Under the pieces are notes generated by a model. That model was not told the origin of the DNA, made no database searches, and worked only from the letters and a program-made list of their open reading frames with translations. From Verrucomicrobiota bacterium (GTDB taxonomy: Bacteria; Verrucomicrobiota; Kiritimatiellia; UBA8416; JABMPJ01), in NCBI GenBank assembly GCA_018648805.1, contig JABGQM010000004.1:124001-188000 (forward strand): a stretch of DNA of 64,000 nt, read 5' to 3'. Within the stretch, counting starts at the first letter, position 1; each line of letters begins with the position of its first letter. The translations under genes and the position numbers were made by a program. Positions 1-64,000 of the stretch are shown piece after piece.

Positions 1-231
1 CTCTCACAGCTGGGGCTACTCAGCCGCTTTGTCGGCATGCTGACCGATAGTCGCTCGTTCCTCTCCTACACGCGCCACGAGTATTTCCGCCGTATCCTCT
101 GCAACATGCTGGGCAATGACATGGTCAACGGAATCATCCCGGACGATCTCGCGATGGTCGGCGCCATGGTCGAGCGCATCAGCTATCACAACGCGGCCGG
201 CTATTTCGGCTTTGACCTGCCTTCTCTCTAA
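1..231 (+). CDS. uxaC: Uronate isomerase, C-terminal part (5' end outside window)
   Basis: This is the 3' end of a gene that enters from the left edge. The open frame runs from base 1 to a TAA at 229-231 and codes for about 76 residues. The peptide contains the block [20 protein letters not shown] followed by RRILCNMLG, then [12 protein letters not shown] near the end. This is the characteristic C-terminus of glucuronate/galacturonate isomerase (amidohydrolase superfamily, EC 5.3.1.12). The enzyme converts D-glucuronate to D-fructuronate or D-galacturonate to D-tagaturonate in the cytoplasm. Together with the fucose genes near 51-56 kb it suggests use of acidic or algal/plant polysaccharide sugars, which is an inference. 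The methionine at 37 is internal and not a start. Confidence 0.9.
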
Positions 232-240
232 GGATCCCGC

Positions 241-1428
241 ATGAAAAAGACAGCCAAGATCAACCTGCTGACGCGCGAGACGCCGTCCGAGCAGACCATG
301 GCGGCATCGCCGCCAACCATGACGCAGGGACAGCTGCAGCGCAACTACCAGTCGATCATCGACACACGGGCAATCTACTACCCGGTCGCCTACCAATTCC
401 TGCGCAAGCTGGGTCAGGGGCGGCAGGGGGCCGTCTTCCTGGGGTTGCGGCAGGGCGCGCGCGGCTGCATCACGGAGCATGCGATCAAGGTATTCGATCC
501 AAGCATCTACCGCAGTCCGGAGGAGTACTGGACCGATATGGGCCGTATTGCGTCGCAGATCTCCCATCTGCAACGGCTGCAAAGCCCCAACATCGTCACG
601 CGCCACACCTACGAAGAGACCTACGGCATCGGCTACGTGCAGATGGAGGCGGTCGACGGCATTGACCTGCGCACCTTTCTCTCGCGCAAGCATCTCGACC
701 TGGCCATGGAGCAGAGTACCGCCGGCGAAATGGCCGAGTTCACGCGCCTGCTCTTCCACCTGGAGGGCGACCGGATCAGCGTCCGCCCGGGATTGGCGCT
801 CTATATTCTGCGCGGGGTGCTGCGCGGACTCGAGCGACTGCATGCCATGAATTTTCTACATTCCGATGTGAAGCCGGCCAACATCATGTTCGACCGCCTG
901 GGTTACGTGAAGCTGATCGACTTCGGGCGCGCCGTGACCACAGGCGAGGAGATAAACTTCCTGTTCGGCTCGCCCCTCTACATGTCGGTTGAGACGCATG
1001 AGCGGCGGCCGAGCGGACCGGAGTCGGACCTCTTCAGCGTGGGACTGGTCGCCCTCGAGATGTTGCGCGGACGTCCCCTCCTTGACGACCCCAATCCGGG
1101 CGAGGAGAAACTTCTGGAGATGAAGCGAAGCCTCGCCACAGAGCTGCCCAACCTGTTGCCGTCCGAGGTAAGAGAGAACAGTGATATCGTCTCAATGGTG
1201 CGTAAGCTGCTGCATGCCAATCCGGCCGGCCGTTACGCCAACGCCAAGGAGGCCGATGCAGGACACGAAGGGCTGAGCCGTATTGACAAGCGTCGCGTGC
1301 GCGCGGGGCAGGATACCGAATACGAGCGCGTCCTCTCGGACTATCTCTCCAAGCTGGTCGACCTGCGCACCGACCGCATCGAACTCCCCGCCGAACACAC
1401 GGCTATCGCGAGTGATATACTCACCTAA
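241..1428 (+). CDS. Serine/threonine protein kinase with atypical HSD catalytic loop
   Basis: This 395-aa Hanks-type kinase starts 9 bases after the uronate isomerase stop. Visible kinase elements are a glycine-rich loop at 57-67 (LGQGRQGAVFL), the ATP-binding lysine in HAIKVF (K83), a catalytic loop HSDVKPAN at 207-214, DFG at 227-229 and SVE in place of APE near 249-251. The catalytic loop has Ser where most kinases have Arg (HRD), but the catalytic Asp209 and Lys211 are kept, so it should be active. Loss of that Arg is typical of kinases not regulated by activation-loop phosphorylation. No transmembrane segment or PASTA-type sensor is seen, so it is a soluble cytoplasmic kinase. Its substrate is unknown. 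The adjacency to uxaC may be only positional. Confidence 0.85.
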   Translation: MKKTAKINLLTRETPSEQTMAASPPTMTQGQLQRNYQSIIDTRAIYYPVAYQFLRKLGQGRQGAVFLGLRQGARGCITEHAIKVFDPSIYRSPEEYWTDMGRIASQISHLQRLQSPNIVTRHTYEETYGIGYVQMEAVDGIDLRTFLSRKHLDLAMEQSTAGEMAEFTRLLFHLEGDRISVRPGLALYILRGVLRGLERLHAMNFLHSDVKPANIMFDRLGYVKLIDFGRAVTTGEEINFLFGSPLYMSVETHERRPSGPESDLFSVGLVALEMLRGRPLLDDPNPGEEKLLEMKRSLATELPNLLPSEVRENSDIVSMVRKLLHANPAGRYANAKEADAGHEGLSRIDKRRVRAGQDTEYERVLSDYLSKLVDLRTDRIELPAEHTAIASDILT

Positions 1429-1449
1429 CGCTCCGCATAGGCAGCGTTA
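1426..1449. terminator. Hairpin between convergent genes
   Basis: A perfect 7-bp inverted repeat (TAACGCT / AGCGTTA) with a 10-base loop spans the junction between the kinase gene and the convergent TraB/GumN gene. It contains both stop codons. It has no clear U-tract, so a bidirectional terminator role is only a suggestion. Confidence 0.3.
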
Positions 1450-2334
1450 CAACTGCTTGAGTTGCAGGCCTTGTTTCTTGAGCAGGGCGACGAGGCCTTC
1501 TGTGCCGACGAGGTGGCCGGCACCCACAACGATCATGTGCACCTTGCCGGAGTCCAGCTGCTTGCGGATCAGGGGAATCCAGTTGTGGTTGCGATCGGTG
1601 ACGAGGCGTTTGTAGACCGTCGGATACTCCTTGAAGTTCTTAAGCAGAGCCGCTTCGAGCTTGGGTAAATCGCCCGTCGCCCAGGCCCCCACAACGGTGT
1701 CCATCTCATCCTCGATCGTGGCGATGTCCTTGAGGGTCTGGCGCACGAGCGCATCCTGATCGCCTGCGGCGATGGTGTCGAACAACTCCATCTGGTAGTC
1801 GAGGGTCTCGAGTCCGACAATCGGCTTGGCATCGGCCGTGGCACGGTTGAAGAAATGCCAGTCCAGGCCGTCAAACGAACTGAAACCAAGCGTCTGCAGA
1901 CGCGAAACGGTGATAGTCATGGCAAAGAACCACGGTTTGAAACCGTTGAACATGGCAATGTTCATGCCCATCTCGCCCAGTTGTTTCTGAGCCATGGCCC
2001 AGGTGGTCGCGCTCAAGGTGCCCTTGAGCGTCGCCCTGTCCTCGAGCATGCCTTTACGCATCATTTTCATCTGCGCGGCAGGATCACTTGCGGCAGCGAG
2101 GTCGGCCTCGAGCACGAGCACAGCCGAATCGGCATAGGCATCCTCGATCACGGCCGGCAGCGGATAGTGGCTCTTCTTGAGCAGGTGTACCGAGCCCTGC
2201 AGGTAAACATGGTGGGTGGCGTCGCTAACACGCCAGAGAGAGTGCGTATCCCCCGCCACGACCCGCCCCGGCAGTGCGGCCAGCGCAACGGTTAGCGTGG
2301 CCAGCCAGCCTGCCAGGAAACCGCGACGACGCAT
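1447..2334 (-). CDS. TraB/GumN family exported protein
   Basis: This 295-aa protein begins with MRRRGFLAGWLATLTVALA, an N-terminal export signal with a twin-arginine flavour. The mature part follows the TraB/GumN pattern: HSLWRVSD, the GSVH (GxxH) element in LQGSVHLLKK, the segment YADSAVLVLEAD, and a C-terminal GAGHLVG block. The fold is related to Tiki/erythromycin-esterase-like metal-dependent proteases, but the bacterial members have no agreed substrate. The start codon overlaps the upstream aldolase stop by one base (TGATG on the minus strand), so the two are probably translationally coupled. Location is likely periplasmic or membrane-attached. Confidence 0.85.
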   Translation of the reverse strand: MRRRGFLAGWLATLTVALAALPGRVVAGDTHSLWRVSDATHHVYLQGSVHLLKKSHYPLPAVIEDAYADSAVLVLEADLAAASDPAAQMKMMRKGMLEDRATLKGTLSATTWAMAQKQLGEMGMNIAMFNGFKPWFFAMTITVSRLQTLGFSSFDGLDWHFFNRATADAKPIVGLETLDYQMELFDTIAAGDQDALVRQTLKDIATIEDEMDTVVGAWATGDLPKLEAALLKNFKEYPTVYKRLVTDRNHNWIPLIRKQLDSGKVHMIVVGAGHLVGTEGLVALLKKQGLQLKQL

Positions 2335-3329
2335 CAGGACTCTTCCTGTGTCATCGCGTCATAGAACGAGACGTAGTCATCCGGAGCCTCGCTGGCACGC
2401 ATGGCAATCGCCGCGCGCGGATGCTGGTTGAGCTTGCCGGTGATGGCGTAAGGGATGCTGTAGCCCCAGTCAAGCTCCTGCTTGAGCGGAAGAAAGACGT
2501 CCTGAACGGTCTGCAGCACCGGACGCAACCGGAACTTGGGGTTGTGCAGGAAGCCGATCAGCAGCTCGAGCGGACAGTTGCCCGCGCCGCGACCGATACC
2601 GTTGAGGGTACCATCCAGCCGATTGGCGCCCGCGACAATGGCCTCGACCGTGTTGGCAAAGGCGAGCTGCTGGTTGTTGTGCCCGTGGAAACCGACCACC
2701 TTGTCGGTGCCCTCCATGGCTTTGACATAGAGCTTGGTGAAATTGCGCACCTGCTCAGAGTAGAGCGACCCGAAACTGTCAACCAGGTAGACGCCGGCCG
2801 CCTGGCTCTCGGCCGCGAGGGCCAGGGCCTGCTCAAGGTCGGGCATATTGACCGTCGAAACGGCCATCAGCTGCAGCATGGCTTCATAGCCCTTGTCGTG
2901 GGCATCCTTGACCATATCCAGTGCGGTCGGTATCTGATGGATGTAGCAGGCGATGCGATAGCAGTCGACCACGCTCTGCTCGCGCGGCAGAAAGTCTTCC
3001 TTGTAGTCGGTGCGTTCGGCATCGGCCATGACGGTGATCTTGGGGCCACCAGGCTCGTCTTCGATGATGCGCCGGATATCGTCCTCATTACAGAACTTCC
3101 ACTTCCCGTACGTGTCAGGCGAGAAGATACGCTTGGAGGCCTTGTAGCCGAATTCCACGTAGTCGACCCCTGCCGCGACGCCGGTGCGATAGACCGTACG
3201 CGCAAAATCATCATCGAAATGGTGATCGTTGATCAGGCCACCATCACGAATGGTGCAGTCTAAGATCTGGATTTCCGGACGGTAGGCCACCCAACGGGCA
3301 TTTGAATCTTCTGTGTTTTCACTGCTCAT
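2334..3329 (-). CDS. HMG-CoA lyase-like (DRE-TIM) aldolase family protein
   Basis: The 331-aa product belongs to the HMGL-like superfamily of TIM-barrel aldolases. It has the strand-1 motif LDCTIRDGG with the catalytic Arg-Asp, the later VVGFHGHNNQQLAFAN block whose HGHN supplies metal-binding histidines, and DGTLNGIGRGAGN. These match the 4-hydroxy-2-oxovalerate aldolase-like branch rather than isopropylmalate or homocitrate synthases, which are longer. The start at 3329 follows GGGGAAG on the minus strand and is preferred to a longer frame reaching 3440, whose extra N-terminus is unlike the family. It is coupled by a 1-base overlap to the TraB/GumN gene. No catechol-pathway partners are nearby, so the substrate is unknown. 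Members of this branch also occur in polysaccharide clusters. Confidence 0.75.
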   Translation of the reverse strand: MSSENTEDSNARWVAYRPEIQILDCTIRDGGLINDHHFDDDFARTVYRTGVAAGVDYVEFGYKASKRIFSPDTYGKWKFCNEDDIRRIIEDEPGGPKITVMADAERTDYKEDFLPREQSVVDCYRIACYIHQIPTALDMVKDAHDKGYEAMLQLMAVSTVNMPDLEQALALAAESQAAGVYLVDSFGSLYSEQVRNFTKLYVKAMEGTDKVVGFHGHNNQQLAFANTVEAIVAGANRLDGTLNGIGRGAGNCPLELLIGFLHNPKFRLRPVLQTVQDVFLPLKQELDWGYSIPYAITGKLNQHPRAAIAMRASEAPDDYVSFYDAMTQEES

Positions 3330-3493
3330 GAGCTCTTCCCCATTTCTTTTCCAAACAAAAAACAGCGGCCATTCTAGGCTGCGCGTCGCCGAATGTAAAC
3401 CACTACCATCCCATAAGCCCTGACACCGAACAACAAACATTCGACTTTGCTAACGATCTCGGCATCTGTTGCCCGACCTGTATTCGAGAATTC

Positions 3494-3669
3494 GACAGAA
3501 TGATTGCTCGTCGTCTGCGGGGGAGGATTCTCGCGCAAAGGCGCAAAGAGCGCCAAGGGGGGAGGGACCCGGGTTCTGCTGGGGGAGGTGACAGAATGAT
3601 GGGTGACAGAATGATGGGACTCGGCTTCTGCTGGGAACGGCAAAATCATTATGGGGCAAAATCATTATG
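3494..3669. repeat. Modular intergenic repeats, left group
   Basis: The gene-free stretch 3330-4006 holds no convincing coding sequence. Its left half carries GACAGAATGATTG (3494-3506), a CTCGTCGTCTGCGGGGG module, then GGATTCTCGCGCAAAGGCGC followed by AAAGAGCGCCAAGGGG. Next come two exact tandem copies of TGACAGAATGATGGG (3589-3603 and 3604-3618) and two copies of GGCAAAATCATTATG (3639-3653 and 3655-3669). The same modules recur on the other strand at 3882-3985. Confidence 0.8.
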
Positions 3670-3881
3670 ATAGGGTGGCAGTCGGAGTCTCTTGAATATG
3701 CGGGACGTTCTGTTTTGGTGGCCGCTGCGCGGCCTGTTTTGTTTCCTACAGGCAGATTGTCTCACCGACTCTTGGATCATCTGGGGCGAGAGAATTGATC
3801 ATTAACTCCGGCGTTCACCCTCGCAACCTACCCACATATGCGCCCCGCCCACATCTGCAATCCCGCCCCAACCCAGTCATA

Positions 3882-3985
3882 ATTATTCTGTCACCAATCA
3901 TTCTGTCAATTCCCCCACAGACGACGAGTTCCCCTTGGCGATCTTGGCGTCTTTGCGCGAGAATCCTCCCCTGCCGAAACCGAGT
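3882..3985. repeat. Modular intergenic repeats, right group (inverted relative to left group)
   Basis: This segment carries ATTATTCTGTCA and ATCATTCTGTCA (3897-3908), which are reverse complements of the TGACAGAATGAT unit. They are followed by CCCCCACAGACGACGAG and CCCCTTGGCGATCTTGGCGT leading into CTTTGCGCGAGAATCCTCCCC. Read on the minus strand these are the modules seen at 3494-3561, but in a different order. The region looks like repeated shuffling of small repeats, not one simple inverted duplication. It ends just before the patatin stop codon. Confidence 0.75.
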
Positions 3986-4006
3986 CCTGGCAGGCGATTA
4001 CGCAAC

Positions 4007-5353
4007 CTACTTCAGCGGCAACAGATGCCGGATCAGCTCATCGCGCTGCGCCGCCACGGCCGCGCGCCCGGCATCCATCAGCAACTGCTGCTCACGACGC
4101 GTGATGTTGAGGGATGTCGCCACCGCACGCGCCTCATGATAGAGCGCGATCATGGCCGCGGTGTCTTGGCGGCCCGGTGCCGGCCGCAGCGAGTCGAAGC
4201 TGAGCGTGATCACCTCGATCGGCGTCTGGCCCACCGCGTCACTGGCCGGAAGTAGGGAGCAGATGTTCGCATCCAGTCGATTGTGATCACTGTCGAGCGC
4301 GATATTCATGATGCGATAGCCCACCTGCGTGCCTGCGGGCGAGTGCTCGCGATGCGAATGCGGCCGCGATCCCCCTTTATAGGCATCGATAATCAGGAGC
4401 ACCTTCCTCTTGGCGCGGTCCTGCCGCAACAGCTCGATCGCCGTGCGATACCCCATGTTGTCGACCAGTCCGCCATCCATCAGGTGCAAATAGGGGTTGA
4501 GCGTGTCTGCGACCGGTGCACAGCGCAGCGTCGTGGCCGGGAACGCCACAGGAAACGATGCGCTCGCCTTCAGCCCCACTGCCAGGGGCAGGTCGTAGCA
4601 GGCCGCATCCAGCTCACGCTTTTTGAGGTGGTGGGTGTAGCCAATCACGCTATAGCGCGACAACATGTCCGGTGTAAACTGGAAGCGCGCCCCGTTTTCG
4701 TAGACCGTCGCATTGGCCACCCAGTAAGGCAGCCGCACGGCCTCGGTGCTGCCGGCAGGCCGAAAGACATCCCGCAGGGTCAGGCTCCGCTTCGCATCAC
4801 GGTACTTCGCGCCCAGCACGTAGCGATCCAGCTTGCGCTCAAAGATATCGCCGGCATCGGCCGAGCCCAGGCAACGCAGACACAACAGGCCGCCGAACAC
4901 CGTATCGTGATAGTCCCGTTCCAGGTTGACCTGCAGACGCCCGCGGTCGCGCCGCAGCGCATGCGCCAGCGAATACCCGGTCCGGCCGCCTGGAAGCTGC
5001 AGGTGATCGTGCAGCGTGGCCATGTAGACCCCCGCCGCAAAGCCGCCCCCCGATACCGTCGAGAGATAGTCGATCTCTTTCAGCAGGTCAAAGGCATCGG
5101 CGTCGGCCTCGAACGATTCCAGCGCCAGCAGCACTCCCATCGCAAAGTTGGCCGCGCGGTGGCCACCACCCGACATCGCCGCCGCCACGGCCAGTTCAGG
5201 ATCCTGCCCGTCGTCGCGATCCTGCACCGAGCGGTAGGCGTCCAGCTGCACCGTGGGCGGATCCTCAATCGGCAGGAGATGATCACGCGAGACATCGCGC
5301 AGACTCGAGCACCCCACCACCCCCGCCACGAACATCAGAAAAAAGGCTCGCAT
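4007..5353 (-). CDS. Patatin-like phospholipase lipoprotein
   Basis: The 448-aa product starts at 5353 with MRAFFLMFVAGVVGC, a short lipoprotein signal whose lipobox ends at Cys15. A longer frame exists, but its first 26 residues precede this signal and are rejected. Patatin features are the glycine-rich oxyanion block MSGGGHRAANF (60-70), the nucleophile elbow TVSGGG with Ser101, and the catalytic Asp in the DGG of LMDGGLVDNMG (Asp293). Patatin enzymes hydrolyse acyl esters of phospholipids with a Ser-Asp dyad. This one should be anchored to a membrane from the periplasmic side. The stop lies beside the repeat cluster, and the start is 7 bases after the cobalamin adenosyltransferase stop, so the two genes probably share a transcript. 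Confidence 0.85.
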   Translation of the reverse strand: MRAFFLMFVAGVVGCSSLRDVSRDHLLPIEDPPTVQLDAYRSVQDRDDGQDPELAVAAAMSGGGHRAANFAMGVLLALESFEADADAFDLLKEIDYLSTVSGGGFAAGVYMATLHDHLQLPGGRTGYSLAHALRRDRGRLQVNLERDYHDTVFGGLLCLRCLGSADAGDIFERKLDRYVLGAKYRDAKRSLTLRDVFRPAGSTEAVRLPYWVANATVYENGARFQFTPDMLSRYSVIGYTHHLKKRELDAACYDLPLAVGLKASASFPVAFPATTLRCAPVADTLNPYLHLMDGGLVDNMGYRTAIELLRQDRAKRKVLLIIDAYKGGSRPHSHREHSPAGTQVGYRIMNIALDSDHNRLDANICSLLPASDAVGQTPIEVITLSFDSLRPAPGRQDTAAMIALYHEARAVATSLNITRREQQLLMDAGRAAVAAQRDELIRHLLPLK

Positions 5354-5360
5354 CACGTGA

Positions 5361-5930
5361 CTACTCCCTCTCCCGCGACCAGGGCACATCATCCACGCCG
5401 TTGAGGTGGTTGCAGGTGCGCGCCAGCGCATAGAGATAATCCGAGAGTCGGTTGAGGTAGATCTGAATCTCGCGCAGATCGGTCTCGTCCACCTCCGCCA
5501 CCAGCGAGATCAGGCGACGTTCGGCGCGCCGGCAGACCGTGCGCGCCACATGCGCGGCGGCCGCCGCGCGACTGCCGCCCGGCAGAATGAAACCCGTCTG
5601 GGCCGGCAGCTCATCCAGCATGCGATCGATCGCCTGCTCCAGAGCCTCCGCCTCCGGCTTGCCCGGCGGCTTCAGTCCATAGGCCTCGGCCGTCGACTCC
5701 GTGCTCGCCAGGCGTGCCCCCGCATCCAACAGACGGCTCTGGACCCCGGCCAGCTCTGCCGCCAGCATGCTCTCGCCCAGCTCCGCGGCCACCATCCCCA
5801 GCCATGACCCCAGTTCGTCCACCGTGCCGTAGGTCTCCGTGCGCAGGCTGTCCTTGCGCACACGCTCCCCACCCAGCAAGCTGGTCTCCCCGGCATCGCC
5901 GCCCTTCGTATAGATTCGCCCTACCGGCAT
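5361..5930 (-). CDS. Cob(I)yrinic acid a,c-diamide adenosyltransferase, PduO type
   Basis: This 189-aa enzyme transfers the 5'-deoxyadenosyl group of ATP to cob(I)alamin or cobyrinic acid diamide. The start MPVGRIYTKGGDAGETSLLG carries the diagnostic N-terminal ATP-binding TKGGDxGxT motif. The C-terminus contains VCRRAERRLISL and YLNRLSDYLYALAR, both typical of the PduO/ATR five-helix bundle. A longer frame reaching 5987 adds residues not found in the family and is rejected. No other cobalamin synthesis or B12-dependent gene is in the window, and I saw no cobalamin riboswitch upstream. A salvage role is likely. Confidence 0.92.
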   Translation of the reverse strand: MPVGRIYTKGGDAGETSLLGGERVRKDSLRTETYGTVDELGSWLGMVAAELGESMLAAELAGVQSRLLDAGARLASTESTAEAYGLKPPGKPEAEALEQAIDRMLDELPAQTGFILPGGSRAAAAAHVARTVCRRAERRLISLVAEVDETDLREIQIYLNRLSDYLYALARTCNHLNGVDDVPWSRERE

Positions 5931-5983
5931 CGCGCCTCCTGACTGGCTGGTGTAGGCCACGACCCTACCCGTTGCACCGCACC

Positions 5984-6229
5984 CCATTCAAGAGCAAACC
6001 CGAATGGCACTAACTGAAGAGGTCCCGGCAGGGGAATTGAACACCCAATATCCAACACTCAAATCCAATGACCAAGTGCGTGCGGCTGGCGAATGGACAG
6101 CCCCAAGGCCTCCCATTCACTGTGTACGCTCACCTGGACATTGGATATTCCTTGTTGGGTGTTGGATATTGAAGATGCCGCAAGACCGTGACGGAACAGC
6201 TTAAGTCAGTGCCATTCAAGAGCAAACCC
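5984..6229. repeat. Dispersed intergenic element, copy 1, bounded by 18-bp direct repeats
   Basis: The element contains CAATATCCAACACTCAAATC and, further right, ACATTGGATATTCCTTGTTG then GGTGTTGGATATTG, so the two halves are inverted copies of each other. It is bounded by an exact 18-bp direct repeat CCATTCAAGAGCAAACCC at 5984-6001 and 6212-6229. Just inside, AATGGCACTAACT and AGTCAGTGCCATT form an imperfect terminal inverted repeat. Related elements are near 47.3 and 58.4 kb. Apart from this element, the spacer 5931-6353 shows nothing I can name. Confidence 0.8.
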
Positions 6230-6353
6230 CGGTGAGGATTCTGCGATGCGGAAACGACAGTGAGCAGTGGCGCTGCGTGGCTGTATGAGCTACTGTGTTT
6301 TGAGAAGCCCTATGGTATGAATGGGGTCAATACAGGGCCACACAGCACACGCC

Positions 6354-6638
6354 ATGAATGAACCGCCAACAGCACCTGAGAAAGCGCCGCTTGAGGGCAA
6401 TCCGGAAGATCTGGTACGCCTCGCCAATTGGCGTATGCCCTTTGGCAAATACAAGGGCACCGTGCTGGTGGATCTACCGGAACCCTACGTCGTCTGGTTC
6501 TTCAACAAGGGCCTCCCCAAGGGCAAGCTGGGCGAGCTGATGCAGACACTCTACGTGATCAAGGCCAACGGACTCGAGCCCTTGCTCGACCCCTTCCGCA
6601 AACAGACGGAGTCGAGCCCCTCACCCGGCAACCACTGA
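6354..6638 (+). CDS. DUF3820 family protein
   Basis: This small protein of 94 aa contains MPFGKYKGTVLVDLPEPYVV followed by WFFNKGLPKGKLGELMQ and KANGLEPLLDP. It is a close match to the DUF3820 (putative quorum-sensing-regulated virulence factor) family, which consists almost entirely of this motif. The biochemical role is not established; the compact FGKYKG core resembles nuclease-associated domains. The start at 6354 (MNEPPTAPEK) is preferred over an in-frame GTG/ATG-type start about 33 bases upstream, because the family begins shortly before the FGKYKG motif. It converges with the DEAD-box gene, one base apart. Confidence 0.85.
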   Translation: MNEPPTAPEKAPLEGNPEDLVRLANWRMPFGKYKGTVLVDLPEPYVVWFFNKGLPKGKLGELMQTLYVIKANGLEPLLDPFRKQTESSPSPGNH

Positions 6639-6639
6639 C

Positions 6640-7980
6640 CTAGCGTCTACGGCGCTGTTGCCCCTGACGGGAGCCCTGGGGCCGGTTGCGTTTGCCGCCG
6701 GGGCGGCCACTGCGACGCGGTCCACCGCCCTGTCCGCGACCGAAATTCGTGGGCGCAGGCTGGGTGGAACGGAAGGCCTCATCAGAGTGGTAGGCATGCT
6801 CCATCTCAGCCGGCACCTGCTGGCCCAGAAGCTTTTCGATGTCACGCAGGTAGGCCCGCTCTTCGCTGCAGCAGAATGAAATCGCGTCGCCGCCGGCCCC
6901 CGCGCGGGCGGTGCGCCCGATGCGATGCACGTAGGTTTCAGCTTCCATCGGCAGGTCGTAGTTGATCACGTGCGTGATGTCATCCACATCCAATCCGCGC
7001 GCCGCGACGTCGGTGGCCACCAGCACTTTGAAGCGACCGCTCTTGAAACCGTCCAGGGCGCGGGTACGTGCGCTCTGACTCTTGTTGCCGTGAATGGCCG
7101 CGCCCGAGATACCCTCTTTGCCGAGTCTCTCGGTCACACGATTGGCGATGTGCTTCATCTGTGTGAAGATCAGCGCCTTGCTGATCGACTGCTCATTCAG
7201 CAGCGACACCAGGAGCGCATCCTTGTCCTTCTTGCCTACGAAAAGCACCTTCTGATCAATCCGCTCCACAGCCGGCTTGTCAGGTTCGATCGTCACCATC
7301 ACCGGGTTGCGCACCATGGTCTGGGCCAGTTGCACCATCTTGGGTGGCAGGGTGGCCGAGAAAAAGAGAGTCTGGCGTTTGACGGGGATCTTCGACAGGA
7401 CCCGTTTGATGTCGGGGATGAAGCCCATATCGAGCATGCGGTCCACCTCATCCAGCACAAACACCTCCACCTCGCCGAGATGGATGAGGCCCTGCTGCAT
7501 AAGGTCGAGCAGGCGGCCCGGTGTGGCCACCAGGATATCAACCCCGCGATTCAAGACCTTCACCTGGTGAAACTGGTTCACCCCGCCAAAGATGACCGTG
7601 TGGCTGATCCGCAGGTGACGGCCGTATGTGCCGATGCTCTCGCCAATCTGTGCCGCCAACTCGCGTGTCGGCGCCAGGATCAGGGCCCGCGGCGTGCCCG
7701 CGGACGGGCGGCGCGACGTGGCATCCAGGCGCTGCAGCAGCGGCAGCGCGAAGGCAGCGGTCTTCCCGGTGCCGGTCTGGGCGCTGCCCAGGATGTCCCG
7801 CCCTTCCAGCAGGTGCGGAATGCACTGCTCCTGGATCGGCGTGGGGGTGACGTAGCCTTCGCTGGCCACGGCCCGCTGGATGTGGGTGTTCAATGCGCCA
7901 AAGACCCCTTCAAGGGGCTGACGCGACAAGGGTGCTTGGGGGGCGGTGCTTGCGCACCGTCCCTGTTTCTTTTCGTTCAT
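6640..7980 (-). CDS. DEAD-box ATP-dependent RNA helicase (RhlE-like)
   Basis: The 446-aa protein has all superfamily 2 helicase motifs: Q motif region PTPIQEQ (46-52), Walker A AQTGTGKT (67-74), PTREL (104-108), TPGR (153-156), Walker B DEVD (177-180), SAT (208-210), VATDVAARGLDV (321-332) and HRIGRTAR (352-359). The DEAD box reads DEVD, a tolerated variant. The C-terminal tail from about 412 is rich in Gly and Arg and ends in RRRR, as in RhlE-type helicases where such tails bind RNA non-specifically. The likely role is unwinding structured RNA in ribosome assembly or mRNA decay. The start at 7980 (MNEKKQGR) is chosen because the upstream frame extension is Cys/Trp-rich and unlike the family. 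Confidence 0.93.
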   Translation of the reverse strand: MNEKKQGRCASTAPQAPLSRQPLEGVFGALNTHIQRAVASEGYVTPTPIQEQCIPHLLEGRDILGSAQTGTGKTAAFALPLLQRLDATSRRPSAGTPRALILAPTRELAAQIGESIGTYGRHLRISHTVIFGGVNQFHQVKVLNRGVDILVATPGRLLDLMQQGLIHLGEVEVFVLDEVDRMLDMGFIPDIKRVLSKIPVKRQTLFFSATLPPKMVQLAQTMVRNPVMVTIEPDKPAVERIDQKVLFVGKKDKDALLVSLLNEQSISKALIFTQMKHIANRVTERLGKEGISGAAIHGNKSQSARTRALDGFKSGRFKVLVATDVAARGLDVDDITHVINYDLPMEAETYVHRIGRTARAGAGGDAISFCCSEERAYLRDIEKLLGQQVPAEMEHAYHSDEAFRSTQPAPTNFGRGQGGGPRRSGRPGGKRNRPQGSRQGQQRRRR

Positions 7981-8184
7981 GGTATTCCTGGTCCGGCGCT
8001 GTATAAGATCTCTACCCGCCGGACGCGTGGAAAAGAAACAACCGCGTTGATCGCGGCATAAACCACAGGGCAGAATCCCCGCGGCGCATGAGGTGATACC
8101 CGAACCCGCCTCCCAATGCAAGCCCCTTGTTTGGCCCTGATCTTTGAATCGCCAAGCCACCACCCCGCCGTGTAGGGTGTTCGC

Positions 8185-8655
8185 ATGCCAAATCTAGAGG
8201 AGTCAACCTTTCGCGCGGTCGGAATGTCCGACGAGAAGATGTATGGACATCCCGCCGTCATGCTGGCGGGGGCCACACCGGAGGAGCAGAACGCTATCCG
8301 CGCCCTGATGGATGCCAAGGGACTGGCCGGCATCGCCGCGATCGCGGTGACACCCGCGACGATCAACACCACACTGGATGAGCTCGCCCGGCTACCGGAC
8401 GCCACCGGGTTCGGGGTCGCGGCCAAGCTGCCGCGTGCCGTCGTCATGTCCGGGCTCAGAGAGACAGAGTTCCACGCCCTCATGAACAGCTACCGGGCCG
8501 GCGACCTGCCCCGGCCCATCTGGGCCACGGTCACCCCCACCTCCGGCAGCTGGACCATCAAGGCCCTCCTGATCGAACTGCTCAAGGAGGGCGAAGCCCT
8601 GCGCAATGCCACCCGCAAAACCGACGACGAGAGCGGAGCTGCCGTGCCGGCGTAG
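8185..8655 (+). CDS. DUF3783 domain protein
   Basis: The predicted 156-aa soluble protein has a C-terminal half (about 85-140) that resembles DUF3783: a VVMSGLRETEFHALMNSYR segment, then ATVTPTSGSWTIKALLIELL. The N-terminal half contains YGHPAVMLAGATPEEQNAI and a Gly/Ala-rich stretch, possibly a degenerate second copy of the same fold. No catalytic residues are evident and the function of the family is not known. It is read away from the DEAD-box gene, about 200 bases upstream of its own neighbour's divergent start, and stands alone on its strand. Confidence 0.7.
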   Translation: MPNLEESTFRAVGMSDEKMYGHPAVMLAGATPEEQNAIRALMDAKGLAGIAAIAVTPATINTTLDELARLPDATGFGVAAKLPRAVVMSGLRETEFHALMNSYRAGDLPRPIWATVTPTSGSWTIKALLIELLKEGEALRNATRKTDDESGAAVPA

Positions 8656-8675
8656 CCCTTTGCGATGGGCTCCAG

Positions 8676-9026
8676 CTACAGCAACGCCAGCACGTTTTCG
8701 AGCGGGCGGCCAACGGCAAGACCGCCATTGTAGCTGACAATCGGGCGCTCAATCAGAATCGGGTTAGCCACCATCAGCTCGATCCACTCTGCCGCAGGGC
8801 GGTCGTCCGTCTTCGATAGACCCAACTCCGCGAAGCGGGCCTCCTTCGTACGCATGATCGTCAGCGGTGCCACACCCAAACCCTCACATATCTCAGCCAG
8901 CTCGTCCTTCGTCGGCGGCGACTCAAGATAGAGCACCACGTCAATGTCCACGTTGCGCTCCTCCAGCAGAGCCAATGCCTGGCGACTCTTGCTGCAGCGC
9001 GGACTATGCAGTATCAAATTACGCAT
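8676..9026 (-). CDS. ArsC-family arsenate reductase-like protein
   Basis: This 116-aa protein begins MRNLILHSPRCSKSRQALAL, matching the ArsC/Spx thioredoxin-fold family with the redox Cys in PRCSKSR. Further motifs are ESPPTKDELAEICEGLG, IMRTKEARFAELGL and the C-terminal IERPIVSYNGGLAVGRPLE, which contains the conserved RPI segment. Family members reduce arsenate using glutathione/glutaredoxin or act as related oxidoreductases. No ars transporter or regulator is adjacent, so detoxification is not assured. The start at 9026 overlaps the upstream acyltransferase gene by 8 bases. The much longer frame to 9269 lies inside that gene and is rejected. Confidence 0.85.
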   Translation of the reverse strand: MRNLILHSPRCSKSRQALALLEERNVDIDVVLYLESPPTKDELAEICEGLGVAPLTIMRTKEARFAELGLSKTDDRPAAEWIELMVANPILIERPIVSYNGGLAVGRPLENVLALL

Positions 9027-10335
9027 CACTCTTCTCCTCTTTCTCACTTTCCAGCGGCATACTGTATTGAGAGGCCATCTCCTGCAGCATGCCACGTACC
9101 GATTCTTCAAGTCCGGCCGAGACCGTTCGTACCGTCGCGCGCTTCTCATCACGATAGGCCGCCAGGTGATCACGCAGATCGACCGTTTCGCCCACGCGTA
9201 GAATCGCCCGGCGCGGTCCCCACACGCGGCGCTCACCCAACACCTCCATCTCAAGCAGACAGAGCACATCCATGAACCGCTCCACCGTCATCAACTCGTT
9301 CACATAGTCCTCGTAGATGGCGACAAACTGCAGCACGCGCCAGAGGTCTTCGTACAAGTCGCTGGCGGCCTTGCGCCGCTCAGCCATGAGCTTCTCGGCA
9401 TAGGGTCTCGCCTCTGGCTCGCCATTCACCACCGCATCTACGGCGTTGAAACAGGCGCGGATACGATCGATCAGCGACTGTTCCTCGCGCGGCGCCAGGC
9501 GCAGCTGGCCTTCGACCTCCCTCACCACGATCTCCTTCATGGTCTGAATACGCCCATTCAGGTCCGCTGCGGGGTCCGGCCGCACGCCGTGTTTCTCCTC
9601 GTTAAAGGCCAACACCGCCTCGGCAATACGCAACAGACGGTCGGTCAACTTCTCCTCACGCTCACTTCCGGGTTCGAACAGGTGGGCCTCCAACCGTTTG
9701 AGCGAGGCATCGATCTCAGGCTGCATGTCACGCAGGTAGACATACTTAATCGCAACCGGAATGCAGACCAGCGAGGCATCCTGATCATCCCCCAGCGCAT
9801 CCTCGTAGCCCTTGAACGCCAGTTGGGTCACGCCTTCCTGAAATGGCAGCACGGTATCGTTCTGCCAGACGGTCTGTCCCTCGGGAAAGACGACCAGCCA
9901 GCGACGGGCCTCGCGCAGAACGCGGCGCGTCATCTGGAAAGATGGCCGGTCAGCCGTGCCGCGGATCACCGAATAGGCGCCCGCGCGCTGCATCAGCCAC
10001 CCCATCACCGGATGGCGCTCAAACGCTTCGATCGCCGCCAGATAGAAGAAATTCACCCCGATCCGGCGCGAGAGGTCCATGATCATGAAGGGCTCAAAGC
10101 CACCCGAATGACTCGGCATAAGGAGGCAACGTTCACCACGCAACGCACGCAGGCGTGCCAGGTCTTCCTCGGAGATGGCGACATCCACCACTTTCAGCCG
10201 GCGACGCAAGTTGCGTCGCGAGAGCCATTTACCCAGCCAACAGATCAGCCGATTGTCCTTGGGCGGCCAGAACACATGTGGGCGCGGCCGGTTACGCGGA
10301 TCCGATTCAAGCCATGTCTTTGCATCAAGCGGCAT
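9019..10335 (-). CDS. PlsC-type 1-acylglycerol-3-phosphate acyltransferase family protein
   Basis: The 438-aa protein has an N-terminal acyltransferase domain (about 45-220). It contains LLMPSHSGGFEPFMIMD, where His76 aligns with the HX4D catalytic histidine though the Asp is replaced by Glu/Pro context, and FPEGQT (150-155), the glycerol-phosphate binding block. The C-terminal 200 residues are helical and charged (for example EAHLFEPGSEREEKL and MVERRKAASDLYEDLW-like segments) and do not belong to minimal PlsC. The acceptor is probably a lysophospholipid or another polar lipid. The start MPLDAKTW at 10335 follows GGGGGAAAACG. The departure from strict HX4D makes the exact activity less certain. 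Confidence 0.78.
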   Translation of the reverse strand: MPLDAKTWLESDPRNRPRPHVFWPPKDNRLICWLGKWLSRRNLRRRLKVVDVAISEEDLARLRALRGERCLLMPSHSGGFEPFMIMDLSRRIGVNFFYLAAIEAFERHPVMGWLMQRAGAYSVIRGTADRPSFQMTRRVLREARRWLVVFPEGQTVWQNDTVLPFQEGVTQLAFKGYEDALGDDQDASLVCIPVAIKYVYLRDMQPEIDASLKRLEAHLFEPGSEREEKLTDRLLRIAEAVLAFNEEKHGVRPDPAADLNGRIQTMKEIVVREVEGQLRLAPREEQSLIDRIRACFNAVDAVVNGEPEARPYAEKLMAERRKAASDLYEDLWRVLQFVAIYEDYVNELMTVERFMDVLCLLEMEVLGERRVWGPRRAILRVGETVDLRDHLAAYRDEKRATVRTVSAGLEESVRGMLQEMASQYSMPLESEKEEKSDA

Positions 10336-10526
10336 CGTTTTCCCCCAGGAAAAGGTTCGGCATGCAGGATAGACCGCGTGCCCCATCCTGTGAAGGCCTT
10401 TTCACTATTGGGATAGCCACTAATATTTATTGGCTTCACCATGCAATAAGGATACGATGCCATGCGTTGTAGTGAGACATGCCGGATCCATGGTGGTTAC
10501 CGGTCAGATTAACCGGAGGAGTAGAG

Positions 10527-11012
10527 ATGAAGGTACGAAACATTCTGTTGGGGACGCTATGCGTCGCACTCGTGGGCGCCTCGATCGCATCCGCGAAAGA
10601 GGGAGAGAAGAAGGACAGGGACGCCAAAAAGAAGGATCCGGCCGCACGCGCTGCCGCCCGCTTCAAGGCTGTGGACAAAGATGGCAATGGCGCCATCTCC
10701 CTGCCCGAGTTCAAGGCCGCGCATGAACAGCGCATTGCCAGGATGAAGAAGCGCATGGGCGACAAATGGGATCCCGCACGCGCTGCCAAGCACCCCACGG
10801 CCGAAGTCATCTTCGCCAAGATCGATACCGACAAGAGCACATCTCTCTCGGCGGACGAAATGAAGGCCGCCCACAAGCGCATGCACGCTCGTCACAAGAA
10901 GGGCCCCAAGGGCAAGCGTGACGCCGCAGCGAAGAAAGCCGTCAAGGCCGCAGGCGATGCTAAGGTCGAGTGCAAAGCCGCAAAGGCATGCAAGGCCGAC
11001 GCCAAGAAGTAA
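10527..11012 (+). CDS. Secreted EF-hand calcium-binding protein
   Basis: The 161-aa product starts after a strong ribosome-binding site (CCGGAGGAGTAGAG). Residues 1-23 form a Sec signal (MKVRNILLGTLCVALVGASI, cleavage after ASA). Two canonical EF-hand loops follow: DKDGNGAISLPEF and DTDKSTSLSADEM. The remainder is very basic and Lys/Ala-rich, ending KAAKACKADAKK with two Cys. Bacterial proteins of this type bind Ca2+ in the periplasm; the role is unknown. A weak promoter candidate (TTGGCT at 10430, 17-base spacer, TACGAT at 10453) lies upstream, and a clear rho-independent terminator follows, so it is probably a single-gene transcript. Confidence 0.85.
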   Translation: MKVRNILLGTLCVALVGASIASAKEGEKKDRDAKKKDPAARAAARFKAVDKDGNGAISLPEFKAAHEQRIARMKKRMGDKWDPARAAKHPTAEVIFAKIDTDKSTSLSADEMKAAHKRMHARHKKGPKGKRDAAAKKAVKAAGDAKVECKAAKACKADAKK

Positions 11013-11031
11013 GGCGCGTTCAGCCGTTAAG

Positions 11032-11073
11032 AGACCCCGCCATGATGCCACATCATTGCGGGGTCTTTTTTTT
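11032..11073 (+). terminator. Rho-independent terminator of the EF-hand gene
   Basis: A 9-bp GC-rich stem (AGACCCCGC with GCGGGGTCT) is extended inward by ATGATG pairing with CATCAT around a 3-base loop. A run of eight T follows directly. This is the most convincing intrinsic terminator in the window. Confidence 0.92.
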
Positions 11074-11213
11074 GCCTCCGGCCACTGTGAATGTGCTACC
11101 GGAACGGGAAATCGGTTGACGAGAACGGCGACGAGAGCGGATAACGAGGGAGAACCGTCCCATCGTCCGCCGCAATCGCCCACCGGAATAGCAAGAAAGG
11201 GGGGAGACGCCGC

Positions 11214-11765
11214 ATGAACTACCTGGCCCACGCCCTTCTTTCGCCTACCGATGACACCATCATGGTCGGAAACCTGGTCGGGGACTACGTGCGCTCACTG
11301 GAGGGGATCGACCCAGGCATTGGCAAGGGCGTCATCCTGCACCGCCGCATCGACAGCGTGGCGAACAGCCATCCCGCCTTCCGCCGCAGCGCGCACCGCC
11401 TCATTCCCGTGATGGGCCACTATGCCCGTGCCGTACTCGACATCTTCTACGACCACCTGCTCGCCCGCCACTTCACCGACTTCGTGCCCGCCACCACGCT
11501 CGATGCCTTTGTGGACGCAATCGACCGCCGCTACCAGGGCCAGCGCCAACGGCTGCCACCGGACATCGCCACGCGCTGGGACGACCTCACCTGGCTCACC
11601 ACCTACGCCCACCACGACGGTATCGCCAGCTCCCTGCGGCGCCTCTCCCAACGCAGCCGACGCCACGCAGATCTGACGACCGCCCTGCCCCTGCTCGATG
11701 AGTTCCATGATGCGCTCAAGAGAGATCTGGAAGAACTCCTGCCGGATTTGGCGAAGCTGGTCTAA
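11214..11765 (+). CDS. acpH: Acyl carrier protein phosphodiesterase
   Basis: The 183-aa protein starts MNYLAHALLS and continues with VGNLVGDYVRSL, GVILHRRIDSVANSHPAFR, LDIFYDHLLARHF and a C-terminal DLEELLPDL. These are hallmarks of AcpH (ACP phosphodiesterase, DUF479, HD-like fold), which removes 4'-phosphopantetheine from acyl carrier protein. The conserved His and Asp residues of the HRRID and FYDHLLA motifs are present. The ribosome-binding site is GGGGGGAGACGCCGC. It stands alone between an EF-hand gene and a convergent exported protein gene, with no fatty acid synthesis genes adjacent. Confidence 0.9.
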   Translation: MNYLAHALLSPTDDTIMVGNLVGDYVRSLEGIDPGIGKGVILHRRIDSVANSHPAFRRSAHRLIPVMGHYARAVLDIFYDHLLARHFTDFVPATTLDAFVDAIDRRYQGQRQRLPPDIATRWDDLTWLTTYAHHDGIASSLRRLSQRSRRHADLTTALPLLDEFHDALKRDLEELLPDLAKLV

Positions 11766-11893
11766 GACGATAGCCATGACAGCACCAGGCCAGTGGACGA
11801 ACAGAGGACGTCATGCGGCGCGATACCATTGAACCCCGATGCAAGATCGGGGTGGCCCGGTGCGAATGCACCGCCGGGGCTCAGCGCGGCGCG

Positions 11894-12547
11894 CTATCGG
11901 ACGGAGACCCCGATACCAGTGCGACGGGTCGTGAAGCGTGTTGGGACGGGCATCCCCCTCAGCGTCATACGGCCATCCCGGCCGCGGGTCACGACGGGGA
12001 TCACATCGTACGCCACCGGGTAGCGGTACTCGGTTCCCACAAAGAAACCGGCCCGGCGCCCCACCTTTACCGGGGGTTCGGCTACAGGTTGCGAATTGGC
12101 TTGCGGCAGAACGGCCCCCGCCAGCATTCGGTCCACACGTGCCTGCGCGGCGGCCAGAGAGAACTGCGCCCCGTCACCCGCATAAATCCACCCCCCATTG
12201 GCCATCGACACCAGGCAAGCCACGTGGCCGGGCTGTGACAGGGGTATCCCCAACTTCAACAGGTATGATTCGCCGTCCGCGCCAACCAGCATCGCCCGCT
12301 CTCTGCCTTCAGCCGAAAAACTCTGCAACGTGTAATCGCCGACGGCCTCCCCGACGCGGGCAAACACCGTACGCCCATCCATGTGATTGAAGGCCAGCGT
12401 CACAGGCTCCCGCGATGACACGACCGAGGTAAAGCGGTAAGCAAACACCTCCTGCTGCACCGAGTGCACCCGCACCCTATCCAGCGTCGTCCCCGCTGCC
12501 ACCGACGCCGCAACCAGCCAGACCAGAGCCATATACCGTGCAGACAT
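11894..12547 (-). CDS. Exported protein of unknown function
   Basis: I do not recognise this 217-aa protein. It starts MSARYMALVWLVAASVAAGT, a probable Sec signal, and a start 24 bases upstream is also possible. The mature part is predicted to be largely beta-strand, with segments such as PVTLAFNHMDGRTVFARVGE, MLVGADGESYLLKLGIP and CLVSMANGGWIYAGDGAQF. The C-terminus is basic and ends TRFTTRRTGIGVSVR. A Pro-rich linker (QANSQPVAEPPVKVGR) joins two halves. The pattern is compatible with a periplasmic accessory or pilus-assembly-like protein, but nothing nearby supports that, so function is left open. Confidence 0.6.
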   Translation of the reverse strand: MSARYMALVWLVAASVAAGTTLDRVRVHSVQQEVFAYRFTSVVSSREPVTLAFNHMDGRTVFARVGEAVGDYTLQSFSAEGRERAMLVGADGESYLLKLGIPLSQPGHVACLVSMANGGWIYAGDGAQFSLAAAQARVDRMLAGAVLPQANSQPVAEPPVKVGRRAGFFVGTEYRYPVAYDVIPVVTRGRDGRMTLRGMPVPTRFTTRRTGIGVSVR

Positions 12548-12626
12548 GAACGGGATTATACCACCCGCCATCTCGCCGGGTCAACGTATCCACACGACGA
12601 GGATCCTCCGTGAGAGCTGTAGTGGT

Positions 12627-13793
12627 CTATGCCTCCTGCGGAACGCGTATCAGACTGCTGAAGAAGAGCATGGCCATGGCCACGCCGGCGGCACCTAGGA
12701 AGACCCAGTGGTGACCGAAGCGCATCCAGATTAGTCCACCCACCGCGGGTACGCTCATCGAGACGGCGTGGTTGATTGAGATGCCGAGCGAGAGGGTCGG
12801 GGCCACGTGTTCGCGCGACTCCGCCAATTGCGCGAGATAGATCTCGCGCGCCATGTTGGCACCGAAGAGCAATTGGTCACCCACAAAACAGGCATACAAG
12901 ATCCAGAGGGCGGCTCCATTGCCGATTCGTGAGGAGAACCCGTAGCCTAAACAGACGGCGATGATGCAGACGGCATCGGCCATCAGCACCACGCGAGGAC
13001 CGAAGCGGTCAATCGCGTGGCCCAGCATGGGCTGAAAGAAGATCCCGATTAGTGAGGCCGCGATCCAGAGTTGAGCAAGCACATAGGCTTCCTGGTCGAA
13101 GATGCGAACGAGCACCCACGGCCCGAACGTAATGAAGATCTGCTTGCGCGCGCCGAAGAGGGCGGCCAACACGTAGTAGAGCCAGTAGCGCTTGCGCAGC
13201 ACGAACTTCGGTCGCGCCAGGTGGGCGCCGGGCATACGCATCCGGGCAAACAACACCAGCGCGACCAGCGCCCCGATCCCGGCCAGCACAAAGATCACGC
13301 GATAGTCGAAACCGAAGAAGCGCATCCCGATGTAGACCACCCCGCACCCGACAACCGAAGCCCCGATGCCCACACTTCGTATCTGACCCAGCCGCTTGCC
13401 GCGCGCCCCCTTCTCGGCCAATACCAGACTGAGCGATGAACGGATCGGCATCAGCAGATGCATCCCCACGCTCCACAGAATCATGAACCCCAGCATCCCC
13501 GCCCAGCGGTCACCCAGGAACGCCATTCCGAAAAAGCCGCCCGCGATCATCAGCGCACAGACCGCCGCAATGCGCGTTTCGGCCAGAAAAAAGAGTAGCC
13601 CGGCAAAGAGGGCGGTCAGGAAACCCGGAAGCTCACGCGGGAATTCGAGAAAGCCCCGCGCTCCCGCGCTGAGGTCAAACGTGTCTGAGATGAAGTTGTT
13701 GAACGTCGTCTCATACATCCCACCGGCCGCGCCCAACAACGCGGCGCCGCACAGGAACAGGACCAGGTTGTGCCTGTAAGATCGTGGATTCAT
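12627..13793 (-). CDS. Major facilitator superfamily transporter
   Basis: This 388-aa protein has about twelve hydrophobic segments, for example LFLCGAALLGAAGGMYETTF, IFVLAGIGALVALVLFARM and GGLIWMRFGHHWVFLGAAGV. It has the MFS-like loop LAEKGARGKRLGQIRS after the fourth segment and a second-half AIDRFGPRVVLMAD. It is short for the superfamily but complete. The N-terminal NFISDTFDLSAGARGFLEF region resembles a group of MFS proteins found in bacterial genomes without a known substrate. Position between an exported protein and a 141-aa hypothetical protein gives no clue to the cargo. Confidence 0.85.
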   Translation of the reverse strand: MNPRSYRHNLVLFLCGAALLGAAGGMYETTFNNFISDTFDLSAGARGFLEFPRELPGFLTALFAGLLFFLAETRIAAVCALMIAGGFFGMAFLGDRWAGMLGFMILWSVGMHLLMPIRSSLSLVLAEKGARGKRLGQIRSVGIGASVVGCGVVYIGMRFFGFDYRVIFVLAGIGALVALVLFARMRMPGAHLARPKFVLRKRYWLYYVLAALFGARKQIFITFGPWVLVRIFDQEAYVLAQLWIAASLIGIFFQPMLGHAIDRFGPRVVLMADAVCIIAVCLGYGFSSRIGNGAALWILYACFVGDQLLFGANMAREIYLAQLAESREHVAPTLSLGISINHAVSMSVPAVGGLIWMRFGHHWVFLGAAGVAMAMLFFSSLIRVPQEA

Positions 13794-13837
13794 CGCGGTC
13801 TCTACGGCGCACGGAAAATGGACGCGGCGCCGTCGCG

Positions 13838-14263
13838 CTATTCTTCGCGGACGGAGCGTTTGTATTGGGTCAGGAAGTGACCGATCACCTCTTCGCTGGT
13901 GACGTCGGTCAACGCGAAGTCGCTGCCGGAGCGCAGCATGCTCTCGGTGCGAATCATGCGGATGCCCTTGCGTTCGCGGCTGACCAGCTCGGCAAACGGC
14001 ACCACGCCATCGGGGAGGGTGCGGCCCTGCAGGCAGTAGCGAAACTCCTCGGCGCCGTTGTGCTGCACCACCAACGTCGCGGCGGTGGCGGTCTCCCGGA
14101 TCGTGATCTGGCGACCGTATTTTTCCAGCTCATCCTTCAGCTGGGCATAGGCAGGCATAGCCACATCCGTGATGAAGCGTTCCAGCTCGGAGCGCTCCTG
14201 CTCTGCATGCGTCTGCTCCTTCTGCTGAAAGAAGCTCCCAAGATCCTGTTGCCATTCCGCCAT
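13838..14263 (-). CDS. Conserved-looking soluble protein of unknown function
   Basis: The predicted 141-aa protein is cytoplasmic and charged. The N-terminal 60 residues are helical and rich in Glu and Gln (FFQQKEQTHAEQERSELERF, DELEKYGRQ), probably a coiled coil. The C-terminal half has beta-strand character (ITIRETATAATLVVQHNGAE, FRYCLQGRTLPDG) and ends VIGHFLTQYKRSVREE. No known motif is visible. It lies 44 bases downstream-side of the MFS gene and about 45 bases after the radical SAM gene on the same strand, so it may belong to the same transcript. Confidence 0.6.
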   Translation of the reverse strand: MAEWQQDLGSFFQQKEQTHAEQERSELERFITDVAMPAYAQLKDELEKYGRQITIRETATAATLVVQHNGAEEFRYCLQGRTLPDGVVPFAELVSRERKGIRMIRTESMLRSGSDFALTDVTSEEVIGHFLTQYKRSVREE

Positions 14264-14309
14264 ACGCCTTCTCCCTTAGTCAGCGCACTATGTCATACTT
14301 ATCTCTCGC

Positions 14310-15182
14310 TCACAGCCATAAAGACATCGGCCCCGGCGAATTACGGTCGAGGCGGGTGGACGCCAAAAGGGCATCCAACTGGTTGAGGAGCTCCGCCTTG
14401 TCGCGAGGCAGGCGGGCTTCGATCGGAATGATATTGGAACTGTGATTGGCGCGGAATACGGTGCTCTTCAACTCCAAGGCGGCAATCATGTCGCGCAACT
14501 CCTGGATCAGTTCATGCTCCGTCAGGAGTTCAAAAGTCCCATCCTCCACGGCATCATGCAGCTCTGTGCCCGGGATCGGGGTCACGCGCAGTGCCGAGAG
14601 CAGGCGCGGCTGCATACGATTGAGGGCCTCGGCCGTATGGCGCGCATGCGCCTCAGTCTGCGCCTGCCCGCCCAGTCCGAGCAACACCATCACCGACATC
14701 CGCAGACCAGCCCCCCCTGCCCGCGTGCCCGCTTCTACCATCCGGTCGACCGTCTCCCCCTTGCGGCAGTTCCGCAACACCTCCGCATCACCACTCTCCA
14801 TTCCGAGGTAAAGCGTATGCAGCTTGAGTTCGCGCAGCGCCTTCAGCTCGGCATCTGTCTTGCTTGCGATCGAGCTCCCGTTGGCATACAGGCTTACCCG
14901 CGCCAGCCGCGGAAAGCGCCGATTCAGGACGGTCAAGATCTGCTCAAGCTCCACGAACGGGCGACGCATGACATCCCCATCGGCCAGAAAGATCCTGCGC
15001 GCCGTAGGCTCACGCTTTGCCGCGTCATTGATCAGGCCCTCGACCTCGTCCATGCAACGCTTGAGATAGGACACGTCACGGTACATCGCGCAGAAGCTGC
15101 AGCGATTGTATGGGCACCCGCGGTCCACTTGAAGAATCAGACTATGCGCCTCAGCGGGCGGACGAAAACGGGGTTCGTTCAT
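14310..15182 (-). CDS. Radical SAM protein of the Cx4Cx2C (GCxxNxCxFC) type
   Basis: The 290-aa protein carries RGCPYNRCSFCAMYRDVSYL near the N-terminus. The three Cys (C23, C28, C31) have Cx4Cx2C spacing instead of the classical Cx3Cx2C, as in a widespread group of radical SAM proteins with GCxxNxCxFC. Barrel elements include FLADGDVMRRP (30-base-pair-wheel DGD motif), LYANGSSI, LYLGMESGDAEVL and RVTPIPGTELHDAVEDG. The iron-sulfur cluster cleaves S-adenosylmethionine to start radical chemistry; the substrate is unknown. Its start overlaps the stop of the DUF697 gene by 4 bases (ATGA), which indicates coupling. Confidence 0.85.
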   Translation of the reverse strand: MNEPRFRPPAEAHSLILQVDRGCPYNRCSFCAMYRDVSYLKRCMDEVEGLINDAAKREPTARRIFLADGDVMRRPFVELEQILTVLNRRFPRLARVSLYANGSSIASKTDAELKALRELKLHTLYLGMESGDAEVLRNCRKGETVDRMVEAGTRAGGAGLRMSVMVLLGLGGQAQTEAHARHTAEALNRMQPRLLSALRVTPIPGTELHDAVEDGTFELLTEHELIQELRDMIAALELKSTVFRANHSSNIIPIEARLPRDKAELLNQLDALLASTRLDRNSPGPMSLWL

Positions 15183-16519
15183 TGCTTGTCTTCAGGTGAT
15201 TCCGATTCCGGCGCCCGCTTACGGCCGACCAGCCGCGTCGCCTTGCGTGCCACACTCGCAGCACCACGACCCACCAGGCCCGCGCCTCTGCCCGTCAGCT
15301 TGACGCCTCTGGATGAGAGTCGCCAGCCCTGCCGGCCGGTCCAGGCCGCCGCACGCCCGGCCTCGGCACCCGCGCGCCGCGTGCCACGCCATAACACCGC
15401 GCCCGTGGTGGCCACGCCTTTGTAGCCCACCAATACCGGCTTGCGGACACATGAGTCGAGGGTGTCGCTGGTCGCATCAATCGCGTCGTTGATCCCGCTG
15501 CGGGCGCGATCCATGAAGTTGGGCGCACGCCGCTCTTCCGGCGTCTCGGCTTCGATCCGGCCTTTCAGCGCCGGCAGGATGAGATCCGAGACGATGCCCT
15601 TGAGGTCGGCCATGAACTGTTTCAGCTTGGCGGCCATCCCGCTGCGGGCCTCGGCTTCATCCCAACCGCGGAAGGCACGACAGCGGTCGATCGTGGCATA
15701 GCCCGTGACCGAGGTGAAGAGTCCGGCGCCGATGCCCTGCGCGATATCGTCCGTAAAGCGACCCAGTACAGGGATCCACGAGGTAAGATTCTCAACCAGT
15801 TTGCTGCCGATGTTGAGGAACTGGACCGTGGCCGCAACTCTCAATACGTCAGCGAAGATACGCCCCTGCTCACGCAGGCCGGGCCGGCCGTTGTAGATGC
15901 TGGAGACCTCGAGCACCATCTGGCCATTGCGGTAGAGCACAACCAGCAGATCCATCGAGCGCCACGGACTGACCGTCACGCCTAGCATCGTATCGCGCAC
16001 ACAGGTGCGTACCCGCTGCGCCGCCACCTCATCAAGTGGCTCAACCGCCGGTATGATCACGTTATCGACCGTCGTGACCAAGGTCGTGACCAGGGCCGCC
16101 CTATCCGACTTGCTCCCGATACGCCCCTTCAGGGCGACCGCCGCGCGGCGCAGACCGCTGCGATGCGCTTCGGCAACCCATGCATTCTCGGCCAAGCGGT
16201 TCATCACGGCGACCAAGTAGCGCGCATAGCGCTGAACATCACGTCGGGAGGCCGTGTTAAGGTTACGTCGCGGCGGAGGCAACAGGACCGCTGGCCGACG
16301 CGTCATGGCCACCGTATAGTAGGCCACCGCCCACCCCACAGCCCCCAGTAGCACCACCAGGAACAGCCAGCCCAGGAGAGGATGCACACCGCCCAGAACC
16401 TGGTAGGCCTGCACACACTCAATCAGCGCGGCAAAGGCGAGGAAAATTCCCACGCCCCACACGACGACCTTGGTAGCCCGCCACAGGTTGCCCAACACAC
16501 TGTACCGATATGCATTCAT
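15179..16519 (-). CDS. DUF697 (YcjF-like) membrane protein
   Basis: The 446-aa protein has two N-terminal transmembrane segments (about 18-36 and 46-68: VVWGVGIFLAFAALIECVQ and LLGWLFLVVLLGAVGWAVAY). They are followed by a cytoplasmic domain. It contains DNVIIPAVEPLDEVAAQRVR, SPWRSMDLLVVLYRNGQMVL, and later LTSWIPVLGRFTDDIAQGIG and GLFTSVTGYATIDRCRAF, matching DUF697/YcjF-type proteins. The C-terminal 70 residues are Arg/Gly-rich (for example RGVKLTGRGAGLVGRGAASV) and likely unstructured. YcjF relatives often accompany GTPases, but none is adjacent here. It is coupled to the radical SAM gene by a 4-base overlap. Confidence 0.7.
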   Translation of the reverse strand: MNAYRYSVLGNLWRATKVVVWGVGIFLAFAALIECVQAYQVLGGVHPLLGWLFLVVLLGAVGWAVAYYTVAMTRRPAVLLPPPRRNLNTASRRDVQRYARYLVAVMNRLAENAWVAEAHRSGLRRAAVALKGRIGSKSDRAALVTTLVTTVDNVIIPAVEPLDEVAAQRVRTCVRDTMLGVTVSPWRSMDLLVVLYRNGQMVLEVSSIYNGRPGLREQGRIFADVLRVAATVQFLNIGSKLVENLTSWIPVLGRFTDDIAQGIGAGLFTSVTGYATIDRCRAFRGWDEAEARSGMAAKLKQFMADLKGIVSDLILPALKGRIEAETPEERRAPNFMDRARSGINDAIDATSDTLDSCVRKPVLVGYKGVATTGAVLWRGTRRAGAEAGRAAAWTGRQGWRLSSRGVKLTGRGAGLVGRGAASVARKATRLVGRKRAPESESPEDKQ

Positions 16520-16834
16520 CGTCCACGCTCCCCGGGCCGTCTTTGCCGCCCCGTTTCGCTATTCCAAATGTTTCGGGCTGTCACTCAACCGCAGGATCGG
16601 AAGATAGTGAAGCCGTCTACGCACCGACATGATGCGCTCACCCTAATGCACCACTCATTCCAATGCAATAATCGGCTCGCGGCGATGGGCTGCGCAACCC
16701 CGGGCACGCCGTCCTTTCGCATCAATGAGAACAACTCCGCGGCGACACGCCATAAAGCCCAATGTTTGGGTGGACTGGAACAGAACCTGCTGATGAAGGC
16801 GGGTAAGTAAACCCACTATGCAGGAGGATGAAAC
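16520..16834. other. Intergenic spacer between divergent genes
   Basis: This 315-base spacer separates the minus-strand DUF697 gene from a plus-strand secreted protein gene. I see no RNA gene, repeat or clear promoter. The only feature I can name is the ribosome-binding site CAGGAGGATGAAAC just before 16835. Confidence 0.6.
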
Positions 16835-17653
16835 ATGTCACGTTACCACCTATTTATGCAGACGCTGACCTGTGCGGCCGTGCTGACCATGACCGCCCTG
16901 CCATCCACAGCCCAGGATGCTCCCAGCACGATTGAGGCCGTTGTGATCAACCCGGATACCCAGACACCCATAGCCATTGGCGGGCCCTGGCCGTGGGCGG
17001 ACCAGGCCTGGTCGATTCCCTTCGTCCCAATGGGCATTGAATTGGAGCTCCTCGTCACCGTCCGTGACGCCGAGGGGGACCCGGTCTTCCTGGCCGAACA
17101 GATTGGCTTCATAATCAACCCGGCCCAAGTGGGGCCGATTGCCTCGCTGGACCTGTTTGCCGTAACCGGCGGCATTCATCTGATGTCGGGCCCGCAGGCT
17201 GACCTCGGCGTGGTGCCACTGATTCCGGCTGTCGGAGTCGCGGAACTGATCGTCGACATCAAGCCGGGATCGGACGCCAACCCGGTCAACGTCAACTCGC
17301 GCGGGGTTCTGCCCGTCGCGCTCGTGGCGACCGAAACCATCGACCCGACCCTCTTAGACCCGGCATCATTTGTACTCGACGACATCCCCCCTCTCAGGTG
17401 GCAGTGGGCCGACGTCTCGAGCCCGGACCACACCGGTCCGGATGGCTTGATCGACCTGCTTTTCTTCTTCGACAGCGTTGAAGTGGGTGCCGCCCTCGCC
17501 GATTTACCAGACGGCACCGTCACCGCCATGGCCCTCGAAGGCCTGATCGCAGAGAGCCAACTGGGCGCCGGAGGCGACAGCGTACGCATCATCGCCACGC
17601 GCGGCAGGAAGCCGCGCCGCCAGAATGGACGCACAACCCGGCCGAAAAAATAG
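16835..17653 (+). CDS. Secreted protein with IKPGSD-type repeat domain
   Basis: The 272-aa product follows a strong GGAGG site. It begins with a Sec signal (MSRYHLFMQTLTCAAVLTMT, cleavage near STAQ). The middle holds the motif VDIKPGSDANPVNVNSRGVL followed by PVALVATETIDPTLLDPASF and a DDI-PDGLIDLLFFF acidic loop. This module is common in secreted proteins of environmental bacteria, often near dockerin-like or Ca-binding motifs. The last 20 residues are strongly basic (RGRKPRRQNGRTTRPKK). Function is unknown; the product is probably extracellular or periplasmic. It converges with the DUF3592 gene. Confidence 0.7.
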   Translation: MSRYHLFMQTLTCAAVLTMTALPSTAQDAPSTIEAVVINPDTQTPIAIGGPWPWADQAWSIPFVPMGIELELLVTVRDAEGDPVFLAEQIGFIINPAQVGPIASLDLFAVTGGIHLMSGPQADLGVVPLIPAVGVAELIVDIKPGSDANPVNVNSRGVLPVALVATETIDPTLLDPASFVLDDIPPLRWQWADVSSPDHTGPDGLIDLLFFFDSVEVGAALADLPDGTVTAMALEGLIAESQLGAGGDSVRIIATRGRKPRRQNGRTTRPKK

Positions 17654-17661
17654 GCCACTCA

Positions 17662-18891
17662 TCAACTCGAAGCCGCGTAGGCCTGCACCGCACTGTCATC
17701 CAGCACGAAATCGGGTGAACTGGTCTCGGTCTTGAATACGGGCACCTCGAAACGGCTCTGATAGTCGATCCCCGGTACGCGCGCCTTCACCTCGAGCCGC
17801 CAGACGATCGTGCTGTCCGAGTTCGAATCATCTGTCGCGCGCGCCTCGTACGGGAGGGCAAAGAGCACCGGGATGGCCGACTGGGTATGGTCATCCGGCA
17901 GCACCTCACGCGACATGACCCGCTCATCCTCATGCAGAATGCGCTCTGACGTGGAACGGTTTTTGCCTGAACCGGTTGTAACACGGTTCACACAGGTCAG
18001 GCGCAGACGGAACCCGTCTTCGGGTGCGATATGCACCGGGGTCTGGATCACCCCGGCCAGCTTGCCGCCCAGCACGCCGGGCACCTCGGCCATGCGAAAG
18101 ATCGACTCACCGAATTTACGCCAACGCAGCACATTGCGGATCACCCAGATGAGCAGGCCGATCCCGACGGCGGGGAAAAGCAACCCCACCAGCGCGGCGC
18201 GATTGCCCTTCTTCAGTTCGGCCGGCACGACAAACCAGAGCGGGGAGGAGACCAGATTCCAGAAGAGACAGAAACCCATCGAGAAGACCATCATCATCCG
18301 GTTCGAGGAGCGGATCTCTCCCGCGGCCCACGCCGCTTTCCAGAGCCAGGGCGCCTCGGGGTTGGCGTGCTTAAGCTTGCTGTCCTTGCGGCTCCGCTTG
18401 GCGGCGATTGCGCCACCGGCCATCAACCCGAAACCTACCCCACCGAAGATCAAGCCGAACAGCAGTTCGAAGCAGATCATCTCAACCCGCAGCGACGTGT
18501 AGAGTACAGACGTAGTGGGTTCTTCGGGATTGACGTGACAGGCAAACGGCTCCTTGCGCTTGCGGTAGCCGTCGAGTTCGCGATGCGTGCGCTGATGGAA
18601 CGACCCGATATTGTCACTGCCACCGTGCAGAGAGATACGGTCGCCGGTATAGCGTCGTCCCTCGTAGGTATACTCGTAGCGCGCCACGGCCTTGTAGGTG
18701 GTCGAGTCATCGCCGCGGTGCGACTCCAGCTCCGCGTGCACGATCATGGCCGGCACTTCGTCCCAGCCGCGCATCTGCCGCGAGGTGGTGAACTGCTTCA
18801 CCACCAGCCCACTCATGAATACGCCCACCCCCGCGAACGGCAGGGAGAACAAAATCAGGAACCACTTCCCTTTAGCGCTGTTTTTCTTCAT
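17662..18891 (-). CDS. DUF3592 membrane protein
   Basis: The 409-aa protein starts with a transmembrane segment (FLILFSLPFAGVGVFMSGLVV). It is followed by the DUF3592 beta-domain: a WDEVPAMIVHAELES opening, AVARYEYTYEGRRYTGDRIS, and HVNPEEPTTSVLYTS. Then come a second hydrophobic pair (LLFGLIFGGVGFGLMAGGAI), another pair around WFVVPAELKKGNRAAL, and a C-terminal beta-rich domain with MSREVLPDDHTQSAIPVLFA. DUF3592 proteins are membrane proteins of unknown role. It is the last gene of a same-strand series with the VIT-vWA protein 20 bases upstream, which suggests membership of the same operon. Confidence 0.75.
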   Translation of the reverse strand: MKKNSAKGKWFLILFSLPFAGVGVFMSGLVVKQFTTSRQMRGWDEVPAMIVHAELESHRGDDSTTYKAVARYEYTYEGRRYTGDRISLHGGSDNIGSFHQRTHRELDGYRKRKEPFACHVNPEEPTTSVLYTSLRVEMICFELLFGLIFGGVGFGLMAGGAIAAKRSRKDSKLKHANPEAPWLWKAAWAAGEIRSSNRMMMVFSMGFCLFWNLVSSPLWFVVPAELKKGNRAALVGLLFPAVGIGLLIWVIRNVLRWRKFGESIFRMAEVPGVLGGKLAGVIQTPVHIAPEDGFRLRLTCVNRVTTGSGKNRSTSERILHEDERVMSREVLPDDHTQSAIPVLFALPYEARATDDSNSDSTIVWRLEVKARVPGIDYQSRFEVPVFKTETSSPDFVLDDSAVQAYAASS

Positions 18892-18911
18892 GCCTCCAGA
18901 GTGTAGAAACT

Positions 18912-21197
18912 CTAGGGCGCCACCTCAATCAGGATCGCCTTCCCATCCAGGACCACAATGACCCGCTCGCCCAGCGCGAGGCAGGGCTTGAGCTCGGGGT
19001 GATCGTCCAGCAACTTGAAGTAATCGTCGGAGGCAAAGACAATGCGACGCGTCTTCATATCCTTCTTGTAGACGCTGTCAACCCACTGTCCCTCGATGCG
19101 GTAGAAGACCCGCTTGCCGACGTAGCGCACGGCGGTCTGTCGCTCATTGGTCACCGTGTCGCGCTTGTAGCGCTCAATCGCACGGCTCAGGTCGATCGCC
19201 TCGGCACCACTATCGGCCCTGAAGTAGGACTTCACCTTGCCAGTGCTACCGCCAACGACGCGCTGTCTGCGTTTGGTTGCTGGCGCCGCGGCCGACATGG
19301 CATCGGCAGCACTCTCGCTAAACATGGGAACCGGGGACAAGGCAGGAGGGGTACGCGCGCCCGCCTTGCCTGCGGAACGCTCTGGGGCCGCAAACATCTT
19401 CACGGCACGATTCTCCTCGCGCTCCTTCATCACGGCCGGGGCCTGGTCGCGGTCGATACCGTGGGTGGTGTAGGCCTGGTCGTCCTCGAGAACGAGGTAG
19501 GAGGTGTAGGGGGTCATGATCCCGTATTCCTTGCTGAGCCGCATAACCTCGTCCTTCAACTCATCCTCTTCGCCCTGCAGACGGATCGCATCGAGCAGGT
19601 AGCCGACGCGACGGGTGGCCCACAGGCGGGGAATGAAAGCGTTGTCGCTGTTGCTGGCCTGGAAGTCGCCCTCGTAGACGAACTCACGCTGCTTACCCTC
19701 AACATCGCCGAGTAGCCGGATGGCCACATGCCCACTGCCATCGTAGCGCCCCAGCACGACAAGCTGGTCGCCGCAGAAAATATCGGCGAGCTCGCGCGGA
19801 TGCACCTGGGAGGTCTTCAGCTTGTCCACCTCCACCTTAACATTGGCCAGGACGGGATGGCTGAGCTTATCGACCAGACTCGACACCTTGGTCTCAATAT
19901 CCTCATCGGGCAACACGTACTGCGACAGGCCGCCATTCTTGCCGGACAGCTTGTCGAGCAGGTGCGTATTGACCTTCTCGCCCACACCGAACACAAACAT
20001 CCGCACCCCGGCTTGGTTGGCCTTGGCCACGTTGCCGACGATGATCGCGGGGTCCGACTCGCCGATGGTCGGCTTGCCGTCGGTCAGAAAGAGGACGATG
20101 CGCGGGCGCTTGGGATCAAAATCCATCGCCAATGCCGCGGCCAACGCCCCGTCGATCGCCGTGCCGCCACGCGCCACCAACTTCTTGGCAAAGGTATCCG
20201 CCTTGGCCCGATTGGCCTTGTCGACCGAGAGCAGCTTGTCGGCCAGCGGCTCGACATCCGTGCTGAAGCGGATGATGTTGAAGCGGTCGCCTTCATTGAG
20301 CCGACCGACGCACTGCAGCAGCGCCTCGCGGGCCTGCTCCATCTTACGGCCGGCCATGCTGCCGGAGGTATCGAAGACGAAGATCACATCCTTGGCCACG
20401 ACCTGCCCATCAGGCGGCAACACACTCGGCGCCAGCATCAGCATGTAGAAGCCATCCTCGCCCTTGACGGCATGCGTCAACAGGTTCAACCCAAAAGCCT
20501 TCTTCGAAACGCTGTAGTACAGCACGAAGTCGCGATCGAGCAGGGCATGCTCCTGCTCAAATCCCACCACGGCCTCGTGTTCACCCTTACGCGTGATCCC
20601 CACCTCGTGTGAAGGCGAGTAGACCGTCTTGATCGGCGTGGCAGAATGGAGACGCAGCGAGGTCGTGAAATCCTCGAGGGTGCGTGAGGCACGCTCGCCG
20701 GTCTTGAGCGGATAGACAAACTTGTAGAGCCCGCCGTCGAAAGACAGCGTCTGCGAATACTCAAGCTCAATGCGTTGCTCGCCGTTCTTGGGCACCGGGT
20801 AGACGCTGATGCGAAACAGATCACCGCCCATGTATTCGAGCAACCCCGGATCCTTCATGCGCCGTACGATGTCCTGGTAGATCTTGCGGGCCTTGCCCTT
20901 CTCAACCAGCTCGCCGCTCATGCGCTTGCCGTTGATGTACATGGCAAAATCCGAGATGGCCGCATTCGCCGGAAGCGGGAAGACGAAGACGGCTTCGAGA
21001 TCGCGGTTGACGCTGTTCTTGAAGACCTGTTCGACCTTCGTCGTGGCGACCCCATCCTTGATCTGAATGTCGACCCGCTGGTGCTTGATGGCCAACGGCG
21101 CCAGCGAGCTATCCTTCGGAATCAACATCCCGGATCCAAAGGCCGATGCGGCCGTGAACAGGGCAATCGTCAATGCAGTGGTCAGGTATCGTTTCAT
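18912..21197 (-). CDS. VIT and von Willebrand factor type A domain exported protein
   Basis: The 761-aa protein has a Sec signal (MKRYLTTALTIALFTAASAF). A VIT domain covers about 30-160 (VDIQIKDGVATTKVEQVFKN, EAVFVFPLPANAAISDFAMY, LVEKGKARKIYQDIVRR). A vWA domain covers about 268-440, with the MIDAS motif DTSGSM at 276-281 and the downstream FLTDGKP block. VIT plus vWA is the architecture of vertebrate inter-alpha-trypsin inhibitor heavy chains. In bacteria such proteins are exported and bind Mg2+ and partner proteins through the MIDAS. A linker rich in Ala/Pro/Ser follows at about 610-670, and the C-terminus is a small domain with RYVGKRVFYRIEGQWVDSVY. The gene is 17 bases from the ARPP-1-like gene, as part of the sigma/anti-sigma series. 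Confidence 0.9.
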   Translation of the reverse strand: MKRYLTTALTIALFTAASAFGSGMLIPKDSSLAPLAIKHQRVDIQIKDGVATTKVEQVFKNSVNRDLEAVFVFPLPANAAISDFAMYINGKRMSGELVEKGKARKIYQDIVRRMKDPGLLEYMGGDLFRISVYPVPKNGEQRIELEYSQTLSFDGGLYKFVYPLKTGERASRTLEDFTTSLRLHSATPIKTVYSPSHEVGITRKGEHEAVVGFEQEHALLDRDFVLYYSVSKKAFGLNLLTHAVKGEDGFYMLMLAPSVLPPDGQVVAKDVIFVFDTSGSMAGRKMEQAREALLQCVGRLNEGDRFNIIRFSTDVEPLADKLLSVDKANRAKADTFAKKLVARGGTAIDGALAAALAMDFDPKRPRIVLFLTDGKPTIGESDPAIIVGNVAKANQAGVRMFVFGVGEKVNTHLLDKLSGKNGGLSQYVLPDEDIETKVSSLVDKLSHPVLANVKVEVDKLKTSQVHPRELADIFCGDQLVVLGRYDGSGHVAIRLLGDVEGKQREFVYEGDFQASNSDNAFIPRLWATRRVGYLLDAIRLQGEEDELKDEVMRLSKEYGIMTPYTSYLVLEDDQAYTTHGIDRDQAPAVMKEREENRAVKMFAAPERSAGKAGARTPPALSPVPMFSESAADAMSAAAPATKRRQRVVGGSTGKVKSYFRADSGAEAIDLSRAIERYKRDTVTNERQTAVRYVGKRVFYRIEGQWVDSVYKKDMKTRRIVFASDDYFKLLDDHPELKPCLALGERVIVVLDGKAILIEVAP

Positions 21198-21213
21198 AAC
21201 AGCTTCCTTCTCC

Positions 21214-22290
21214 TTAGCGCTCTCTACGTGGTTGTGGCCGCGGCTGTATCGTCATCCGCGCGGGAAACAGTCCCGCATGCACCACACCGCCAAAATGTTC
21301 CAGTGATGTCCCATCCGCTTCAGCGTGCACACCCCACAGCTTGCCGAGGCCCGGTGTGGAGCGCCGACTGAAACGGGCGCGCGCAATCCCATCCAGGAAG
21401 CGCCGTACCTGCGCTTCGCGCACGGGCGCCACACGCTGCTTGCTGTAGAGATCAATCGGCGGACGCGACGCCATCACCTCAGCCCCGTACGAGCGACACA
21501 GCTTGGGCCACAGGGCTGCAAACAGCTCCGGATCACCAAAGAGATCACACCCCACGATGCGGTGCCCCCGAACCACCACGCAGCCGACCGTGCGCGGACA
21601 CGGCAGCGGACGCAGTCGCTCAACACAGCTCGCCAACCGACGACGACGTTCAGGCGATTCAAAGAACTGCTGGTAGTTGGCCGTTTCCGACTCTACCTCG
21701 GCGGCCTTAAGCTGCGACCCGATCTCGCCCCAGATACGGTCCTGCCCCACCCCACTGGAAGCCATCTTGCGCAGGGCCGGCGCCGAGAGGGTCCCACCGC
21801 TCTTGAACAGGCCGCTCTCGCGCCAGCGATGCTGCTCACCGCAATAGACCGCGATCTCGCGCCAGCCGGAGCGACGCGACAACAGGACGTCATCGCGCAC
21901 CATACGGTTCTGTTTGCCGCCAAGGATCAGCTCGCCCGCCATCAGAAAGACTGGCCGGGTGGCATCGTTGCGGACCTCCAGGCGTGATACGCGGCCCTCA
22001 CCCATCTCCCGAATCGCCAGCTCACCGCGATGAAGGGCCTGGTCGAGGGTCAGGATGCGCGTCATGCTGTGGCGCGCGCGAAGTTCAAGCGGATAGAAGG
22101 TCAGGCCCGACCAGCGGTGCACCCCGCCAATCGTGACGCGCTGTGCCAGGGCCGGCAGATGGACGCCCGTTTCAGGGCGTACGGGGGGGATGGGACGCAC
22201 CGGTTTGCTCAGCGGGCGATCCCCCTCCGATTCCAGGTAGGCCCCCGAGGCAACGGCAGCCGTCATAACAATTGTGAGAAGTAGCTTCAT
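21214..22290 (-). CDS. ARPP-1/DUF6569-like exported protein
   Basis: The 358-aa protein has a short Sec signal (MKLLLTIVMTAAVASGAYLE). The mature part contains GLTFYPLELRAR, LTLDQALHRGELAIREMGEG, NDATRPVFLMAGELILGGKQ followed by NRMVRDDVLL. It also has CVVVRGHRIVGCDLFGDPEL. The GEL-x-GGKQNR block and the WSGLTFYPL opening resemble the ARPP-1 (DUF6569) domain, a beta-rich domain of unknown biochemistry often found as a standalone secreted protein. The assignment is from memory of the motif. It sits between the anti-sigma gene and the VIT-vWA gene on the same strand with spacings of 61 and 16 bases, so it is likely co-transcribed. Confidence 0.7.
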   Translation of the reverse strand: MKLLLTIVMTAAVASGAYLESEGDRPLSKPVRPIPPVRPETGVHLPALAQRVTIGGVHRWSGLTFYPLELRARHSMTRILTLDQALHRGELAIREMGEGRVSRLEVRNDATRPVFLMAGELILGGKQNRMVRDDVLLSRRSGWREIAVYCGEQHRWRESGLFKSGGTLSAPALRKMASSGVGQDRIWGEIGSQLKAAEVESETANYQQFFESPERRRRLASCVERLRPLPCPRTVGCVVVRGHRIVGCDLFGDPELFAALWPKLCRSYGAEVMASRPPIDLYSKQRVAPVREAQVRRFLDGIARARFSRRSTPGLGKLWGVHAEADGTSLEHFGGVVHAGLFPARMTIQPRPQPRRER

Positions 22291-22351
22291 GGTCCCGCCC
22301 TCGCTTTCAAGAGTTTAGACGCATGCCACCCCCTGTTTGTTCCAAAGAACT

Positions 22352-23749
22352 TCAGGGCACGATCTCAACCTGGATTTCGATGAGGTCCCCCTCCCCACCG
22401 CTCGTGGGCAGAGCGGAGACCGTTAAACGCCCTTCCAGCGCGTTCAGGCGCTTGAGAAAAGCCTGCAGGCGGGCGGGCGAGAGATGCAACACAATGAACT
22501 CCGACCGCTCAACATCCTTGGCTTCGGCCTCCTCGCGCCTGTCGGCAGGCTTGGCGGCAGGCTTGGCGGCAGGCTTGGCGGCAAGCTTGTCGGCCCTATG
22601 CTCCACCTCATCCGCAACCAGCTCCGACACTGCATCCAGCTCTACCGCCGGGGCGCTGCTAGTCATCACACCGTCAGCGAGGAGCTGCCGCGACGCCTTT
22701 TTCTTCACAGCATCCTTGTCGTCAACGGGTTCCTCCACCGCCTGCAGCACCGCGTCGCGCGAGAGGCCCTTAACGCTGATCTGCACCACGCGCACCGCGG
22801 CCCCTGATTTGGACCGTCGTGTCGCCACCGCGGATTCAGCCACCACATGGCCTGTCATCATGGGGGCCTTGCGTGCACGCGCCAGCTGTCGACCCCCGGC
22901 CCCGCGATTCGCCTGCATCTCGTTCCCCACGCGCAGACCGCCCTTCAAACCAGCCGGGGCCGCGTCCGCCCAGACCGCCTCATCGCGAGCCACACGCGCC
23001 GGAGCCACTGCGGGTGCCGGGACACGCTTCGGAGGTGCGGCGATAGAGCTGCGCAAGAATTCAGCACGCTTGCCGCCCATCGCCTGGGCCACCACCGCTT
23101 CCGCGTCTTCCATTGCGTCTTCCTTCTGCATGCGGTCGTCCTCACCGAGCGCCGCCTCCTCAAGCATCACAACCGCTTCCGCAGGGCTGTCAACCGGAAG
23201 CGCGGCAGCGAGAGCGGGAGAAGCGGGAACAGGGCCCGGGGCCGGGGCGGACATCGACGGCGCAACGGAACGGGCCATAGATAAAGCAGCAGGGGCCGTC
23301 GCGGGGGTCTCATCAGGGACCACGATCCGTTCCGCCGCAGGAGCCACGACGGGGACACCCGACAGTGCATCCGTGGGGGCATCCGGCGGGAGAGCCTTGA
23401 TCGCCGTATCACGTGGGGACGGATCGAGATACTGGATGCCGAGCAGCCCCACCACCAACACCACGGAGGCGGCCAGGGCCACACGCATGGGCGGTGTATT
23501 GAACAGGTTCCAGTTCAGGTGTAGACCGTGCGGCCGGTCGATCGCAGCGTTGATGCCCACGATCAGATCGGCCGGCGGGGTAACGGCGGGAAGCTCATGC
23601 AGCTGCGCCACGGTCTCACGCAGCGCGTCAAATCCCTCGCGACAGCCTGGGCACGCATCCAGGTGGGCATCGAATGCCGCCTGCTGCTTGGCGTCCAACA
23701 TCCCGTCGAGGGCCTCAGACATCTGTTCCGTTATGACATCACATTTCAT
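22352..23749 (-). CDS. Anti-sigma factor with zinc finger and long periplasmic region
   Basis: The 465-aa product starts with a cytoplasmic anti-sigma zinc-finger domain (zf-HC2). It contains EALDGMLDAKQQAAFDAHLD and the HxxxCxxC ligand set H29, C33, C36. One transmembrane segment follows (about 87-108, PPMRVALAASVVLVVGLLGI). The rest is a long periplasmic region. It is Ala/Pro-rich, contains several Met/Glu-rich stretches, a four-unit Ala-Lys-Pro repeat near 385-405, and ends in a small folded domain (FIVLHLSPARLQAFLKRLNA, then GDLIEIQVEIVP). Its first codons overlap the sigma gene by 11 bases. It presumably holds that sigma factor inactive until a periplasmic signal releases it. Confidence 0.88.
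   Translation of the reverse strand: MKCDVITEQMSEALDGMLDAKQQAAFDAHLDACPGCREGFDALRETVAQLHELPAVTPPADLIVGINAAIDRPHGLHLNWNLFNTPPMRVALAASVVLVVGLLGIQYLDPSPRDTAIKALPPDAPTDALSGVPVVAPAAERIVVPDETPATAPAALSMARSVAPSMSAPAPGPVPASPALAAALPVDSPAEAVVMLEEAALGEDDRMQKEDAMEDAEAVVAQAMGGKRAEFLRSSIAAPPKRVPAPAVAPARVARDEAVWADAAPAGLKGGLRVGNEMQANRGAGGRQLARARKAPMMTGHVVAESAVATRRSKSGAAVRVVQISVKGLSRDAVLQAVEEPVDDKDAVKKKASRQLLADGVMTSSAPAVELDAVSELVADEVEHRADKLAAKPAAKPAAKPADRREEAEAKDVERSEFIVLHLSPARLQAFLKRLNALEGRLTVSALPTSGGEGDLIEIQVEIVP
22544..22591. repeat. 12-bp tandem repeat inside the anti-sigma gene
   Basis: Three exact copies of GGCAGGCTTGGC are followed by one imperfect copy. On the coding strand they encode an Ala-Lys-Pro-Ala repeat in the periplasmic linker. 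Such in-frame tandem units can change in copy number by slippage without breaking the gene. Confidence 0.85.
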
Positions 23750-24377
23750 TGCGTTTCACCATCAAGTCATCACGCACCCGCATGCGTGCCCGTGCCAGGC
23801 GGGACTTCACCGTCCCGATCGAGCAGGCCAGCGCCTCGGCAATCTCGTCGTAGGTCATCCCCTGCAAATCGCGCAGGATGATCACGCTGCGAAAGGCTTC
23901 GGGCAGTCTCCCGATCGCCCGCTCAATCGTCGCCTGCGTCTCGCGCCGTTCAATCACACGGTCGGGCCGATCGCCCGGATCCACCGGTTCGTACACCGCC
24001 CCTTCGTCCGGTCCATCATCCAGACAGAGCCGCTCACGATCACGTCGCCGTCCCAGCTTGCGCATTCCGCTGCGGCACGTATTGGCCGCCAATGAGCAGA
24101 GCCAGGTCGAAAACTTCGAGCGGTAGCGAAACTGCCCGATTGCGCGATACAATTTGACAAAGATCTCCTGCGTCAGGTCGGCCGCATCATCCGCGTTACC
24201 CGCCATGCGATAGGCCAGGTTATACATCGGCCCCGAGAAGACGTGCACCAGCTTCGTAAACGCTGCCCGGTCACCCGCCTGCGCCGCGCGAACGAGTCCG
24301 TCCACGTCCACGCCCTCGGTCGCCGCCGCCATAGCCGAAACCGGCCGATCTGCGCTCTCTGTAAGATTAGACGCCAT
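23739..24377 (-). CDS. ECF-type RNA polymerase sigma factor (RpoE-like)
   Basis: The 212-aa protein has sigma region 2 (YNLAYRMAGNADDAADLTQE, then IFVKLYRAIGQF with the WLCSLAANTCRSGMRK helix) and region 4 (LPEAFRSVIILRDLQGMTYD, then EIAEALACSIGTVKSRLARA). Regions 1.1 and 3 are absent, as in ECF sigma factors. The start at 24377 is preferred, though an ATG at 24428 is also open. The stop overlaps the anti-sigma start by 11 bases. Expected role: directing transcription of an envelope-related regulon, probably including the A2M-like gene that ends 83 bases upstream and its own operon; this is an inference. Confidence 0.92.
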   Translation of the reverse strand: MASNLTESADRPVSAMAAATEGVDVDGLVRAAQAGDRAAFTKLVHVFSGPMYNLAYRMAGNADDAADLTQEIFVKLYRAIGQFRYRSKFSTWLCSLAANTCRSGMRKLGRRRDRERLCLDDGPDEGAVYEPVDPGDRPDRVIERRETQATIERAIGRLPEAFRSVIILRDLQGMTYDEIAEALACSIGTVKSRLARARMRVRDDLMVKRNEM

Positions 24378-24459
24378 GGCCCCCCATAATGTTCCCTGCT
24401 GATGGATCCTTTTGGAGGGACCATACACGGAGGAACGGTGGGGTGCAACATGAGAGGCC

Positions 24460-27400
24460 TCACTGCCCGGCTCCCACCACTGCCGCGACCGGGGCGGCCC
24501 AGCTCTTGTGCTCGTCGGTGTAGTAGAGGTAGGCCCGCGAGGCGGGGGCGGTGTAGCTGCCGGGGATGGCGGCTACGAGACTGAGCGGGAGCTCGACCTT
24601 CTGTTCGGCTTTCAGCTCACGCCAGTAAAGCACGACCTCGCGGCCACGCACTTCATAGGCCGCAATCCGACCGGCCTTGACCAACTCCTTGAGTTGATCG
24701 TGGCGCACTTCGAGTCCACCCGGAATCCCGACAATCGCGATCGGCGTGGGGATGATCTCATCCTCAGCGCGGTTGGTGACCGTGACCGTAGCCTCGGTCA
24801 CGCCGCCTTCTTCTACCGTTCCCGATACCAGGGCCACAGCAATACCGACCTTGCAGGCGTCGCTGGAGTCGGGCTTCTCATTCGCGTAGTCGACCGTCAC
24901 TGAGCAGGGCATGGCCGACCCGCCAACCATGCGAATCTCGATCACATGCTTGCCGGGCTCAAGCAGCTCGGCTATATCGGTCAGCTCAATCGCGCCCTGT
25001 GTATCCTTGTTAAACGCAACAGCGCTACCGGCCTGCCGCCCGTCCACCATCAGCTCCACGGAACCGGGGGCCTTGGGTGTCGAGCGGGCGGCGTCGTAGG
25101 CGAGGATGGCACGCAGGGCCAGAACCGTCGACTGCGTGCTGCCGTAGCGCCCGCCCTTGCAGATCTCGGCCAGCCACTGGATCCCCTTCTCGACCGCTCC
25201 GGCCTGATCGGGATCTTGGAGCCACGCCAACACGGCCAGCGCGGTGGTCTCAACCTGCAGCGAGGTGCCGCCGCTGCCGACGATCGTGGTGATGCCACCC
25301 TCGACGCCACCATCCTTGACCTGGTGGGTCGCCAACGTGCGACAGAGCGTCTTGGCAGTCGAGGCATCGCCCGCCAGCCAGGCGACGTTGGCGCCCAGCG
25401 CGATCACATAGCTGTTCTTGCTCTTGAGGGCCGCCTGCTTGACGGTCTCGATCTCGTCGGCCAGTGCAGAGGCCGGCTCGCCGGCGGTCAGCAAGGCCCA
25501 CACGATGTAGGCGTTGGAGCAGTCGGGATCAGCAATCCACGTGTGCAGGGCGCGCCGCTCGCGCTTGAATCCGCCCTTACCATCCTTGGCCTTCATCAGC
25601 CAGGCGCGGGTCCGTTTGAGCATGCCGGCATCCACGTTGTGTACCTCGGCCATGTCGGTGAACTCAAGCAGACCATAGGCCGTGAGGGCCTCGTGTCCGG
25701 GATCGCCGCCGAACCACTCGTAGCCGCGCTTCTTGCACTCGTATCCGATCAGCCGCTTGTAGCCCTTCTCCAGCAGGGCGCGACTGCGCTCGACGAGCTT
25801 GGGATCGACGCCCTGGTGCGACAGGAAGTACTGCTGCGCCATGACGAGCGGGTAGGTCGTGGATGAGGTCTGCTCGAAACAGCCGTTGGGTTCGCGCATC
25901 AGGCGTTGCAGCGCCTCGGTCAGGTTAGCCAGTGGTGTGGGACAGATCGCCAGCGCGCTCTTCACACTACCGGGGACACGCGTCTTGGGAATGTCGATCG
26001 TGAAGCTGAGCGTGGAATCGGGCTCCAGCATACCGCCCTCACCGATCTCTACTGGGAATCCACGCGGCACCACGCGCAGCGTGCGTGTCACCGTGTCGCT
26101 ATAGGGACCCGCCGTGGCTGCAATCACCACCTCGCCCTCGCCGGTCAGCTCTCCGACCGTCAGGCGCACCACCTGCCGCACGCGGCTGTCAGCGGCCAGG
26201 CTGAACGGTGCGACCGCACCAATGGCAATGCCCTTGGCCGCCGTCAGCGTAAAGGTCACGTCGTTGAGCGTCTCCGCCGTGCCATTGACGAAGGCAATCG
26301 GGAGCTCGATCACATCACCCATCGTCACCTCGAGTGGAAGCTTGGGCTCGAGATAGAAAGGCTGTACCGAATCCACGAGCGTCGAACCGCTACCCAGCGC
26401 GCCTTTGCGGGTGAACGCATCCGCCGAGATGCGGAAACTGGTGACCGCATCGCTCAGCGCGAAAGCCAGCGTGGCCTTGCCATCCTTGCCGGTCTTGATT
26501 CCGGCATGCCAGAAGAGGGTTTCGGCAAAGTCAACGCGGTCGTTCGGCTGCCGGTTGGGTCGCACCGTGTGGGCGTATTCGCGCACCGAGATATAAACAG
26601 TGGCACGCAGCTCTGACATCATTTCCATCTCGGCGTCATCGGCAAACAGACGCCGCTTGCGACGGACCTGCTCTTCCTTCTCAACCACCTTGGCCAGATC
26701 CTGGCGCAACTCGTCACGCTTGCCGCCTACCTCACGTTCACCCAGCTTCTCGTCGCGATCCTTGTCCTCTTCGTTACCCACAATCACGGGTTTCTCAGCG
26801 GGCGGGGCTACGGCGGGCGGCATCGCGCCCATGGGCCGGGGAACGGCCGCAGCCTGCACGTCCATGCCATCCGCAACCATCCCGAACCACCTGCCGCCAC
26901 GGCGGGCACCGCTCTTGACCGCCATGTGGCGGGTCACAATGCGTAGTGCCAGGGCGCGGCGGGCGGCATCTCCATGCTGGGCAATGAAGTCGGTTGTGCG
27001 CATGAAGGCGAAGCGGCGCCAGCCCTGTGTGCCAAGCAGGAGGTCGAGGGCGAGTGGGGCCTCGGGATTGTCGCGATCAAGATAGACCTGCGCATCGGCC
27101 AGCTCACGCACCTCGGGCTCAAGCAGAACCATGACCGGCAGGCGCGGGGCCTGCTCGCGTGTCTCGATCATCTCGAGCACGCTGTCGTCTGTCACCGTGA
27201 CGCCCACAACCGCTTCAACCGGTTGGCCGTTCTCATCCGTGGCGGTCAGGGTCAGATTGACCTTCCCGGCCGGGGTATAGCGATCGTGATCAGGCTCAAT
27301 TTTGACGGTTACATGGTGGGTCGGCTGACGATAGACCAGCCGTTCGGCCAACGGGACACCGTCACCGTTCCAGACCGTGGCCACCAGCACGCCGTCGGCC

Positions 27401-28629
27401 GAGGCCGGGGCGGTGAGGGTGACATCGGCGGTGACGGGCTGCCCCTGCTGCCGGGAACCGCGAACCGTCAGCGAGGCCAGCTCCACCTCACGCTTGCGCA
27501 GCGTCACGGTCAGCGGACCGGCGTCGGTGCTCAGCACGCGCAAGGTCACCGCTTCACGGGCGGCGTAGACATCTGTGGTCGACTGGATCAGCGTACCGCT
27601 CTCACGCACGGCGGGCAGATCGAAGGTGGTCGTGATGCCGGCCGGTTCGGTGATGGCAAGGTGATAGCGCTCACCCTTACGCGGGGTAAAGACAAAGCGG
27701 CCGCGTCCCTCGTGCTCAGTGCGGAAGGTACCGACCTGACGCTTGTCGGCGGTCAGCACCACGCCCGCGACATCGGCCGGCTTCTGGGAGGGGGTACGCG
27801 TTTCCACGTAGACGCGACAAGGCAGCTCCGCCACCAGATCACCACCCTCAGGGAACGCAGCCAGGTCGACGGTCTGCAGTAGAATCGGGATCGTCTTGGT
27901 GGCCGTCTCGGTGACGCCACCATCCGCGATCGCGAAGACGAGCGTTCCGTCGCCGCGGGTGATCTTTTGGGGCAGAGCGAAGCGGGCCGTGGCATTGCCG
28001 TCGCGATCCAGCGTGGCGCTGGCGCGGTGGATTTCCTTGCCGTCCACGCGGGCCGTCACCGTTACGCTCGCCCCAGCAGGCGCACCGCCCTCAGCGCGGG
28101 TGGCTTCGAGCGTGGCGCCGACCTGGTCGCCGGGCCCATAGCCGTCACGAAAGAAGGTGATCTGGGTCTTGATACGCGGAGCACGGTAGGCACGCACGTC
28201 GAAGTTCCGTTCCGCCGGGGGCAGGCCGAGGGCCGGATACGTCACCCGTGCAGTATACTCACCGCCCGCCTGACCCTCTGGCACCTCCCACGCAAAGCCG
28301 GTAACGCTCTCCTCGGTTGTGGCATGCCCCGAGCTGACCGTGTTGCCCTTGGGACCTTTGATTTCCACGAAGCCGGCGATGCTATCCTTGAGGGGCGTGC
28401 GATCGGCGGCATGCAGCACCACGCTGCGGACGTAGACCTTCTCGCCGGCCCGATAGATCGGTTTATCCGTACTGACATGCGCCAGATAGCGGTCTTTGCC
28501 GCCCAGCGTGGCGCTATCGACCACCTCGGCCGGTTGCGGTTTCGTGGCCAGGGCCACACTCCATGCCAGAAGCGATCCCAAAGCCAGCAGGATCGATGAA
28601 CACCGTGTAATGCGCGAAAAAGCCGTCAT
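24460..28629 (-). CDS. Alpha-2-macroglobulin-like exported protein with thioester motif
   Basis: This 1389-aa protein starts after AAGGAGA (28629) with a Sec signal (LLALGSLLAWSVALAT) and no lipobox. An MG2-like domain opens with HVSTDKPIYRAGEKVYVRSV (about 55-75). A second macroglobulin-type strand set includes EPDHDRYTPAGKVNLTLTAT. A charged low-complexity stretch (about 600-670, with RRKRR at 656-660) precedes the A2M signature FAETLFWHAGIKTGKDGKAT. The internal thioester motif is GCFEQ with Cys917, followed by the helical thioester-binding domain and a C-terminal receptor-like domain. In known A2Ms a protease cuts a bait region, then the thioester links covalently to the attacker. The gene reads in the same direction as the sigma operon just downstream. 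Bait identity is inferred. Confidence 0.92.
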   Translation of the reverse strand: MTAFSRITRCSSILLALGSLLAWSVALATKPQPAEVVDSATLGGKDRYLAHVSTDKPIYRAGEKVYVRSVVLHAADRTPLKDSIAGFVEIKGPKGNTVSSGHATTEESVTGFAWEVPEGQAGGEYTARVTYPALGLPPAERNFDVRAYRAPRIKTQITFFRDGYGPGDQVGATLEATRAEGGAPAGASVTVTARVDGKEIHRASATLDRDGNATARFALPQKITRGDGTLVFAIADGGVTETATKTIPILLQTVDLAAFPEGGDLVAELPCRVYVETRTPSQKPADVAGVVLTADKRQVGTFRTEHEGRGRFVFTPRKGERYHLAITEPAGITTTFDLPAVRESGTLIQSTTDVYAAREAVTLRVLSTDAGPLTVTLRKREVELASLTVRGSRQQGQPVTADVTLTAPASADGVLVATVWNGDGVPLAERLVYRQPTHHVTVKIEPDHDRYTPAGKVNLTLTATDENGQPVEAVVGVTVTDDSVLEMIETREQAPRLPVMVLLEPEVRELADAQVYLDRDNPEAPLALDLLLGTQGWRRFAFMRTTDFIAQHGDAARRALALRIVTRHMAVKSGARRGGRWFGMVADGMDVQAAAVPRPMGAMPPAVAPPAEKPVIVGNEEDKDRDEKLGEREVGGKRDELRQDLAKVVEKEEQVRRKRRLFADDAEMEMMSELRATVYISVREYAHTVRPNRQPNDRVDFAETLFWHAGIKTGKDGKATLAFALSDAVTSFRISADAFTRKGALGSGSTLVDSVQPFYLEPKLPLEVTMGDVIELPIAFVNGTAETLNDVTFTLTAAKGIAIGAVAPFSLAADSRVRQVVRLTVGELTGEGEVVIAATAGPYSDTVTRTLRVVPRGFPVEIGEGGMLEPDSTLSFTIDIPKTRVPGSVKSALAICPTPLANLTEALQRLMREPNGCFEQTSSTTYPLVMAQQYFLSHQGVDPKLVERSRALLEKGYKRLIGYECKKRGYEWFGGDPGHEALTAYGLLEFTDMAEVHNVDAGMLKRTRAWLMKAKDGKGGFKRERRALHTWIADPDCSNAYIVWALLTAGEPASALADEIETVKQAALKSKNSYVIALGANVAWLAGDASTAKTLCRTLATHQVKDGGVEGGITTIVGSGGTSLQVETTALAVLAWLQDPDQAGAVEKGIQWLAEICKGGRYGSTQSTVLALRAILAYDAARSTPKAPGSVELMVDGRQAGSAVAFNKDTQGAIELTDIAELLEPGKHVIEIRMVGGSAMPCSVTVDYANEKPDSSDACKVGIAVALVSGTVEEGGVTEATVTVTNRAEDEIIPTPIAIVGIPGGLEVRHDQLKELVKAGRIAAYEVRGREVVLYWRELKAEQKVELPLSLVAAIPGSYTAPASRAYLYYTDEHKSWAAPVAAVVGAGQ

Positions 28630-28739
28630 AGTGAATCTCCTTTTGCTAACTAAGACGCATCTCACCCCCAGTTTGTTCCGGATATTGCGACTCAAACACC
28701 ATTCTCTTGCCCCAACCCCGCTTGCCATGATGGATGCCT

Positions 28740-28868
28740 GCGTGACGTACAGAGCTACGATCGTAGCCCTGTACGTCACGCACTATAGACTGTTTTGACT
28801 GGAAACATTGAGTCTTGCCATCTAGTGCGTGTCATCACAGCTCACGATCGTAGCTTTATATGACACGC
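28740..28868. repeat. Pair of large palindromes upstream of the A2M-like gene
   Basis: The first palindrome (28740-28781) is 42 bp long with only one mismatched pair, centred on CGATCG. The second (28827-28868) has perfect 9-bp outer arms (GCGTGTCAT / ATGACACGC) and shares the central ACGATCGT. The 45-bp gap between them is itself arranged symmetrically: ACTA and AGACT on the left, AGTCT and TAGT on the right. The spacer 28630-28941 holds no gene. No T-tract follows on either strand, so these are not ordinary terminators. Confidence 0.85.
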
Positions 28869-28941
28869 TACCCGGGTATGGGGGTACTGGGTGAGAGAGA
28901 GATTCGGGTATGATATGGGCCCGATTACTTGAGAGTGGTGA

Positions 28942-29736
28942 TCAGTTGATGATGGAGGTGATCGGGCCGCCGAGGCGTTTGCCCTTTCGGCTGCTTCCGC
29001 CACCGGAGGAGGCACCCCCCAGGGGCGTGATGGGGCCACCGAGTCGCTTGACGGATCCGTTGTCCCCGCCCGGCATGTTACCGCCACGGCGGACGAGCTC
29101 GAGCTGCGCTTCAAACATCTCCATGGCCTTGGCCTTGTCGGCCTCACGGTCGGCGGAGGAGGTGGAGCTGCTACGGGTGGGCTTCTTCAGGCGGGAGGGC
29201 ATGGAGGAGGACAAGCGCGAGCCGCCCTTGGGGGTCAACCGCTGCGCGGCGCGCGCTTCGAGCGTGCTGCTCTTAGATTCAGCGGCTTCCCGGCTGTCGC
29301 AGAACCCGAGACAGCGAAGTTTGGGTGACATGTTGAGCTTGAGCGATGGAAACGATTTGGGGCGCTTGCTCTTGTCATAGGTGATGGTCGTCTGGTTCTT
29401 CTTGTCCTTGTTGTTCTTGTTGTTCGCCTTCTGGTTGAGATGCTCCGCCATGGTCTTCTTCTTGATGCCGAGCCGTTTCTCCTCCGCGTCCTTCCATTCG
29501 CGCCGTGCGTTGGTCAACGCCTTGCGCATCAGGGCCCCCTCGCCGCGTACCCGCTTAGAGGCCTCGCGGTACTCATCCATGCTCATGACACTGTATATCT
29601 CTTCGTGGGCGTGGTTCTGCTCGCAGACCACGGCGTAGCGCTCGGCGGGTTCCGCCGCCCGCGCTGACGGCACGAGCACAGCACAGAGAGCCAACACGGC
29701 AACCGGACGCGCCAGACTGTTCATCTCAAATTTCAT
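28942..29736 (-). CDS. Secreted protein of unknown function with duplicated C-terminal motif
   Basis: I do not recognise this 264-aa protein. It has a Sec signal (LARPVAVLALCAVLVPSARA). The mature part is highly charged and low in hydrophobic residues. There is an early YAVVCEQNHAHEEIYSVMS and a Lys/Asn-rich stretch (NQKANNKNNKDKKNQTT). A Ser/Arg/Lys-rich middle and a Gly/Ser-rich tail follow. The octamer KRLGGPIT occurs twice in the last 45 residues (in VKRLGGPITPLGG and GKRLGGPITSIIN), the second copy at the very C-terminus. Such a repeat could be a binding or sorting motif. It lies upstream of the A2M-like gene on the same strand, separated by 312 bases with two palindromes. Confidence 0.65.
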   Translation of the reverse strand: MKFEMNSLARPVAVLALCAVLVPSARAAEPAERYAVVCEQNHAHEEIYSVMSMDEYREASKRVRGEGALMRKALTNARREWKDAEEKRLGIKKKTMAEHLNQKANNKNNKDKKNQTTITYDKSKRPKSFPSLKLNMSPKLRCLGFCDSREAAESKSSTLEARAAQRLTPKGGSRLSSSMPSRLKKPTRSSSTSSADREADKAKAMEMFEAQLELVRRGGNMPGGDNGSVKRLGGPITPLGGASSGGGSSRKGKRLGGPITSIIN

Positions 29737-29914
29737 GGTAAAATCCTACGCCATGTCGGCGCTATTCGCAACCCGTAATGATGTGATGCTTTCTACGCTG
29801 GCGCTTCCTTCCCGATACCCGACACCTCTACTCACTTTCCCACGCTATACGGGTTGAACAGCACGCTGAGTCTGGTATGGTTTGGGGCGATTGCATAAGA
29901 GAGGTATGACGCAC

Positions 29915-31210
29915 ATGAATACGAAGGTTCAGACTATTGGTGAACCCACGCGCATTTCGCCGCTGGGTCTTTCGACACAGTTGGATGATGGCCTCGGTGA
30001 TTTCGTACCGGACGGGATGCGCGTGATGTTCGACATCACGCTGGGCGACCGGCTCGAACTGCCGGATGTGACGTTTGAAAAGGCGGGCCCGCGCGAACAC
30101 ATCTTCTTCAATCCGGCCGACGTACGCGCCGCGATCGTGACCTGCGGCGGGCTCTGCCCCGGACTCAACGACGTGATCCGCTCAGCCTATTTCGCCCTGA
30201 CCCACAACTACGGCGTACCGGAAGTGCTGGGACTGCGCTTCGGCTACCGCAGTCTCAACCCGGAATACGGGCTCGAACCGATCGTGTTGAACGAGGCGAT
30301 CGTCGACCACATCCACTATGCCGGCGGCACAATCCTCGGCTCGTCACGCGGCGGGCAGCCGACCGATGTGATCGTGGACACACTTGAAGCACGCGGCATC
30401 AACGTGCTGCTCTGTGTCGGCGGCGACGGCACCCAGCGCGGGACACATGACATCGCCACCGAGGCCCTGCGGCGCGGACTCAAGATCGCCGTGGTGGGCG
30501 TCCCCAAGACGATCGATAACGACATCCAGTTTGTCTCCCGCTCGTTCGGCTACAGCACGGCGATCGACAAGGCTCGCGACATCCTGACCTGTGCCCACAA
30601 CGAGGCCAAGGGCGCCTACAACGGGGTGGGCCTGGTCAAGCTGATGGGCCGCGACTCCGGCTTCATCGCCTGTGGCGCCACGCTGGCCAGCCAGGAGGCC
30701 AACTTCTGCCTGGTGCCCGAGATTCCCTTTGCCTTGCAGGGCGAGAACGGCCTGTTGGCCGCACTCGAGGCACGCATCCGTCGTCGCGGCCACGCCCTGA
30801 TCGTGGTAGCTGAGGGCGCGGGGCAGGATCTAATGGCCGACAAGGATAGCGGCACAGACGCTTCCGGCAACAAGCTGCACTCCGATATCGGACTCTTTCT
30901 CAAGGCGCAGATCAAGGCCCACTTCACAGCAGCGGGCCTGGACCTCAACATGAAGTATCTCGATCCGAGTTACTACGTTCGCGGTGTGGCCGCCAACTCG
31001 GACGACAGCCTGTTGTGCGACCAGTTTGCCCGGCACGCCGTGCATGCCGCCATGGCCGGCAAAACAGATCTGGTGGTGGGGCACTGGAACGACGCCTTCA
31101 TCAATCTGCCCACCGCCCTGGCAACCGGCTCACGGCGTAAGGTGGAGCCCGAGGGCGAACTATGGAAGAGCGTCATGGCCGCCACCGGCCAGCCCGTGCG
31201 TATGATCTGA
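29915..31210 (+). CDS. 6-phosphofructokinase of the plant/trypanosome ATP-dependent type
   Basis: The 431-aa enzyme phosphorylates fructose 6-phosphate to fructose 1,6-bisphosphate. Visible motifs: AIVTCGGLCPGLNDVIRS (about 73-90), LGSSRGG (141-147), GGDGTQRG (169-176), PKTIDNDI (197-204), VKLMGRDSGFIA. The GGDG variant points to ATP as donor, while Lys in PKTIDND is found in PPi-dependent and plant/trypanosome-like ATP enzymes. That combination marks the longer clade with N-terminal extension, unlike short E. coli PfkA. The start at 29915 follows AGAGAGG at about 10 bases; an ATG 9 bases upstream is an alternative. It is the only glycolytic gene here. Confidence 0.88.
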   Translation: MNTKVQTIGEPTRISPLGLSTQLDDGLGDFVPDGMRVMFDITLGDRLELPDVTFEKAGPREHIFFNPADVRAAIVTCGGLCPGLNDVIRSAYFALTHNYGVPEVLGLRFGYRSLNPEYGLEPIVLNEAIVDHIHYAGGTILGSSRGGQPTDVIVDTLEARGINVLLCVGGDGTQRGTHDIATEALRRGLKIAVVGVPKTIDNDIQFVSRSFGYSTAIDKARDILTCAHNEAKGAYNGVGLVKLMGRDSGFIACGATLASQEANFCLVPEIPFALQGENGLLAALEARIRRRGHALIVVAEGAGQDLMADKDSGTDASGNKLHSDIGLFLKAQIKAHFTAAGLDLNMKYLDPSYYVRGVAANSDDSLLCDQFARHAVHAAMAGKTDLVVGHWNDAFINLPTALATGSRRKVEPEGELWKSVMAATGQPVRMI

Positions 31211-31260
31211 CGACCCCAGCGTGCGGCACTTCGCAGGGGTAAGCCCTGAACGAGAATGGG

Positions 31261-31289
31261 TTGACATTGTACACCCATTGTACTACATT
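31261..31289 (+). promoter_or_regulatory. Sigma-70 type promoter of the toxin-antitoxin operon
   Basis: A perfect -35 box TTGACA (31261-31266) is separated by exactly 17 bases from TACATT (31284-31289). Transcription would start at about 31296, directly at or one base before the toxin ATG at 31297, implying a leaderless message. The spacer has two TTGTAC half-sites (TTGTACACCCATTGTAC), a plausible operator for the CopG/BrnA-like antitoxin. Confidence 0.65.
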
Positions 31290-31296
31290 TGACACG

Positions 31297-31578
31297 ATGA
31301 AGGTGTTCAGGTGGAATGCGGAGAAGAACGAGATCCTCGCCAGGGAGCGAGGCATCACGTTCGAGGAGGTCGTTGAGCGCATCGAGAATGGCGCCACCGT
31401 GATTGAGACCGCCCACCCAAACAGGAAGCGATACCCGAATCAACGCATCATGATCGTGGATGTCGACGGGTATGCCTACCTGGTTCCGTATGTTCAGGAT
31501 GGAGAAGAGTGTTTCCTCAAGACAATCATACCGAGCAGAAAAGCAACAAGAGATCACCTTGGAGGACAACATGACTAA
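31297..31578 (+). CDS. BrnT-like ribonuclease toxin
   Basis: The 93-aa protein begins MKVFRWNAEKNEILARERGI and has the core TFEEVVERIENGATVIETAH and a C-terminal TIIPSRKATRDHL. This matches the BrnT toxin outline (FEWDxxKAxxNLxKHGxSFEEA ... ISARKATRxE), a small RelE-fold ribonuclease, with somewhat divergent spacing. The final SRKATR fits the BrnT C-terminus. The downstream antitoxin overlaps its stop by 8 bases, and toxin-first order is the BrnTA arrangement. No ribosome-binding site precedes the start, consistent with a leaderless message from the promoter just upstream. A DUF4258-like relative is the alternative. Confidence 0.75.
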   Translation: MKVFRWNAEKNEILARERGITFEEVVERIENGATVIETAHPNRKRYPNQRIMIVDVDGYAYLVPYVQDGEECFLKTIIPSRKATRDHLGGQHD

Positions 31579-31846
31579 GAAGACAACAATGGTTCTTGAT
31601 GAAGACGAGAATGAGATCCTTGAGGCCTTTGAAAGCGGCAAGCTTAAGCCCTCAAGAACGCAGCAGGACTTTCAGTCGATCGCGCGCAATACGATGAAGA
31701 AGAACCGTAAGATCAACATACGTATTTCAGAGAATGATCTCTCTGCGCTGCAGAGAAGGGCCGCCCGGGAGGGCCTGCCCTATCAGACACTCATTGGAAG
31801 CGTCCTTCACAAGTTTGCCAGTGGTTTCATGAAAGAGGCACACTGA
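31571..31846 (+). CDS. BrnA/CopG-like antitoxin
   Basis: The 91-aa protein starts after a strong GGAGG site and overlaps the toxin gene by 8 bases. The N-terminal half is acidic (VLDEDENEILEAFESGKLKP), expected to contact the basic toxin. The C-terminal half KINIRISENDLSALQRRAAR followed by EGLPYQTLIGSVLHKFASG is the ribbon-helix-helix pattern of CopG/BrnA antitoxins (RIS as the DNA-contacting strand). It should neutralise the toxin and repress the shared promoter. The strong site here versus none for the toxin favours antitoxin excess. Confidence 0.8.
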   Translation: MTKKTTMVLDEDENEILEAFESGKLKPSRTQQDFQSIARNTMKKNRKINIRISENDLSALQRRAAREGLPYQTLIGSVLHKFASGFMKEAH

Positions 31847-31900
31847 TCTGTGTTGGAGGGGTGGATCAATCACTCTCGGGTCAACGGTTAGGACGAAGCG

Positions 31901-32311
31901 ATGTTCAGATACGAGACAACGGTCAAGGTGCACAACATGGACGCGGCGCGGCGGCTGTTCTTTGCGGAACAGTTCGTGATGGCGCACGAGGCGTGGGAGG
32001 CCTGCCTCAGTTCGGTCGGGTTCAGCATCGGGCGCATCCTGGCCGAGGACTCATTCATGGTGCCGGTCGTGCATGCCGAGGCCGATTACTCGGCGCCGGT
32101 CGCACTGAGCGACAACATCACGGTTGAGGTGAGCTGCGATCGCATCGGCACGAAGTCGTTCAACATGGGCTATGCCATCAGCAAGAACGACAACCAGCCG
32201 ATCGGACGCGTCACGCTGATCCATGCCACGGTTTCACAGGCGACCGGACGGGCCATCCCTATTCCGGACGAGTTCCTGGACGTCCTCAACCGGATCACCC
32301 AAGCCGAGTAG
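31901..32311 (+). CDS. Hotdog-fold acyl-CoA thioesterase
   Basis: The 136-aa protein has the 4HBT/acyl-CoA thioesterase outline: FRYETTVKVHNMDAARRLFF, then AEQFVMAHEAWEACLSSVGF, PVVHAEADYSAPVALSDNIT and VEVSCDRIGTKSFNMGYAI. The order fits single-domain hotdog enzymes, which act as tetramers. It lies about 850 bases from the end of the menaquinone operon. That pathway needs a 1,4-dihydroxy-2-naphthoyl-CoA hydrolase, usually a hotdog protein, so this is the best local candidate for that step. The link is inferred from position and fold alone. The nearby toxin-antitoxin pair is unrelated in function. Confidence 0.8.
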   Translation: MFRYETTVKVHNMDAARRLFFAEQFVMAHEAWEACLSSVGFSIGRILAEDSFMVPVVHAEADYSAPVALSDNITVEVSCDRIGTKSFNMGYAISKNDNQPIGRVTLIHATVSQATGRAIPIPDEFLDVLNRITQAE

Positions 32312-32339
32312 CGGTGGCGCTGCTCGCACGGGGGCCGGA

Positions 32340-32540
32340 CTATGGGTGGCCCTGTGTCCTGTCAGGAAAGTCAGGGCCGCGTTGGCCATTGAATGCGGCA
32401 CGAAGACGGCTGTCAGACGAGCTGCGCTTGCGGCGGACCGGGAGCGGACTAATGCGATCGGTTACAGCGCGGCGCGCCTTGCGACTACGCTGCCACTCCT
32501 CCCACGTCCATGCGATTTTGAGGTTACCTTTCGAGCTCAC
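32340..32540 (-). CDS. Possible small basic protein coupled to the nucleotidyltransferase-like gene
   Basis: A GTG at 32540 opens a 66-aa frame that overlaps the preceding gene's 3' end by 17 bases. The product begins VSSKGNLKIAWTWEEWQRSR and is Arg/Lys-rich with a DRISPLPVRRKRSS middle. The Trp-rich start and the overlap favour a real gene, but no family is recognised and the frame could be fortuitous. If it is not coding, the spacer 32312-32523 is empty. Confidence 0.25.
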   Translation of the reverse strand: MSSKGNLKIAWTWEEWQRSRKARRAVTDRISPLPVRRKRSSSDSRLRAAFNGQRGPDFPDRTQGHP

Positions 32541-33123
32541 GCTGCACCTCCTGTCGAAGGCCCGTAAGCTCGTTCGCAACATTGAAATCGGGCAGGGCTG
32601 CGAGCCGCGACACCTCGTCCCAGTCCACTGGTGTCTCACCGGATTCACATGCGGCGATCAGCTTGCAGGCCACCTCACGTGCCTCTGCATCGGGCTGTGG
32701 ATAGAAAGCCAGTAACGCCCTTTCAACGAGAGCCATTTCAGGCGGCAACACACTAACAACGCCAAAGGGGGTTTCGATGCGGCGACATGGCGAGACCGAC
32801 TCATTCTCCAAAAATCCCAGCAGGTCGACATAGAGGCCCGCAACCAGCCAGCTGCGAGGACCTCCCCTCGCCCCCAAGGCGCCCATAATGTCCTGGGCTT
32901 GGCGAAGCGGGATTCGAGTCAGTTCGAGGCGACAGAAATCGATGTCGCCCGACATATAGGCGCCCTCGGTATAGAATTCCACGGCAGAACCACCCACCAC
33001 CACCAAGTTGCTGCCGGCTTCTGCAAATATACGCGTCACGAGGCCAGCCAACTTGAGCCCCCGCTCAAGCAAGTCGTCCGTGGCCTCAATGTCCCTAACT
33101 GCTTGCGCCGCATCCATGTCCAA
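32524..33123 (-). CDS. Nucleotidyltransferase-like protein (DUF6036 type)
   Basis: The 199-aa protein resembles a family of small nucleotidyltransferase-fold proteins: LKLAGLVTRIFAEAGSNLVV, VGGSAVEFYTEGAYMSGDID and FCRLE. The GGSAVEFY and DID motifs match the G-S and D-x-D metal-binding core of the fold. The middle LVAGLYVDLLGFLENESVSP and the C-terminal half PPEMALVERALLAFYPQPDA with WDEVSRLAALPDF are typical of the DUF6036-like group. Related proteins occur as parts of MNT-type toxin-antitoxin or abortive infection modules, but no HEPN partner is seen here. Between a thioesterase and the men operon it seems a lone insertion. Confidence 0.65.
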   Translation of the reverse strand: MDMDAAQAVRDIEATDDLLERGLKLAGLVTRIFAEAGSNLVVVGGSAVEFYTEGAYMSGDIDFCRLELTRIPLRQAQDIMGALGARGGPRSWLVAGLYVDLLGFLENESVSPCRRIETPFGVVSVLPPEMALVERALLAFYPQPDAEAREVACKLIAACESGETPVDWDEVSRLAALPDFNVANELTGLRQEVQRELER

Positions 33124-33162
33124 ACCCTACCACCGCCCCACCTTTACCTGAAAGCTCATTTA

Positions 33163-34563
33163 TCACTCGCCGGCCTGCTTGAGTAGTTGCAGCGCACGCC
33201 GCCGCAGGAAAGGGCAATCCGCCTTGATGCCGCCGGCGGGATAGTCGGCCGGCCAGGCTAGGATCTGGTCGGGCCGCTTAAACGACTCCAATCGGCCGGT
33301 CAGCGCCGCGCGGATGATGTCGGTCTCTACGTCCACCCCCGCTTCCACCCGCACAAAAGCCACCGGCCGGGCACCGTACTCGGTATGCGGCACCGCGACC
33401 ACGACGGCCTCCTCAATCCCGGGCATGGCAAGCAGCGCGGCCTCGATTTCCTCGGGATAGATATTCTCCCCCCCCGAGATGAAGAGGCGATCGCGACGGC
33501 CTGTCACGGTGAGATAGCCCTCCCCATCAAAGGCACCGCTGTCGCCCGTATGAAACCATCCCTTCGCGTCGACGCAGGGGCTAATGGCCCCGTCAACCAG
33601 GTATCCAAGGCAGAGGGTGCGTCCCCGCACGAACAACTCGCCCGTGTCGCTAACCTTCGCCTCGCGGTAGGGCAGTAGGCGGCCGGACGAATCGGGCCGC
33701 CTGCGCAGGTCGTCACAGCCGGCGGTCGTAATCTGCGACCCCATCTCGGTGGAGCCATATGAGAGATGCAGCGGCAGGCCCAGCGCCACGGCACGGCTTA
33801 CCAGAGTCGGCGGGATGTGTGAGCCACCGGCCAGGACTGCCTTGAGCGACGGCAGGGGCGCATCGTTTTCGCAAGCCGCCACGAGCTCGCGCAGCTGGGC
33901 GGCTACCACCGACACGTGCGTAATGTTGTAGTGCCGGATCGCATCGGCCAGTGACCGTCCGCTATCGATCACCACCGTGGCACCCGTGAGGGCGGTGCGG
34001 AAAAGAATGCCGAGTCCGGAAACATGGTAGAGCGGCAGCGCGAGCAGCCAGCGGTCGTGGCGTTGCAGGGGAATCACGGACGCGGCGCCGAGCGCGTTGC
34101 AGGCCAGGCTATCATAGCTGTGCACGACCGCCTTGGGGGTCGCGCTACTGCCGGATGAGAGCACTACCACGGCGGGTGCGGCGACCTCACGCGGTCCGGG
34201 AGCGTGGGGCGATCCCGCCGCTTCCGGGAGCGGCGCGGGTATGGATGGAAGGACAGTGAAACAGTGACGCAGCCCGAGCGTGGCCGCGAGCGACGTGAGC
34301 GCCCCGTCCGGCTGCCGCGTGGAGATCGGGACCGCGACACCGCCGCGCCGCATCACGGCCTGCAAGAGGACAAGATAGACATAGGACGGGACGGCGCAGA
34401 TTCCGACTCGCTCGCCCGGCGCCACGTCGAGCGAGGCGGCCAGCCGGGTGATGGCGGCATCATAGTCGCGAAAGGTGTAACAGGCCTCTCCCTCCACCAC
34501 GGCCACATCGTCGGGGTGAGTCTGCGCGGCGTGGGCAATCGGCCAGTCGGGCTGCTCTCTCAC
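33163..34563 (-). CDS. menE: O-succinylbenzoate--CoA ligase
   Basis: The 466-aa enzyme activates o-succinylbenzoate with ATP and CoA in menaquinone synthesis. Adenylate-forming motifs: VVLSSGSSATPKAVVHSY (P-loop type, about 150), YGSTEMGSQ, GWFHTGDSG, and the A8-type VTGRRDRLFISGGENIYPEE. The start is taken as GTG 34563, which overlaps the menC stop as GTGA; the longer in-frame start at 34683 would lie deep inside menC. The family usually runs 450-490 aa, so this fits. Substrate assignment rests on position at the end of an otherwise complete men set, since the motifs alone do not separate MenE from other acyl-CoA ligases. Confidence 0.9.
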   Translation of the reverse strand: MREQPDWPIAHAAQTHPDDVAVVEGEACYTFRDYDAAITRLAASLDVAPGERVGICAVPSYVYLVLLQAVMRRGGVAVPISTRQPDGALTSLAATLGLRHCFTVLPSIPAPLPEAAGSPHAPGPREVAAPAVVVLSSGSSATPKAVVHSYDSLACNALGAASVIPLQRHDRWLLALPLYHVSGLGILFRTALTGATVVIDSGRSLADAIRHYNITHVSVVAAQLRELVAACENDAPLPSLKAVLAGGSHIPPTLVSRAVALGLPLHLSYGSTEMGSQITTAGCDDLRRRPDSSGRLLPYREAKVSDTGELFVRGRTLCLGYLVDGAISPCVDAKGWFHTGDSGAFDGEGYLTVTGRRDRLFISGGENIYPEEIEAALLAMPGIEEAVVVAVPHTEYGARPVAFVRVEAGVDVETDIIRAALTGRLESFKRPDQILAWPADYPAGGIKADCPFLRRRALQLLKQAGE

Positions 34564-35663
34564 AGCGCCACCTCCGTCAGGTAGGGCGCCAGCCGGTCGA
34601 ACGTGTTGACATGGCTGCGCGCCACATCGATGCCACCGTCGCGAAAGCAGTCCGGTGCGCAGCTCAACTCGGGCGCAAAACAACGCTGCGTGTCGAGTCC
34701 GGCATGCGGCGCGTGCAGGGCGGCGCCGAGCTGCACGAGAAACGACCAGCCCACGACTGTATTGAAGGCACTGCTGATGATCGCAGCCTGTCCACGTTGG
34801 CGCGCCGTCGCGGCCAGCGCGAGACCGGTGGCCAGACTACCCGGGATGCGGTCCAGCTTGAGGACCAGATGCGAGGGCCAGGTTCGGATCAGGTCGGCAT
34901 GGCGCTCCGGCTCACTCAGCGTCTCGTCCAGAGCCATAGACACGCCGCTGCGGGTCTGCAGTTCGGGCAGCTCCACGGGATCGGTCAATAGCTCTTCACC
35001 GTAGCGCAGCGACAGCGGTGCCAGCATGCTCAGAAACATCTCGGCCTGATCGAGCGTCCAGGCGCGGTTGCCATCCAAAATGAAGTCCACCTGATCACGC
35101 AGCGCAACCGGTAAGGCCAGGAGGGCCTCCGCCTCGGTGGTCGGATCGGTGCGACCGACCTTGATTTTAACCAGGTGGAATCCCTCATCCACGCAGCGCG
35201 CCACTTCCGCGGCCCACCCACCGGGCGGCCCCATCACGAGTCCGTTGAGCGGCAGCAGGTCGAGCGGCGCGGGATCAAGCAGGTGCGCCGGCGTCACCCC
35301 CTGGCGCGCGGCCTGCAGGTTGAGCAAGGCCATGCAGAGGCCGAAGTGGAGGGGCGGGAGGGGGAGGAGGTCGGAGGTCCCTCCTTCGCCCTGCGGGCTA
35401 TGGAGGGCAAGCGGGGGGGAAGAGGGAGGGAGAGGGAGGTCGTCGAGCAACGCGCGATGGGTCCGGAGGAGAGCGAGGCAGTCGGCGGTGGTGGCGCGGT
35501 GGAAGCCGGGCAGGGGGGCGACCTCCCCCACCCCGCGTGCGCCGTGGCCGTCCTCGAGCGTGATGAAGAGGCCGCTGCGCTCGCTCAGGGTCTGCCCCCC
35601 CACTACGAGCGGCGTCTGCAAGGGCAGCCGAAAGGCGTGCAGGGCATGGAGGTGCGCGCTCAC
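34560..35663 (-). CDS. menC: O-succinylbenzoate synthase
   Basis: The 367-aa enolase-superfamily enzyme dehydrates SHCHC to o-succinylbenzoate. The catalytic lysine motif VKIKVG (KxK), metal ligands in LDGNRAW (Asp), YGEELLTDP (Glu) and ALDETLS (Asp), and the second lysine LKLDR are all present. GTG at 35663 overlaps the menA stop as GTGA; a GTG at 35672 is also possible. A Pro/Leu/Gly-rich segment near residues 75-105 (LPLPPSSPPLALHSPQGEGG) is encoded by a low-complexity tract and looks like an insertion relative to typical MenC. The motifs before and after it are intact, so the enzyme should function. Confidence 0.9.
   Translation of the reverse strand: MSAHLHALHAFRLPLQTPLVVGGQTLSERSGLFITLEDGHGARGVGEVAPLPGFHRATTADCLALLRTHRALLDDLPLPPSSPPLALHSPQGEGGTSDLLPLPPLHFGLCMALLNLQAARQGVTPAHLLDPAPLDLLPLNGLVMGPPGGWAAEVARCVDEGFHLVKIKVGRTDPTTEAEALLALPVALRDQVDFILDGNRAWTLDQAEMFLSMLAPLSLRYGEELLTDPVELPELQTRSGVSMALDETLSEPERHADLIRTWPSHLVLKLDRIPGSLATGLALAATARQRGQAAIISSAFNTVVGWSFLVQLGAALHAPHAGLDTQRCFAPELSCAPDCFRDGGIDVARSHVNTFDRLAPYLTEVAL
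35347..35440. repeat. G-rich low-complexity tract within menC
   Basis: On the plus strand this tract reads as runs of GGGAGGG- and GAGGG-like sequence around CCCTCCTTCGCCCTGCGGGC. On the coding strand it encodes the Pro/Leu-rich insertion with SPQGEGG. The same kind of composition is common in intergenic repeats, so it may be a repeat that entered the gene in frame. Confidence 0.55.
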
Positions 35664-36538
35664 AGGAGCCACCCGATGGCGAAGGCGAGGCTATACAGAA
35701 AGAGGGCGCGGCCGGTGGCGGCCAGGGTCACGTTGAGTGCCGGCCCTGTGGCGCCCTGCATAACCCGGCGCAACGCGGGCACGACCGGCAGCAGGCCGAC
35801 CACAGCCAGTAGCGACAGATAGTGGGCACGCGTGAGCAGGCAGAGCACAACCGGCAGGGCGGCGGCAGCCAGGATTGTGACGAGGTATTCGCCGCGCGCG
35901 AAGCGGCTCCCAAACCGGACGGCCAGGGTCCGCTTACCGGTCTGCAGATCCGTCTCACGGTCGCGCAGGTTGTTGACCGCCAGGATCGCGGTGGAGAGCA
36001 GGCCGGGGCCGGCACCCGCCAGCAGGACCAGAGCGTTAATCGATCCGGTTTGCAGGTAGTAGGTGCCGCCCACGGCCACGAAGCCGAAAAATACCAGCAC
36101 CAGGATATCGCCCAGCCCGATATAGCCGAGCGGACGCGGGCCGGCCGTATAGAAGATGCCGGCCAGGATCGAGAGCACCCCGATCAGCAGGATCGGCCAG
36201 CCCCCATGATAGACAAGGAAGAGACCCAAGGCAGCGGCGATAAAGAAAGAGAGCGTAATGGCCCAGCGCATGCCGACCAGTGAGACCAGGCCGGCCTGGG
36301 TGACGCGCGTCGGTCCCTTCCGATCCGGCGTGTCGGCCCCGTGCAGAAAATCGAAGTAGTCGTTGGCAAAGTTGGTGCCCACCTGGATTGCCAGGGCGGC
36401 CAGTAGCGCGGCGATGGCAATCGACGCGACGCAGGCCCCATCGGCGGCCGCCATGGCGGTGCCGACCAGAACCGGCGCGACGGCCGCCGGCAGGGTTTTG
36501 GGGCGACTGGCCATGATCCATGTTTGGAGTGACGGCAT
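35660..36538 (-). CDS. menA: 1,4-dihydroxy-2-naphthoate polyprenyltransferase
   Basis: The 292-aa UbiA-superfamily membrane enzyme attaches the prenyl tail to DHNA. It begins MPSLQTWIMASRPKTLPAAV and has the first Asp-rich motif NDYFDFLHGADTPD (59-72) and the second NNLRDRETDLQTGKRT. There are about eight or nine hydrophobic segments, for example TLSFFIAAALGLFLVYHGGW. Both motifs bind the Mg2+-diphosphate of the polyprenyl donor. It starts 9 bases after the menB stop, and its own stop is overlapped by menC. Confidence 0.95.
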   Translation of the reverse strand: MPSLQTWIMASRPKTLPAAVAPVLVGTAMAAADGACVASIAIAALLAALAIQVGTNFANDYFDFLHGADTPDRKGPTRVTQAGLVSLVGMRWAITLSFFIAAALGLFLVYHGGWPILLIGVLSILAGIFYTAGPRPLGYIGLGDILVLVFFGFVAVGGTYYLQTGSINALVLLAGAGPGLLSTAILAVNNLRDRETDLQTGKRTLAVRFGSRFARGEYLVTILAAAALPVVLCLLTRAHYLSLLAVVGLLPVVPALRRVMQGATGPALNVTLAATGRALFLYSLAFAIGWLL

Positions 36539-36547
36539 GTGGATCTC

Positions 36548-37369
36548 TCAGGGGCGACGGGGAAACTTGCTGAAGTCGGGTTTGCGTTTCTCGAGGAAGG
36601 CGTTGCGGCCCTCTTGTGCCTCTTCGGACATGTAGTAAAGCATCGTGGCGTTACCGGCCAATTCCTGCAGACCCGCCTGTCCGTCGCAATCGGCGTTGAG
36701 GGCAGCCTTGAGGCAGCGCAGGGCGATGGGCGAGTTGGCCAGGATCTCGCGACACCAGGTCACGGTCTCCTCTTCGAGTTGGGCATACGGCACCACGGTG
36801 TTGACCAGCCCCATGTCGAGGGCCTGCTGGGCATCGTACTGGCGACAGAGGAACCAGATCTCACGCGCTTTCTTCTGGCCCACGATACGGGCCATATAGC
36901 TCGCCCCGAAGCCACCGTCGAAGGAGCCGACACGGGGACCGGTCTGGCCGAAGATGGCGTTGTCGGCCGCGATGGTCAGATCGCACACGAGATGGAGCAC
37001 ATGGCCGCCGCCGATGGCATACCCCGCCACCATGGCGATCACCGGCTTGGGACAGGTCCGGATCTGCCGCTGCAGGTCCAAGACGTTCAGGCGGTGGACG
37101 CCCTGCCCATCCTTGTAGCCCGCGTCGCCGCGCACCTTCTGGTCGCCGCCGGAGCAGAACGCCTTCTCCCCTTCACCGGTTAGAATGATCACGCCGATGG
37201 TCTCGTCGTCGCGTGCCTCCTCGAGGGCACACCCCATCTCTTTGACTGTCTGCGGCCTGAAAGCGTTGCGCACCTCGGGCCGGTTGATCGTGATCTTGGC
37301 GATGCCTTCGGCTTTCTCATACCGGATATCCTCGAACTCACCGGCTGTGTCCCATGTGGGTTGTGTCAT
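36548..37369 (-). CDS. menB: 1,4-dihydroxy-2-naphthoyl-CoA synthase
   Basis: The 273-aa crotonase-fold enzyme cyclises o-succinylbenzoyl-CoA. Family marks: [40 protein letters not shown], and [20 protein letters not shown] with the oxyanion-hole glycines. [20 protein letters not shown] follows, with the Gly and Asp typical of MenB, and a C-terminal RRPDF-like tail ends [10 protein letters not shown]. The SCSGGDQ and GSFDGG blocks separate MenB from other enoyl-CoA hydratases. It follows a repeat-filled gap of 109 bases after menH and leads the menBACE half of the set. Confidence 0.96.
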
Positions 37370-37401
37370 TGGCTTTTCCTTGTTCTCTCTAGTTTGACAG
37401 A

Positions 37402-37484
37402 GATTAGGGCGAAAGATTAGGGCGAAAGATTAAGGGGCAAACGAAACGCACCCTAATCTCTTGCCTTAATCTTTCGCCTTAATC
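37402..37484. repeat. Inverted repeat cluster between menH and menB
   Basis: The left side has units of AAAGATTAGGGCG (two copies and one AAAGATTAAGGGG). The right side has their reverse complements (CCCTAATCTC, CCTTAATCTTTCGCC, TTAATC). The menH stop codon TAA (37479-37481) is inside the right arm. The array could form a hairpin in the RNA between the two halves of the menaquinone operon. Confidence 0.8.
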
Positions 37485-38300
37485 GATCCCCTCCCCCTCC
37501 AAAAACCTTTTACAGGCATCAACAAACTCTACGGGCTGCTCCACATGCAGGGCGTGACTGCAGTCCGCGATGGCTTCACACTGCCACCCAGGGTTGGCCA
37601 GCGCCATGCGCATGGCCGTGTCACGGTACGCGTCGTCCTGCGCTCCATAGAGCAGCAGGGCCGGCGACCCTATATCGGCCAAACGATCCCACAGCGGTTC
37701 CTGCCGCCCCGTGCTCACCGCGACCAGCGCCCGGGCAAGCTGCACGGGGTTGTTGGCAAGCCGCCGCTGCAGCATGGCCGCATAGCCGGTACAACGTTTG
37801 ACCGCGCCGAACAGCGGCAGATCATACCAGTCGTCCAAGAACCGTTCAAACGGCTCATGTTGCAGGCGCATGGCGAGTTCCGCATCAGAGTGCTGGCGCG
37901 CCTCACGCAGCTCTGTGTCGGCGATACCCGCACCGGTCGACACCAGGACCAGCCGGCCAAGTCGCTGTGGAGCCGCACACGCCAAGGCCAGCAGGATCCG
38001 TCCGCCCATAGAGTAGCCAACCGCATCTACAGACTCAAGACCGAGGGCGTCAAGCAGATCGGTGACTGTTACGGCTTGGCGTCGCACATCGCCGTGTATC
38101 CGTGGGTCGAAATGAGACTGCCCGTGGGCGGGCAGGTCAGGTGCGATGCAGTAGAACGAGGAGTCCAGGGCTTGGGCCACCGATTCCCAATCGGCCGCAC
38201 ACCCCATGAAGCCGTGCAGAAAGAGCAGTGGAGGATCGGTGGGATTGCCCCACGTGAGGCAGGCCAGGGGTCCCCGCGATATCACGCGCGCCTCACTCAT
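37479..38300 (-). CDS. menH: 2-succinyl-6-hydroxy-2,4-cyclohexadiene-1-carboxylate synthase
   Basis: The 273-aa alpha/beta-hydrolase starts MSEARVISRGPLACLTWGNP at 38300; a much longer open frame upstream lies within menD. Motifs: LLFLHGFMGCAADW (oxyanion region), nucleophile elbow GYSMGGR with Ser97, and CSHALHVEQP carrying the catalytic His. MenH removes pyruvate from the MenD product. The start overlaps the menD stop by 8 bases (ATGAGTGA). The stop codon is supplied by the inverted repeat that follows. The order menD-menH is the common arrangement. Confidence 0.92.
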   Translation of the reverse strand: MSEARVISRGPLACLTWGNPTDPPLLFLHGFMGCAADWESVAQALDSSFYCIAPDLPAHGQSHFDPRIHGDVRRQAVTVTDLLDALGLESVDAVGYSMGGRILLALACAAPQRLGRLVLVSTGAGIADTELREARQHSDAELAMRLQHEPFERFLDDWYDLPLFGAVKRCTGYAAMLQRRLANNPVQLARALVAVSTGRQEPLWDRLADIGSPALLLYGAQDDAYRDTAMRMALANPGWQCEAIADCSHALHVEQPVEFVDACKRFLEGEGID

Positions 38301-39996
38301 GGCGGCCGGCCATCGCATGATAGACCGCCATGTTGGCTGCCTGATCGACACTGAGCTCGAGCAGGGCGTGCTCACCGCCCGCGATGGCTGCCTGGAGCGC
38401 CTCGACAAAGGCGCCATTGGTCTCGACGATCCGGTAGGCCAGCGCAAACTGACGCGCGAGCGCTTCGAATGTGTAGGCGTGGGGTGTCGTAAAAAAGGGC
38501 TCAAAGACATCCGTCGCCTCTGCCACAGGCAGATGATGAAAAATGCCGCCACCGCGGTTGTTGACCACGATGAAGATGATCGGATGCGGGGCATCGCTCA
38601 GTTGGGTCAGCGAGCTCATGTCGTGCATCAAGGTCAGATCACCCAGCAGACAGACGACCGGCCGGCCGAGTCCGGCCGCATACCCAACAGCGGTCGCAAT
38701 CGTGCCATCGATACCACTCACACCGCGATTGGCCACCACACGCGCCGGAAGCTGTTGGTGAACGGCAAAACGGTCAACAAACCGCACCGGCATGCTGTTG
38801 CCCAACACCAGGCCAACAGCGTCAGAGAGATGTTGCGCAAGCCAATAACCGATGGCCGGCTCTGAGAGCGCGGCGTCCGGCTGCGCGACGACTTCCAAGC
38901 GGGCCTGCAGCGCCTGCAATGCGTGTGTGCCATCCCCCACCAGCGCCGATGGCGTCAGCGATGCGGCCGGCGCCATCAGTTCACTACAGAGCGTCGGCAC
39001 ATCGCCTGCCACGACCAGACTGCAGCGGCCGGTCGGATCGACCGGCTGGGTCGTTCCCGGCAGCTTGAGATAGGAGCCACTGTAGGTCGTCGTGAAATAG
39101 TCGAGCAGCGGTTTGGACACCACGTTGCCCCCCACATGCAGGATGCAGTCAGGCCCGCGCACCGCATCAGGGCCAGGGCTCAGTAGCAGGTCCCGCAAGG
39201 CGGCGGTCTGGGCAGTGAACGGCGCGCGGTTATGAAGCCCCGAACGAATATCCGCCCAGAGCGGCCACCCCAAAGCCTCAGCCAGGACCGCGACGGCGTC
39301 CTGCTCTGCAGGGGTAGCAAGAGCTCCGGCCACGATCATGCCGCGCTCTGCCTGCGCTATGGCGCTCGCCACTGCGGCGAGATCAGGTAACGGACATTCC
39401 TGCTTCCCCGTTGGATGTTGGGCGTTGGCTGTTGGATGTTGGGCGTTGTCAGAAGCGTCCGGGGCAGTGAGCTCGAACGGTTCGCGGAACATGCAGTTGA
39501 TATGGACCGGTCCCGGGACAGGTCCAAGCGAACTGTCGAGAGCCGTCAGGACGGCATCGCGTGGCGTGGAATCAGGCCGAGAGGGGTCCTGTGGCGGTAG
39601 ATTGATGAAGGTTCTAACAAAGCCGCCATAGAGATTCTGTTGATCCATGGTCTGGTTGGCGCCCACGTTATGCTGCTCGGGTGGCCGATCGGCGGTCAGG
39701 GCGATCAGCGGCAGGGCATCGTTCGACGCTTCGGTCACGGCGGGCAGGTAGTTGGCCGCGGCCGTGCCGGAGGTACAGATCAGAACGGCGGGGCGTGCCG
39801 TGGCGCGTGCATAGCCAACGGCGTGGTAGGCCGCACCGCGTTCATCGTAGGCGATCACGGTAGTGGCGTCAGGATGGCGTGCGGCGGCCAGCGTGAGCGG
39901 GGTCGAGCGGGAGCCGGGCGAGATAATGAAATAGCTCACGCCCTGCCGGATCAGCGTATCGATAACGGTGTCGCTCCACATAACTCTATCCCGCAT
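38293..39996 (-). CDS. menD: SEPHCHC synthase (MenD), with in-frame repeat insertion
   Basis: The 567-aa thiamine-diphosphate enzyme joins isochorismate and 2-oxoglutarate. The N-terminus RQGVSYFIISPGSRSTPLTL contains the SPGSRS signature; DERGAAYHAVGYA carries the catalytic Glu. The ThDP/Mg2+ site is GDLTLMHDMSSL followed by VVNNRGGGIFHHL. An insertion DNAQHPTANAQHPTGKQECP (about residues 182-201) is encoded by a 21-bp tandem repeat resembling the dispersed intergenic element. It lies between domains and does not touch the active site. The start overlaps menF by 11 bases; an ATG at 39981 just after the menF stop is an alternative. Confidence 0.95.
   Translation of the reverse strand: MRDRVMWSDTVIDTLIRQGVSYFIISPGSRSTPLTLAAARHPDATTVIAYDERGAAYHAVGYARATARPAVLICTSGTAAANYLPAVTEASNDALPLIALTADRPPEQHNVGANQTMDQQNLYGGFVRTFINLPPQDPSRPDSTPRDAVLTALDSSLGPVPGPVHINCMFREPFELTAPDASDNAQHPTANAQHPTGKQECPLPDLAAVASAIAQAERGMIVAGALATPAEQDAVAVLAEALGWPLWADIRSGLHNRAPFTAQTAALRDLLLSPGPDAVRGPDCILHVGGNVVSKPLLDYFTTTYSGSYLKLPGTTQPVDPTGRCSLVVAGDVPTLCSELMAPAASLTPSALVGDGTHALQALQARLEVVAQPDAALSEPAIGYWLAQHLSDAVGLVLGNSMPVRFVDRFAVHQQLPARVVANRGVSGIDGTIATAVGYAAGLGRPVVCLLGDLTLMHDMSSLTQLSDAPHPIIFIVVNNRGGGIFHHLPVAEATDVFEPFFTTPHAYTFEALARQFALAYRIVETNGAFVEALQAAIAGGEHALLELSVDQAANMAVYHAMAGRHE
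39411..39448. repeat. 21-bp tandem repeat inside menD, related to the dispersed element
   Basis: The unit TTGGATGTTGGGCGTTGGCTG occurs at 39411-39431 and again, incomplete, at 39432-39448. The sequence matches the style of the TGTTGGCTGTTGGATATTG stretch in the intergenic element near 47.4 kb. It reads in frame as the NAQHPTANAQHPT segment of MenD. Confidence 0.75.
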
Positions 39997-41344
39997 GGAT
40001 CACGTGCATGAAATTGGCAAACTTGATCTCGGTTTCGGCCCATTCCGATTCCGCTTCCGAATCCTGCACAATGCCCGCGCCACAGTAAAGCGAGAGTCTG
40101 CGGCCATGCAGCAGGCCGGAGCGTATGGCCACGGTGAGATCCACGTGGTCGTGGCTGACGCGGCCCAGCGGAGCGGCATACCAGCCGCGATCAAACCGTT
40201 CGTGATCGCGTATGGCCGCCAGCGCACGGTCGACGGGCAGGCCGCCCACGGCCGGCGTCGGATGCAGCGCGGCCACGAGGTCGCGGTCAGCACAGCCATC
40301 GACCAGCGTGCCCGCCATCTCCGTAAGCAGATGCTGAACCAGGATAAGCTGCAGCACGGTGGGTAATTCCTCTACGACCACCTCCCGGCAGCGTGGCGCC
40401 AGTGCGGCGCGTATATGGTCATGGACCAGCCGGTGTTCGTGGCGATCCTTGGGCGAAGCCAGGAGCGACGCCTTGAGCGCCTCGTCATCCGTCGGCATGG
40501 CTCCGCGCGTGCGCGTGCCGGCCAGCGCCTCACTACGCACCTGGCGTCCCGACCGCTCAAAGAGCCGTTCGGGCGAGCTGCCCACAAACGCTGAGCCGGA
40601 ATCGAACTGAAAACAGAAATAGTAGGCCGGACTCTTCATCGCCTTGAAATGACGAATAAACCTGAAGGGATCGGGCGGCGCGGCAAAGGTGACATCCTTG
40701 CGGCGCGCCAGGACGACCTTCTGCAGTTCGCCCGCTGCAATGCGCCCCGTGATGGCCGCGACCGACTCCACCCAGCGGGTCGGTTCGCCCTCCTCGGCTG
40801 CGACCCCCTCGACCTCCGGCGTCAGCCCGGGCGCGGGCACATCCAGGACCAGGTCCACCAGCGCCTCATCCAGCCGCGCGTGCCACTGCGCCTCGCTGGC
40901 GTCGGGCGGAATCACAAGGTTGCAATGCAGGCGGGTGCACCTGTCATCCTGCTCAACGACGAACGTGGGAAGGAAGAAGGCGCCTTGGCCGAAGGCGGCC
41001 CATTCCGGACCAACCGCACGCTGAGGATCAAAGCGTAGACCGCCGAAGAGGCCTGCCGTAGGATGGGTCTGCCCGAACGCATCCAGGCGGTCCCACAGAT
41101 CGGGACCCTCAAGCACGACGGCCGCACCCACGCCGGCATAGGCCGTGGTGCTGCCGCGGCCCTGCCAATACACCTTGGGGAAGCGGGGTTGAGCGGCCAG
41201 CCATACCGTCAGGTCGAGCGGTTCGATCGGGATCGACAGGCAGAGCAAGCCGTCTGCGTCCACGGGGTGCGACGCGAGAAGGGTCAGCTCCGCGGCCAGG
41301 GCGCCCTTAACAGCGTCACACATCATGGCCGTGGGGGTCAGCAT
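39986..41344 (-). CDS. menF: Isochorismate synthase
   Basis: The 452-aa chorismate-utilising enzyme converts chorismate to isochorismate, the first committed step of classical menaquinone synthesis. The C-terminal catalytic domain contains GELQKVVLARRKDVTF, FVGSSPERLFERSGRQVRSE, ALAGTRTRGAMPTDDEALK, HDHIRAAL, LHPTPAVGGLPVDRALA and GRRLSLYCGAGIVQDSEAES. These include the Mg2+-binding Glu residues. The start ATG 41344 overlaps the menG stop by 7 bases (ATGCTGA). A longer frame to 41395 lies within menG and is not used. Confidence 0.94.
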   Translation of the reverse strand: MLTPTAMMCDAVKGALAAELTLLASHPVDADGLLCLSIPIEPLDLTVWLAAQPRFPKVYWQGRGSTTAYAGVGAAVVLEGPDLWDRLDAFGQTHPTAGLFGGLRFDPQRAVGPEWAAFGQGAFFLPTFVVEQDDRCTRLHCNLVIPPDASEAQWHARLDEALVDLVLDVPAPGLTPEVEGVAAEEGEPTRWVESVAAITGRIAAGELQKVVLARRKDVTFAAPPDPFRFIRHFKAMKSPAYYFCFQFDSGSAFVGSSPERLFERSGRQVRSEALAGTRTRGAMPTDDEALKASLLASPKDRHEHRLVHDHIRAALAPRCREVVVEELPTVLQLILVQHLLTEMAGTLVDGCADRDLVAALHPTPAVGGLPVDRALAAIRDHERFDRGWYAAPLGRVSHDHVDLTVAIRSGLLHGRRLSLYCGAGIVQDSEAESEWAETEIKFANFMHVIHAG

Positions 41345-42084
41345 GGCTTGCGTCCGCTGTAGAGCGAGGCGATACCGAAGGTCAGTGGCGTGCATGTGAC
41401 GTCCACGAATCCCGCGTCCTCGAGCAGCCGCGAGAAGGCGGCACCATAGGGATAGGTTTCCACGGTCTGGTTGAGATAGCCATAGGCCTGACGGTCGCCC
41501 GATACAAGTCCACCCAGGCGGGGCAGGATGTGTCGAAAGAAGAAGAGGTAGACCCCGCGCACGACACGCTGGCGCGGGAGCGAGAACTCGAGGATCAGGG
41601 CCTGCCCGTCCGGCTTGAGCACGCGCAGCATTTCGCCCAGTGCCGCGGGGGTATCCATGACGTTGCGGATGCCGAAGGCGGTGGTCGCCAGGTCGAACGA
41701 GGCATCGGAGAAGGTAAGCGCAGTGGCGTCGCCCTGCTGCAGCTCAATCGCCTGCGCCAGGCCAAGGCGTTCCACCTTGAGGCGACCGTGGGCGAGCATT
41801 TGCTCCGACAGATCCACACCCACCGAGCGCACGATGCCGGGCCGGCCGCGGCGGGCGGCAATCAGCACATCGGCCGTACCGGTCGCAAGATCCAGATGTG
41901 CGAGCGGTTGCGCCGCGGAAATACGACCCACCAGCCGCCGGCGCCACGCCACGTCACGCCGGAACGAGAGCAGGCGGTTGAGCAGATCATAGGTCGGCGC
42001 AATGCGATCAAAGAGCTGGGCAACCCCCTCCCTCGATGGTGCTTCCTGCTTTCGATCCACGGCGACCTGCGGGTTAGGATTCAC
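41338..42084 (-). CDS. menG: Demethylmenaquinone methyltransferase
   Basis: The 248-aa SAM-dependent enzyme of the UbiE/MenG family adds the last methyl group to demethylmenaquinone. Motifs: VAQLFDRIAPTYDLLNRLLS, HLDLATGTADVLIAA (SAM-binding, though the usual GTGD reads GTAD), DLATTAFGIRNVMDTPAALG and LILEFSLP. It is the first gene of the minus-strand men series and is coupled to menF by a 7-base overlap. UbiE-type enzymes can also serve ubiquinone, but the men context makes menaquinone the likely product. Confidence 0.93.
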   Translation of the reverse strand: MNPNPQVAVDRKQEAPSREGVAQLFDRIAPTYDLLNRLLSFRRDVAWRRRLVGRISAAQPLAHLDLATGTADVLIAARRGRPGIVRSVGVDLSEQMLAHGRLKVERLGLAQAIELQQGDATALTFSDASFDLATTAFGIRNVMDTPAALGEMLRVLKPDGQALILEFSLPRQRVVRGVYLFFFRHILPRLGGLVSGDRQAYGYLNQTVETYPYGAAFSRLLEDAGFVDVTCTPLTFGIASLYSGRKPC

Positions 42085-42243
42085 GTACTGCTGATAAGGC
42101 TAACGACTGCCGGCACGATAGCGGCATACCGCCCCCGGCACAAGACGCGTGTGTGGGGGGGGAAAGTAGTCAGGAGTCAGTAGTTGGGAGTCGGGGAGAA
42201 GATAACGGTTTACGGCTACGGCGCAGCAGAGTAGTGTGCGCGC

Positions 42244-43437
42244 ATGTCTGATACACCCCCCACCCCCGATAAGCGTGAGCCGTTTCTGGCGGCTTTGCGC
42301 GACAGCCTTGCTGAAGAGACGTTTGTTAAGCTGATACTGGGCAAGTACCGCGGCGACGAGCCGGGACTGCGCCGTATTCTGATCCGACAGATCACCGTCA
42401 AGGAGGAGCCCTGCCTCTCGATGGTCTATTGCTACAAGGATCGGGAGGTTACGAAGAATGTCTCCCGGGCCCAGGGGCTGGGATCGATTTACGGGATGCT
42501 GGGCGATCCCTTCATGAGCGCGCATCTCTTCCTACTGACGGCAAACGTCCAGATCGAGTACAGCCGCAAGGGGCGCTGCACACTCAGTCGTGGCAAACCC
42601 AGCTGCAACGCCGTGCCTTCCGCTGAGCACGACCGCGAGAAAGAGCGGATGATTGACCCCGCCAAACCGTTCCTGGCCGCGTTGGGGGTTACCAACAAGG
42701 AGGCCCGCGTGCTGCCCTCCATGTCGCGCAAGTGGAAGCAGATCAACAAGTTCCTCGAGATCTTTCAGCACGCCTTTGAGTCATCCGGCCTGGCGGAGGC
42801 GGAGCGCGTTCACGTGGTCGACTTCGGATCCGGCAAGGGCTACCTGACCTTCGCCGTGCACGACCTGCTGAGCGGCATGGAAAACGTCACGGGAGAGGTC
42901 ACCGGTATTGAGTTGCGCGACACACTGGTCCACTTCTGCAACAAAGCGGCCACGACACTCGAGCGGGAGGGACTATCGTTCCAGCAGGGCGATGTCAGCA
43001 GCTATACGGTCGGCCCACTCGACATCATGATTGCCCTGCACGCCTGCGACACCGCCACCGACCTGGCGATTCACATGGGCATTCGCGCGGAGGCCAAGAT
43101 CATCATGTGTGCGCCCTGCTGTCACAAACAGATCCGGCCCCAGATGAGCAGTCCCGATGCCATGGCACCCATGCTTCAGTTCGGCATTCACATGGGACAG
43201 GAGGCCGAGATGGTCACCGACAGCGTGCGTGCCCTGTTGCTGGAGGCCTCCGGCTACAAGGTTAAGATGCTAGAGTTTGTCTCACTGGAACACACCAGCA
43301 AGAACAAGATGCTGCTCGCGGTAAAGGACGCCCGCCCGGTGGACCGGCAGGCGATCCTGGAAAAGGTCGCCACGCTCAAAGCGTTCTATGGCATTCGTGA
43401 GCACTGCCTCGAGACCCTCCTCGCCGCAGAGGCCTAA
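42244..43437 (+). CDS. SAM-dependent methyltransferase (Methyltransf_32-like)
   Basis: The 397-aa protein has an N-terminal region of about 150 residues with a basic FVKLILGKYRGDEPGLRRIL segment. A Rossmann methyltransferase domain follows: VHVVDFGSGKGYLTFAVHDL (motif I, about 195-215), GIELRDTLVHFCNKAA, LDIMIALHACDTATDLAIHM and IIMCAPCCHKQIRPQMSS. The ALHACDTATD and PCCHKQ blocks are typical of the Methyltransf_32 group, which includes proteins proposed to modify RNA or other substrates. The true substrate is unknown. It is transcribed divergently from menG across a 159-base spacer. That spacer contains a TCAGGAGTCAGTAGTTGGGA repeat-like run. Confidence 0.8.
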   Translation: MSDTPPTPDKREPFLAALRDSLAEETFVKLILGKYRGDEPGLRRILIRQITVKEEPCLSMVYCYKDREVTKNVSRAQGLGSIYGMLGDPFMSAHLFLLTANVQIEYSRKGRCTLSRGKPSCNAVPSAEHDREKERMIDPAKPFLAALGVTNKEARVLPSMSRKWKQINKFLEIFQHAFESSGLAEAERVHVVDFGSGKGYLTFAVHDLLSGMENVTGEVTGIELRDTLVHFCNKAATTLEREGLSFQQGDVSSYTVGPLDIMIALHACDTATDLAIHMGIRAEAKIIMCAPCCHKQIRPQMSSPDAMAPMLQFGIHMGQEAEMVTDSVRALLLEASGYKVKMLEFVSLEHTSKNKMLLAVKDARPVDRQAILEKVATLKAFYGIREHCLETLLAAEA

Positions 43438-43562
43438 CCGCCCGGCGATGCGATCGGCCGCGGCATGAACAGCCGCTTGGGCCTTGTCAGACGGGTTCAT
43501 TCCGCGTATGGTGCCGCCCGTTCAAACAGAAACCACAGGTCTAAACCAAGGCGGCCGTCCCC

Positions 43563-45092
43563 GTGACACGAATACTATTGATGATCATATTTCCCTTCTA
43601 CCTGATCCCCACGCTGGGGCTGATGGTTTATGGGTTGAACTGCTACGTGTTGCTGCTGCTCTTCCGGCGACGCTACAGGGCTGCCCAGCAAGCCAGCACC
43701 GACATGGACCAGCGCACCAGCGACGCGGCACCGGGTGAGGCGTGGCCGGCCGTGACGACACAGATTGCGGTCTACAACGAACTGAACGTGGTGGAGCGCA
43801 TCATGCGCGCCGTGGCCGCGATGGAGTATCCGGGGGGGCACCACGAGATCCAAGTGCTGGATGACTCCAACGATGAGACCTGCCGCGTGGTCGATCGGGT
43901 CGCCGCCGAGCTGACGACACAGGGCCATGATATTAAAGTGCTGCGCCGCGAGAAGCGTCTGGGCTACAAGGCCGGTGCACTAGCCGAGGGACTACGCCAG
44001 GCCAGCGGCGAGTTCGTGGCTGTGTTCGATGCCGACTTCGTGCCGCCGCCCACCTTCCTGACCTCCACCGTGCCTTTCTTTGCTGATAATCCTGAGCTAG
44101 GCTTGGTGCAGACGCGCTGGGGGCACCTCAACCGCCAGACCTCACTCCTGACGCGCGCGCAGTCCGTCGGGATCGACGGCCACTTTGTGATCGAGCAGGT
44201 GGCGCGCTGCTGGAACCGCCTCTACATGAACTTCAATGGCACGGCCGGCGTGTGGCGCCGCGCCGCGATAGAGGCGGCCGGGGGATGGTCGTGGGACACA
44301 CTGACCGAGGATCTCGATCTCTCCTATCGCATGCAGTTCGCCGGCTGGGAGACCCAGTACCTGCCCAACGTGGTCGTGCCGGCCGAGCTGCCCGAGAACA
44401 TTAACGCCCTGCGCGGTCAGCAGTTCCGCTGGGCCAAGGGTTCAATCCAGACGCTGATCAAGCTCTTCCCGCGTCTCGTTCGCTCACCCGCACCGCTCTT
44501 CAAGAAGGTCCAGGCGGTGCTCCACATGGGCGGCTACCTGGTCCACCCCATGATGTTCATGCTGGCGCTGCTGGCGCTGCCGGTCCTGGCGATCAAAGAG
44601 GGGCTGCACCTCAGCCCGATCTTCTATGCCACCTTGGCCCTGCCGCTCTGCCTCTCGATCCTGGCGCCCAGCACACTCTACTTCGTGAGCCAGCGCGCCA
44701 TCTACAGCGACTGGAAACACCGTATTGCCCTGCTTCCCTTTCTGATCGTGGTGGGGGTCGGGTTGGCCATCTCCAACACGAAGGCGATTGGTGAAGCGAT
44801 TATCGGCAAGGAGTCCCCCTTTGTCCGCACCCCCAAGAGCGGCGAGCAGGAAGTGAAACGCTACCGCGCCAAGTGGCCTTGGCTGGCCCTGATCGAGATT
44901 GCGATGGGCCTGTTCAGCGCCTCCACCTTCGGCATCTATGTTGCCGCTGGACAGTATCTCACGAGTCCGTTCCTGGCCATCTACGCGGCCGGTTTCCTCT
45001 TTGTCGGCATGCTGACCCTCTGTCACTCGCTCAACCTGACGGGCGGCACCATGCTGCGTGTGACGCCTAAACCGGTCCCACAGCCCGCGTAA
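43563..45092 (+). CDS. Membrane glycosyltransferase, family 2 (cellulose synthase-like)
   Basis: The 509-aa protein starts at GTG 43563 (an ATG at 43581 is an alternative). It has an N-terminal transmembrane helix (about 5-30), a cytoplasmic GT2 domain, and three to five C-terminal membrane segments. Catalytic motifs: TTQIAVYNELNVVERIM, VLDDSND, FVAVFDADF (DAD), LTEDLDLSYR (TED) and QQFRWAKGS (QxxRW). These mark processive or beta-glucan/mannan-type enzymes that couple synthesis to export. The closest architecture is glucomannan/cellulose synthase-like CslA-type proteins. The next gene begins 2 bases later and codes for another glycosyltransferase, so they probably work in one surface-glycan pathway. 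Confidence 0.88.
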   Translation: MTRILLMIIFPFYLIPTLGLMVYGLNCYVLLLLFRRRYRAAQQASTDMDQRTSDAAPGEAWPAVTTQIAVYNELNVVERIMRAVAAMEYPGGHHEIQVLDDSNDETCRVVDRVAAELTTQGHDIKVLRREKRLGYKAGALAEGLRQASGEFVAVFDADFVPPPTFLTSTVPFFADNPELGLVQTRWGHLNRQTSLLTRAQSVGIDGHFVIEQVARCWNRLYMNFNGTAGVWRRAAIEAAGGWSWDTLTEDLDLSYRMQFAGWETQYLPNVVVPAELPENINALRGQQFRWAKGSIQTLIKLFPRLVRSPAPLFKKVQAVLHMGGYLVHPMMFMLALLALPVLAIKEGLHLSPIFYATLALPLCLSILAPSTLYFVSQRAIYSDWKHRIALLPFLIVVGVGLAISNTKAIGEAIIGKESPFVRTPKSGEQEVKRYRAKWPWLALIEIAMGLFSASTFGIYVAAGQYLTSPFLAIYAAGFLFVGMLTLCHSLNLTGGTMLRVTPKPVPQPA

Positions 45093-45094
45093 CC

Positions 45095-47194
45095 ATGAAG
45101 CCACCTCACCCGCAAAGCGCGCCGCCCCTGCCCCGCCAGGCCTGGCCGCTCTTTACGGTCTGTGCCGGCATCATCCTGCTGCTCGCCATCGTGGCGGCCC
45201 GCGCGGGTGCGCCGGGCCTACATGGCCTGAGGCTGCCCTGGCTGGGCACGCTCCCTGCCGGTCGTTTCATCGCGATATGGTGCGGCACATGGGTGGCCGG
45301 ACTGGGCCTGCTGCTCGCCCTGCCGCGTGGGCTGTCGCCGCGGCAAGCCGGCGGCCTGATCCTTGTCCTGGCCTTGCTCTGCCGCCTCGCACTCTTGCCC
45401 ATGCCGCCCTCGGATGACATCAACCGCTACCTCTGGGAAGGCCGGCTTGTTGCCGCGCAGGTCAACCCCTACTGTTATGCACCGCACGATCCCGCCCTCT
45501 CCGGCCTGGCGGCCGGCGACCCGTACCATGCGGCGATCAATCACCCCGATATGAGCGCGGCCTATCCGCCCGTCATCCTCCTCATTTTTGCCGCCATCGC
45601 GCAGCTCTGGTATCACCCCATGGCGATCAAGCTGCTCATCACAGCCTGCGACCTGGGCACGATCGCGCTGCTGCTGGCTCTGCTGCGTCATCGTTGCCTT
45701 CCGCCGCGCTGGGCGATCCTGTATGCCTTCAACCCGATTACGCTCTTCAGTTTTTCCGGCCAGGCCCACTACGATGCGCTGCAGGGGCTTTTCCTGCTGG
45801 GCGCCCTGGTCTGCTACGACCGGCGACGCTGGATCGGGATGTTCCTGCTGGCTGGTTTGGCGGTGCAGACCAAGTACGTCGCAGTACTGGCACTGCCCTT
45901 CCTATTGCGAAGGGATAACCTGCGCTATGCGCCCTTCGCACTCGCCACCATGCTGCTACCCTATATCCCCTTCAGCGGAGAAGGCGTGACACCCCTCTTC
46001 CGGTCACTGGTCACTTTCGGCGACGCCTATGCCTTTAACGGATCGGTGCATGGCGTTGTGACCGGTCTGACAGGAAGTCGCCCCTTCGCCACAACGCTCT
46101 GTAAGCTTCTGCTCGTGGGCGCCATCCTGTTCGGCTGGATCCGTTACGCACCACTCTGGTCGAACCGCTACCGCAACAATCCCCTGCCGGGCAGCTGTTT
46201 CGTACTGGGGGCTGCCCTGCTGCTCTCCCCGACCCTGCATGTCTGGTATCTCGCCTGGATCCTGCCGTTTATAGCCCTGCGTCCCAGCGGTGCGTGGCTG
46301 GTCCTGAGCCTTTGTGCCGGGGCTTACTTTGTAACCGTCGGCATTGATTATCACAGCGGTCTGTGGCGGCTGCCACGCGTGGCATTCATCATCGAATGGC
46401 TGCCGTTCTGGATGCTCCTGGCCGTGGAAGCACGGCGCACCTGGCTACGGCGGCGGATACCGGTCGCGGCGGCACCGGTGGCATCGGTCTCGGTGATCAT
46501 CCCCGCCCGCGATGAAGCCGACAACATCGAAGCCTGCATCAACGCCGTGCGCAACGACCCGGCCGTTCATGAAATCATTGTCGTGGATGGAGGATCCCGC
46601 GACGGTACGGTTCACGTGGCCACCGAGGCCGGCGCCGCCGTGGTGGTGCACGACGCGCCACCCGCTGAAGGGGGCGGACGTGGTGGACAGTGCGCGGCCG
46701 GCGTGCGAGCCGCGACAGGTGATGTCATCGCAATCGTGCATGCCGATGCACGCGTAAACACTCCGTTTTTTTCGCAGTCCCTGCACGTCCTCAGCCAGGA
46801 CGCAACCCTCATCGGCGGCGCCTTCGGGTCCGTCTTCACCGGCACCGGTGTGCCGCTGGGCCTCCTCGAATTCGCGAACGATCTGCGGGCCGCGTTCCTG
46901 GGCATTCCCTTTGGCGACCAGGTCCAGTTCTTCCGGCGCGACCCCATCGTACAGCTCGACGCCTACCCCGCCATTCCGCTTATGGAAGATGTCGAGCTCG
47001 CCGTGCGTCTGCGCGAGCTCGGACGCACCACCTATCTCTTCGGCGACGTTCAGGCCTCCGCGCGTGCCTGGCAGAGCGGCCAGCTCGGACGCGCCGTGCT
47101 CATTGTCAGGCTGGTGACGGGCTACCTCTGGCACCGCCGCTGTGGACGCGCCGACCCGCTGGCGATGTATCGGCGCTACTATGGGGGAGTGTAG
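45095..47194 (+). CDS. Fusion of GT-C-like polytopic membrane glycosyltransferase and GT2 domain
   Basis: The 699-aa protein has two parts. The N-terminal ~440 residues hold about ten transmembrane segments and the GT-C-like feature PPSDDINRYLWEGRLVAAQV followed by NPY, where the acidic DD after the first loops is a typical catalytic site for lipid-linked sugar donors. The C-terminal ~230 residues (from about 465) are a cytoplasmic GT2 domain: VSVIIPARDEADNIEACINA, IIVVDGGSRDGTV, VIAIVHADARV and PLMEDVELAVRLRELG. This GT2 part resembles the TIGR04283 family. The fusion would link a membrane transferase to a nucleotide-sugar transferase. The start follows the upstream GT2 gene by 2 bases. Confidence 0.82.
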   Translation: MKPPHPQSAPPLPRQAWPLFTVCAGIILLLAIVAARAGAPGLHGLRLPWLGTLPAGRFIAIWCGTWVAGLGLLLALPRGLSPRQAGGLILVLALLCRLALLPMPPSDDINRYLWEGRLVAAQVNPYCYAPHDPALSGLAAGDPYHAAINHPDMSAAYPPVILLIFAAIAQLWYHPMAIKLLITACDLGTIALLLALLRHRCLPPRWAILYAFNPITLFSFSGQAHYDALQGLFLLGALVCYDRRRWIGMFLLAGLAVQTKYVAVLALPFLLRRDNLRYAPFALATMLLPYIPFSGEGVTPLFRSLVTFGDAYAFNGSVHGVVTGLTGSRPFATTLCKLLLVGAILFGWIRYAPLWSNRYRNNPLPGSCFVLGAALLLSPTLHVWYLAWILPFIALRPSGAWLVLSLCAGAYFVTVGIDYHSGLWRLPRVAFIIEWLPFWMLLAVEARRTWLRRRIPVAAAPVASVSVIIPARDEADNIEACINAVRNDPAVHEIIVVDGGSRDGTVHVATEAGAAVVVHDAPPAEGGGRGGQCAAGVRAATGDVIAIVHADARVNTPFFSQSLHVLSQDATLIGGAFGSVFTGTGVPLGLLEFANDLRAAFLGIPFGDQVQFFRRDPIVQLDAYPAIPLMEDVELAVRLRELGRTTYLFGDVQASARAWQSGQLGRAVLIVRLVTGYLWHRRCGRADPLAMYRRYYGGV

Positions 47195-47229
47195 GGGCAT
47201 ACGTGTCAAGTTAAGCGAAGCTTCTTGAA

Positions 47230-47478
47230 CTCAATATCCAATAATCAACAAGGAATATCCAATATCCAAGGTGAGAATTCGAGCGATACACACGGGAATC
47301 GCAGGAGGTCCCGCGAAGAATGGCAAAGGATCCCCCCTTGGAAATTGGAGTTGCCGCTTCGCTGCTGCCAGAATACTGGCAGCCCGTCTCCCTTCGGTCG
47401 GCTGAGTGTTGGCTGTTGGATATTGAAATCTCCAGGAGCGCAGATGCCCTTTCGGACAAGCTCTATCTAAGTGCTATT
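47230..47478. repeat. Dispersed intergenic element, copy 2
   Basis: This ~250-bp element occupies most of the spacer 47195-47611. It carries AATATCCAATAATCAACAAG and GGAATATCCAATATCCAAGG. A conserved core TTCGAGCGATACACACGGGA follows, then AAAGGATCCCCCCTTGGAAA and TGTTGGCTGTTGGATATTGA, ending near TTTCGGACAAGCTCTATCTA. Read on the other strand it matches the element at 58316-58515 over its whole length. It has an extra ~53 bp (about 47352-47402) containing the hairpin CTGCCAGAATACTGGCAG. No gene lies in it. Confidence 0.88.
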
Positions 47479-47611
47479 CGCGACTCGCGTTCTGTGCTCT
47501 GAGCGACCGCATTCCCCAACTTCGCGCTTTGTCCCACTGCCCGAGTGGGCTAACCTCGGGGAGTCGGGCTCAACGCCTGGGCCGATTCTGAATTAGCGGG
47601 GATAGATCCGT

Positions 47612-48277
47612 ATGACGAAGCGTTTCCGTACACGCCTACCATCTCTTGCGGGAGGCATGGGACTACTCCTGGTTTTGAGCATGGCTCTGAACGTCACGGC
47701 CGCTGAGGCGGCGGACTGTTTTGTCTGCGGTGGCCCCGCGGCGGACAGTGCCACCCGCGTGACCTACCGCGGCGTGGCCCGCCCGCTCTGCTCCCCGCCC
47801 TGCATGGCCCACTGGAACGCGGCCGAGGCAGACGGCAAGCTGGATGCGCTGGTGCAGCGGCACGAGCCGCGTGCCGCGCTGTTCCAGGGCGACAGCCGTT
47901 TTCTCAACCCGGAGTTTCAGGCCGCGCATCCCATCCAGCCCGTCTGGCTATGGGCCGGCGTCTGGATCCTGGCCGCCATAGTCTCCGGCGCACTCAGTGC
48001 CGCCCTGGCTGTTCCGGCCCACCGCTCAGGGCTGGGAGCCTTTGGACTGGGCTTTGCCCTGCCCCTGCTCGGTATCGCTCTGACGGGTCTGCTGCCGCGC
48101 CGCAGCGGCGAGCTGCCCCTGCGCGGGAGCAAGATCCCGCAGACCCATGCCGAGGACCGCTGCAGGAGTTGCGGGCGGCCGTTGCACCCCGCAGCGCTGT
48201 GCTGTTCCGGCTGCGGGGCCGCGCATACGCCCGCGATGGAATCCGAGGTCGCCAAGCTCGAAGGAGGGTTGGCATGA
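47612..48277 (+). CDS. Membrane protein with TRASH-like metal-binding domain and C-terminal zinc ribbon
   Basis: The 221-aa protein has a signal-like N-terminus (about 12-34). A Cys domain CFVCGG...PLCSPPCMAHW follows with spacing C36-x2-C39-x20-C60-x3-C64, the exact spacing of a TRASH/YHS-type metal-binding domain. Two transmembrane segments lie at about 111-135 and 141-162. A C-terminal zinc-ribbon has CRSCGRPLHPAALCCSGCGA (C184, C187, C198, C201). The TRASH-like part would face the periplasm if the signal acts as drawn. It overlaps the next gene as ATGA. A role in metal delivery or sensing for that redox protein is an inference. Confidence 0.7.
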   Translation: MTKRFRTRLPSLAGGMGLLLVLSMALNVTAAEAADCFVCGGPAADSATRVTYRGVARPLCSPPCMAHWNAAEADGKLDALVQRHEPRAALFQGDSRFLNPEFQAAHPIQPVWLWAGVWILAAIVSGALSAALAVPAHRSGLGAFGLGFALPLLGIALTGLLPRRSGELPLRGSKIPQTHAEDRCRSCGRPLHPAALCCSGCGAAHTPAMESEVAKLEGGLA

Positions 48278-50571
48278 CCCATCCATTCAAACGCCTGCAG
48301 ACCGCCTTGCTTGACATCCTCAACAGCGGCACCGCCGAGGCGCCACGACCGGCCTTCGACAAGCACGGTGAAACCAATGTCCCCGGGCTCTACGTCATCG
48401 GTGATATCGCCGGGGCTCCGGTGGTCAAGCTAGCCATGGAGCAGGGCTACGACCTCGTGAACCATATCGCCACCCTCAAGGATGCGCGTAGCGGCGCTGC
48501 GGATGTGTACGACCTGATCATTGTCGGGGCCGGGGCCAGCGGATTGAATGCCGCCCTCGAGGCCAAGGAGCTCGGCTTATCCGCGGTGGTGCTGGAGAAG
48601 GACCAGGTGGCGACCACCATCGTCAACTTCCCCGAGGGCAAGTGGGTCTACGCCGAGCCCGACAGCGTGCCGCCCAAAGGCAAGCTGTGGTTGGACGGCG
48701 CCACCAAGGAGGATCTGCTCGAACGGTGGAACCGCATGGTGGCGGATAACCAGCTGGATGTGCGCACCCAGGACGGTGTCAGCCGAGTCAGCCGCGCAGA
48801 CGACGGGTTCACCGTCACAACCGACTCCGGGGCCGTCCATCGGGGCCGCCGCGTGGTGCTGGCCATCGGCCAGCGCGGTAACGCCCGCAAGCTGAACGTC
48901 CCGGGCGAAGATCGCGAGCAGGTCTATCACCGCCTCTACGCACCGCGTCACTACACCGGCGAGGCGATCCTGGTGGTGGGCGGCGGCAACAGCGCCGTTG
49001 AAGCGGCCCTCACACTCGCCGCGCACAACCGCGTGACGCTGAGCTATCGCAAGAGCGAGTTCGCCCGACTCTTCAAGGACAACGCGCGCCAACTGGATGA
49101 AGCCGTGGCGGCCGGCCGCGTGCGACTGCGCATGAGCTCAACCGTTACAGCGTTCGGTGATGACGAAATTCACTTGGCTGTGGTCGATGGATCCGACACG
49201 CGTGAAGAGCGCATTCCCTACCAGCATGCCTTTGTGTTGATCGGTGCGGAGCTCCCCGTCAAGTTTCTCAAGCAGCAGAACATCCGTCTTGAGGGTGAGT
49301 GGACCGGTGCGCCCTGGTCCACGCTGGCCGCCGTCGTGGCCGCCCTGGTGGGATTGGCCGTCTGGGGCGGCGACACGCATGCGCTGAGCCAGCGTCTTTT
49401 CGGATGGATCCCCTCGCTGGTGGGGGCTAGCCTTTTTGCCGCATCGATCGGTCTGCTGCTCTACAACGGCTGGCGACGGGCCCACCGTTTCGCCTGGCTG
49501 GGCATCGCCTTTCTGATCTGCCTGACCGTCTATGGCGTCAAGCTGGGCGGGGGGGCGGAACTGTGGCCCTTCAGGGGGTGGGGTCATGCGCGCTTCTCGT
49601 TCTTCGGGCGGCCCTGGAGTTTCTGGTACACCGTGCTCTACTGCCTGCTCATGACGGGCTTCGGCATACCCGCACTCAAGAAATGGGGCATTGATCACAA
49701 GGATCGCTACCAAGTCTATCGCTATGCCAGCCTATTGTCCTTCCAGTGGATTCTCTTCTTCATCGTGCCCGAATTCCTCTTCCAGGCTGCGGTGCAACAC
49801 CAGTGGATCGGGGCACAACTGGCCAGCGATCCCCAATTCGCCGGGCAGGCCTGGCGCGCCTACGGCATCGTGTATGCCTGGCCGCTCTTCTTCTACACCT
49901 TCTTCTACGATCCCCACCAGGTCTGGATCGTGTGGGGCGTCATCCTCACCTTCGTGATCATCCCAATCTTCTGCTTCTTCCACGGCAAGCGCTATTGCAC
50001 CTGGATATGCGGCTGTGGCGGACTGGCCGAGACGTTGGGTGACCGCTGGCGCGTTCTGGCCCCCAAAGGCCGCACCAGCATCCGATGGGAGTCTATGAGC
50101 CGCCTCATCCTCGTCACGGCCGTGGCCGTCACGGCAGCGGTGCTCATCAAGGATCTCTTCGGCTACTTTACGCAGCCTGCCGGCGCCAGCCTGCACTGGT
50201 ACAAGCTGCTGGTGGATGTCTGGCTGGTGGGGATCATTCCGGTGACGCTCTACCCCTTCCTGGGCGGCAAAGTGTGGTGCCGCTACTGGTGTCCGCTGGC
50301 CAAGATGATGGGTGTACTGAGCCATCGTCTGAAAGGGCGTTTTGCGATCCACTCCAACGACAAGTGCATCGCCTGCTACCAGTGCTCGCGCCACTGCCAG
50401 GTGGGGATACCGGTGATGCAGTTCGCCCTCAAACAGGAGTCGTTCGGCAACTGGAACTCGAGCTGCATCGGCTGCGGAATCTGCGTCACGGTCTGCCCCA
50501 TGGACACGCTCACGTTCAAGCCGCCAGAGGAGGAGACCCCCTCCTCTCATCTCCTTCATGGTGATGAATAG
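48274..50571 (+). CDS. Flavoprotein disulfide-reductase-like domain fused to NapH/NosR-like polyferredoxin membrane domain
   Basis: The 765-aa protein starts at ATG 48274. Residues 30-65 hold GLYVIGDIAGAPVVKLAMEQ, a motif that normally closes pyridine-nucleotide flavoproteins. The FAD-binding GxGxxG (DLIIVGAGASGLNAALEA, about 80-97) and NAD(P)-binding VVGGGNSAVEAAL follow it, suggesting permutation. About six to eight membrane helices follow from about 345. The Fe-S part has CTWICGCGG, CRYWCPL, and two 4Fe-4S motifs, CIACYQCSRHCQVGI and CIGCGICVTVCPMD. The last parts are as in NapH/NosR/RdxA-type proteins. It likely moves electrons between NAD(P)H, a quinone and an unknown partner. No nitrous oxide reductase gene is nearby. 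Confidence 0.85.
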   Translation: MTHPFKRLQTALLDILNSGTAEAPRPAFDKHGETNVPGLYVIGDIAGAPVVKLAMEQGYDLVNHIATLKDARSGAADVYDLIIVGAGASGLNAALEAKELGLSAVVLEKDQVATTIVNFPEGKWVYAEPDSVPPKGKLWLDGATKEDLLERWNRMVADNQLDVRTQDGVSRVSRADDGFTVTTDSGAVHRGRRVVLAIGQRGNARKLNVPGEDREQVYHRLYAPRHYTGEAILVVGGGNSAVEAALTLAAHNRVTLSYRKSEFARLFKDNARQLDEAVAAGRVRLRMSSTVTAFGDDEIHLAVVDGSDTREERIPYQHAFVLIGAELPVKFLKQQNIRLEGEWTGAPWSTLAAVVAALVGLAVWGGDTHALSQRLFGWIPSLVGASLFAASIGLLLYNGWRRAHRFAWLGIAFLICLTVYGVKLGGGAELWPFRGWGHARFSFFGRPWSFWYTVLYCLLMTGFGIPALKKWGIDHKDRYQVYRYASLLSFQWILFFIVPEFLFQAAVQHQWIGAQLASDPQFAGQAWRAYGIVYAWPLFFYTFFYDPHQVWIVWGVILTFVIIPIFCFFHGKRYCTWICGCGGLAETLGDRWRVLAPKGRTSIRWESMSRLILVTAVAVTAAVLIKDLFGYFTQPAGASLHWYKLLVDVWLVGIIPVTLYPFLGGKVWCRYWCPLAKMMGVLSHRLKGRFAIHSNDKCIACYQCSRHCQVGIPVMQFALKQESFGNWNSSCIGCGICVTVCPMDTLTFKPPEEETPSSHLLHGDE

Positions 50572-50634
50572 ACCGGCTATGTTGACGCGGTGAGGTGGGC
50601 ATCGACGCGGGGGCTTCGTCGGCCAGCATACGGG

Positions 50635-50712
50635 TCACTGGGTCGGCAGGCGCATACAGCCCAAGCCAAGTGCGGAGCGTGCGCCGGTCGAACCCATAGC
50701 CCGGTAGTGCAT
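50635..50712 (-). pseudogene. Remnant of an aldo/keto reductase 5' end
   Basis: An ATG at 50712 begins a 25-codon frame reading MHYRAMGSTGARSALGLGCM then RLPTQ and a stop. This matches the very start of aldo/keto reductases (YRxMGxTGxxVSALGLGCMRLPT) but the rest of the barrel is missing. After the stop, another frame continues briefly with ADEAPASMPT but no longer homology is seen. The gene was probably deleted, leaving only the beginning, next to the intact flavoprotein gene. Only short local similarity supports it. Confidence 0.5.
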
Positions 50713-50722
50713 TGTGTAGTCC

Positions 50723-50956
50723 CTACTGCAGAGCGGCGCGAATCGTGGCGCGTTCGTCAGCGATGGAGGTATCGGGGTACGTTTTGCTGGCGCGCCGGTA
50801 CCAGTAGTTCGCGTTAGCCAGGTCGCCTTCCTCGCGGTGGAGATTGGCGTGGATCCAGGCGGCCGTGGGGTCGTCGAGTGCCTGGGCAACGCGGTGCGCG
50901 CCATCCCAGTCGCCGGTCTCGGCCAGATCGAGCGCTTGGAGGTATTGCGTGTTCAT
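50723..50956 (-). CDS. Small TPR-like conserved protein
   Basis: The 77-aa protein reads MNTQYLQALDLAETGDWDGA, then AAWIHANLHREEGDLANANY and WYRRASKTYPD. The AWxHAxLHRxEGDxxNAxYWYRRA pattern is a recognisable small family with helical repeats resembling a single TPR unit and a half. Function is unknown. It reads toward the aldo/keto reductase remnant and was perhaps its upstream partner. Confidence 0.75.
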   Translation of the reverse strand: MNTQYLQALDLAETGDWDGAHRVAQALDDPTAAWIHANLHREEGDLANANYWYRRASKTYPDTSIADERATIRAALQ

Positions 50957-51093
50957 AAAGCCAGAATAGCGTGCTTGCGGTGTGCGCGCGAGCGGATAGT
51001 TGGCCGTGGTTGACTTTGGATGCGGACTACCCTATTCTACCGCCTCTCATTTACCCAGTCGGACTTGTCCCGGCGAAGTAGAAAAACGAAGAC

Positions 51094-51185
51094 GGAGGGT
51101 TGGCAGAGTCCGGTTGAATGCGCATGACTCGAAATCATGTGTGGGCGCAAGCTCACCGGGGGTTCGAATCCCTCACCCTCCGCCA
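51094..51185 (+). tRNA. tRNA-Ser (anticodon CGA)
   Basis: The acceptor stem GGAGGGT (51094-51100) pairs with ACCCTCC (51175-51181). The anticodon arm CATGA-CTCGAAA-TCATG gives anticodon CGA. A long variable arm (GTGGGCGCAAGCTCAC) follows, then the T arm with GGTTCGAATCC. The discriminator is G and CCA is encoded (51183-51185). Long variable arm and G73 identify a serine tRNA; it reads UCG codons. Confidence 0.95.
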
Positions 51186-51316
51186 CAACCAAAAACTGCC
51201 GACACTTGCCCTGAACTCCAGCTAGAGAGTGAGGGATGAGAACCCCGGGGTCGACTCGGAGGCCGCGCTATCGTACCCTCTGAGCAATTGAACCGATGCT
51301 TATCAAGGAGACGATC

Positions 51317-53104
51317 ATGGCTACAGCAAAGAGTTGGATCACATCACTGCCTCGCGTGGGCATCCGCCCCACAATCGACGGTCGCTACGGCGGCGTTCGC
51401 GAATCGCTTGAAGGCCAGGTCATGGCTATGGCCCAGAGCGCGGCCGACCTGATCAGTCAGACGCTAAAATACCCCAACGGCGAACCCGTCCAGTGTGTCA
51501 TCGCCGATAGCTGCATCGGCGGCGTGACCGAGGCGGCGGCCTGTGCCGAGAAATTTGACCGTGAGCATGTCGGCGTTTCCCTGACCGTGACGCCCTGCTG
51601 GTGCTACGGCTCCGAGACAATGGATATGGACCCGCTGCGGCCCAAGGCCGTATGGGGGTTCAATGGCACCGAGCGTCCCGGCGCGGTCTACCTGGCCGCC
51701 GTGCTGGCTGGCCACACCCAGAAGGGGCTGCCCGCCTTCGGAATCTACGGACGCGATGTGCAGGATGCCGGCGATTTCTCCATCCCGGATGACGTTTCGG
51801 AGAAGGTGCTGCGCTTCGTCCGCGCCGGCCTGGCGGTTGCGATGATGAAGGGCAAGTCCTATCTCTCGATGGGAGGCTGCTCGATGGGTATTGCCGGCTC
51901 GATCGTCGACCAGGATTTCTTTGAGGAGTATCTCGGCATGCGTGTCGAGGCGATCGACCTGACCGAGTTCACGCGCCGCATGCGCGACGGTATCTACGAC
52001 AAGGTCGAATACGAGAAGGCGCTCACGTGGACCAAGACCCACTGCACCGAGGGACACGACCCCAACAAGCGCGGCAAGAAGCGTCCGCGCCGTCAGCTCG
52101 ACCAGGAATGGGAAGATTCAGTCAAGATGGCCCTCATCACGCGCGACCTGATGTATGGCAACCGCAAGCTGGCCAAGCAAGGCTACAAGGAAGAGGCACG
52201 TGGCCACAACGCGATCTTGTCAGGATTTCAGGGCCAGCGTCACTGGACCGACACCAGCACCAACGGCGATTTCCTCGAAGCCATCTCGAACAGCTCGTTC
52301 GACTGGAACGGCATTCGCATGCCGCGCCTGGTCGCCACCGAGAACGACAGCCTGAATGGCGCACCGATGTTGTTCTCCTACCTGCTGACCAACACGGCGC
52401 AGGTCTTTGCCGACGTGCGGACCTACTGGAGTCCCGACGCCATTAAGCGTGTCACCGGCTACACGGTCGAAGGCGCTGCCGCGGGCGGATTGATCCATCT
52501 GATCAACTCCGGTTCGGCCTCCCTGGACGGCAGCGGCCAGCAGAGCGTGGATGGCGAACCGGCCATGAAACCATTTTGGAAGATCACGACCCGAGAGAAG
52601 AACGCCTGCTTGAAGGCGACCACGTGGCATCCCTCCGTGACCGAGTACTTCCCCGGCGGCGGCTGGTCCTCCAAGTTCGTCACCAAGGGCGGCATGCCGA
52701 TCACGATGAGCCGTGTCAACCTGGTCAAGGGGCTGGGTCCGGTGCTGCAAATCGCTGAAGGCTGGACCGTTGAGCTGCCCGAGCGGGTGCACAAGAAACT
52801 CGACGCCCGCACCAACGACACCTGGCCGACCACATGGTTTGCTCCGCGCCTGACCGGCGAGGGCGCCTTCCGGGATGTCTACGAAGTCATGGCCAAGTGG
52901 GGCGCCAACCACGGCGCGTTCAGCTACGGTCACATCGGGGCGGATCTCATCACGCTGGCGTCGATGCTGCGCATCCCGGTCTTCATGCACAACGTGGATC
53001 CAACAGATCTCTACCGGCCCACGGCCTGGAACTCGTTCGGTACCGCCGACGCCGAAGGCGCCGACTTCCGCGCCTGCCAGACCTACGGTCCGATCTACGG
53101 ATAG
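51317..53104 (+). CDS. fucI: L-fucose isomerase
   Basis: The 595-aa enzyme interconverts L-fucose and L-fuculose. It starts after AAGGAGACGATC with [20 protein letters not shown], whose [13 protein letters not shown] block is the N-terminal signature. Others are [74 protein letters not shown] and [20 protein letters not shown], where His539 corresponds to the metal-binding histidine of the family. The length is as expected. A GH95 fucosidase lies 0.9 kb downstream on the other strand, but fuculokinase, fuculose-phosphate aldolase and a fucose transporter are not in the window. The upstream tRNA-Ser is unrelated. Confidence 0.95.
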
Positions 53105-53107
53105 GGT

Positions 53108-53965
53108 CTAAGCCGCGTGGCAGGCTTTGATAATGAAGCCGCCGGATTTCTCGTCGCGTTCGAGCTCGAGGATTCCTACGGCTTCGGCCTGTTCGAGCAG
53201 TTCGCCAAATGAGCGGAAGCCGTAGTAGGACTCGCTGAAGCCGGGGTGGCGACGCTTCATGGTCTGCTTGATCATGGAGCCCCAGATCTTGTCGCCCTCA
53301 CCGCGTTCCTCTATCAGGGCCTCGTAAGTCTCTACCACGAGATCCATGGCTTCCTGCTTCTTATCCTTGGCGGTCGGCTTGGCGGTCGGCTTGCGGGCCG
53401 CCGGCTTACGCGTGGCGACCTTGCGCCCCGCGGCCGCCGGCTTGGCCGCTGGCTTGGCGGCCGGCTTACGGCGGGAGCGGAGGAGAGGCTTGCGCACGAG
53501 GTCGTCGTAGTAGATAAACTCGTCGCAGTTCGACATCAACAGATCCGAGGTGGAGTTCTTAACCCCCACCCCGATTACCACCTTGTTGTTCTCGCGCAGC
53601 TTGGCCACGAGCGGAGAGAAGTCAGAGTCGCCGCTGATAATCACGAAGGTATCGAGATGCTCCTTGGTGTAGCAGAGGTCGAGCGCATCCACGACCATGC
53701 GGATGTCGGCCGAGTTCTTGCCGGACTGGCTGACGTGCGGAATCTCGATCAGCTCAAAGGCCGCCCCATGCATGCGAGGCTTGAAATCCTCGTAGCGACC
53801 CCAGTCGCAGTAGGCCTTCTTGACCAGCAGGTTGCCCTTGAGGAGCAGTCGCTCGAGCACCTTGCGGATATCGAAGGGCGCATAGTTCGCCTCGCGCACC
53901 CCCAAAGCGACGTTCTCGAAGTCACAGAAAAGTGCCATGTTGCGTGTGTCGGCCTGATGTGTCAT
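53108..53965 (-). CDS. NYN (LabA/DUF88) nuclease with OST-HTH/LOTUS domain
   Basis: The 285-aa protein has an N-terminal NYN PIN-like nuclease domain (about 9-150) with acidic residues in CDFEN (Asp15), KNSADIRM (Asp87) and SGDSDFSPL (Asp113, Asp115). These form the metal site. A Lys/Ala/Pro-rich linker (about 165-200) follows, encoded by near-repeats of GGCGGCCGGCTT. The C-terminal ~75 residues (GDKIWGSMIKQTMKRRHPGF, then YGFRSFGELLEQAEAVGIL) are an OST-HTH/LOTUS domain, which binds RNA. The protein is probably an RNA-processing nuclease. It converges with fucI, 3 bases apart. Confidence 0.88.
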   Translation of the reverse strand: MTHQADTRNMALFCDFENVALGVREANYAPFDIRKVLERLLLKGNLLVKKAYCDWGRYEDFKPRMHGAAFELIEIPHVSQSGKNSADIRMVVDALDLCYTKEHLDTFVIISGDSDFSPLVAKLRENNKVVIGVGVKNSTSDLLMSNCDEFIYYDDLVRKPLLRSRRKPAAKPAAKPAAAGRKVATRKPAARKPTAKPTAKDKKQEAMDLVVETYEALIEERGEGDKIWGSMIKQTMKRRHPGFSESYYGFRSFGELLEQAEAVGILELERDEKSGGFIIKACHAA

Positions 53966-54027
53966 GGGGTCGTCCTCTCGTTCAATGCCCCCACTCTAGC
54001 GGCCGAGACCCATGACGTCTACACCCA

Positions 54028-56337
54028 TTAGGAGTAGCTTTCGCCCGCTTTGAGCGCGATCTCACGCGTTTGATCGCTATGCGTCAGGAGCACCACCGCA
54101 TCCCGGGTCGCCGTGAGCGTGACCGATGTGACCTGGCCGGCCGCCCAGCTCAGGCTGACCACCACCCCGCCACGGGCACGCAGCCCGGAGACGCTGCCGC
54201 AGGACCAGGCGTCCGGCAGGGCCGGCAGCAGCTCAATCACCCGTTTGCCGGCTTCGCGCTGGTGACTCTGCATCAGCATCTCCGCAATGCCGGCCGTGAC
54301 CCCGAAGTTGCCGTCGATCTGGAAAGGCGGATGCGCATCCCAGAGGTTGGCATAGAGTCCACCGCCGTTGGTGTAATTCATCTCCTTGTCCGCATGGACG
54401 TAGCTCAGGAGGGCTCCGATCACACGCAGCGCGCGGTTGCCATCACGCAGACGCGCCCACAGTGCCACGCGCCAGCCCATGGCCCAGCCGGTGCTCTTGT
54501 CGCCACGTGCATCCAGCGACTGGCGGCAGGCCTCGTAGAGATCGGCGTGCTGGTGCGGCGTGAACATCCAGCCCGGGTACACCCCGTAGAGATGCGACAC
54601 ATGGCGATGGCTGGGCTCAGGCTCTACGGCCTCGATGCTGAACTCGAGCAGCCGGCCATCGTCGCCAATCAGCGGCATCGCCAGGCGATCGTAGGCGGAG
54701 CGCACCTCGTCGACTACCGCATCCTGCTGCCCCAGCAGTAGGCTCCCCTCAAGGATGTTCTCAAAGAGCTCGCGGATCATAGTCATATCCATGGCGCTGC
54801 CTTCACAGACGCTGGCACGCTCCTCGCTGCCCGGCTCAAGGAAGCTATTCTCAGGCGAGGTAGAGGGACAGGTCGCCAGCTGGCCTTGACCGTTCTCGGT
54901 CATGAAGTCGAGCAGAAAGGCCGCGGCGTCCTTCATTAGCGGCAGCGCCTCGGCCAGAAACTCACGGTCGCCACTGAACGCGAAATGCTCCCACAGATGC
55001 TGACAGACCCATGCCCCGCCTACCGGCCAGAAGGCGTGCTGGGCATGGGCACCGCCGGTGTAGCTGTAGCGCCAGAGGTCACTGTTGTGATGCAGACACC
55101 AGCCGCGCGCGTTGTAGAGCTCGCGGGCCGGCCGCTTGCCCGACAGCGACACCTCGCGCACAAAACGCAGCATCGGCTCGGCACACTCTGCCAGGTTGCA
55201 TGTTTCCGCAGGCCAGTAGTTCATCTCCAGGTTGATATTGGTGGTGTAGTTGCAGCGCCACGGCGCCACGAGCTTGTCGTTCCAGATGCCCTGCAGGTTG
55301 GCCGGCTGCGTGCCGGGACGCGAACAACTGATCAGGAGATAGCGCCCATAGTTGAAGACCAAGTTGACCAGGGCAGGATGCTCCTCGGGAGTCGTGCATC
55401 CCTTGAGGATCTCGTCGGTGGGGCGCGCATCCGCCTCGCCCAGGTCGAGCGTCACCCGGTCGTAGAGCGCGCGGTGATCCGCCACATGGGCGGCCTTCAG
55501 ACCCTCCCAGCCGACCGCAACCGCGGCCGCCAGCGTGCGATCACAAGCCTGCTCCATCGCGGCCAGGTCATCCGAGGGATCCTGGTCGAACGAGACAAAT
55601 CCGGTTTCAATCGCGACCAGCAGCACGAGCTCGTCCGCATCGCTGACCACCAGGCTATCGCCCGCGGCACTTACGCTGCCACCTTGGTTCAGCAGTTGCA
55701 CCTTAACGAGATAGCGCATGCCCCCCACCCCATCCTGCTCCCATACAATGTCGTCCGCCCCACGCGACCGGTTCTCGCGGGGACACTGTCCGCTCAGTAT
55801 CAGGGCCGACCCATCGACGCGGCAGCTATGATGCAGCTGTGAATCCATTGTGAGCGTGCATGCGAGTGACCCGGGCGCATCGCCCTTCAGGCGCGTCGCC
55901 ATGATCTGGTGGGGCGTCGAGATCAAACTCTCGCGGGTATGGGCCACACCGTTTTGCACGAAGCAGGCGGTCGCGACGGCGTCGCCAAGCTCCAGCGTCC
56001 GTTCATAGTCATCCGCTTCAGAGCCCTCGCCGAAATCGAGATAGAGGTTACCGGCCATCTGGTACGACTGGCTGTCATGTGGGCCGACCATCTCATTGGT
56101 CTGCTGTGTCGCCTTCGCGTAGCGACCATCCCGAATAAGCTGACGCACCGCTTCAATCTGCTCAGGGATTTGATAGCCCGTCTCGTGGCCGGGCCGCCCC
56201 GACCAGAGGGTATCCTCGTTGAGCTCGATGCGTTCGCGCGCCACCCCGCCATAGACCATCGCCCCGATACGTCCATTGCCCAGTGGCAACGCCTCTTCCC
56301 AGAATGTTGCTGGTGCCTGATAGGATAGTGTGTTCAT
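54028..56337 (-). CDS. Alpha-L-fucosidase, glycoside hydrolase family 95
   Basis: The 769-aa enzyme starts MNTLSYQAPATFWEEALPLG, where WEEALPLGNGRIGAMVYGG is the GH95 opening and ERIELNEDTLWSG follows. The catalytic (alpha/alpha)6 barrel contains GIWNDKLVAPWRCNYTTNIN, then LEMNYWPAE with the two conserved Asn residues, CPSTSPENSF with the general-acid Glu region, and HPPFQIDGNFGVTAGIAEML. No signal peptide is seen with the chosen start, so it should act in the cytoplasm on imported fucosyl oligosaccharides. A start 78 bases upstream adds a Cys/His-rich stretch unlike the family. It is divergent from the Uma2 gene. Pairing with fucI supports a fucose-degrading role. Confidence 0.93.
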   Translation of the reverse strand: MNTLSYQAPATFWEEALPLGNGRIGAMVYGGVARERIELNEDTLWSGRPGHETGYQIPEQIEAVRQLIRDGRYAKATQQTNEMVGPHDSQSYQMAGNLYLDFGEGSEADDYERTLELGDAVATACFVQNGVAHTRESLISTPHQIMATRLKGDAPGSLACTLTMDSQLHHSCRVDGSALILSGQCPRENRSRGADDIVWEQDGVGGMRYLVKVQLLNQGGSVSAAGDSLVVSDADELVLLVAIETGFVSFDQDPSDDLAAMEQACDRTLAAAVAVGWEGLKAAHVADHRALYDRVTLDLGEADARPTDEILKGCTTPEEHPALVNLVFNYGRYLLISCSRPGTQPANLQGIWNDKLVAPWRCNYTTNINLEMNYWPAETCNLAECAEPMLRFVREVSLSGKRPARELYNARGWCLHHNSDLWRYSYTGGAHAQHAFWPVGGAWVCQHLWEHFAFSGDREFLAEALPLMKDAAAFLLDFMTENGQGQLATCPSTSPENSFLEPGSEERASVCEGSAMDMTMIRELFENILEGSLLLGQQDAVVDEVRSAYDRLAMPLIGDDGRLLEFSIEAVEPEPSHRHVSHLYGVYPGWMFTPHQHADLYEACRQSLDARGDKSTGWAMGWRVALWARLRDGNRALRVIGALLSYVHADKEMNYTNGGGLYANLWDAHPPFQIDGNFGVTAGIAEMLMQSHQREAGKRVIELLPALPDAWSCGSVSGLRARGGVVVSLSWAAGQVTSVTLTATRDAVVLLTHSDQTREIALKAGESYS

Positions 56338-56399
56338 GGGGCTGGAGTATTGACGATCCGCATGGCAGGTGCAAGAATGATGGCGAAGGAGAGAGAAAC

Positions 56400-57038
56400 A
56401 TGGGCCAAGCAGCACTCAAACGCGAAGGACGCTATACGTGGACCGACTACCGCACGTGGCCCGCCGATGAGCAGTGGGAACTTATCGGCGGCGAGGCCTT
56501 TGATATGTCGCCGGCGCCAGGCACCCGGCATCAAACGGTGGTTACCGAGTTGGGCAGACAGTTCGGCAATCATTTTCAGGGCAAGCCCTGCAAAGTATTT
56601 GTGGCCCCAACGGACGTCAAACTGTCTGAAGCGGACATCGTCCAACCTGACTTGATCGTGGTGTGCGATGAGAACCGCATCAAGCCAACCCACATTGAGG
56701 GGCCGCCCACGCTCGTCATCGAGGTGCTTTCGCCTTCGACTCAGGCCTACGACCGTGTGCGTAAACTCCGGCTCTTTGCAGCCAGTGGCGTCCAGGAGGT
56801 ATGGCTGGTGACCCCCTATCCCTCGCTGGTGGAAGTGCTCATGCTCGACGGTGCCAGTTACCGCATCGCCGGCGGCTACACCAGGGATGAAACACCCGTC
56901 AGCGTGGCCTTTCCGGAGCTGCAGATCGACCCAACCGCCCTCTTTGACTTCCCCCTGACACCCGAAGACGCCATCCAGCGCGTCAAAGAAGACCACGCGC
57001 CCTACGGTAACCCGGCCGTCGCCGCAGAAACAAACTGA
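56400..57038 (+). CDS. Uma2 family (DUF820) restriction-endonuclease-like protein
   Basis: The 212-aa protein starts after GGAGAGAAAC with MGQAALKREGRYTWTDYRTW. It has the Uma2 outline: YELIGGE-like WELIGGEAFDMSPAPGTRHQ, QPDLIVVCDENRI (Asp84), PTLVIEVLSPST (Glu108) and RVRKLRLFAASGVQEVWLV (Lys122). These form the PD-(D/E)xK nuclease core. Uma2 proteins are mobile and numerous in some genomes; the biological role is unclear. Its last 37 bases overlap the convergent hemL gene. Confidence 0.9.
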   Translation: MGQAALKREGRYTWTDYRTWPADEQWELIGGEAFDMSPAPGTRHQTVVTELGRQFGNHFQGKPCKVFVAPTDVKLSEADIVQPDLIVVCDENRIKPTHIEGPPTLVIEVLSPSTQAYDRVRKLRLFAASGVQEVWLVTPYPSLVEVLMLDGASYRIAGGYTRDETPVSVAFPELQIDPTALFDFPLTPEDAIQRVKEDHAPYGNPAVAAETN

Positions 57039-58273
57039 TCGATGTCGACGTCGGTGTGGGCCGCGTTGACAAAGCCGACTTCGAACTGGCTGGGCGGCAG
57101 GTAGATACCGGCGTCGAGCATGGCGTGGAAGAAGGCGGCGTGGCGCTTCGTATCACACCCCTTGGCATCCGTATAGTTGTGGATCGGGCTGTCGGAAAAG
57201 AAGGGGGTGAATAGGCTCTCCTTGACCGCCACGTGTAGCGGAATGCCCGCGGCCTGGGCTGCGGCGTTCGTCTCGTCGGCCAGGCGTGCGGCCAGCGCCG
57301 CCATGCGCGCATAGGGTGGTTCGGAAGCGAGAAGGTGCAGCGTGGTAAGCCCCGCCGCCACGGCCACCGGATTCCCGCTCAATGTACCGGCCTGGTAGAC
57401 CTCACCCAGCGGAGCGAGATGGTCCATCACGGCCGCACGCCCACCCACGGCACCGATGGGAAGTCCACCGCCAATGATCTTGCCCAGGCAGATGAGGTCA
57501 GGCGAGACGCCACACTGGCTGGCATAGGTGGTTGGCCCCAGCCGGAAGCCCGTAATCACCTCATCGAAAATCAGGATCGCCCCGCAGCGGTCGGCCGCTG
57601 CACGCAGGCCCTCGAGGAAACCCGCATCCGGTAGCACCAAGCCCATGTTGGCCGCGATCGGCTCAAGGATGATTGCCGCCAGCTCGTCACCGTGTGCCTC
57701 CACAATCGCGATGACGGCATCCAGGTCGTTGTACTCCGGCACAAACACCTCGGCCGCGACGGCATCCGAAACGCCGGCGGAAGAGGTCACCCCACCGGTC
57801 ATGAGTCCGCTACCAGCGGCCACGAGCAGTCCGTCACTGTGACCATGATAGCAGCCCGCAAACTTGATAATCTTCGAGCGACCCGTCGCGCCGCGCGCCA
57901 GGCGCACCGCCGTCATGGTGGCCTCGGTGCCAGAATTGACCAGGCGCACCTTTTCGATCCCGGCCATTTCGCAGAGCCGCTCGGCAAACTCCACCTCGCG
58001 CGGCGTATTGATTCCAAAGGAAGTGCCCTTGTCCGCCGCCTGCTTGATCGCATCGATCACGGCCGGGTGGCTATGCCCCAGCACCAGCGGCCCCCACGAG
58101 CCACAAAAATCGAGCAGCTCGCGGCCAGCTTCGGTATGGATGCGGGCGCCGGCCCCGCTCACCACGTAGAGCGGGTCGCCCCCCACCGCATTGAAGGCCC
58201 GCACCGGGCTGTTGACCCCTCCAGGAATAACGCGTTTTGCCCGTTCGAACCAGTTGTTGCTGCCTGCTGTCAT
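57002..58273 (-). CDS. hemL: Glutamate-1-semialdehyde 2,1-aminomutase
   Basis: The 423-aa PLP enzyme makes 5-aminolevulinate in the C5 heme pathway. It begins NNWFERAKRVIPGGVNSPVR, has LVNSGTEATMTAVRLARGAT, CYHGHSDGLLVAAGSG, LIFDEVITGFRLGPTTYAS and CLGKIIGGGLPIGAVGG, where Lys265 binds PLP. The same Lys number as the E. coli enzyme confirms the start. Ligands around GTLSGNPVAVAAG are also intact. It is followed on the same strand side by hemB about 0.27 kb upstream; the dispersed repeat copy 3 lies between. The stop overlaps the Uma2 gene by 37 bases. Confidence 0.96.
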   Translation of the reverse strand: MTAGSNNWFERAKRVIPGGVNSPVRAFNAVGGDPLYVVSGAGARIHTEAGRELLDFCGSWGPLVLGHSHPAVIDAIKQAADKGTSFGINTPREVEFAERLCEMAGIEKVRLVNSGTEATMTAVRLARGATGRSKIIKFAGCYHGHSDGLLVAAGSGLMTGGVTSSAGVSDAVAAEVFVPEYNDLDAVIAIVEAHGDELAAIILEPIAANMGLVLPDAGFLEGLRAAADRCGAILIFDEVITGFRLGPTTYASQCGVSPDLICLGKIIGGGLPIGAVGGRAAVMDHLAPLGEVYQAGTLSGNPVAVAAGLTTLHLLASEPPYARMAALAARLADETNAAAQAAGIPLHVAVKESLFTPFFSDSPIHNYTDAKGCDTKRHAAFFHAMLDAGIYLPPSQFEVGFVNAAHTDVDIDQFVSAATAGLP

Positions 58274-58315
58274 TGTCCCGCTTCCTCTCTAAGGCTCAGA
58301 TATGGCCACTAGCAT

Positions 58316-58515
58316 CGAATCGCACCTAGATAGACCTTGTCCGAAAAGGTATCTGCGCTTCGGGAGATTTCAATATCCAATATCCAACACTCAAATCCAA
58401 TGTCCAAGGGGGGATCCTTTGTCGGACGTCACGCAACCTTCCGCAATTCCCGTGTGTATCGCTCGAGGTCTTTCCTTGGACATTGGATATTCCTTGTTGG
58501 ATATTGGGTGTTCAT
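58316..58515. repeat. Dispersed intergenic element, copy 3
   Basis: This ~200-bp element lies between hemL and hemB. It starts GAATCGCACCTAGATAGACC, then TTTCAATATCCAATATCCAA, CAAATCCAATGTCCAAGGGG and a core CCCGTGTGTATCGCTCGAGG, and ends GACATTGGATATTCCTTGTT leading to GGATATTGGGTGTTC. It is the reverse complement of the element at 47230-47478, apart from the extra piece there. Short open frames in it (reading GHWIFLVGYWVF) recur in other copies and are not real genes. Confidence 0.88.
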
Positions 58516-58538
58516 TCTTCCCATAGGATGCCAGGCGA

Positions 58539-59534
58539 TCACCCACCACTCCCCACAATCTCATCATACTGGTTGGCCCAGTAGGAGATGATGATATCGG
58601 CACCGGCACGATCGAGGGCCACGATGCTCTCGCGTACCATGGCATGGAGGTCACCCCAGCCACGCTCAGCCGTGGCGATCAGCATGGCGTACTCACCGCT
58701 GACGTTGTAGGCCGCGATGGGCAGATCGGTCCGCTCACGCAACCGTGCCAGCACGTCGAGGTAGAAGAGCGAGGGCTTTACCATCAGGATGTCCGCGCCT
58801 TCGGCTTCATCCAGATCGGACTCACGCAGCGCGGTGGCGAGGTCACCATAGGAGGCCTGGTACCCCTTGCGATCGCCCGCCTGCGGGGACGACTTCTCGG
58901 CTTCGCGGAAAGGACCGTACATCGCCGAGGCGAACTTGGTCGAATAGCTCATCAGAATGGTGTCGGTCAGTCCGGCGGCATCCAGTGCCCCCCGGATCGC
59001 TGCGACCTGGCCATCCATCATCGCGCTGGGAGCCACGCCATGCGCACCGGCGTCGGCATGCGACACGGCCACCTTGGCCAACACGGCATTGGCAGCATCG
59101 TTGTTGACCTGGCCCGAGGCGAGCAGTGGCCCACAATGGCCGTGCGACGTGTAGGCGCAGACGCATACATCGGTGAAAACCAGTAGATCAGGGAAGGCGT
59201 TCCGTACGGCACGGACGGCATCCTGCACAGTGCCTTGCGGGTCGAAGGCAGACGTACCGGCCGCATCCTTGCCGTTGTCGTCGGCCAGTCCAAAAATCAA
59301 TATGCCGCTGATCCCCATGGCGGCCACAGGACCCAGGGCTTCAATCAACGCGTCGACGCTGTAGCGGCATTGGCCCGGCATGGCGTCAATCGGCTCGCAC
59401 ACGCCCGAACCCGGCACCACGAACACCGGCCACATAAACCGCTCCGGTCCAGGAAATGGCGCCTCCAGCATCCGCCGCATCTGCCCCGTCTGCCTCAGCC
59501 GCCGCAACCGTATATTTGGATAACTGTTTGTCAT
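58539..59534 (-). CDS. hemB: Delta-aminolevulinic acid dehydratase (porphobilinogen synthase)
   Basis: The 331-aa enzyme condenses two 5-aminolevulinate molecules to porphobilinogen. It has the two Schiff-base lysines in SYSTKFASAMYGPFRE (Lys200) and ILMVKPSLFYLDVL (Lys253). The zinc-type Cys cluster FTDVCVCAYTSHGHCG (C124, C126, C134) is present, so it is a Zn-dependent form. The N-terminus RLRRLRQTGQMRRMLE is typical. It lies near hemL on the same strand, separated by the repeat. Together they cover the steps from glutamate semialdehyde to porphobilinogen. Confidence 0.96.
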   Translation of the reverse strand: MTNSYPNIRLRRLRQTGQMRRMLEAPFPGPERFMWPVFVVPGSGVCEPIDAMPGQCRYSVDALIEALGPVAAMGISGILIFGLADDNGKDAAGTSAFDPQGTVQDAVRAVRNAFPDLLVFTDVCVCAYTSHGHCGPLLASGQVNNDAANAVLAKVAVSHADAGAHGVAPSAMMDGQVAAIRGALDAAGLTDTILMSYSTKFASAMYGPFREAEKSSPQAGDRKGYQASYGDLATALRESDLDEAEGADILMVKPSLFYLDVLARLRERTDLPIAAYNVSGEYAMLIATAERGWGDLHAMVRESIVALDRAGADIIISYWANQYDEIVGSGG

Positions 59535-59708
59535 GCCCTGAAGAGTATCGCTCAGCTACACCTCCCGCAAGCGGGAAGCACGGCAAGGTGCATGGAGAAA
59601 GACTCTGACCGTGACAAAACCATGACATGCGGGGGGCACACTGAGGGTGGAGATTGGAGATAGAGCTCTCCGACGTGACAATCATATCGACAATAAAAAG
59701 GTGACACG

Positions 59709-60725
59709 ATGAATGCAGATACTACCGAAACACCGACCGCCCCACCCTCATCACAGTGGCGATCGATTGTGGACCGCTATCGCGGACCGATCCCGGGACG
59801 CAGCGCCTGGCAACTGATCAACACCCTCGTCCCCTATGCCGCCCTGTTGGTGCTGATGCACTGGAGTTTGGGCGTCTCCTACCTGCTCACACTCCTGCTG
59901 GCCATCCCCGCGGCCGGCTTTGCCGTGCGCCTCTTTATCATCTCACACGACTGCGGCCACCAGTCGTTCTGCACCTCCAAACGGATGAATGCCTTCTGGG
60001 GGACTATAACGTCACTGCTGGTATGGACCCCCTATACCTACTGGAAGAATGAGCACGCCCGCCATCACGCCTCGGCCGGCAATCTCGACCGACGCGGCAC
60101 GGGCGACATCTGGACCTTTACCGCCGCAGAGTACACCGCCAAGCCATGGCCCGTGCGTATGGCCTATCGGGCCTACCGCAGCCCCCTGACACTGTTTGTG
60201 ATCGGCCCTGCTTTCCTCTTTGTGGTGAAGTACCGTTTCTGGAACCGATGGGCAGGTCCGGTGGAGCGGCTCAGCGTGCTGCGCACCAACCTGCTTCTGG
60301 CCGCGATACTGTGCATCTGTCACTACACGATCGGTCTCAGCGCGTTCCTACTGATCCAATTTCCCATCACGGCACTGGCCGCCGGTCTCGGCGTGTGGCT
60401 ATTCTACGTGCAGCACCAGTTCGAAGATGTCTACTGGGACCACGCCGACAACTGGGACTTCTTCAGCCAGGCCATCGACGGCAGCTCTTACTACAACCTG
60501 CCGCGTATTTTGCAGTGGTTCTCGGGCAACATCGGATTCCACCACGTGCACCATCTCAGCCCGCGTATCCCAAACTACCGCTTGGCCCACTGTCACCGTG
60601 AAAACCCACTCTTCCAGCGTGCGCGTCAGCTCACCTTGCGCACCAGCCTCAAGTCGCTACGCTTCCGCCTCTGGGATGAGCAGTCGCGCAAGATGGTCGA
60701 TTTCCGCTTCCTGGCCCGGTCGTAG
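59709..60725 (+). CDS. Membrane fatty acid desaturase
   Basis: The 338-aa protein has the three histidine boxes of acyl-lipid or acyl-CoA desaturases: HDCGH (80-84), HARHH (116-120) and HHVHH near residue 280. There are four to six membrane segments (VPYAALLVLMHWSLGVSYLL, and a pair around ILCICHYTIGLSAFLLIQFP). The box set and LFYVQHQFEDVYW point to a delta-12/omega-3-like member. The ribosome-binding site is AAAAGGTGACACG. The gene is followed by a PreP-like protease, and a second desaturase ends at the right edge of the window. Confidence 0.88.
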   Translation: MNADTTETPTAPPSSQWRSIVDRYRGPIPGRSAWQLINTLVPYAALLVLMHWSLGVSYLLTLLLAIPAAGFAVRLFIISHDCGHQSFCTSKRMNAFWGTITSLLVWTPYTYWKNEHARHHASAGNLDRRGTGDIWTFTAAEYTAKPWPVRMAYRAYRSPLTLFVIGPAFLFVVKYRFWNRWAGPVERLSVLRTNLLLAAILCICHYTIGLSAFLLIQFPITALAAGLGVWLFYVQHQFEDVYWDHADNWDFFSQAIDGSSYYNLPRILQWFSGNIGFHHVHHLSPRIPNYRLAHCHRENPLFQRARQLTLRTSLKSLRFRLWDEQSRKMVDFRFLARS

Positions 60726-60811
60726 GGGGAAGTGAGCAGTGCTTCGCTCTTTCTTCCCTGCCGCCGTTGGGCTATTCTTTCGGCTTTTCTTAAGCAAATG
60801 AGGAATAGCGC

Positions 60812-63790
60812 ATGAGCACAGCGACACAGGGAGCACTAACCGCCGGGGCAAGCTTGGGCGGTTTCGATGTCACGCGGGTCACCCCGCTGGAGGATCTCAA
60901 CTCCACGGCCTACGAGCTGTGTCACCGCCGCAGCGGCGCGCGCATCCTCCACATCCACAACGCCGACCGCGAGAACCTCTTCTCGATCAACTTCCCCACC
61001 CCGCCCCCCGACGACAGCGGCGTGCCGCACATCCTCGAGCACTCCGTGCTGGCCGGCTCGGAGCGGTTCCCGGTCAAGGAGCCCTTCTTCGAAATGATCA
61101 AGATGAGCATGGCCACCTTTATCAACGCCATGACCGGACCCGACTGCACCTATTACCCGGTGGCAAGCAATGTGCCCAAGGATCTGTTCAACCTGGCCGA
61201 GGTCTATTTCGATGCGGTCTTCCACCCCCTCCTCTCCGAGCACACCTTCCGCCGCGAAGCACATCACTTGGCTCCGCTCGATCCGGCCGACCCGACCGGC
61301 GCACTGACCGTCAACGGCATTGTCTACAACGAGATGAAGGGCGCCTTCTCCAATCCGGAGGCCTGCCTCTACCGCGCCGAATCACGCGGCCTCTTTCCGG
61401 ATACCCTCTACGGACTCGAATCCGGCGGCGCCCCCGAGGCCATTCCTGATCTGACCCGTGAGGAACTGACGGCATTCCACCGCACCTACTACCATCCCAG
61501 CAACGCCCGCATCTTCCTCTATGGCGACGTGCCGACGGCCGACTACCTCGCCTTTCTCGAGTCACGCCTCGACGCCTTTGAAGACACACACGTGAGCGCT
61601 TCCATTCCCCGTCAGCCCGCCTGGTCGACCCCGCGCGAGGTGGCCGACACCTATCCCGTCGGCCACGATGAACCGCTCGAAGAGAAGACCTATCTCGTCA
61701 TGAGCTGGCGCGCCTACGACGCCACCGATCCGGTCGTCACGGTTCTGATGCGCATTCTCGAGCTTGTCCTGTTCGGCAACGAGGCCGCCCCCATGAAGAA
61801 GGCCCTGATCGATTCCGGGCTCGGGGCCGACGTCATCTTTACGCACGCCGGCGCCATGGGATGCGAAGGCACCTTCTCACTTGGACTGAAAGGCAGTGAG
61901 GCCGCGCGGCGCAACGCGTTTCAGACCCTCGTCGCCGAGACGCTGGCCCGTATCGCCGATGAGGGGATCGACCCCGCCGAGATCGACGCCGCGTTCCAGC
62001 AGGCCGCCTATCACTATCTCGAGATTCAGTCGCTCTATCCGCTGCACGTCATGGACAACGTGCTGCAAAGCTGGATCTATGGCGAAGATCCGCTCACATT
62101 TGTCTGCATGCAACACCACCTTGAAACGTGTCGTGCCCGCTACGTCGCCGACCCGAACCTTTTCAGCGATCTGATCCGGACCGTCCTGATCGACAACCCG
62201 CACCGTCTGACCGTCACGCTCACGCCCGACCCCGCGAAAGAGGCCCGCACGGATGCAGCGTTTGAAGCGCGCATGCAGGCGACCCGCGCCGGAATGGATG
62301 ATGATGCCGCGCGCCAGATTGCCGCCGATGCCGCCGAGCTCGACCACCTGAACGGCATCCCCAACTCGCCCGAACAGCTGGCCGGCCTGCCTCAACTGAA
62401 CGTGTCTGATCTGCCGACCGCCCTGACCCCCATTCCGACCCACGTGGAATCGGCCGCCGGCGTCACCCTCCTCCGCAACGAGGTCCCCTCCAACGGCGTC
62501 AATACGCTCATGATCGATATCAACCTGCAGGGCATGCCTGAACGGCTGTGGCCCTGCCTGGCACGCTACAGCGAAGCGATTGGCAAGCTTGGCGCCGCGG
62601 GCATGAACTACGAGGCCATCGCCCACCGCAAGGCCGCCTCTACCGGCGGGATTGGATGTGGACCCATCCTGATGACGCATGCCACCGATGACGCACGCCC
62701 CGTGTGGAGCCTGCGCTTCTCGATGCGAACGCTGGATGACCGCATCGTGCCGGCGCTCGGCGTGCTGCACGATCTCCTCTTCGCGGTCGACCCGCGCGAC
62801 CGCGACCGCCTGCAGGATGTACTCGTCCAATCCCTGGCCCACTGCCGCACCGGCATGGTCCATCACGGTAGCAGCACCGCGGGCACGCATGCCGCGCGCG
62901 GCCTCTCGCCCGAAGCACACCTCGAAGAGCTGCTGCATGGGCTGCCCCAGCTCGAGCTTGCCGAGGCCCTGGCCGAGCAGTTCGACAGCCGTTGCGAGAG
63001 CCTGATGGCCGATATCGAAGGGATTCGCGACCTGCTGCTCAACCGCGACCGCCTGACCGCCAGCTTCACGGGATCGGCCTCCGCATTTGATAGCGTGCAG
63101 ATGGCCCTGGCCGACTGGGCCGGCAGCATGAGTAGCGGCCTTCCCGCGGCCGCCCCGACCGGGTTCACGCCCTACGATCAGCCGCCCTGTGAAGGGTTGG
63201 CCGGGCCGATCCAGGTGGCGCACTGTGCCCTCGCTATGCCGGCCCCCCACGTCTCGCATCCGGATGAGCCCCTGCTGGCCGTGGCCTGCCACATGGTGCA
63301 GATGGAATATATCCTCAACGAGATCCGCTTCAAGGGCAACGCCTACGGCGCCCGCTTCAACCACAATCCCTTCCAGGGCCAGATCACGATGGGGTCCTAC
63401 AACGACCCGCACGTGACACGCACGCTGGACGTGTTTGCAGGTGTGCAGGCGTTCGTCGAAGCGGCCGACTGGTCGCAAACCGATATTGACCGCGCCATCA
63501 TCGCCACGGCCAAGAACCTGGAGCGCCCCATCCGGCCTGCCGCCGCCACGTCCGACGCCCTGCAGCGCCACGTGGCCGGGATCACGCCTGAGGTACGCGC
63601 CGGCCGCTTTGCGTGTCTCAAGCAGGCAACGCCCGCCGAAGCCAAGCGCGCCATGCTCGAGGCCCTCACGGCCGGCACCCCCCAGGCCGCCACCTGCGTT
63701 GTGGCCAGCCGCCAGAAGCTCGAGGAGGCCAATCGCGAGCGGCCCGACCGCCCCCTCGCCATCAGCGATATTCTGCGCCAACAGACCTGA
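60812..63790 (+). CDS. PreP-like M16C zinc metalloprotease
   Basis: The 992-aa protein matches presequence protease/insulinase-type M16C enzymes, which cleave short unfolded peptides in a closed chamber. The inverted zinc motif HILEHSVLAG (73-77 HxxEH) lies in NFPTPPPDDSGVPHILEH, and the downstream distal Glu region NEMKGAFSNPEACLYRA (about 171) is conserved. Other marks: MTGPDCTYYPVASN, FNLAEVYFDAVFHPLL and the late block AYGARFNHNPFQGQITMGSY. Length agrees with PreP. No signal peptide is seen, so it is cytoplasmic. Its job is probably clearing degraded peptides. Confidence 0.92.
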   Translation: MSTATQGALTAGASLGGFDVTRVTPLEDLNSTAYELCHRRSGARILHIHNADRENLFSINFPTPPPDDSGVPHILEHSVLAGSERFPVKEPFFEMIKMSMATFINAMTGPDCTYYPVASNVPKDLFNLAEVYFDAVFHPLLSEHTFRREAHHLAPLDPADPTGALTVNGIVYNEMKGAFSNPEACLYRAESRGLFPDTLYGLESGGAPEAIPDLTREELTAFHRTYYHPSNARIFLYGDVPTADYLAFLESRLDAFEDTHVSASIPRQPAWSTPREVADTYPVGHDEPLEEKTYLVMSWRAYDATDPVVTVLMRILELVLFGNEAAPMKKALIDSGLGADVIFTHAGAMGCEGTFSLGLKGSEAARRNAFQTLVAETLARIADEGIDPAEIDAAFQQAAYHYLEIQSLYPLHVMDNVLQSWIYGEDPLTFVCMQHHLETCRARYVADPNLFSDLIRTVLIDNPHRLTVTLTPDPAKEARTDAAFEARMQATRAGMDDDAARQIAADAAELDHLNGIPNSPEQLAGLPQLNVSDLPTALTPIPTHVESAAGVTLLRNEVPSNGVNTLMIDINLQGMPERLWPCLARYSEAIGKLGAAGMNYEAIAHRKAASTGGIGCGPILMTHATDDARPVWSLRFSMRTLDDRIVPALGVLHDLLFAVDPRDRDRLQDVLVQSLAHCRTGMVHHGSSTAGTHAARGLSPEAHLEELLHGLPQLELAEALAEQFDSRCESLMADIEGIRDLLLNRDRLTASFTGSASAFDSVQMALADWAGSMSSGLPAAAPTGFTPYDQPPCEGLAGPIQVAHCALAMPAPHVSHPDEPLLAVACHMVQMEYILNEIRFKGNAYGARFNHNPFQGQITMGSYNDPHVTRTLDVFAGVQAFVEAADWSQTDIDRAIIATAKNLERPIRPAAATSDALQRHVAGITPEVRAGRFACLKQATPAEAKRAMLEALTAGTPQAATCVVASRQKLEEANRERPDRPLAISDILRQQT

Positions 63791-63792
63791 GC

Positions 63793-64000
63793 CTACGCCG
63801 CGGGAGGCAGCGCCACCGGCACATACTCGCTCTCGGGAGATCGCGTCTTCTGACGGCCGATCGCCAGCATCTCGCGCCAACACTGCAGCATGCTGCGTGG
63901 CTCGGCCAGACCGCTCTTCAGCAACGCATGCAGCTGGGGCAGATTGCGCGACGGCACACTCGGGAACATGTGATGGTCCACGTGGTCATCCAAACCCCAG
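63793..64000 (-). CDS. Fatty acid desaturase family protein, C-terminal part (5' end outside window)
   Basis: The open frame runs in from the right edge and ends at 63793. The visible ~68 residues begin WGLDDHVDHHMFPSVPSRNL and end YVPVALPPAA. The box HVDHHMFPSVPSRNLPQLH is the third His box (HxxHHxFP) of membrane desaturases or related hydroxylases. It differs from the HHVHH box of the other desaturase in this window, so it is a distinct paralogue or a beta-carotene hydroxylase/delta-type relative. It converges with the PreP gene two bases apart. Confidence 0.85.
   Translation of the reverse strand, partial: WGLDDHVDHHMFPSVPSRNLPQLHALLKSGLAEPRSMLQCWREMLAIGRQKTRSPESEYVPVALPPAA

Follow-up and report, generated by a model that had tools for sequence, protein, structure and literature searches.

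A predicted ECF sigma-factor regulon of alpha-2-macroglobulins, ARPP-1 and a VIT-vWA protein in a Verrucomicrobiota bacterium

Introduction

Do an alpha-2-macroglobulin (A2M), an ECF sigma factor with its anti-sigma factor, an exported ARPP-1 protein and a VIT-vWA protein, encoded in one series of genes in a Verrucomicrobiota bacterium, belong to a single regulated envelope system, and which of the genes in this series are its constant members? Type I bacterial A2Ms, such as ECAM (YfhM) of Escherichia coli and Sa-A2M of Salmonella, occur with PBP1c, the gene of which is adjacent in a number of bacteria. To our knowledge, bacterial A2Ms are known mainly from this pair and from the mag operon, and little is known of their inducers. 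The name ARPP dates from a 2022 paper, in which the family was predicted to have a Cys-dependent activity directed at sugars, with Cys and Gln both conserved (PMC9503650). The contexts listed there are ARG, HIRAN, WYL and deacetylase, one of them being an exported pair with a deacetylase, and neither macroglobulins nor ECF or sigma factors are mentioned in the text (PMC9503650). Most queries in our literature search gave no description of the present gene combination. A first-pass annotation had read the seven genes as one envelope system, with the A2M and VIT-vWA proteins as a protease-trapping or stress shield under one sigma/anti-sigma pair.

Results

The analysed stretch of DNA (the window, 64 kb) belongs to contig C73 of a draft genome of 4.85 Mb, labelled G000. 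The bacterium is uncultured and of Kiritimatiellia type, and its close relatives are Kiritimatiellia MAGs. All seven minus-strand genes were confirmed as a collinear series at 29736-17662 (Table 1), with the overlaps and short gaps from the sigma factor onward that had been described for them (intergenic gaps of -11, 61, 16 and 20 nt, the first being the 11-nt overlap of the ECF and anti-sigma genes). No terminator-like sites were found between the genes, the minus-strand sites lying inside genes or 3' of the last gene, and no RNA families were found. The A2M gene probably starts at ATG 28629 and not at GTG 28779, because the GTG-start extension contains a predicted promoter; the ECF gene may start at 24377, with an MASN that relatives share, and not at GTG 24428. 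Between P0001 and the A2M gene, on the minus strand at 28739-28868, lie two imperfect palindromes with the common core GCTACGATCGT, of which there are only three copies genome-wide (these two and one at C1:182026). They could be the P0001 terminator or a binding site.

Table 1. Genes, predicted promoters and motifs of the series in the window.
Feature	Position	Strand	Evidence
P0001, secreted protein, no assigned function (264 aa)	28942..29736	-	signal peptide by eye; no Pfam match
Predicted ECF promoter of A2M gene, GGAACAAACTGGGGGTGAGATGCGTC	28654..28679	-	same site in G002, G004 (A2M on another contig)
Short Type-I-like alpha-2-macroglobulin	24460..28629 (long ORF from GTG 28779)	-	Pfam MG2, A2M, TED; CFEQ thioester
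Bait-like hypervariable segment of A2M	26605..26907	-	residues ~625-725 of GTG-start ORF
A2M thioester motif GCFEQ	25870..25884	-	invariant in 7/7 class orthologs spanning the site
ECF sigma factor	23739..24428	-	sigma region 2 and region 4 domains both present (Sigma70_r2, r4_2; PF04542, PF08281)
Predicted ECF promoter at ECF gene start	24370..24395	-	same geometry in G002, G008
zf-HC2 anti-sigma factor	22352..23749	-	PF13490 E=7e-11; sequence; orthologs
Predicted ECF promoter of ARPP-1/VIT-vWA(/DUF3592)	22318..22343	-	pattern match; kept in relatives
Exported ARPP-1 (PF20208)	21214..22290	-	E=1e-56
Secreted VIT-vWA protein	18912..21197	-	VIT E=2e-32, VWA E=4e-20
DUF3592 membrane protein, last gene of series	17662..18891	-	PF12158

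In a class sample of 193 genomes, ARPP-1 scored above the cut-off in 18, and in 13 of these a VIT domain was adjacent to it on the same strand. Of the remaining five, two have ARPP-1 near a contig end (G056, where VIT-vWA begins a contig, and G008, where it is located on another contig), and three belong to one genus with a different ARPP-1 subtype. The same adjacency appeared in many top-scoring loci of a contig scan, including Planctomycetota, and, for 18 loci, ARPP-1 distances correlated with VIT-vWA distances (r=0.69, permutation p=0.0002). Because the pair recurs in 13/18 ARPP-1 class genomes and in other phyla, the clustering is, by this comparison, above chance. ECF and anti-sigma genes lie 5' of ARPP-1 in G000, G002, G008, G009, G056 and G156 as well as on a Rokubacteria contig (L063), and G002 has the full gene set minus DUF3592. 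As judged from gene order, these neighbourhoods show a conserved core in which VIT-vWA comes after ARPP-1 and the ECF sigma factor and zf-HC2 anti-sigma factor often come before the two, with A2M as a frequent satellite.

The proposal of one seven-gene system is therefore supported for this core and, as a satellite, for the A2M, but not for the two outer genes. DUF3592, present in 46/193 class genomes, is near the cluster only in the window genome and, divergently, in G015, and the sole ortholog of P0001 is in G002, where its position is the same. Both were rejected as core members, not being conserved with the cluster; on this distribution DUF3592 is accessory and P0001 is probably genus-limited. 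Outside the class, ARPP-1 of Omnitrophota-like and related loci is accompanied by a two-component system, a secreted vWA protein or both, and the Omnitrophota-like loci are without A2M. In MAGs of Omnitrophota, Spirochaetes and Aminicenantes (L066, L068, L056, L079, L102), ARPP-1 adjoins a secreted vWA protein, a histidine kinase with a response regulator, or both, which is a two-component version of the ARPP-1/vWA pairing. A plasmid search for ARPP-1 gave one distant match only.

The anti-sigma factor, encoded adjacent to the ECF gene, combines the zf-HC2 motif HxxxCxxC (HLDACPGC), one transmembrane segment placed by eye near residues 88-107, a long Ala/Pro-rich (periplasmic) part and a small conserved C-terminal domain. 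The first sign of a promoter motif for this sigma factor was GGAACAAAC...CGTCTTAGT upstream of the A2M gene in G000 and G002, and the motif was written as a looser pattern, GGAAC-N16/17-CGTC, and a strict one, GGAAC-N17-CGTC(T[AT]A). The 64-kb window has three copies only, all on the minus strand, upstream of A2M, ECF and ARPP-1, and G002 has the motif at the same trio. In the whole G000 genome the strict pattern has four copies, namely this trio and one 5' of a 2045-aa A2M on contig C62. Across 14 genomes, 13/14 strict matches lay upstream of regulon genes, those elsewhere including matches before the long A2M of G056 and, in G111, before the gene of a DUF4139-like secreted protein. The motif occurred in 19/64 upstream regions, compared with 0.32 in shuffles (maximum 3); its genome-wide raw count is not above that of a reversed-pattern control, the evidence being the positions of the matches.

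These positions follow the genes when the cluster is broken up. The detached A2M of G004 (L119), on a contig without the ECF gene, and the detached VIT-vWA of G008 (L120), on another contig, both retain the motif, which also precedes ARPP-1 in G002, G004, G008, G009, G056, G111 and a Planctomycetota locus (L043). In G111, where a long gap separates the two genes, it is found before ARPP-1 and again before VIT-vWA. Thus A2M, ECF, ARPP-1 and VIT-vWA (the last by read-through or its own promoter) appear to share an ECF-type promoter also when apart, which is the strongest of the new evidence and supports one regulon, and the claim that the A2M gene and the sigma operon are co-regulated is borne out as far as sequence tells. 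The ECF-gene promoter is predicted to be an autoregulation site, weaker than the other two because its -10 overlaps the ATG of the conserved MASN start. The motif was not found 5' of cluster genes in eight relatives (G010, G015, G022, G043, G080, G129, G139 and G156), and control therefore differs or has drifted there.

In a one-mismatch search, matches fell mostly inside genes, and only the DUF4139-like gene recurred (G000, G002). It encodes the first of tandem DUF4139-like secreted proteins (L163:6949-10216, L164:6830-10077). By these predicted promoters, the DUF4139-like secreted protein is a further regulon member in two families. Just 5' of the promoter-bearing long A2M of G056 lies the gene of a secreted protein that resembles vWA (L138:3054-4196; DTSGS by eye).

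The window A2M belongs to a short class, defined as frames of about 1280-1530 aa (window copy about 1390 aa), with TED model scores far above those of long bacterial A2Ms (E=4e-24 for the window copy). Its closest solved structures are human A2M (E=2e-24) and CD109, with YfhM at E=2e-10. The thioester that had been ascribed to this protein is present, and GCFEQ is also found in L034, L051 and L053. Residues 625-725 reach only ~46% column identity in seven orthologs compared with ~80% elsewhere, and this hypervariable segment directly precedes the A2M domain at 754; its location and variability are as would be expected of a bait, making it a putative bait-like region. No PBP1c gene is next to the window A2M, the neighbours of which are P0001 and ECF, and no lipobox was seen in it. 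The second A2M of G000, the long one on C62 (L127:5388-11522; about 2045 aa), has bMG10 and a CSEQ thioester, and no other gene outside the cluster carries the strict promoter; the ORF after this A2M is glycosyltransferase-like by eye.

A short A2M is present in seven class genomes, all of which also have ARPP-1 (Fisher p=2e-8); in G010 it lies at a contig break. It adjoins ARPP-1 or VIT-vWA in G156/L039, L034, L051 ("Hebobacteria") and L053 (Armatimonadota). At phylum scale, ARPP-1 accompanies it in 5/14 genomes (p=2e-4) and is absent from 9/14, so A2M is not obligatory.

ARPP-1 gave an AlphaFold2 model with pLDDT 90, for which no fold relative was matched in PDB or BFVD, and most copies in the clade start with an apparent signal peptide (by eye). 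In an alignment of 60 sequences, Q127, C150, R155, W156, Q183 and W187 are invariant, an invariance that is partly imposed because ARPP-1 motifs were themselves the criterion by which the scan picked its loci. Cys150 with Gln127 or Gln183 is perhaps a candidate pair. A CxEQ-like thioester (CGEQ in the window copy) was rejected, Gln153 being Q in only 35/60 sequences. The VIT-vWA protein has an intact MIDAS (DTSGS) and orthologs that are 58-85% identical, and its nearest solved structure is ITIH4 (E=3e-50, residues 41-575), in keeping with the inter-alpha-trypsin inhibitor heavy-chain (ITIH) architecture recognized at first sight. A DPHF(II) C-terminal coupling site is absent from its sequence.

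Discussion

The genes described here seem to form an inducible envelope defence of a kind not described before. We consider it rather likely that these genes constitute an inducible regulon in which a sigma/anti-sigma switch would control A2Ms, the ARPP-1/VIT-vWA pair and a DUF4139-like protein. In this model, the zf-HC2 anti-sigma factor would hold the ECF sigma factor at the inner membrane until an external insult, most likely a protease or other envelope damage, frees it. The sigma factor would then transcribe its own operon and the GGAAC-N17-CGTC promoters of exported proteins, its predicted targets being the short thioester A2M, the second long A2M, the ARPP-1/VIT-vWA pair and the DUF4139-like secreted protein. 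From their anatomy, the A2Ms may trap proteases through bait cleavage and thioester coupling, and the VIT-vWA protein, which has the build of an inter-alpha-trypsin heavy chain, may bind partners through its MIDAS metal site. ARPP-1 would be its near-constant exported partner, with an activity that is probably Cys-dependent. We infer the signal, the trapping and the division of labour among the proteins, and a protease-trapping envelope defence is the natural reading that we infer from known A2M biology (PMC5764988). The first-pass annotation is therefore partly supported: it was right on the association and the likely control of these genes but missed ARPP-1/VIT-vWA as the constant core. Its ideas of co-regulation and of a protease trap are largely upheld, because the core is conserved, the promoter is shared and the A2M has the anatomy of a trap.

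Each component has known counterparts, from which the present set differs. With Type I bacterial A2Ms the window A2M shares a CxEQ thioester, the MG2/A2M/TED domains, a bait-like segment and export; in contrast, it is nearer to human A2M than to YfhM, has neither a lipobox nor PBP1c, and is placed in a predicted ECF regulon with VIT-vWA and ARPP-1. The Type II A2M mag operon of Pseudomonas aeruginosa (MagA-F) is likewise a multi-gene periplasmic protection set that contains an A2M, but MagD is without a thioester and no ARPP-1, VIT-vWA or ECF pair is reported among the Mag partners (PMC5764988). As in RpoE/RseA-type regulons, an ECF sigma factor and a membrane anti-sigma factor are combined with a GGAAC-type -35 and exported targets; here, however, the targets are A2Ms, VIT-vWA and ARPP-1, and the anti-sigma factor, a zf-HC2 protein, has a long Ala/Pro-rich region in the periplasm. 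The bacterial VIT-vWA protein has VIT followed by vWA with MIDAS residues like ITIH heavy chains, but it is secreted, lacks the DPHF chondroitin-sulphate site, ends in another C-terminal domain and has ARPP-1 as a partner.

A single switch over two A2Ms, an ITIH-like protein and an uncharacterized exported ARPP-1, with the sigma factor, anti-sigma factor, promoter and target list all obtained from sequence alone, makes an inducible protease-defence regulon in PVC bacteria directly testable. In addition, ARPP-1 gains a physiological context unlike that proposed so far.

The strongest alternative, which we nevertheless regard as unlikely, is that the core (ECF, anti-sigma, ARPP-1 and VIT-vWA) serves envelope assembly, adhesion or a matrix, and that the A2Ms do no more than protect the periplasm during remodelling. 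The ARPP-1/VIT-vWA pair is indeed far more constant than the A2M, the link of which to ARPP-1 is only partial at phylum scale, and the VIT-vWA protein resembles a marine sortase-target family, below the cut-off of that family. Moreover, a purely protease-centred reading is weakened because the Omnitrophota-like ARPP-1 loci have vWA and a two-component system (HK/RR) and no A2M. However, the promoter stands on two different A2Ms in one genome and on the long A2M in another family (G056), and the short A2M directly adjoins ARPP-1 in three further lineages, both of which speak against this alternative.

Considerably less probable is an exported form of the ARPP/ADP-ribose-sugar conflict theme, in which ARPP-1 would be the effector, its Cys reacting with sugars, and the other proteins accessory. 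The locus shares with the ARG/rhodanese-phosphatase systems a PF20208 protein with invariant Cys and Gln (Cys150 and Gln127 in the 60 sequences), as the proposed action on sugars would require, and an exported, deacetylase-paired context has been described (PMC9503650). These ARPP-1 copies differ in their signal peptides and in their neighbours, which are VIT-vWA, A2M, and ECF/anti-sigma or HK/RR, all of them contexts absent from the text of the ARPP paper (PMC9503650). No ADP-ribosylglycohydrolase or rhodanese-phosphatase was found in the cluster or among the scanned neighbour proteins, the examined ARPP-1 copies had no HIRAN or WYL gene next to them, and a defence-library search gave no match for the cluster, the neighbours of ARPP-1 being exported protease-trap and vWA proteins.

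Bolder than the regulon model itself, and in our view highly improbable, would be a bacterial equivalent of the humoral pair that inter-alpha-inhibitor and A2M form in vertebrates, under one sigma switch, in which the A2M traps proteases, VIT-vWA is attached to a polysaccharide of the envelope, and ARPP-1 (Cys150, Gln127; perhaps a thioester or a Cys-sugar adduct) catalyses or accepts the coupling. That the genes are unrelated same-strand neighbours with chance promoter matches can be dismissed: raw motif counts are near chance expectation and DUF3592 and P0001 are indeed unlinked, but the positions of the matches, the promoters on detached members and the conservation across orders and phyla already refute it for the core set.

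In another part of the phylum (G349, L172:5573-11345; G355, L174:6529-12304), a short-A2M relative lies directly 3' of a different ECF gene, which suggests that ECF control has been paired with A2M repeatedly.
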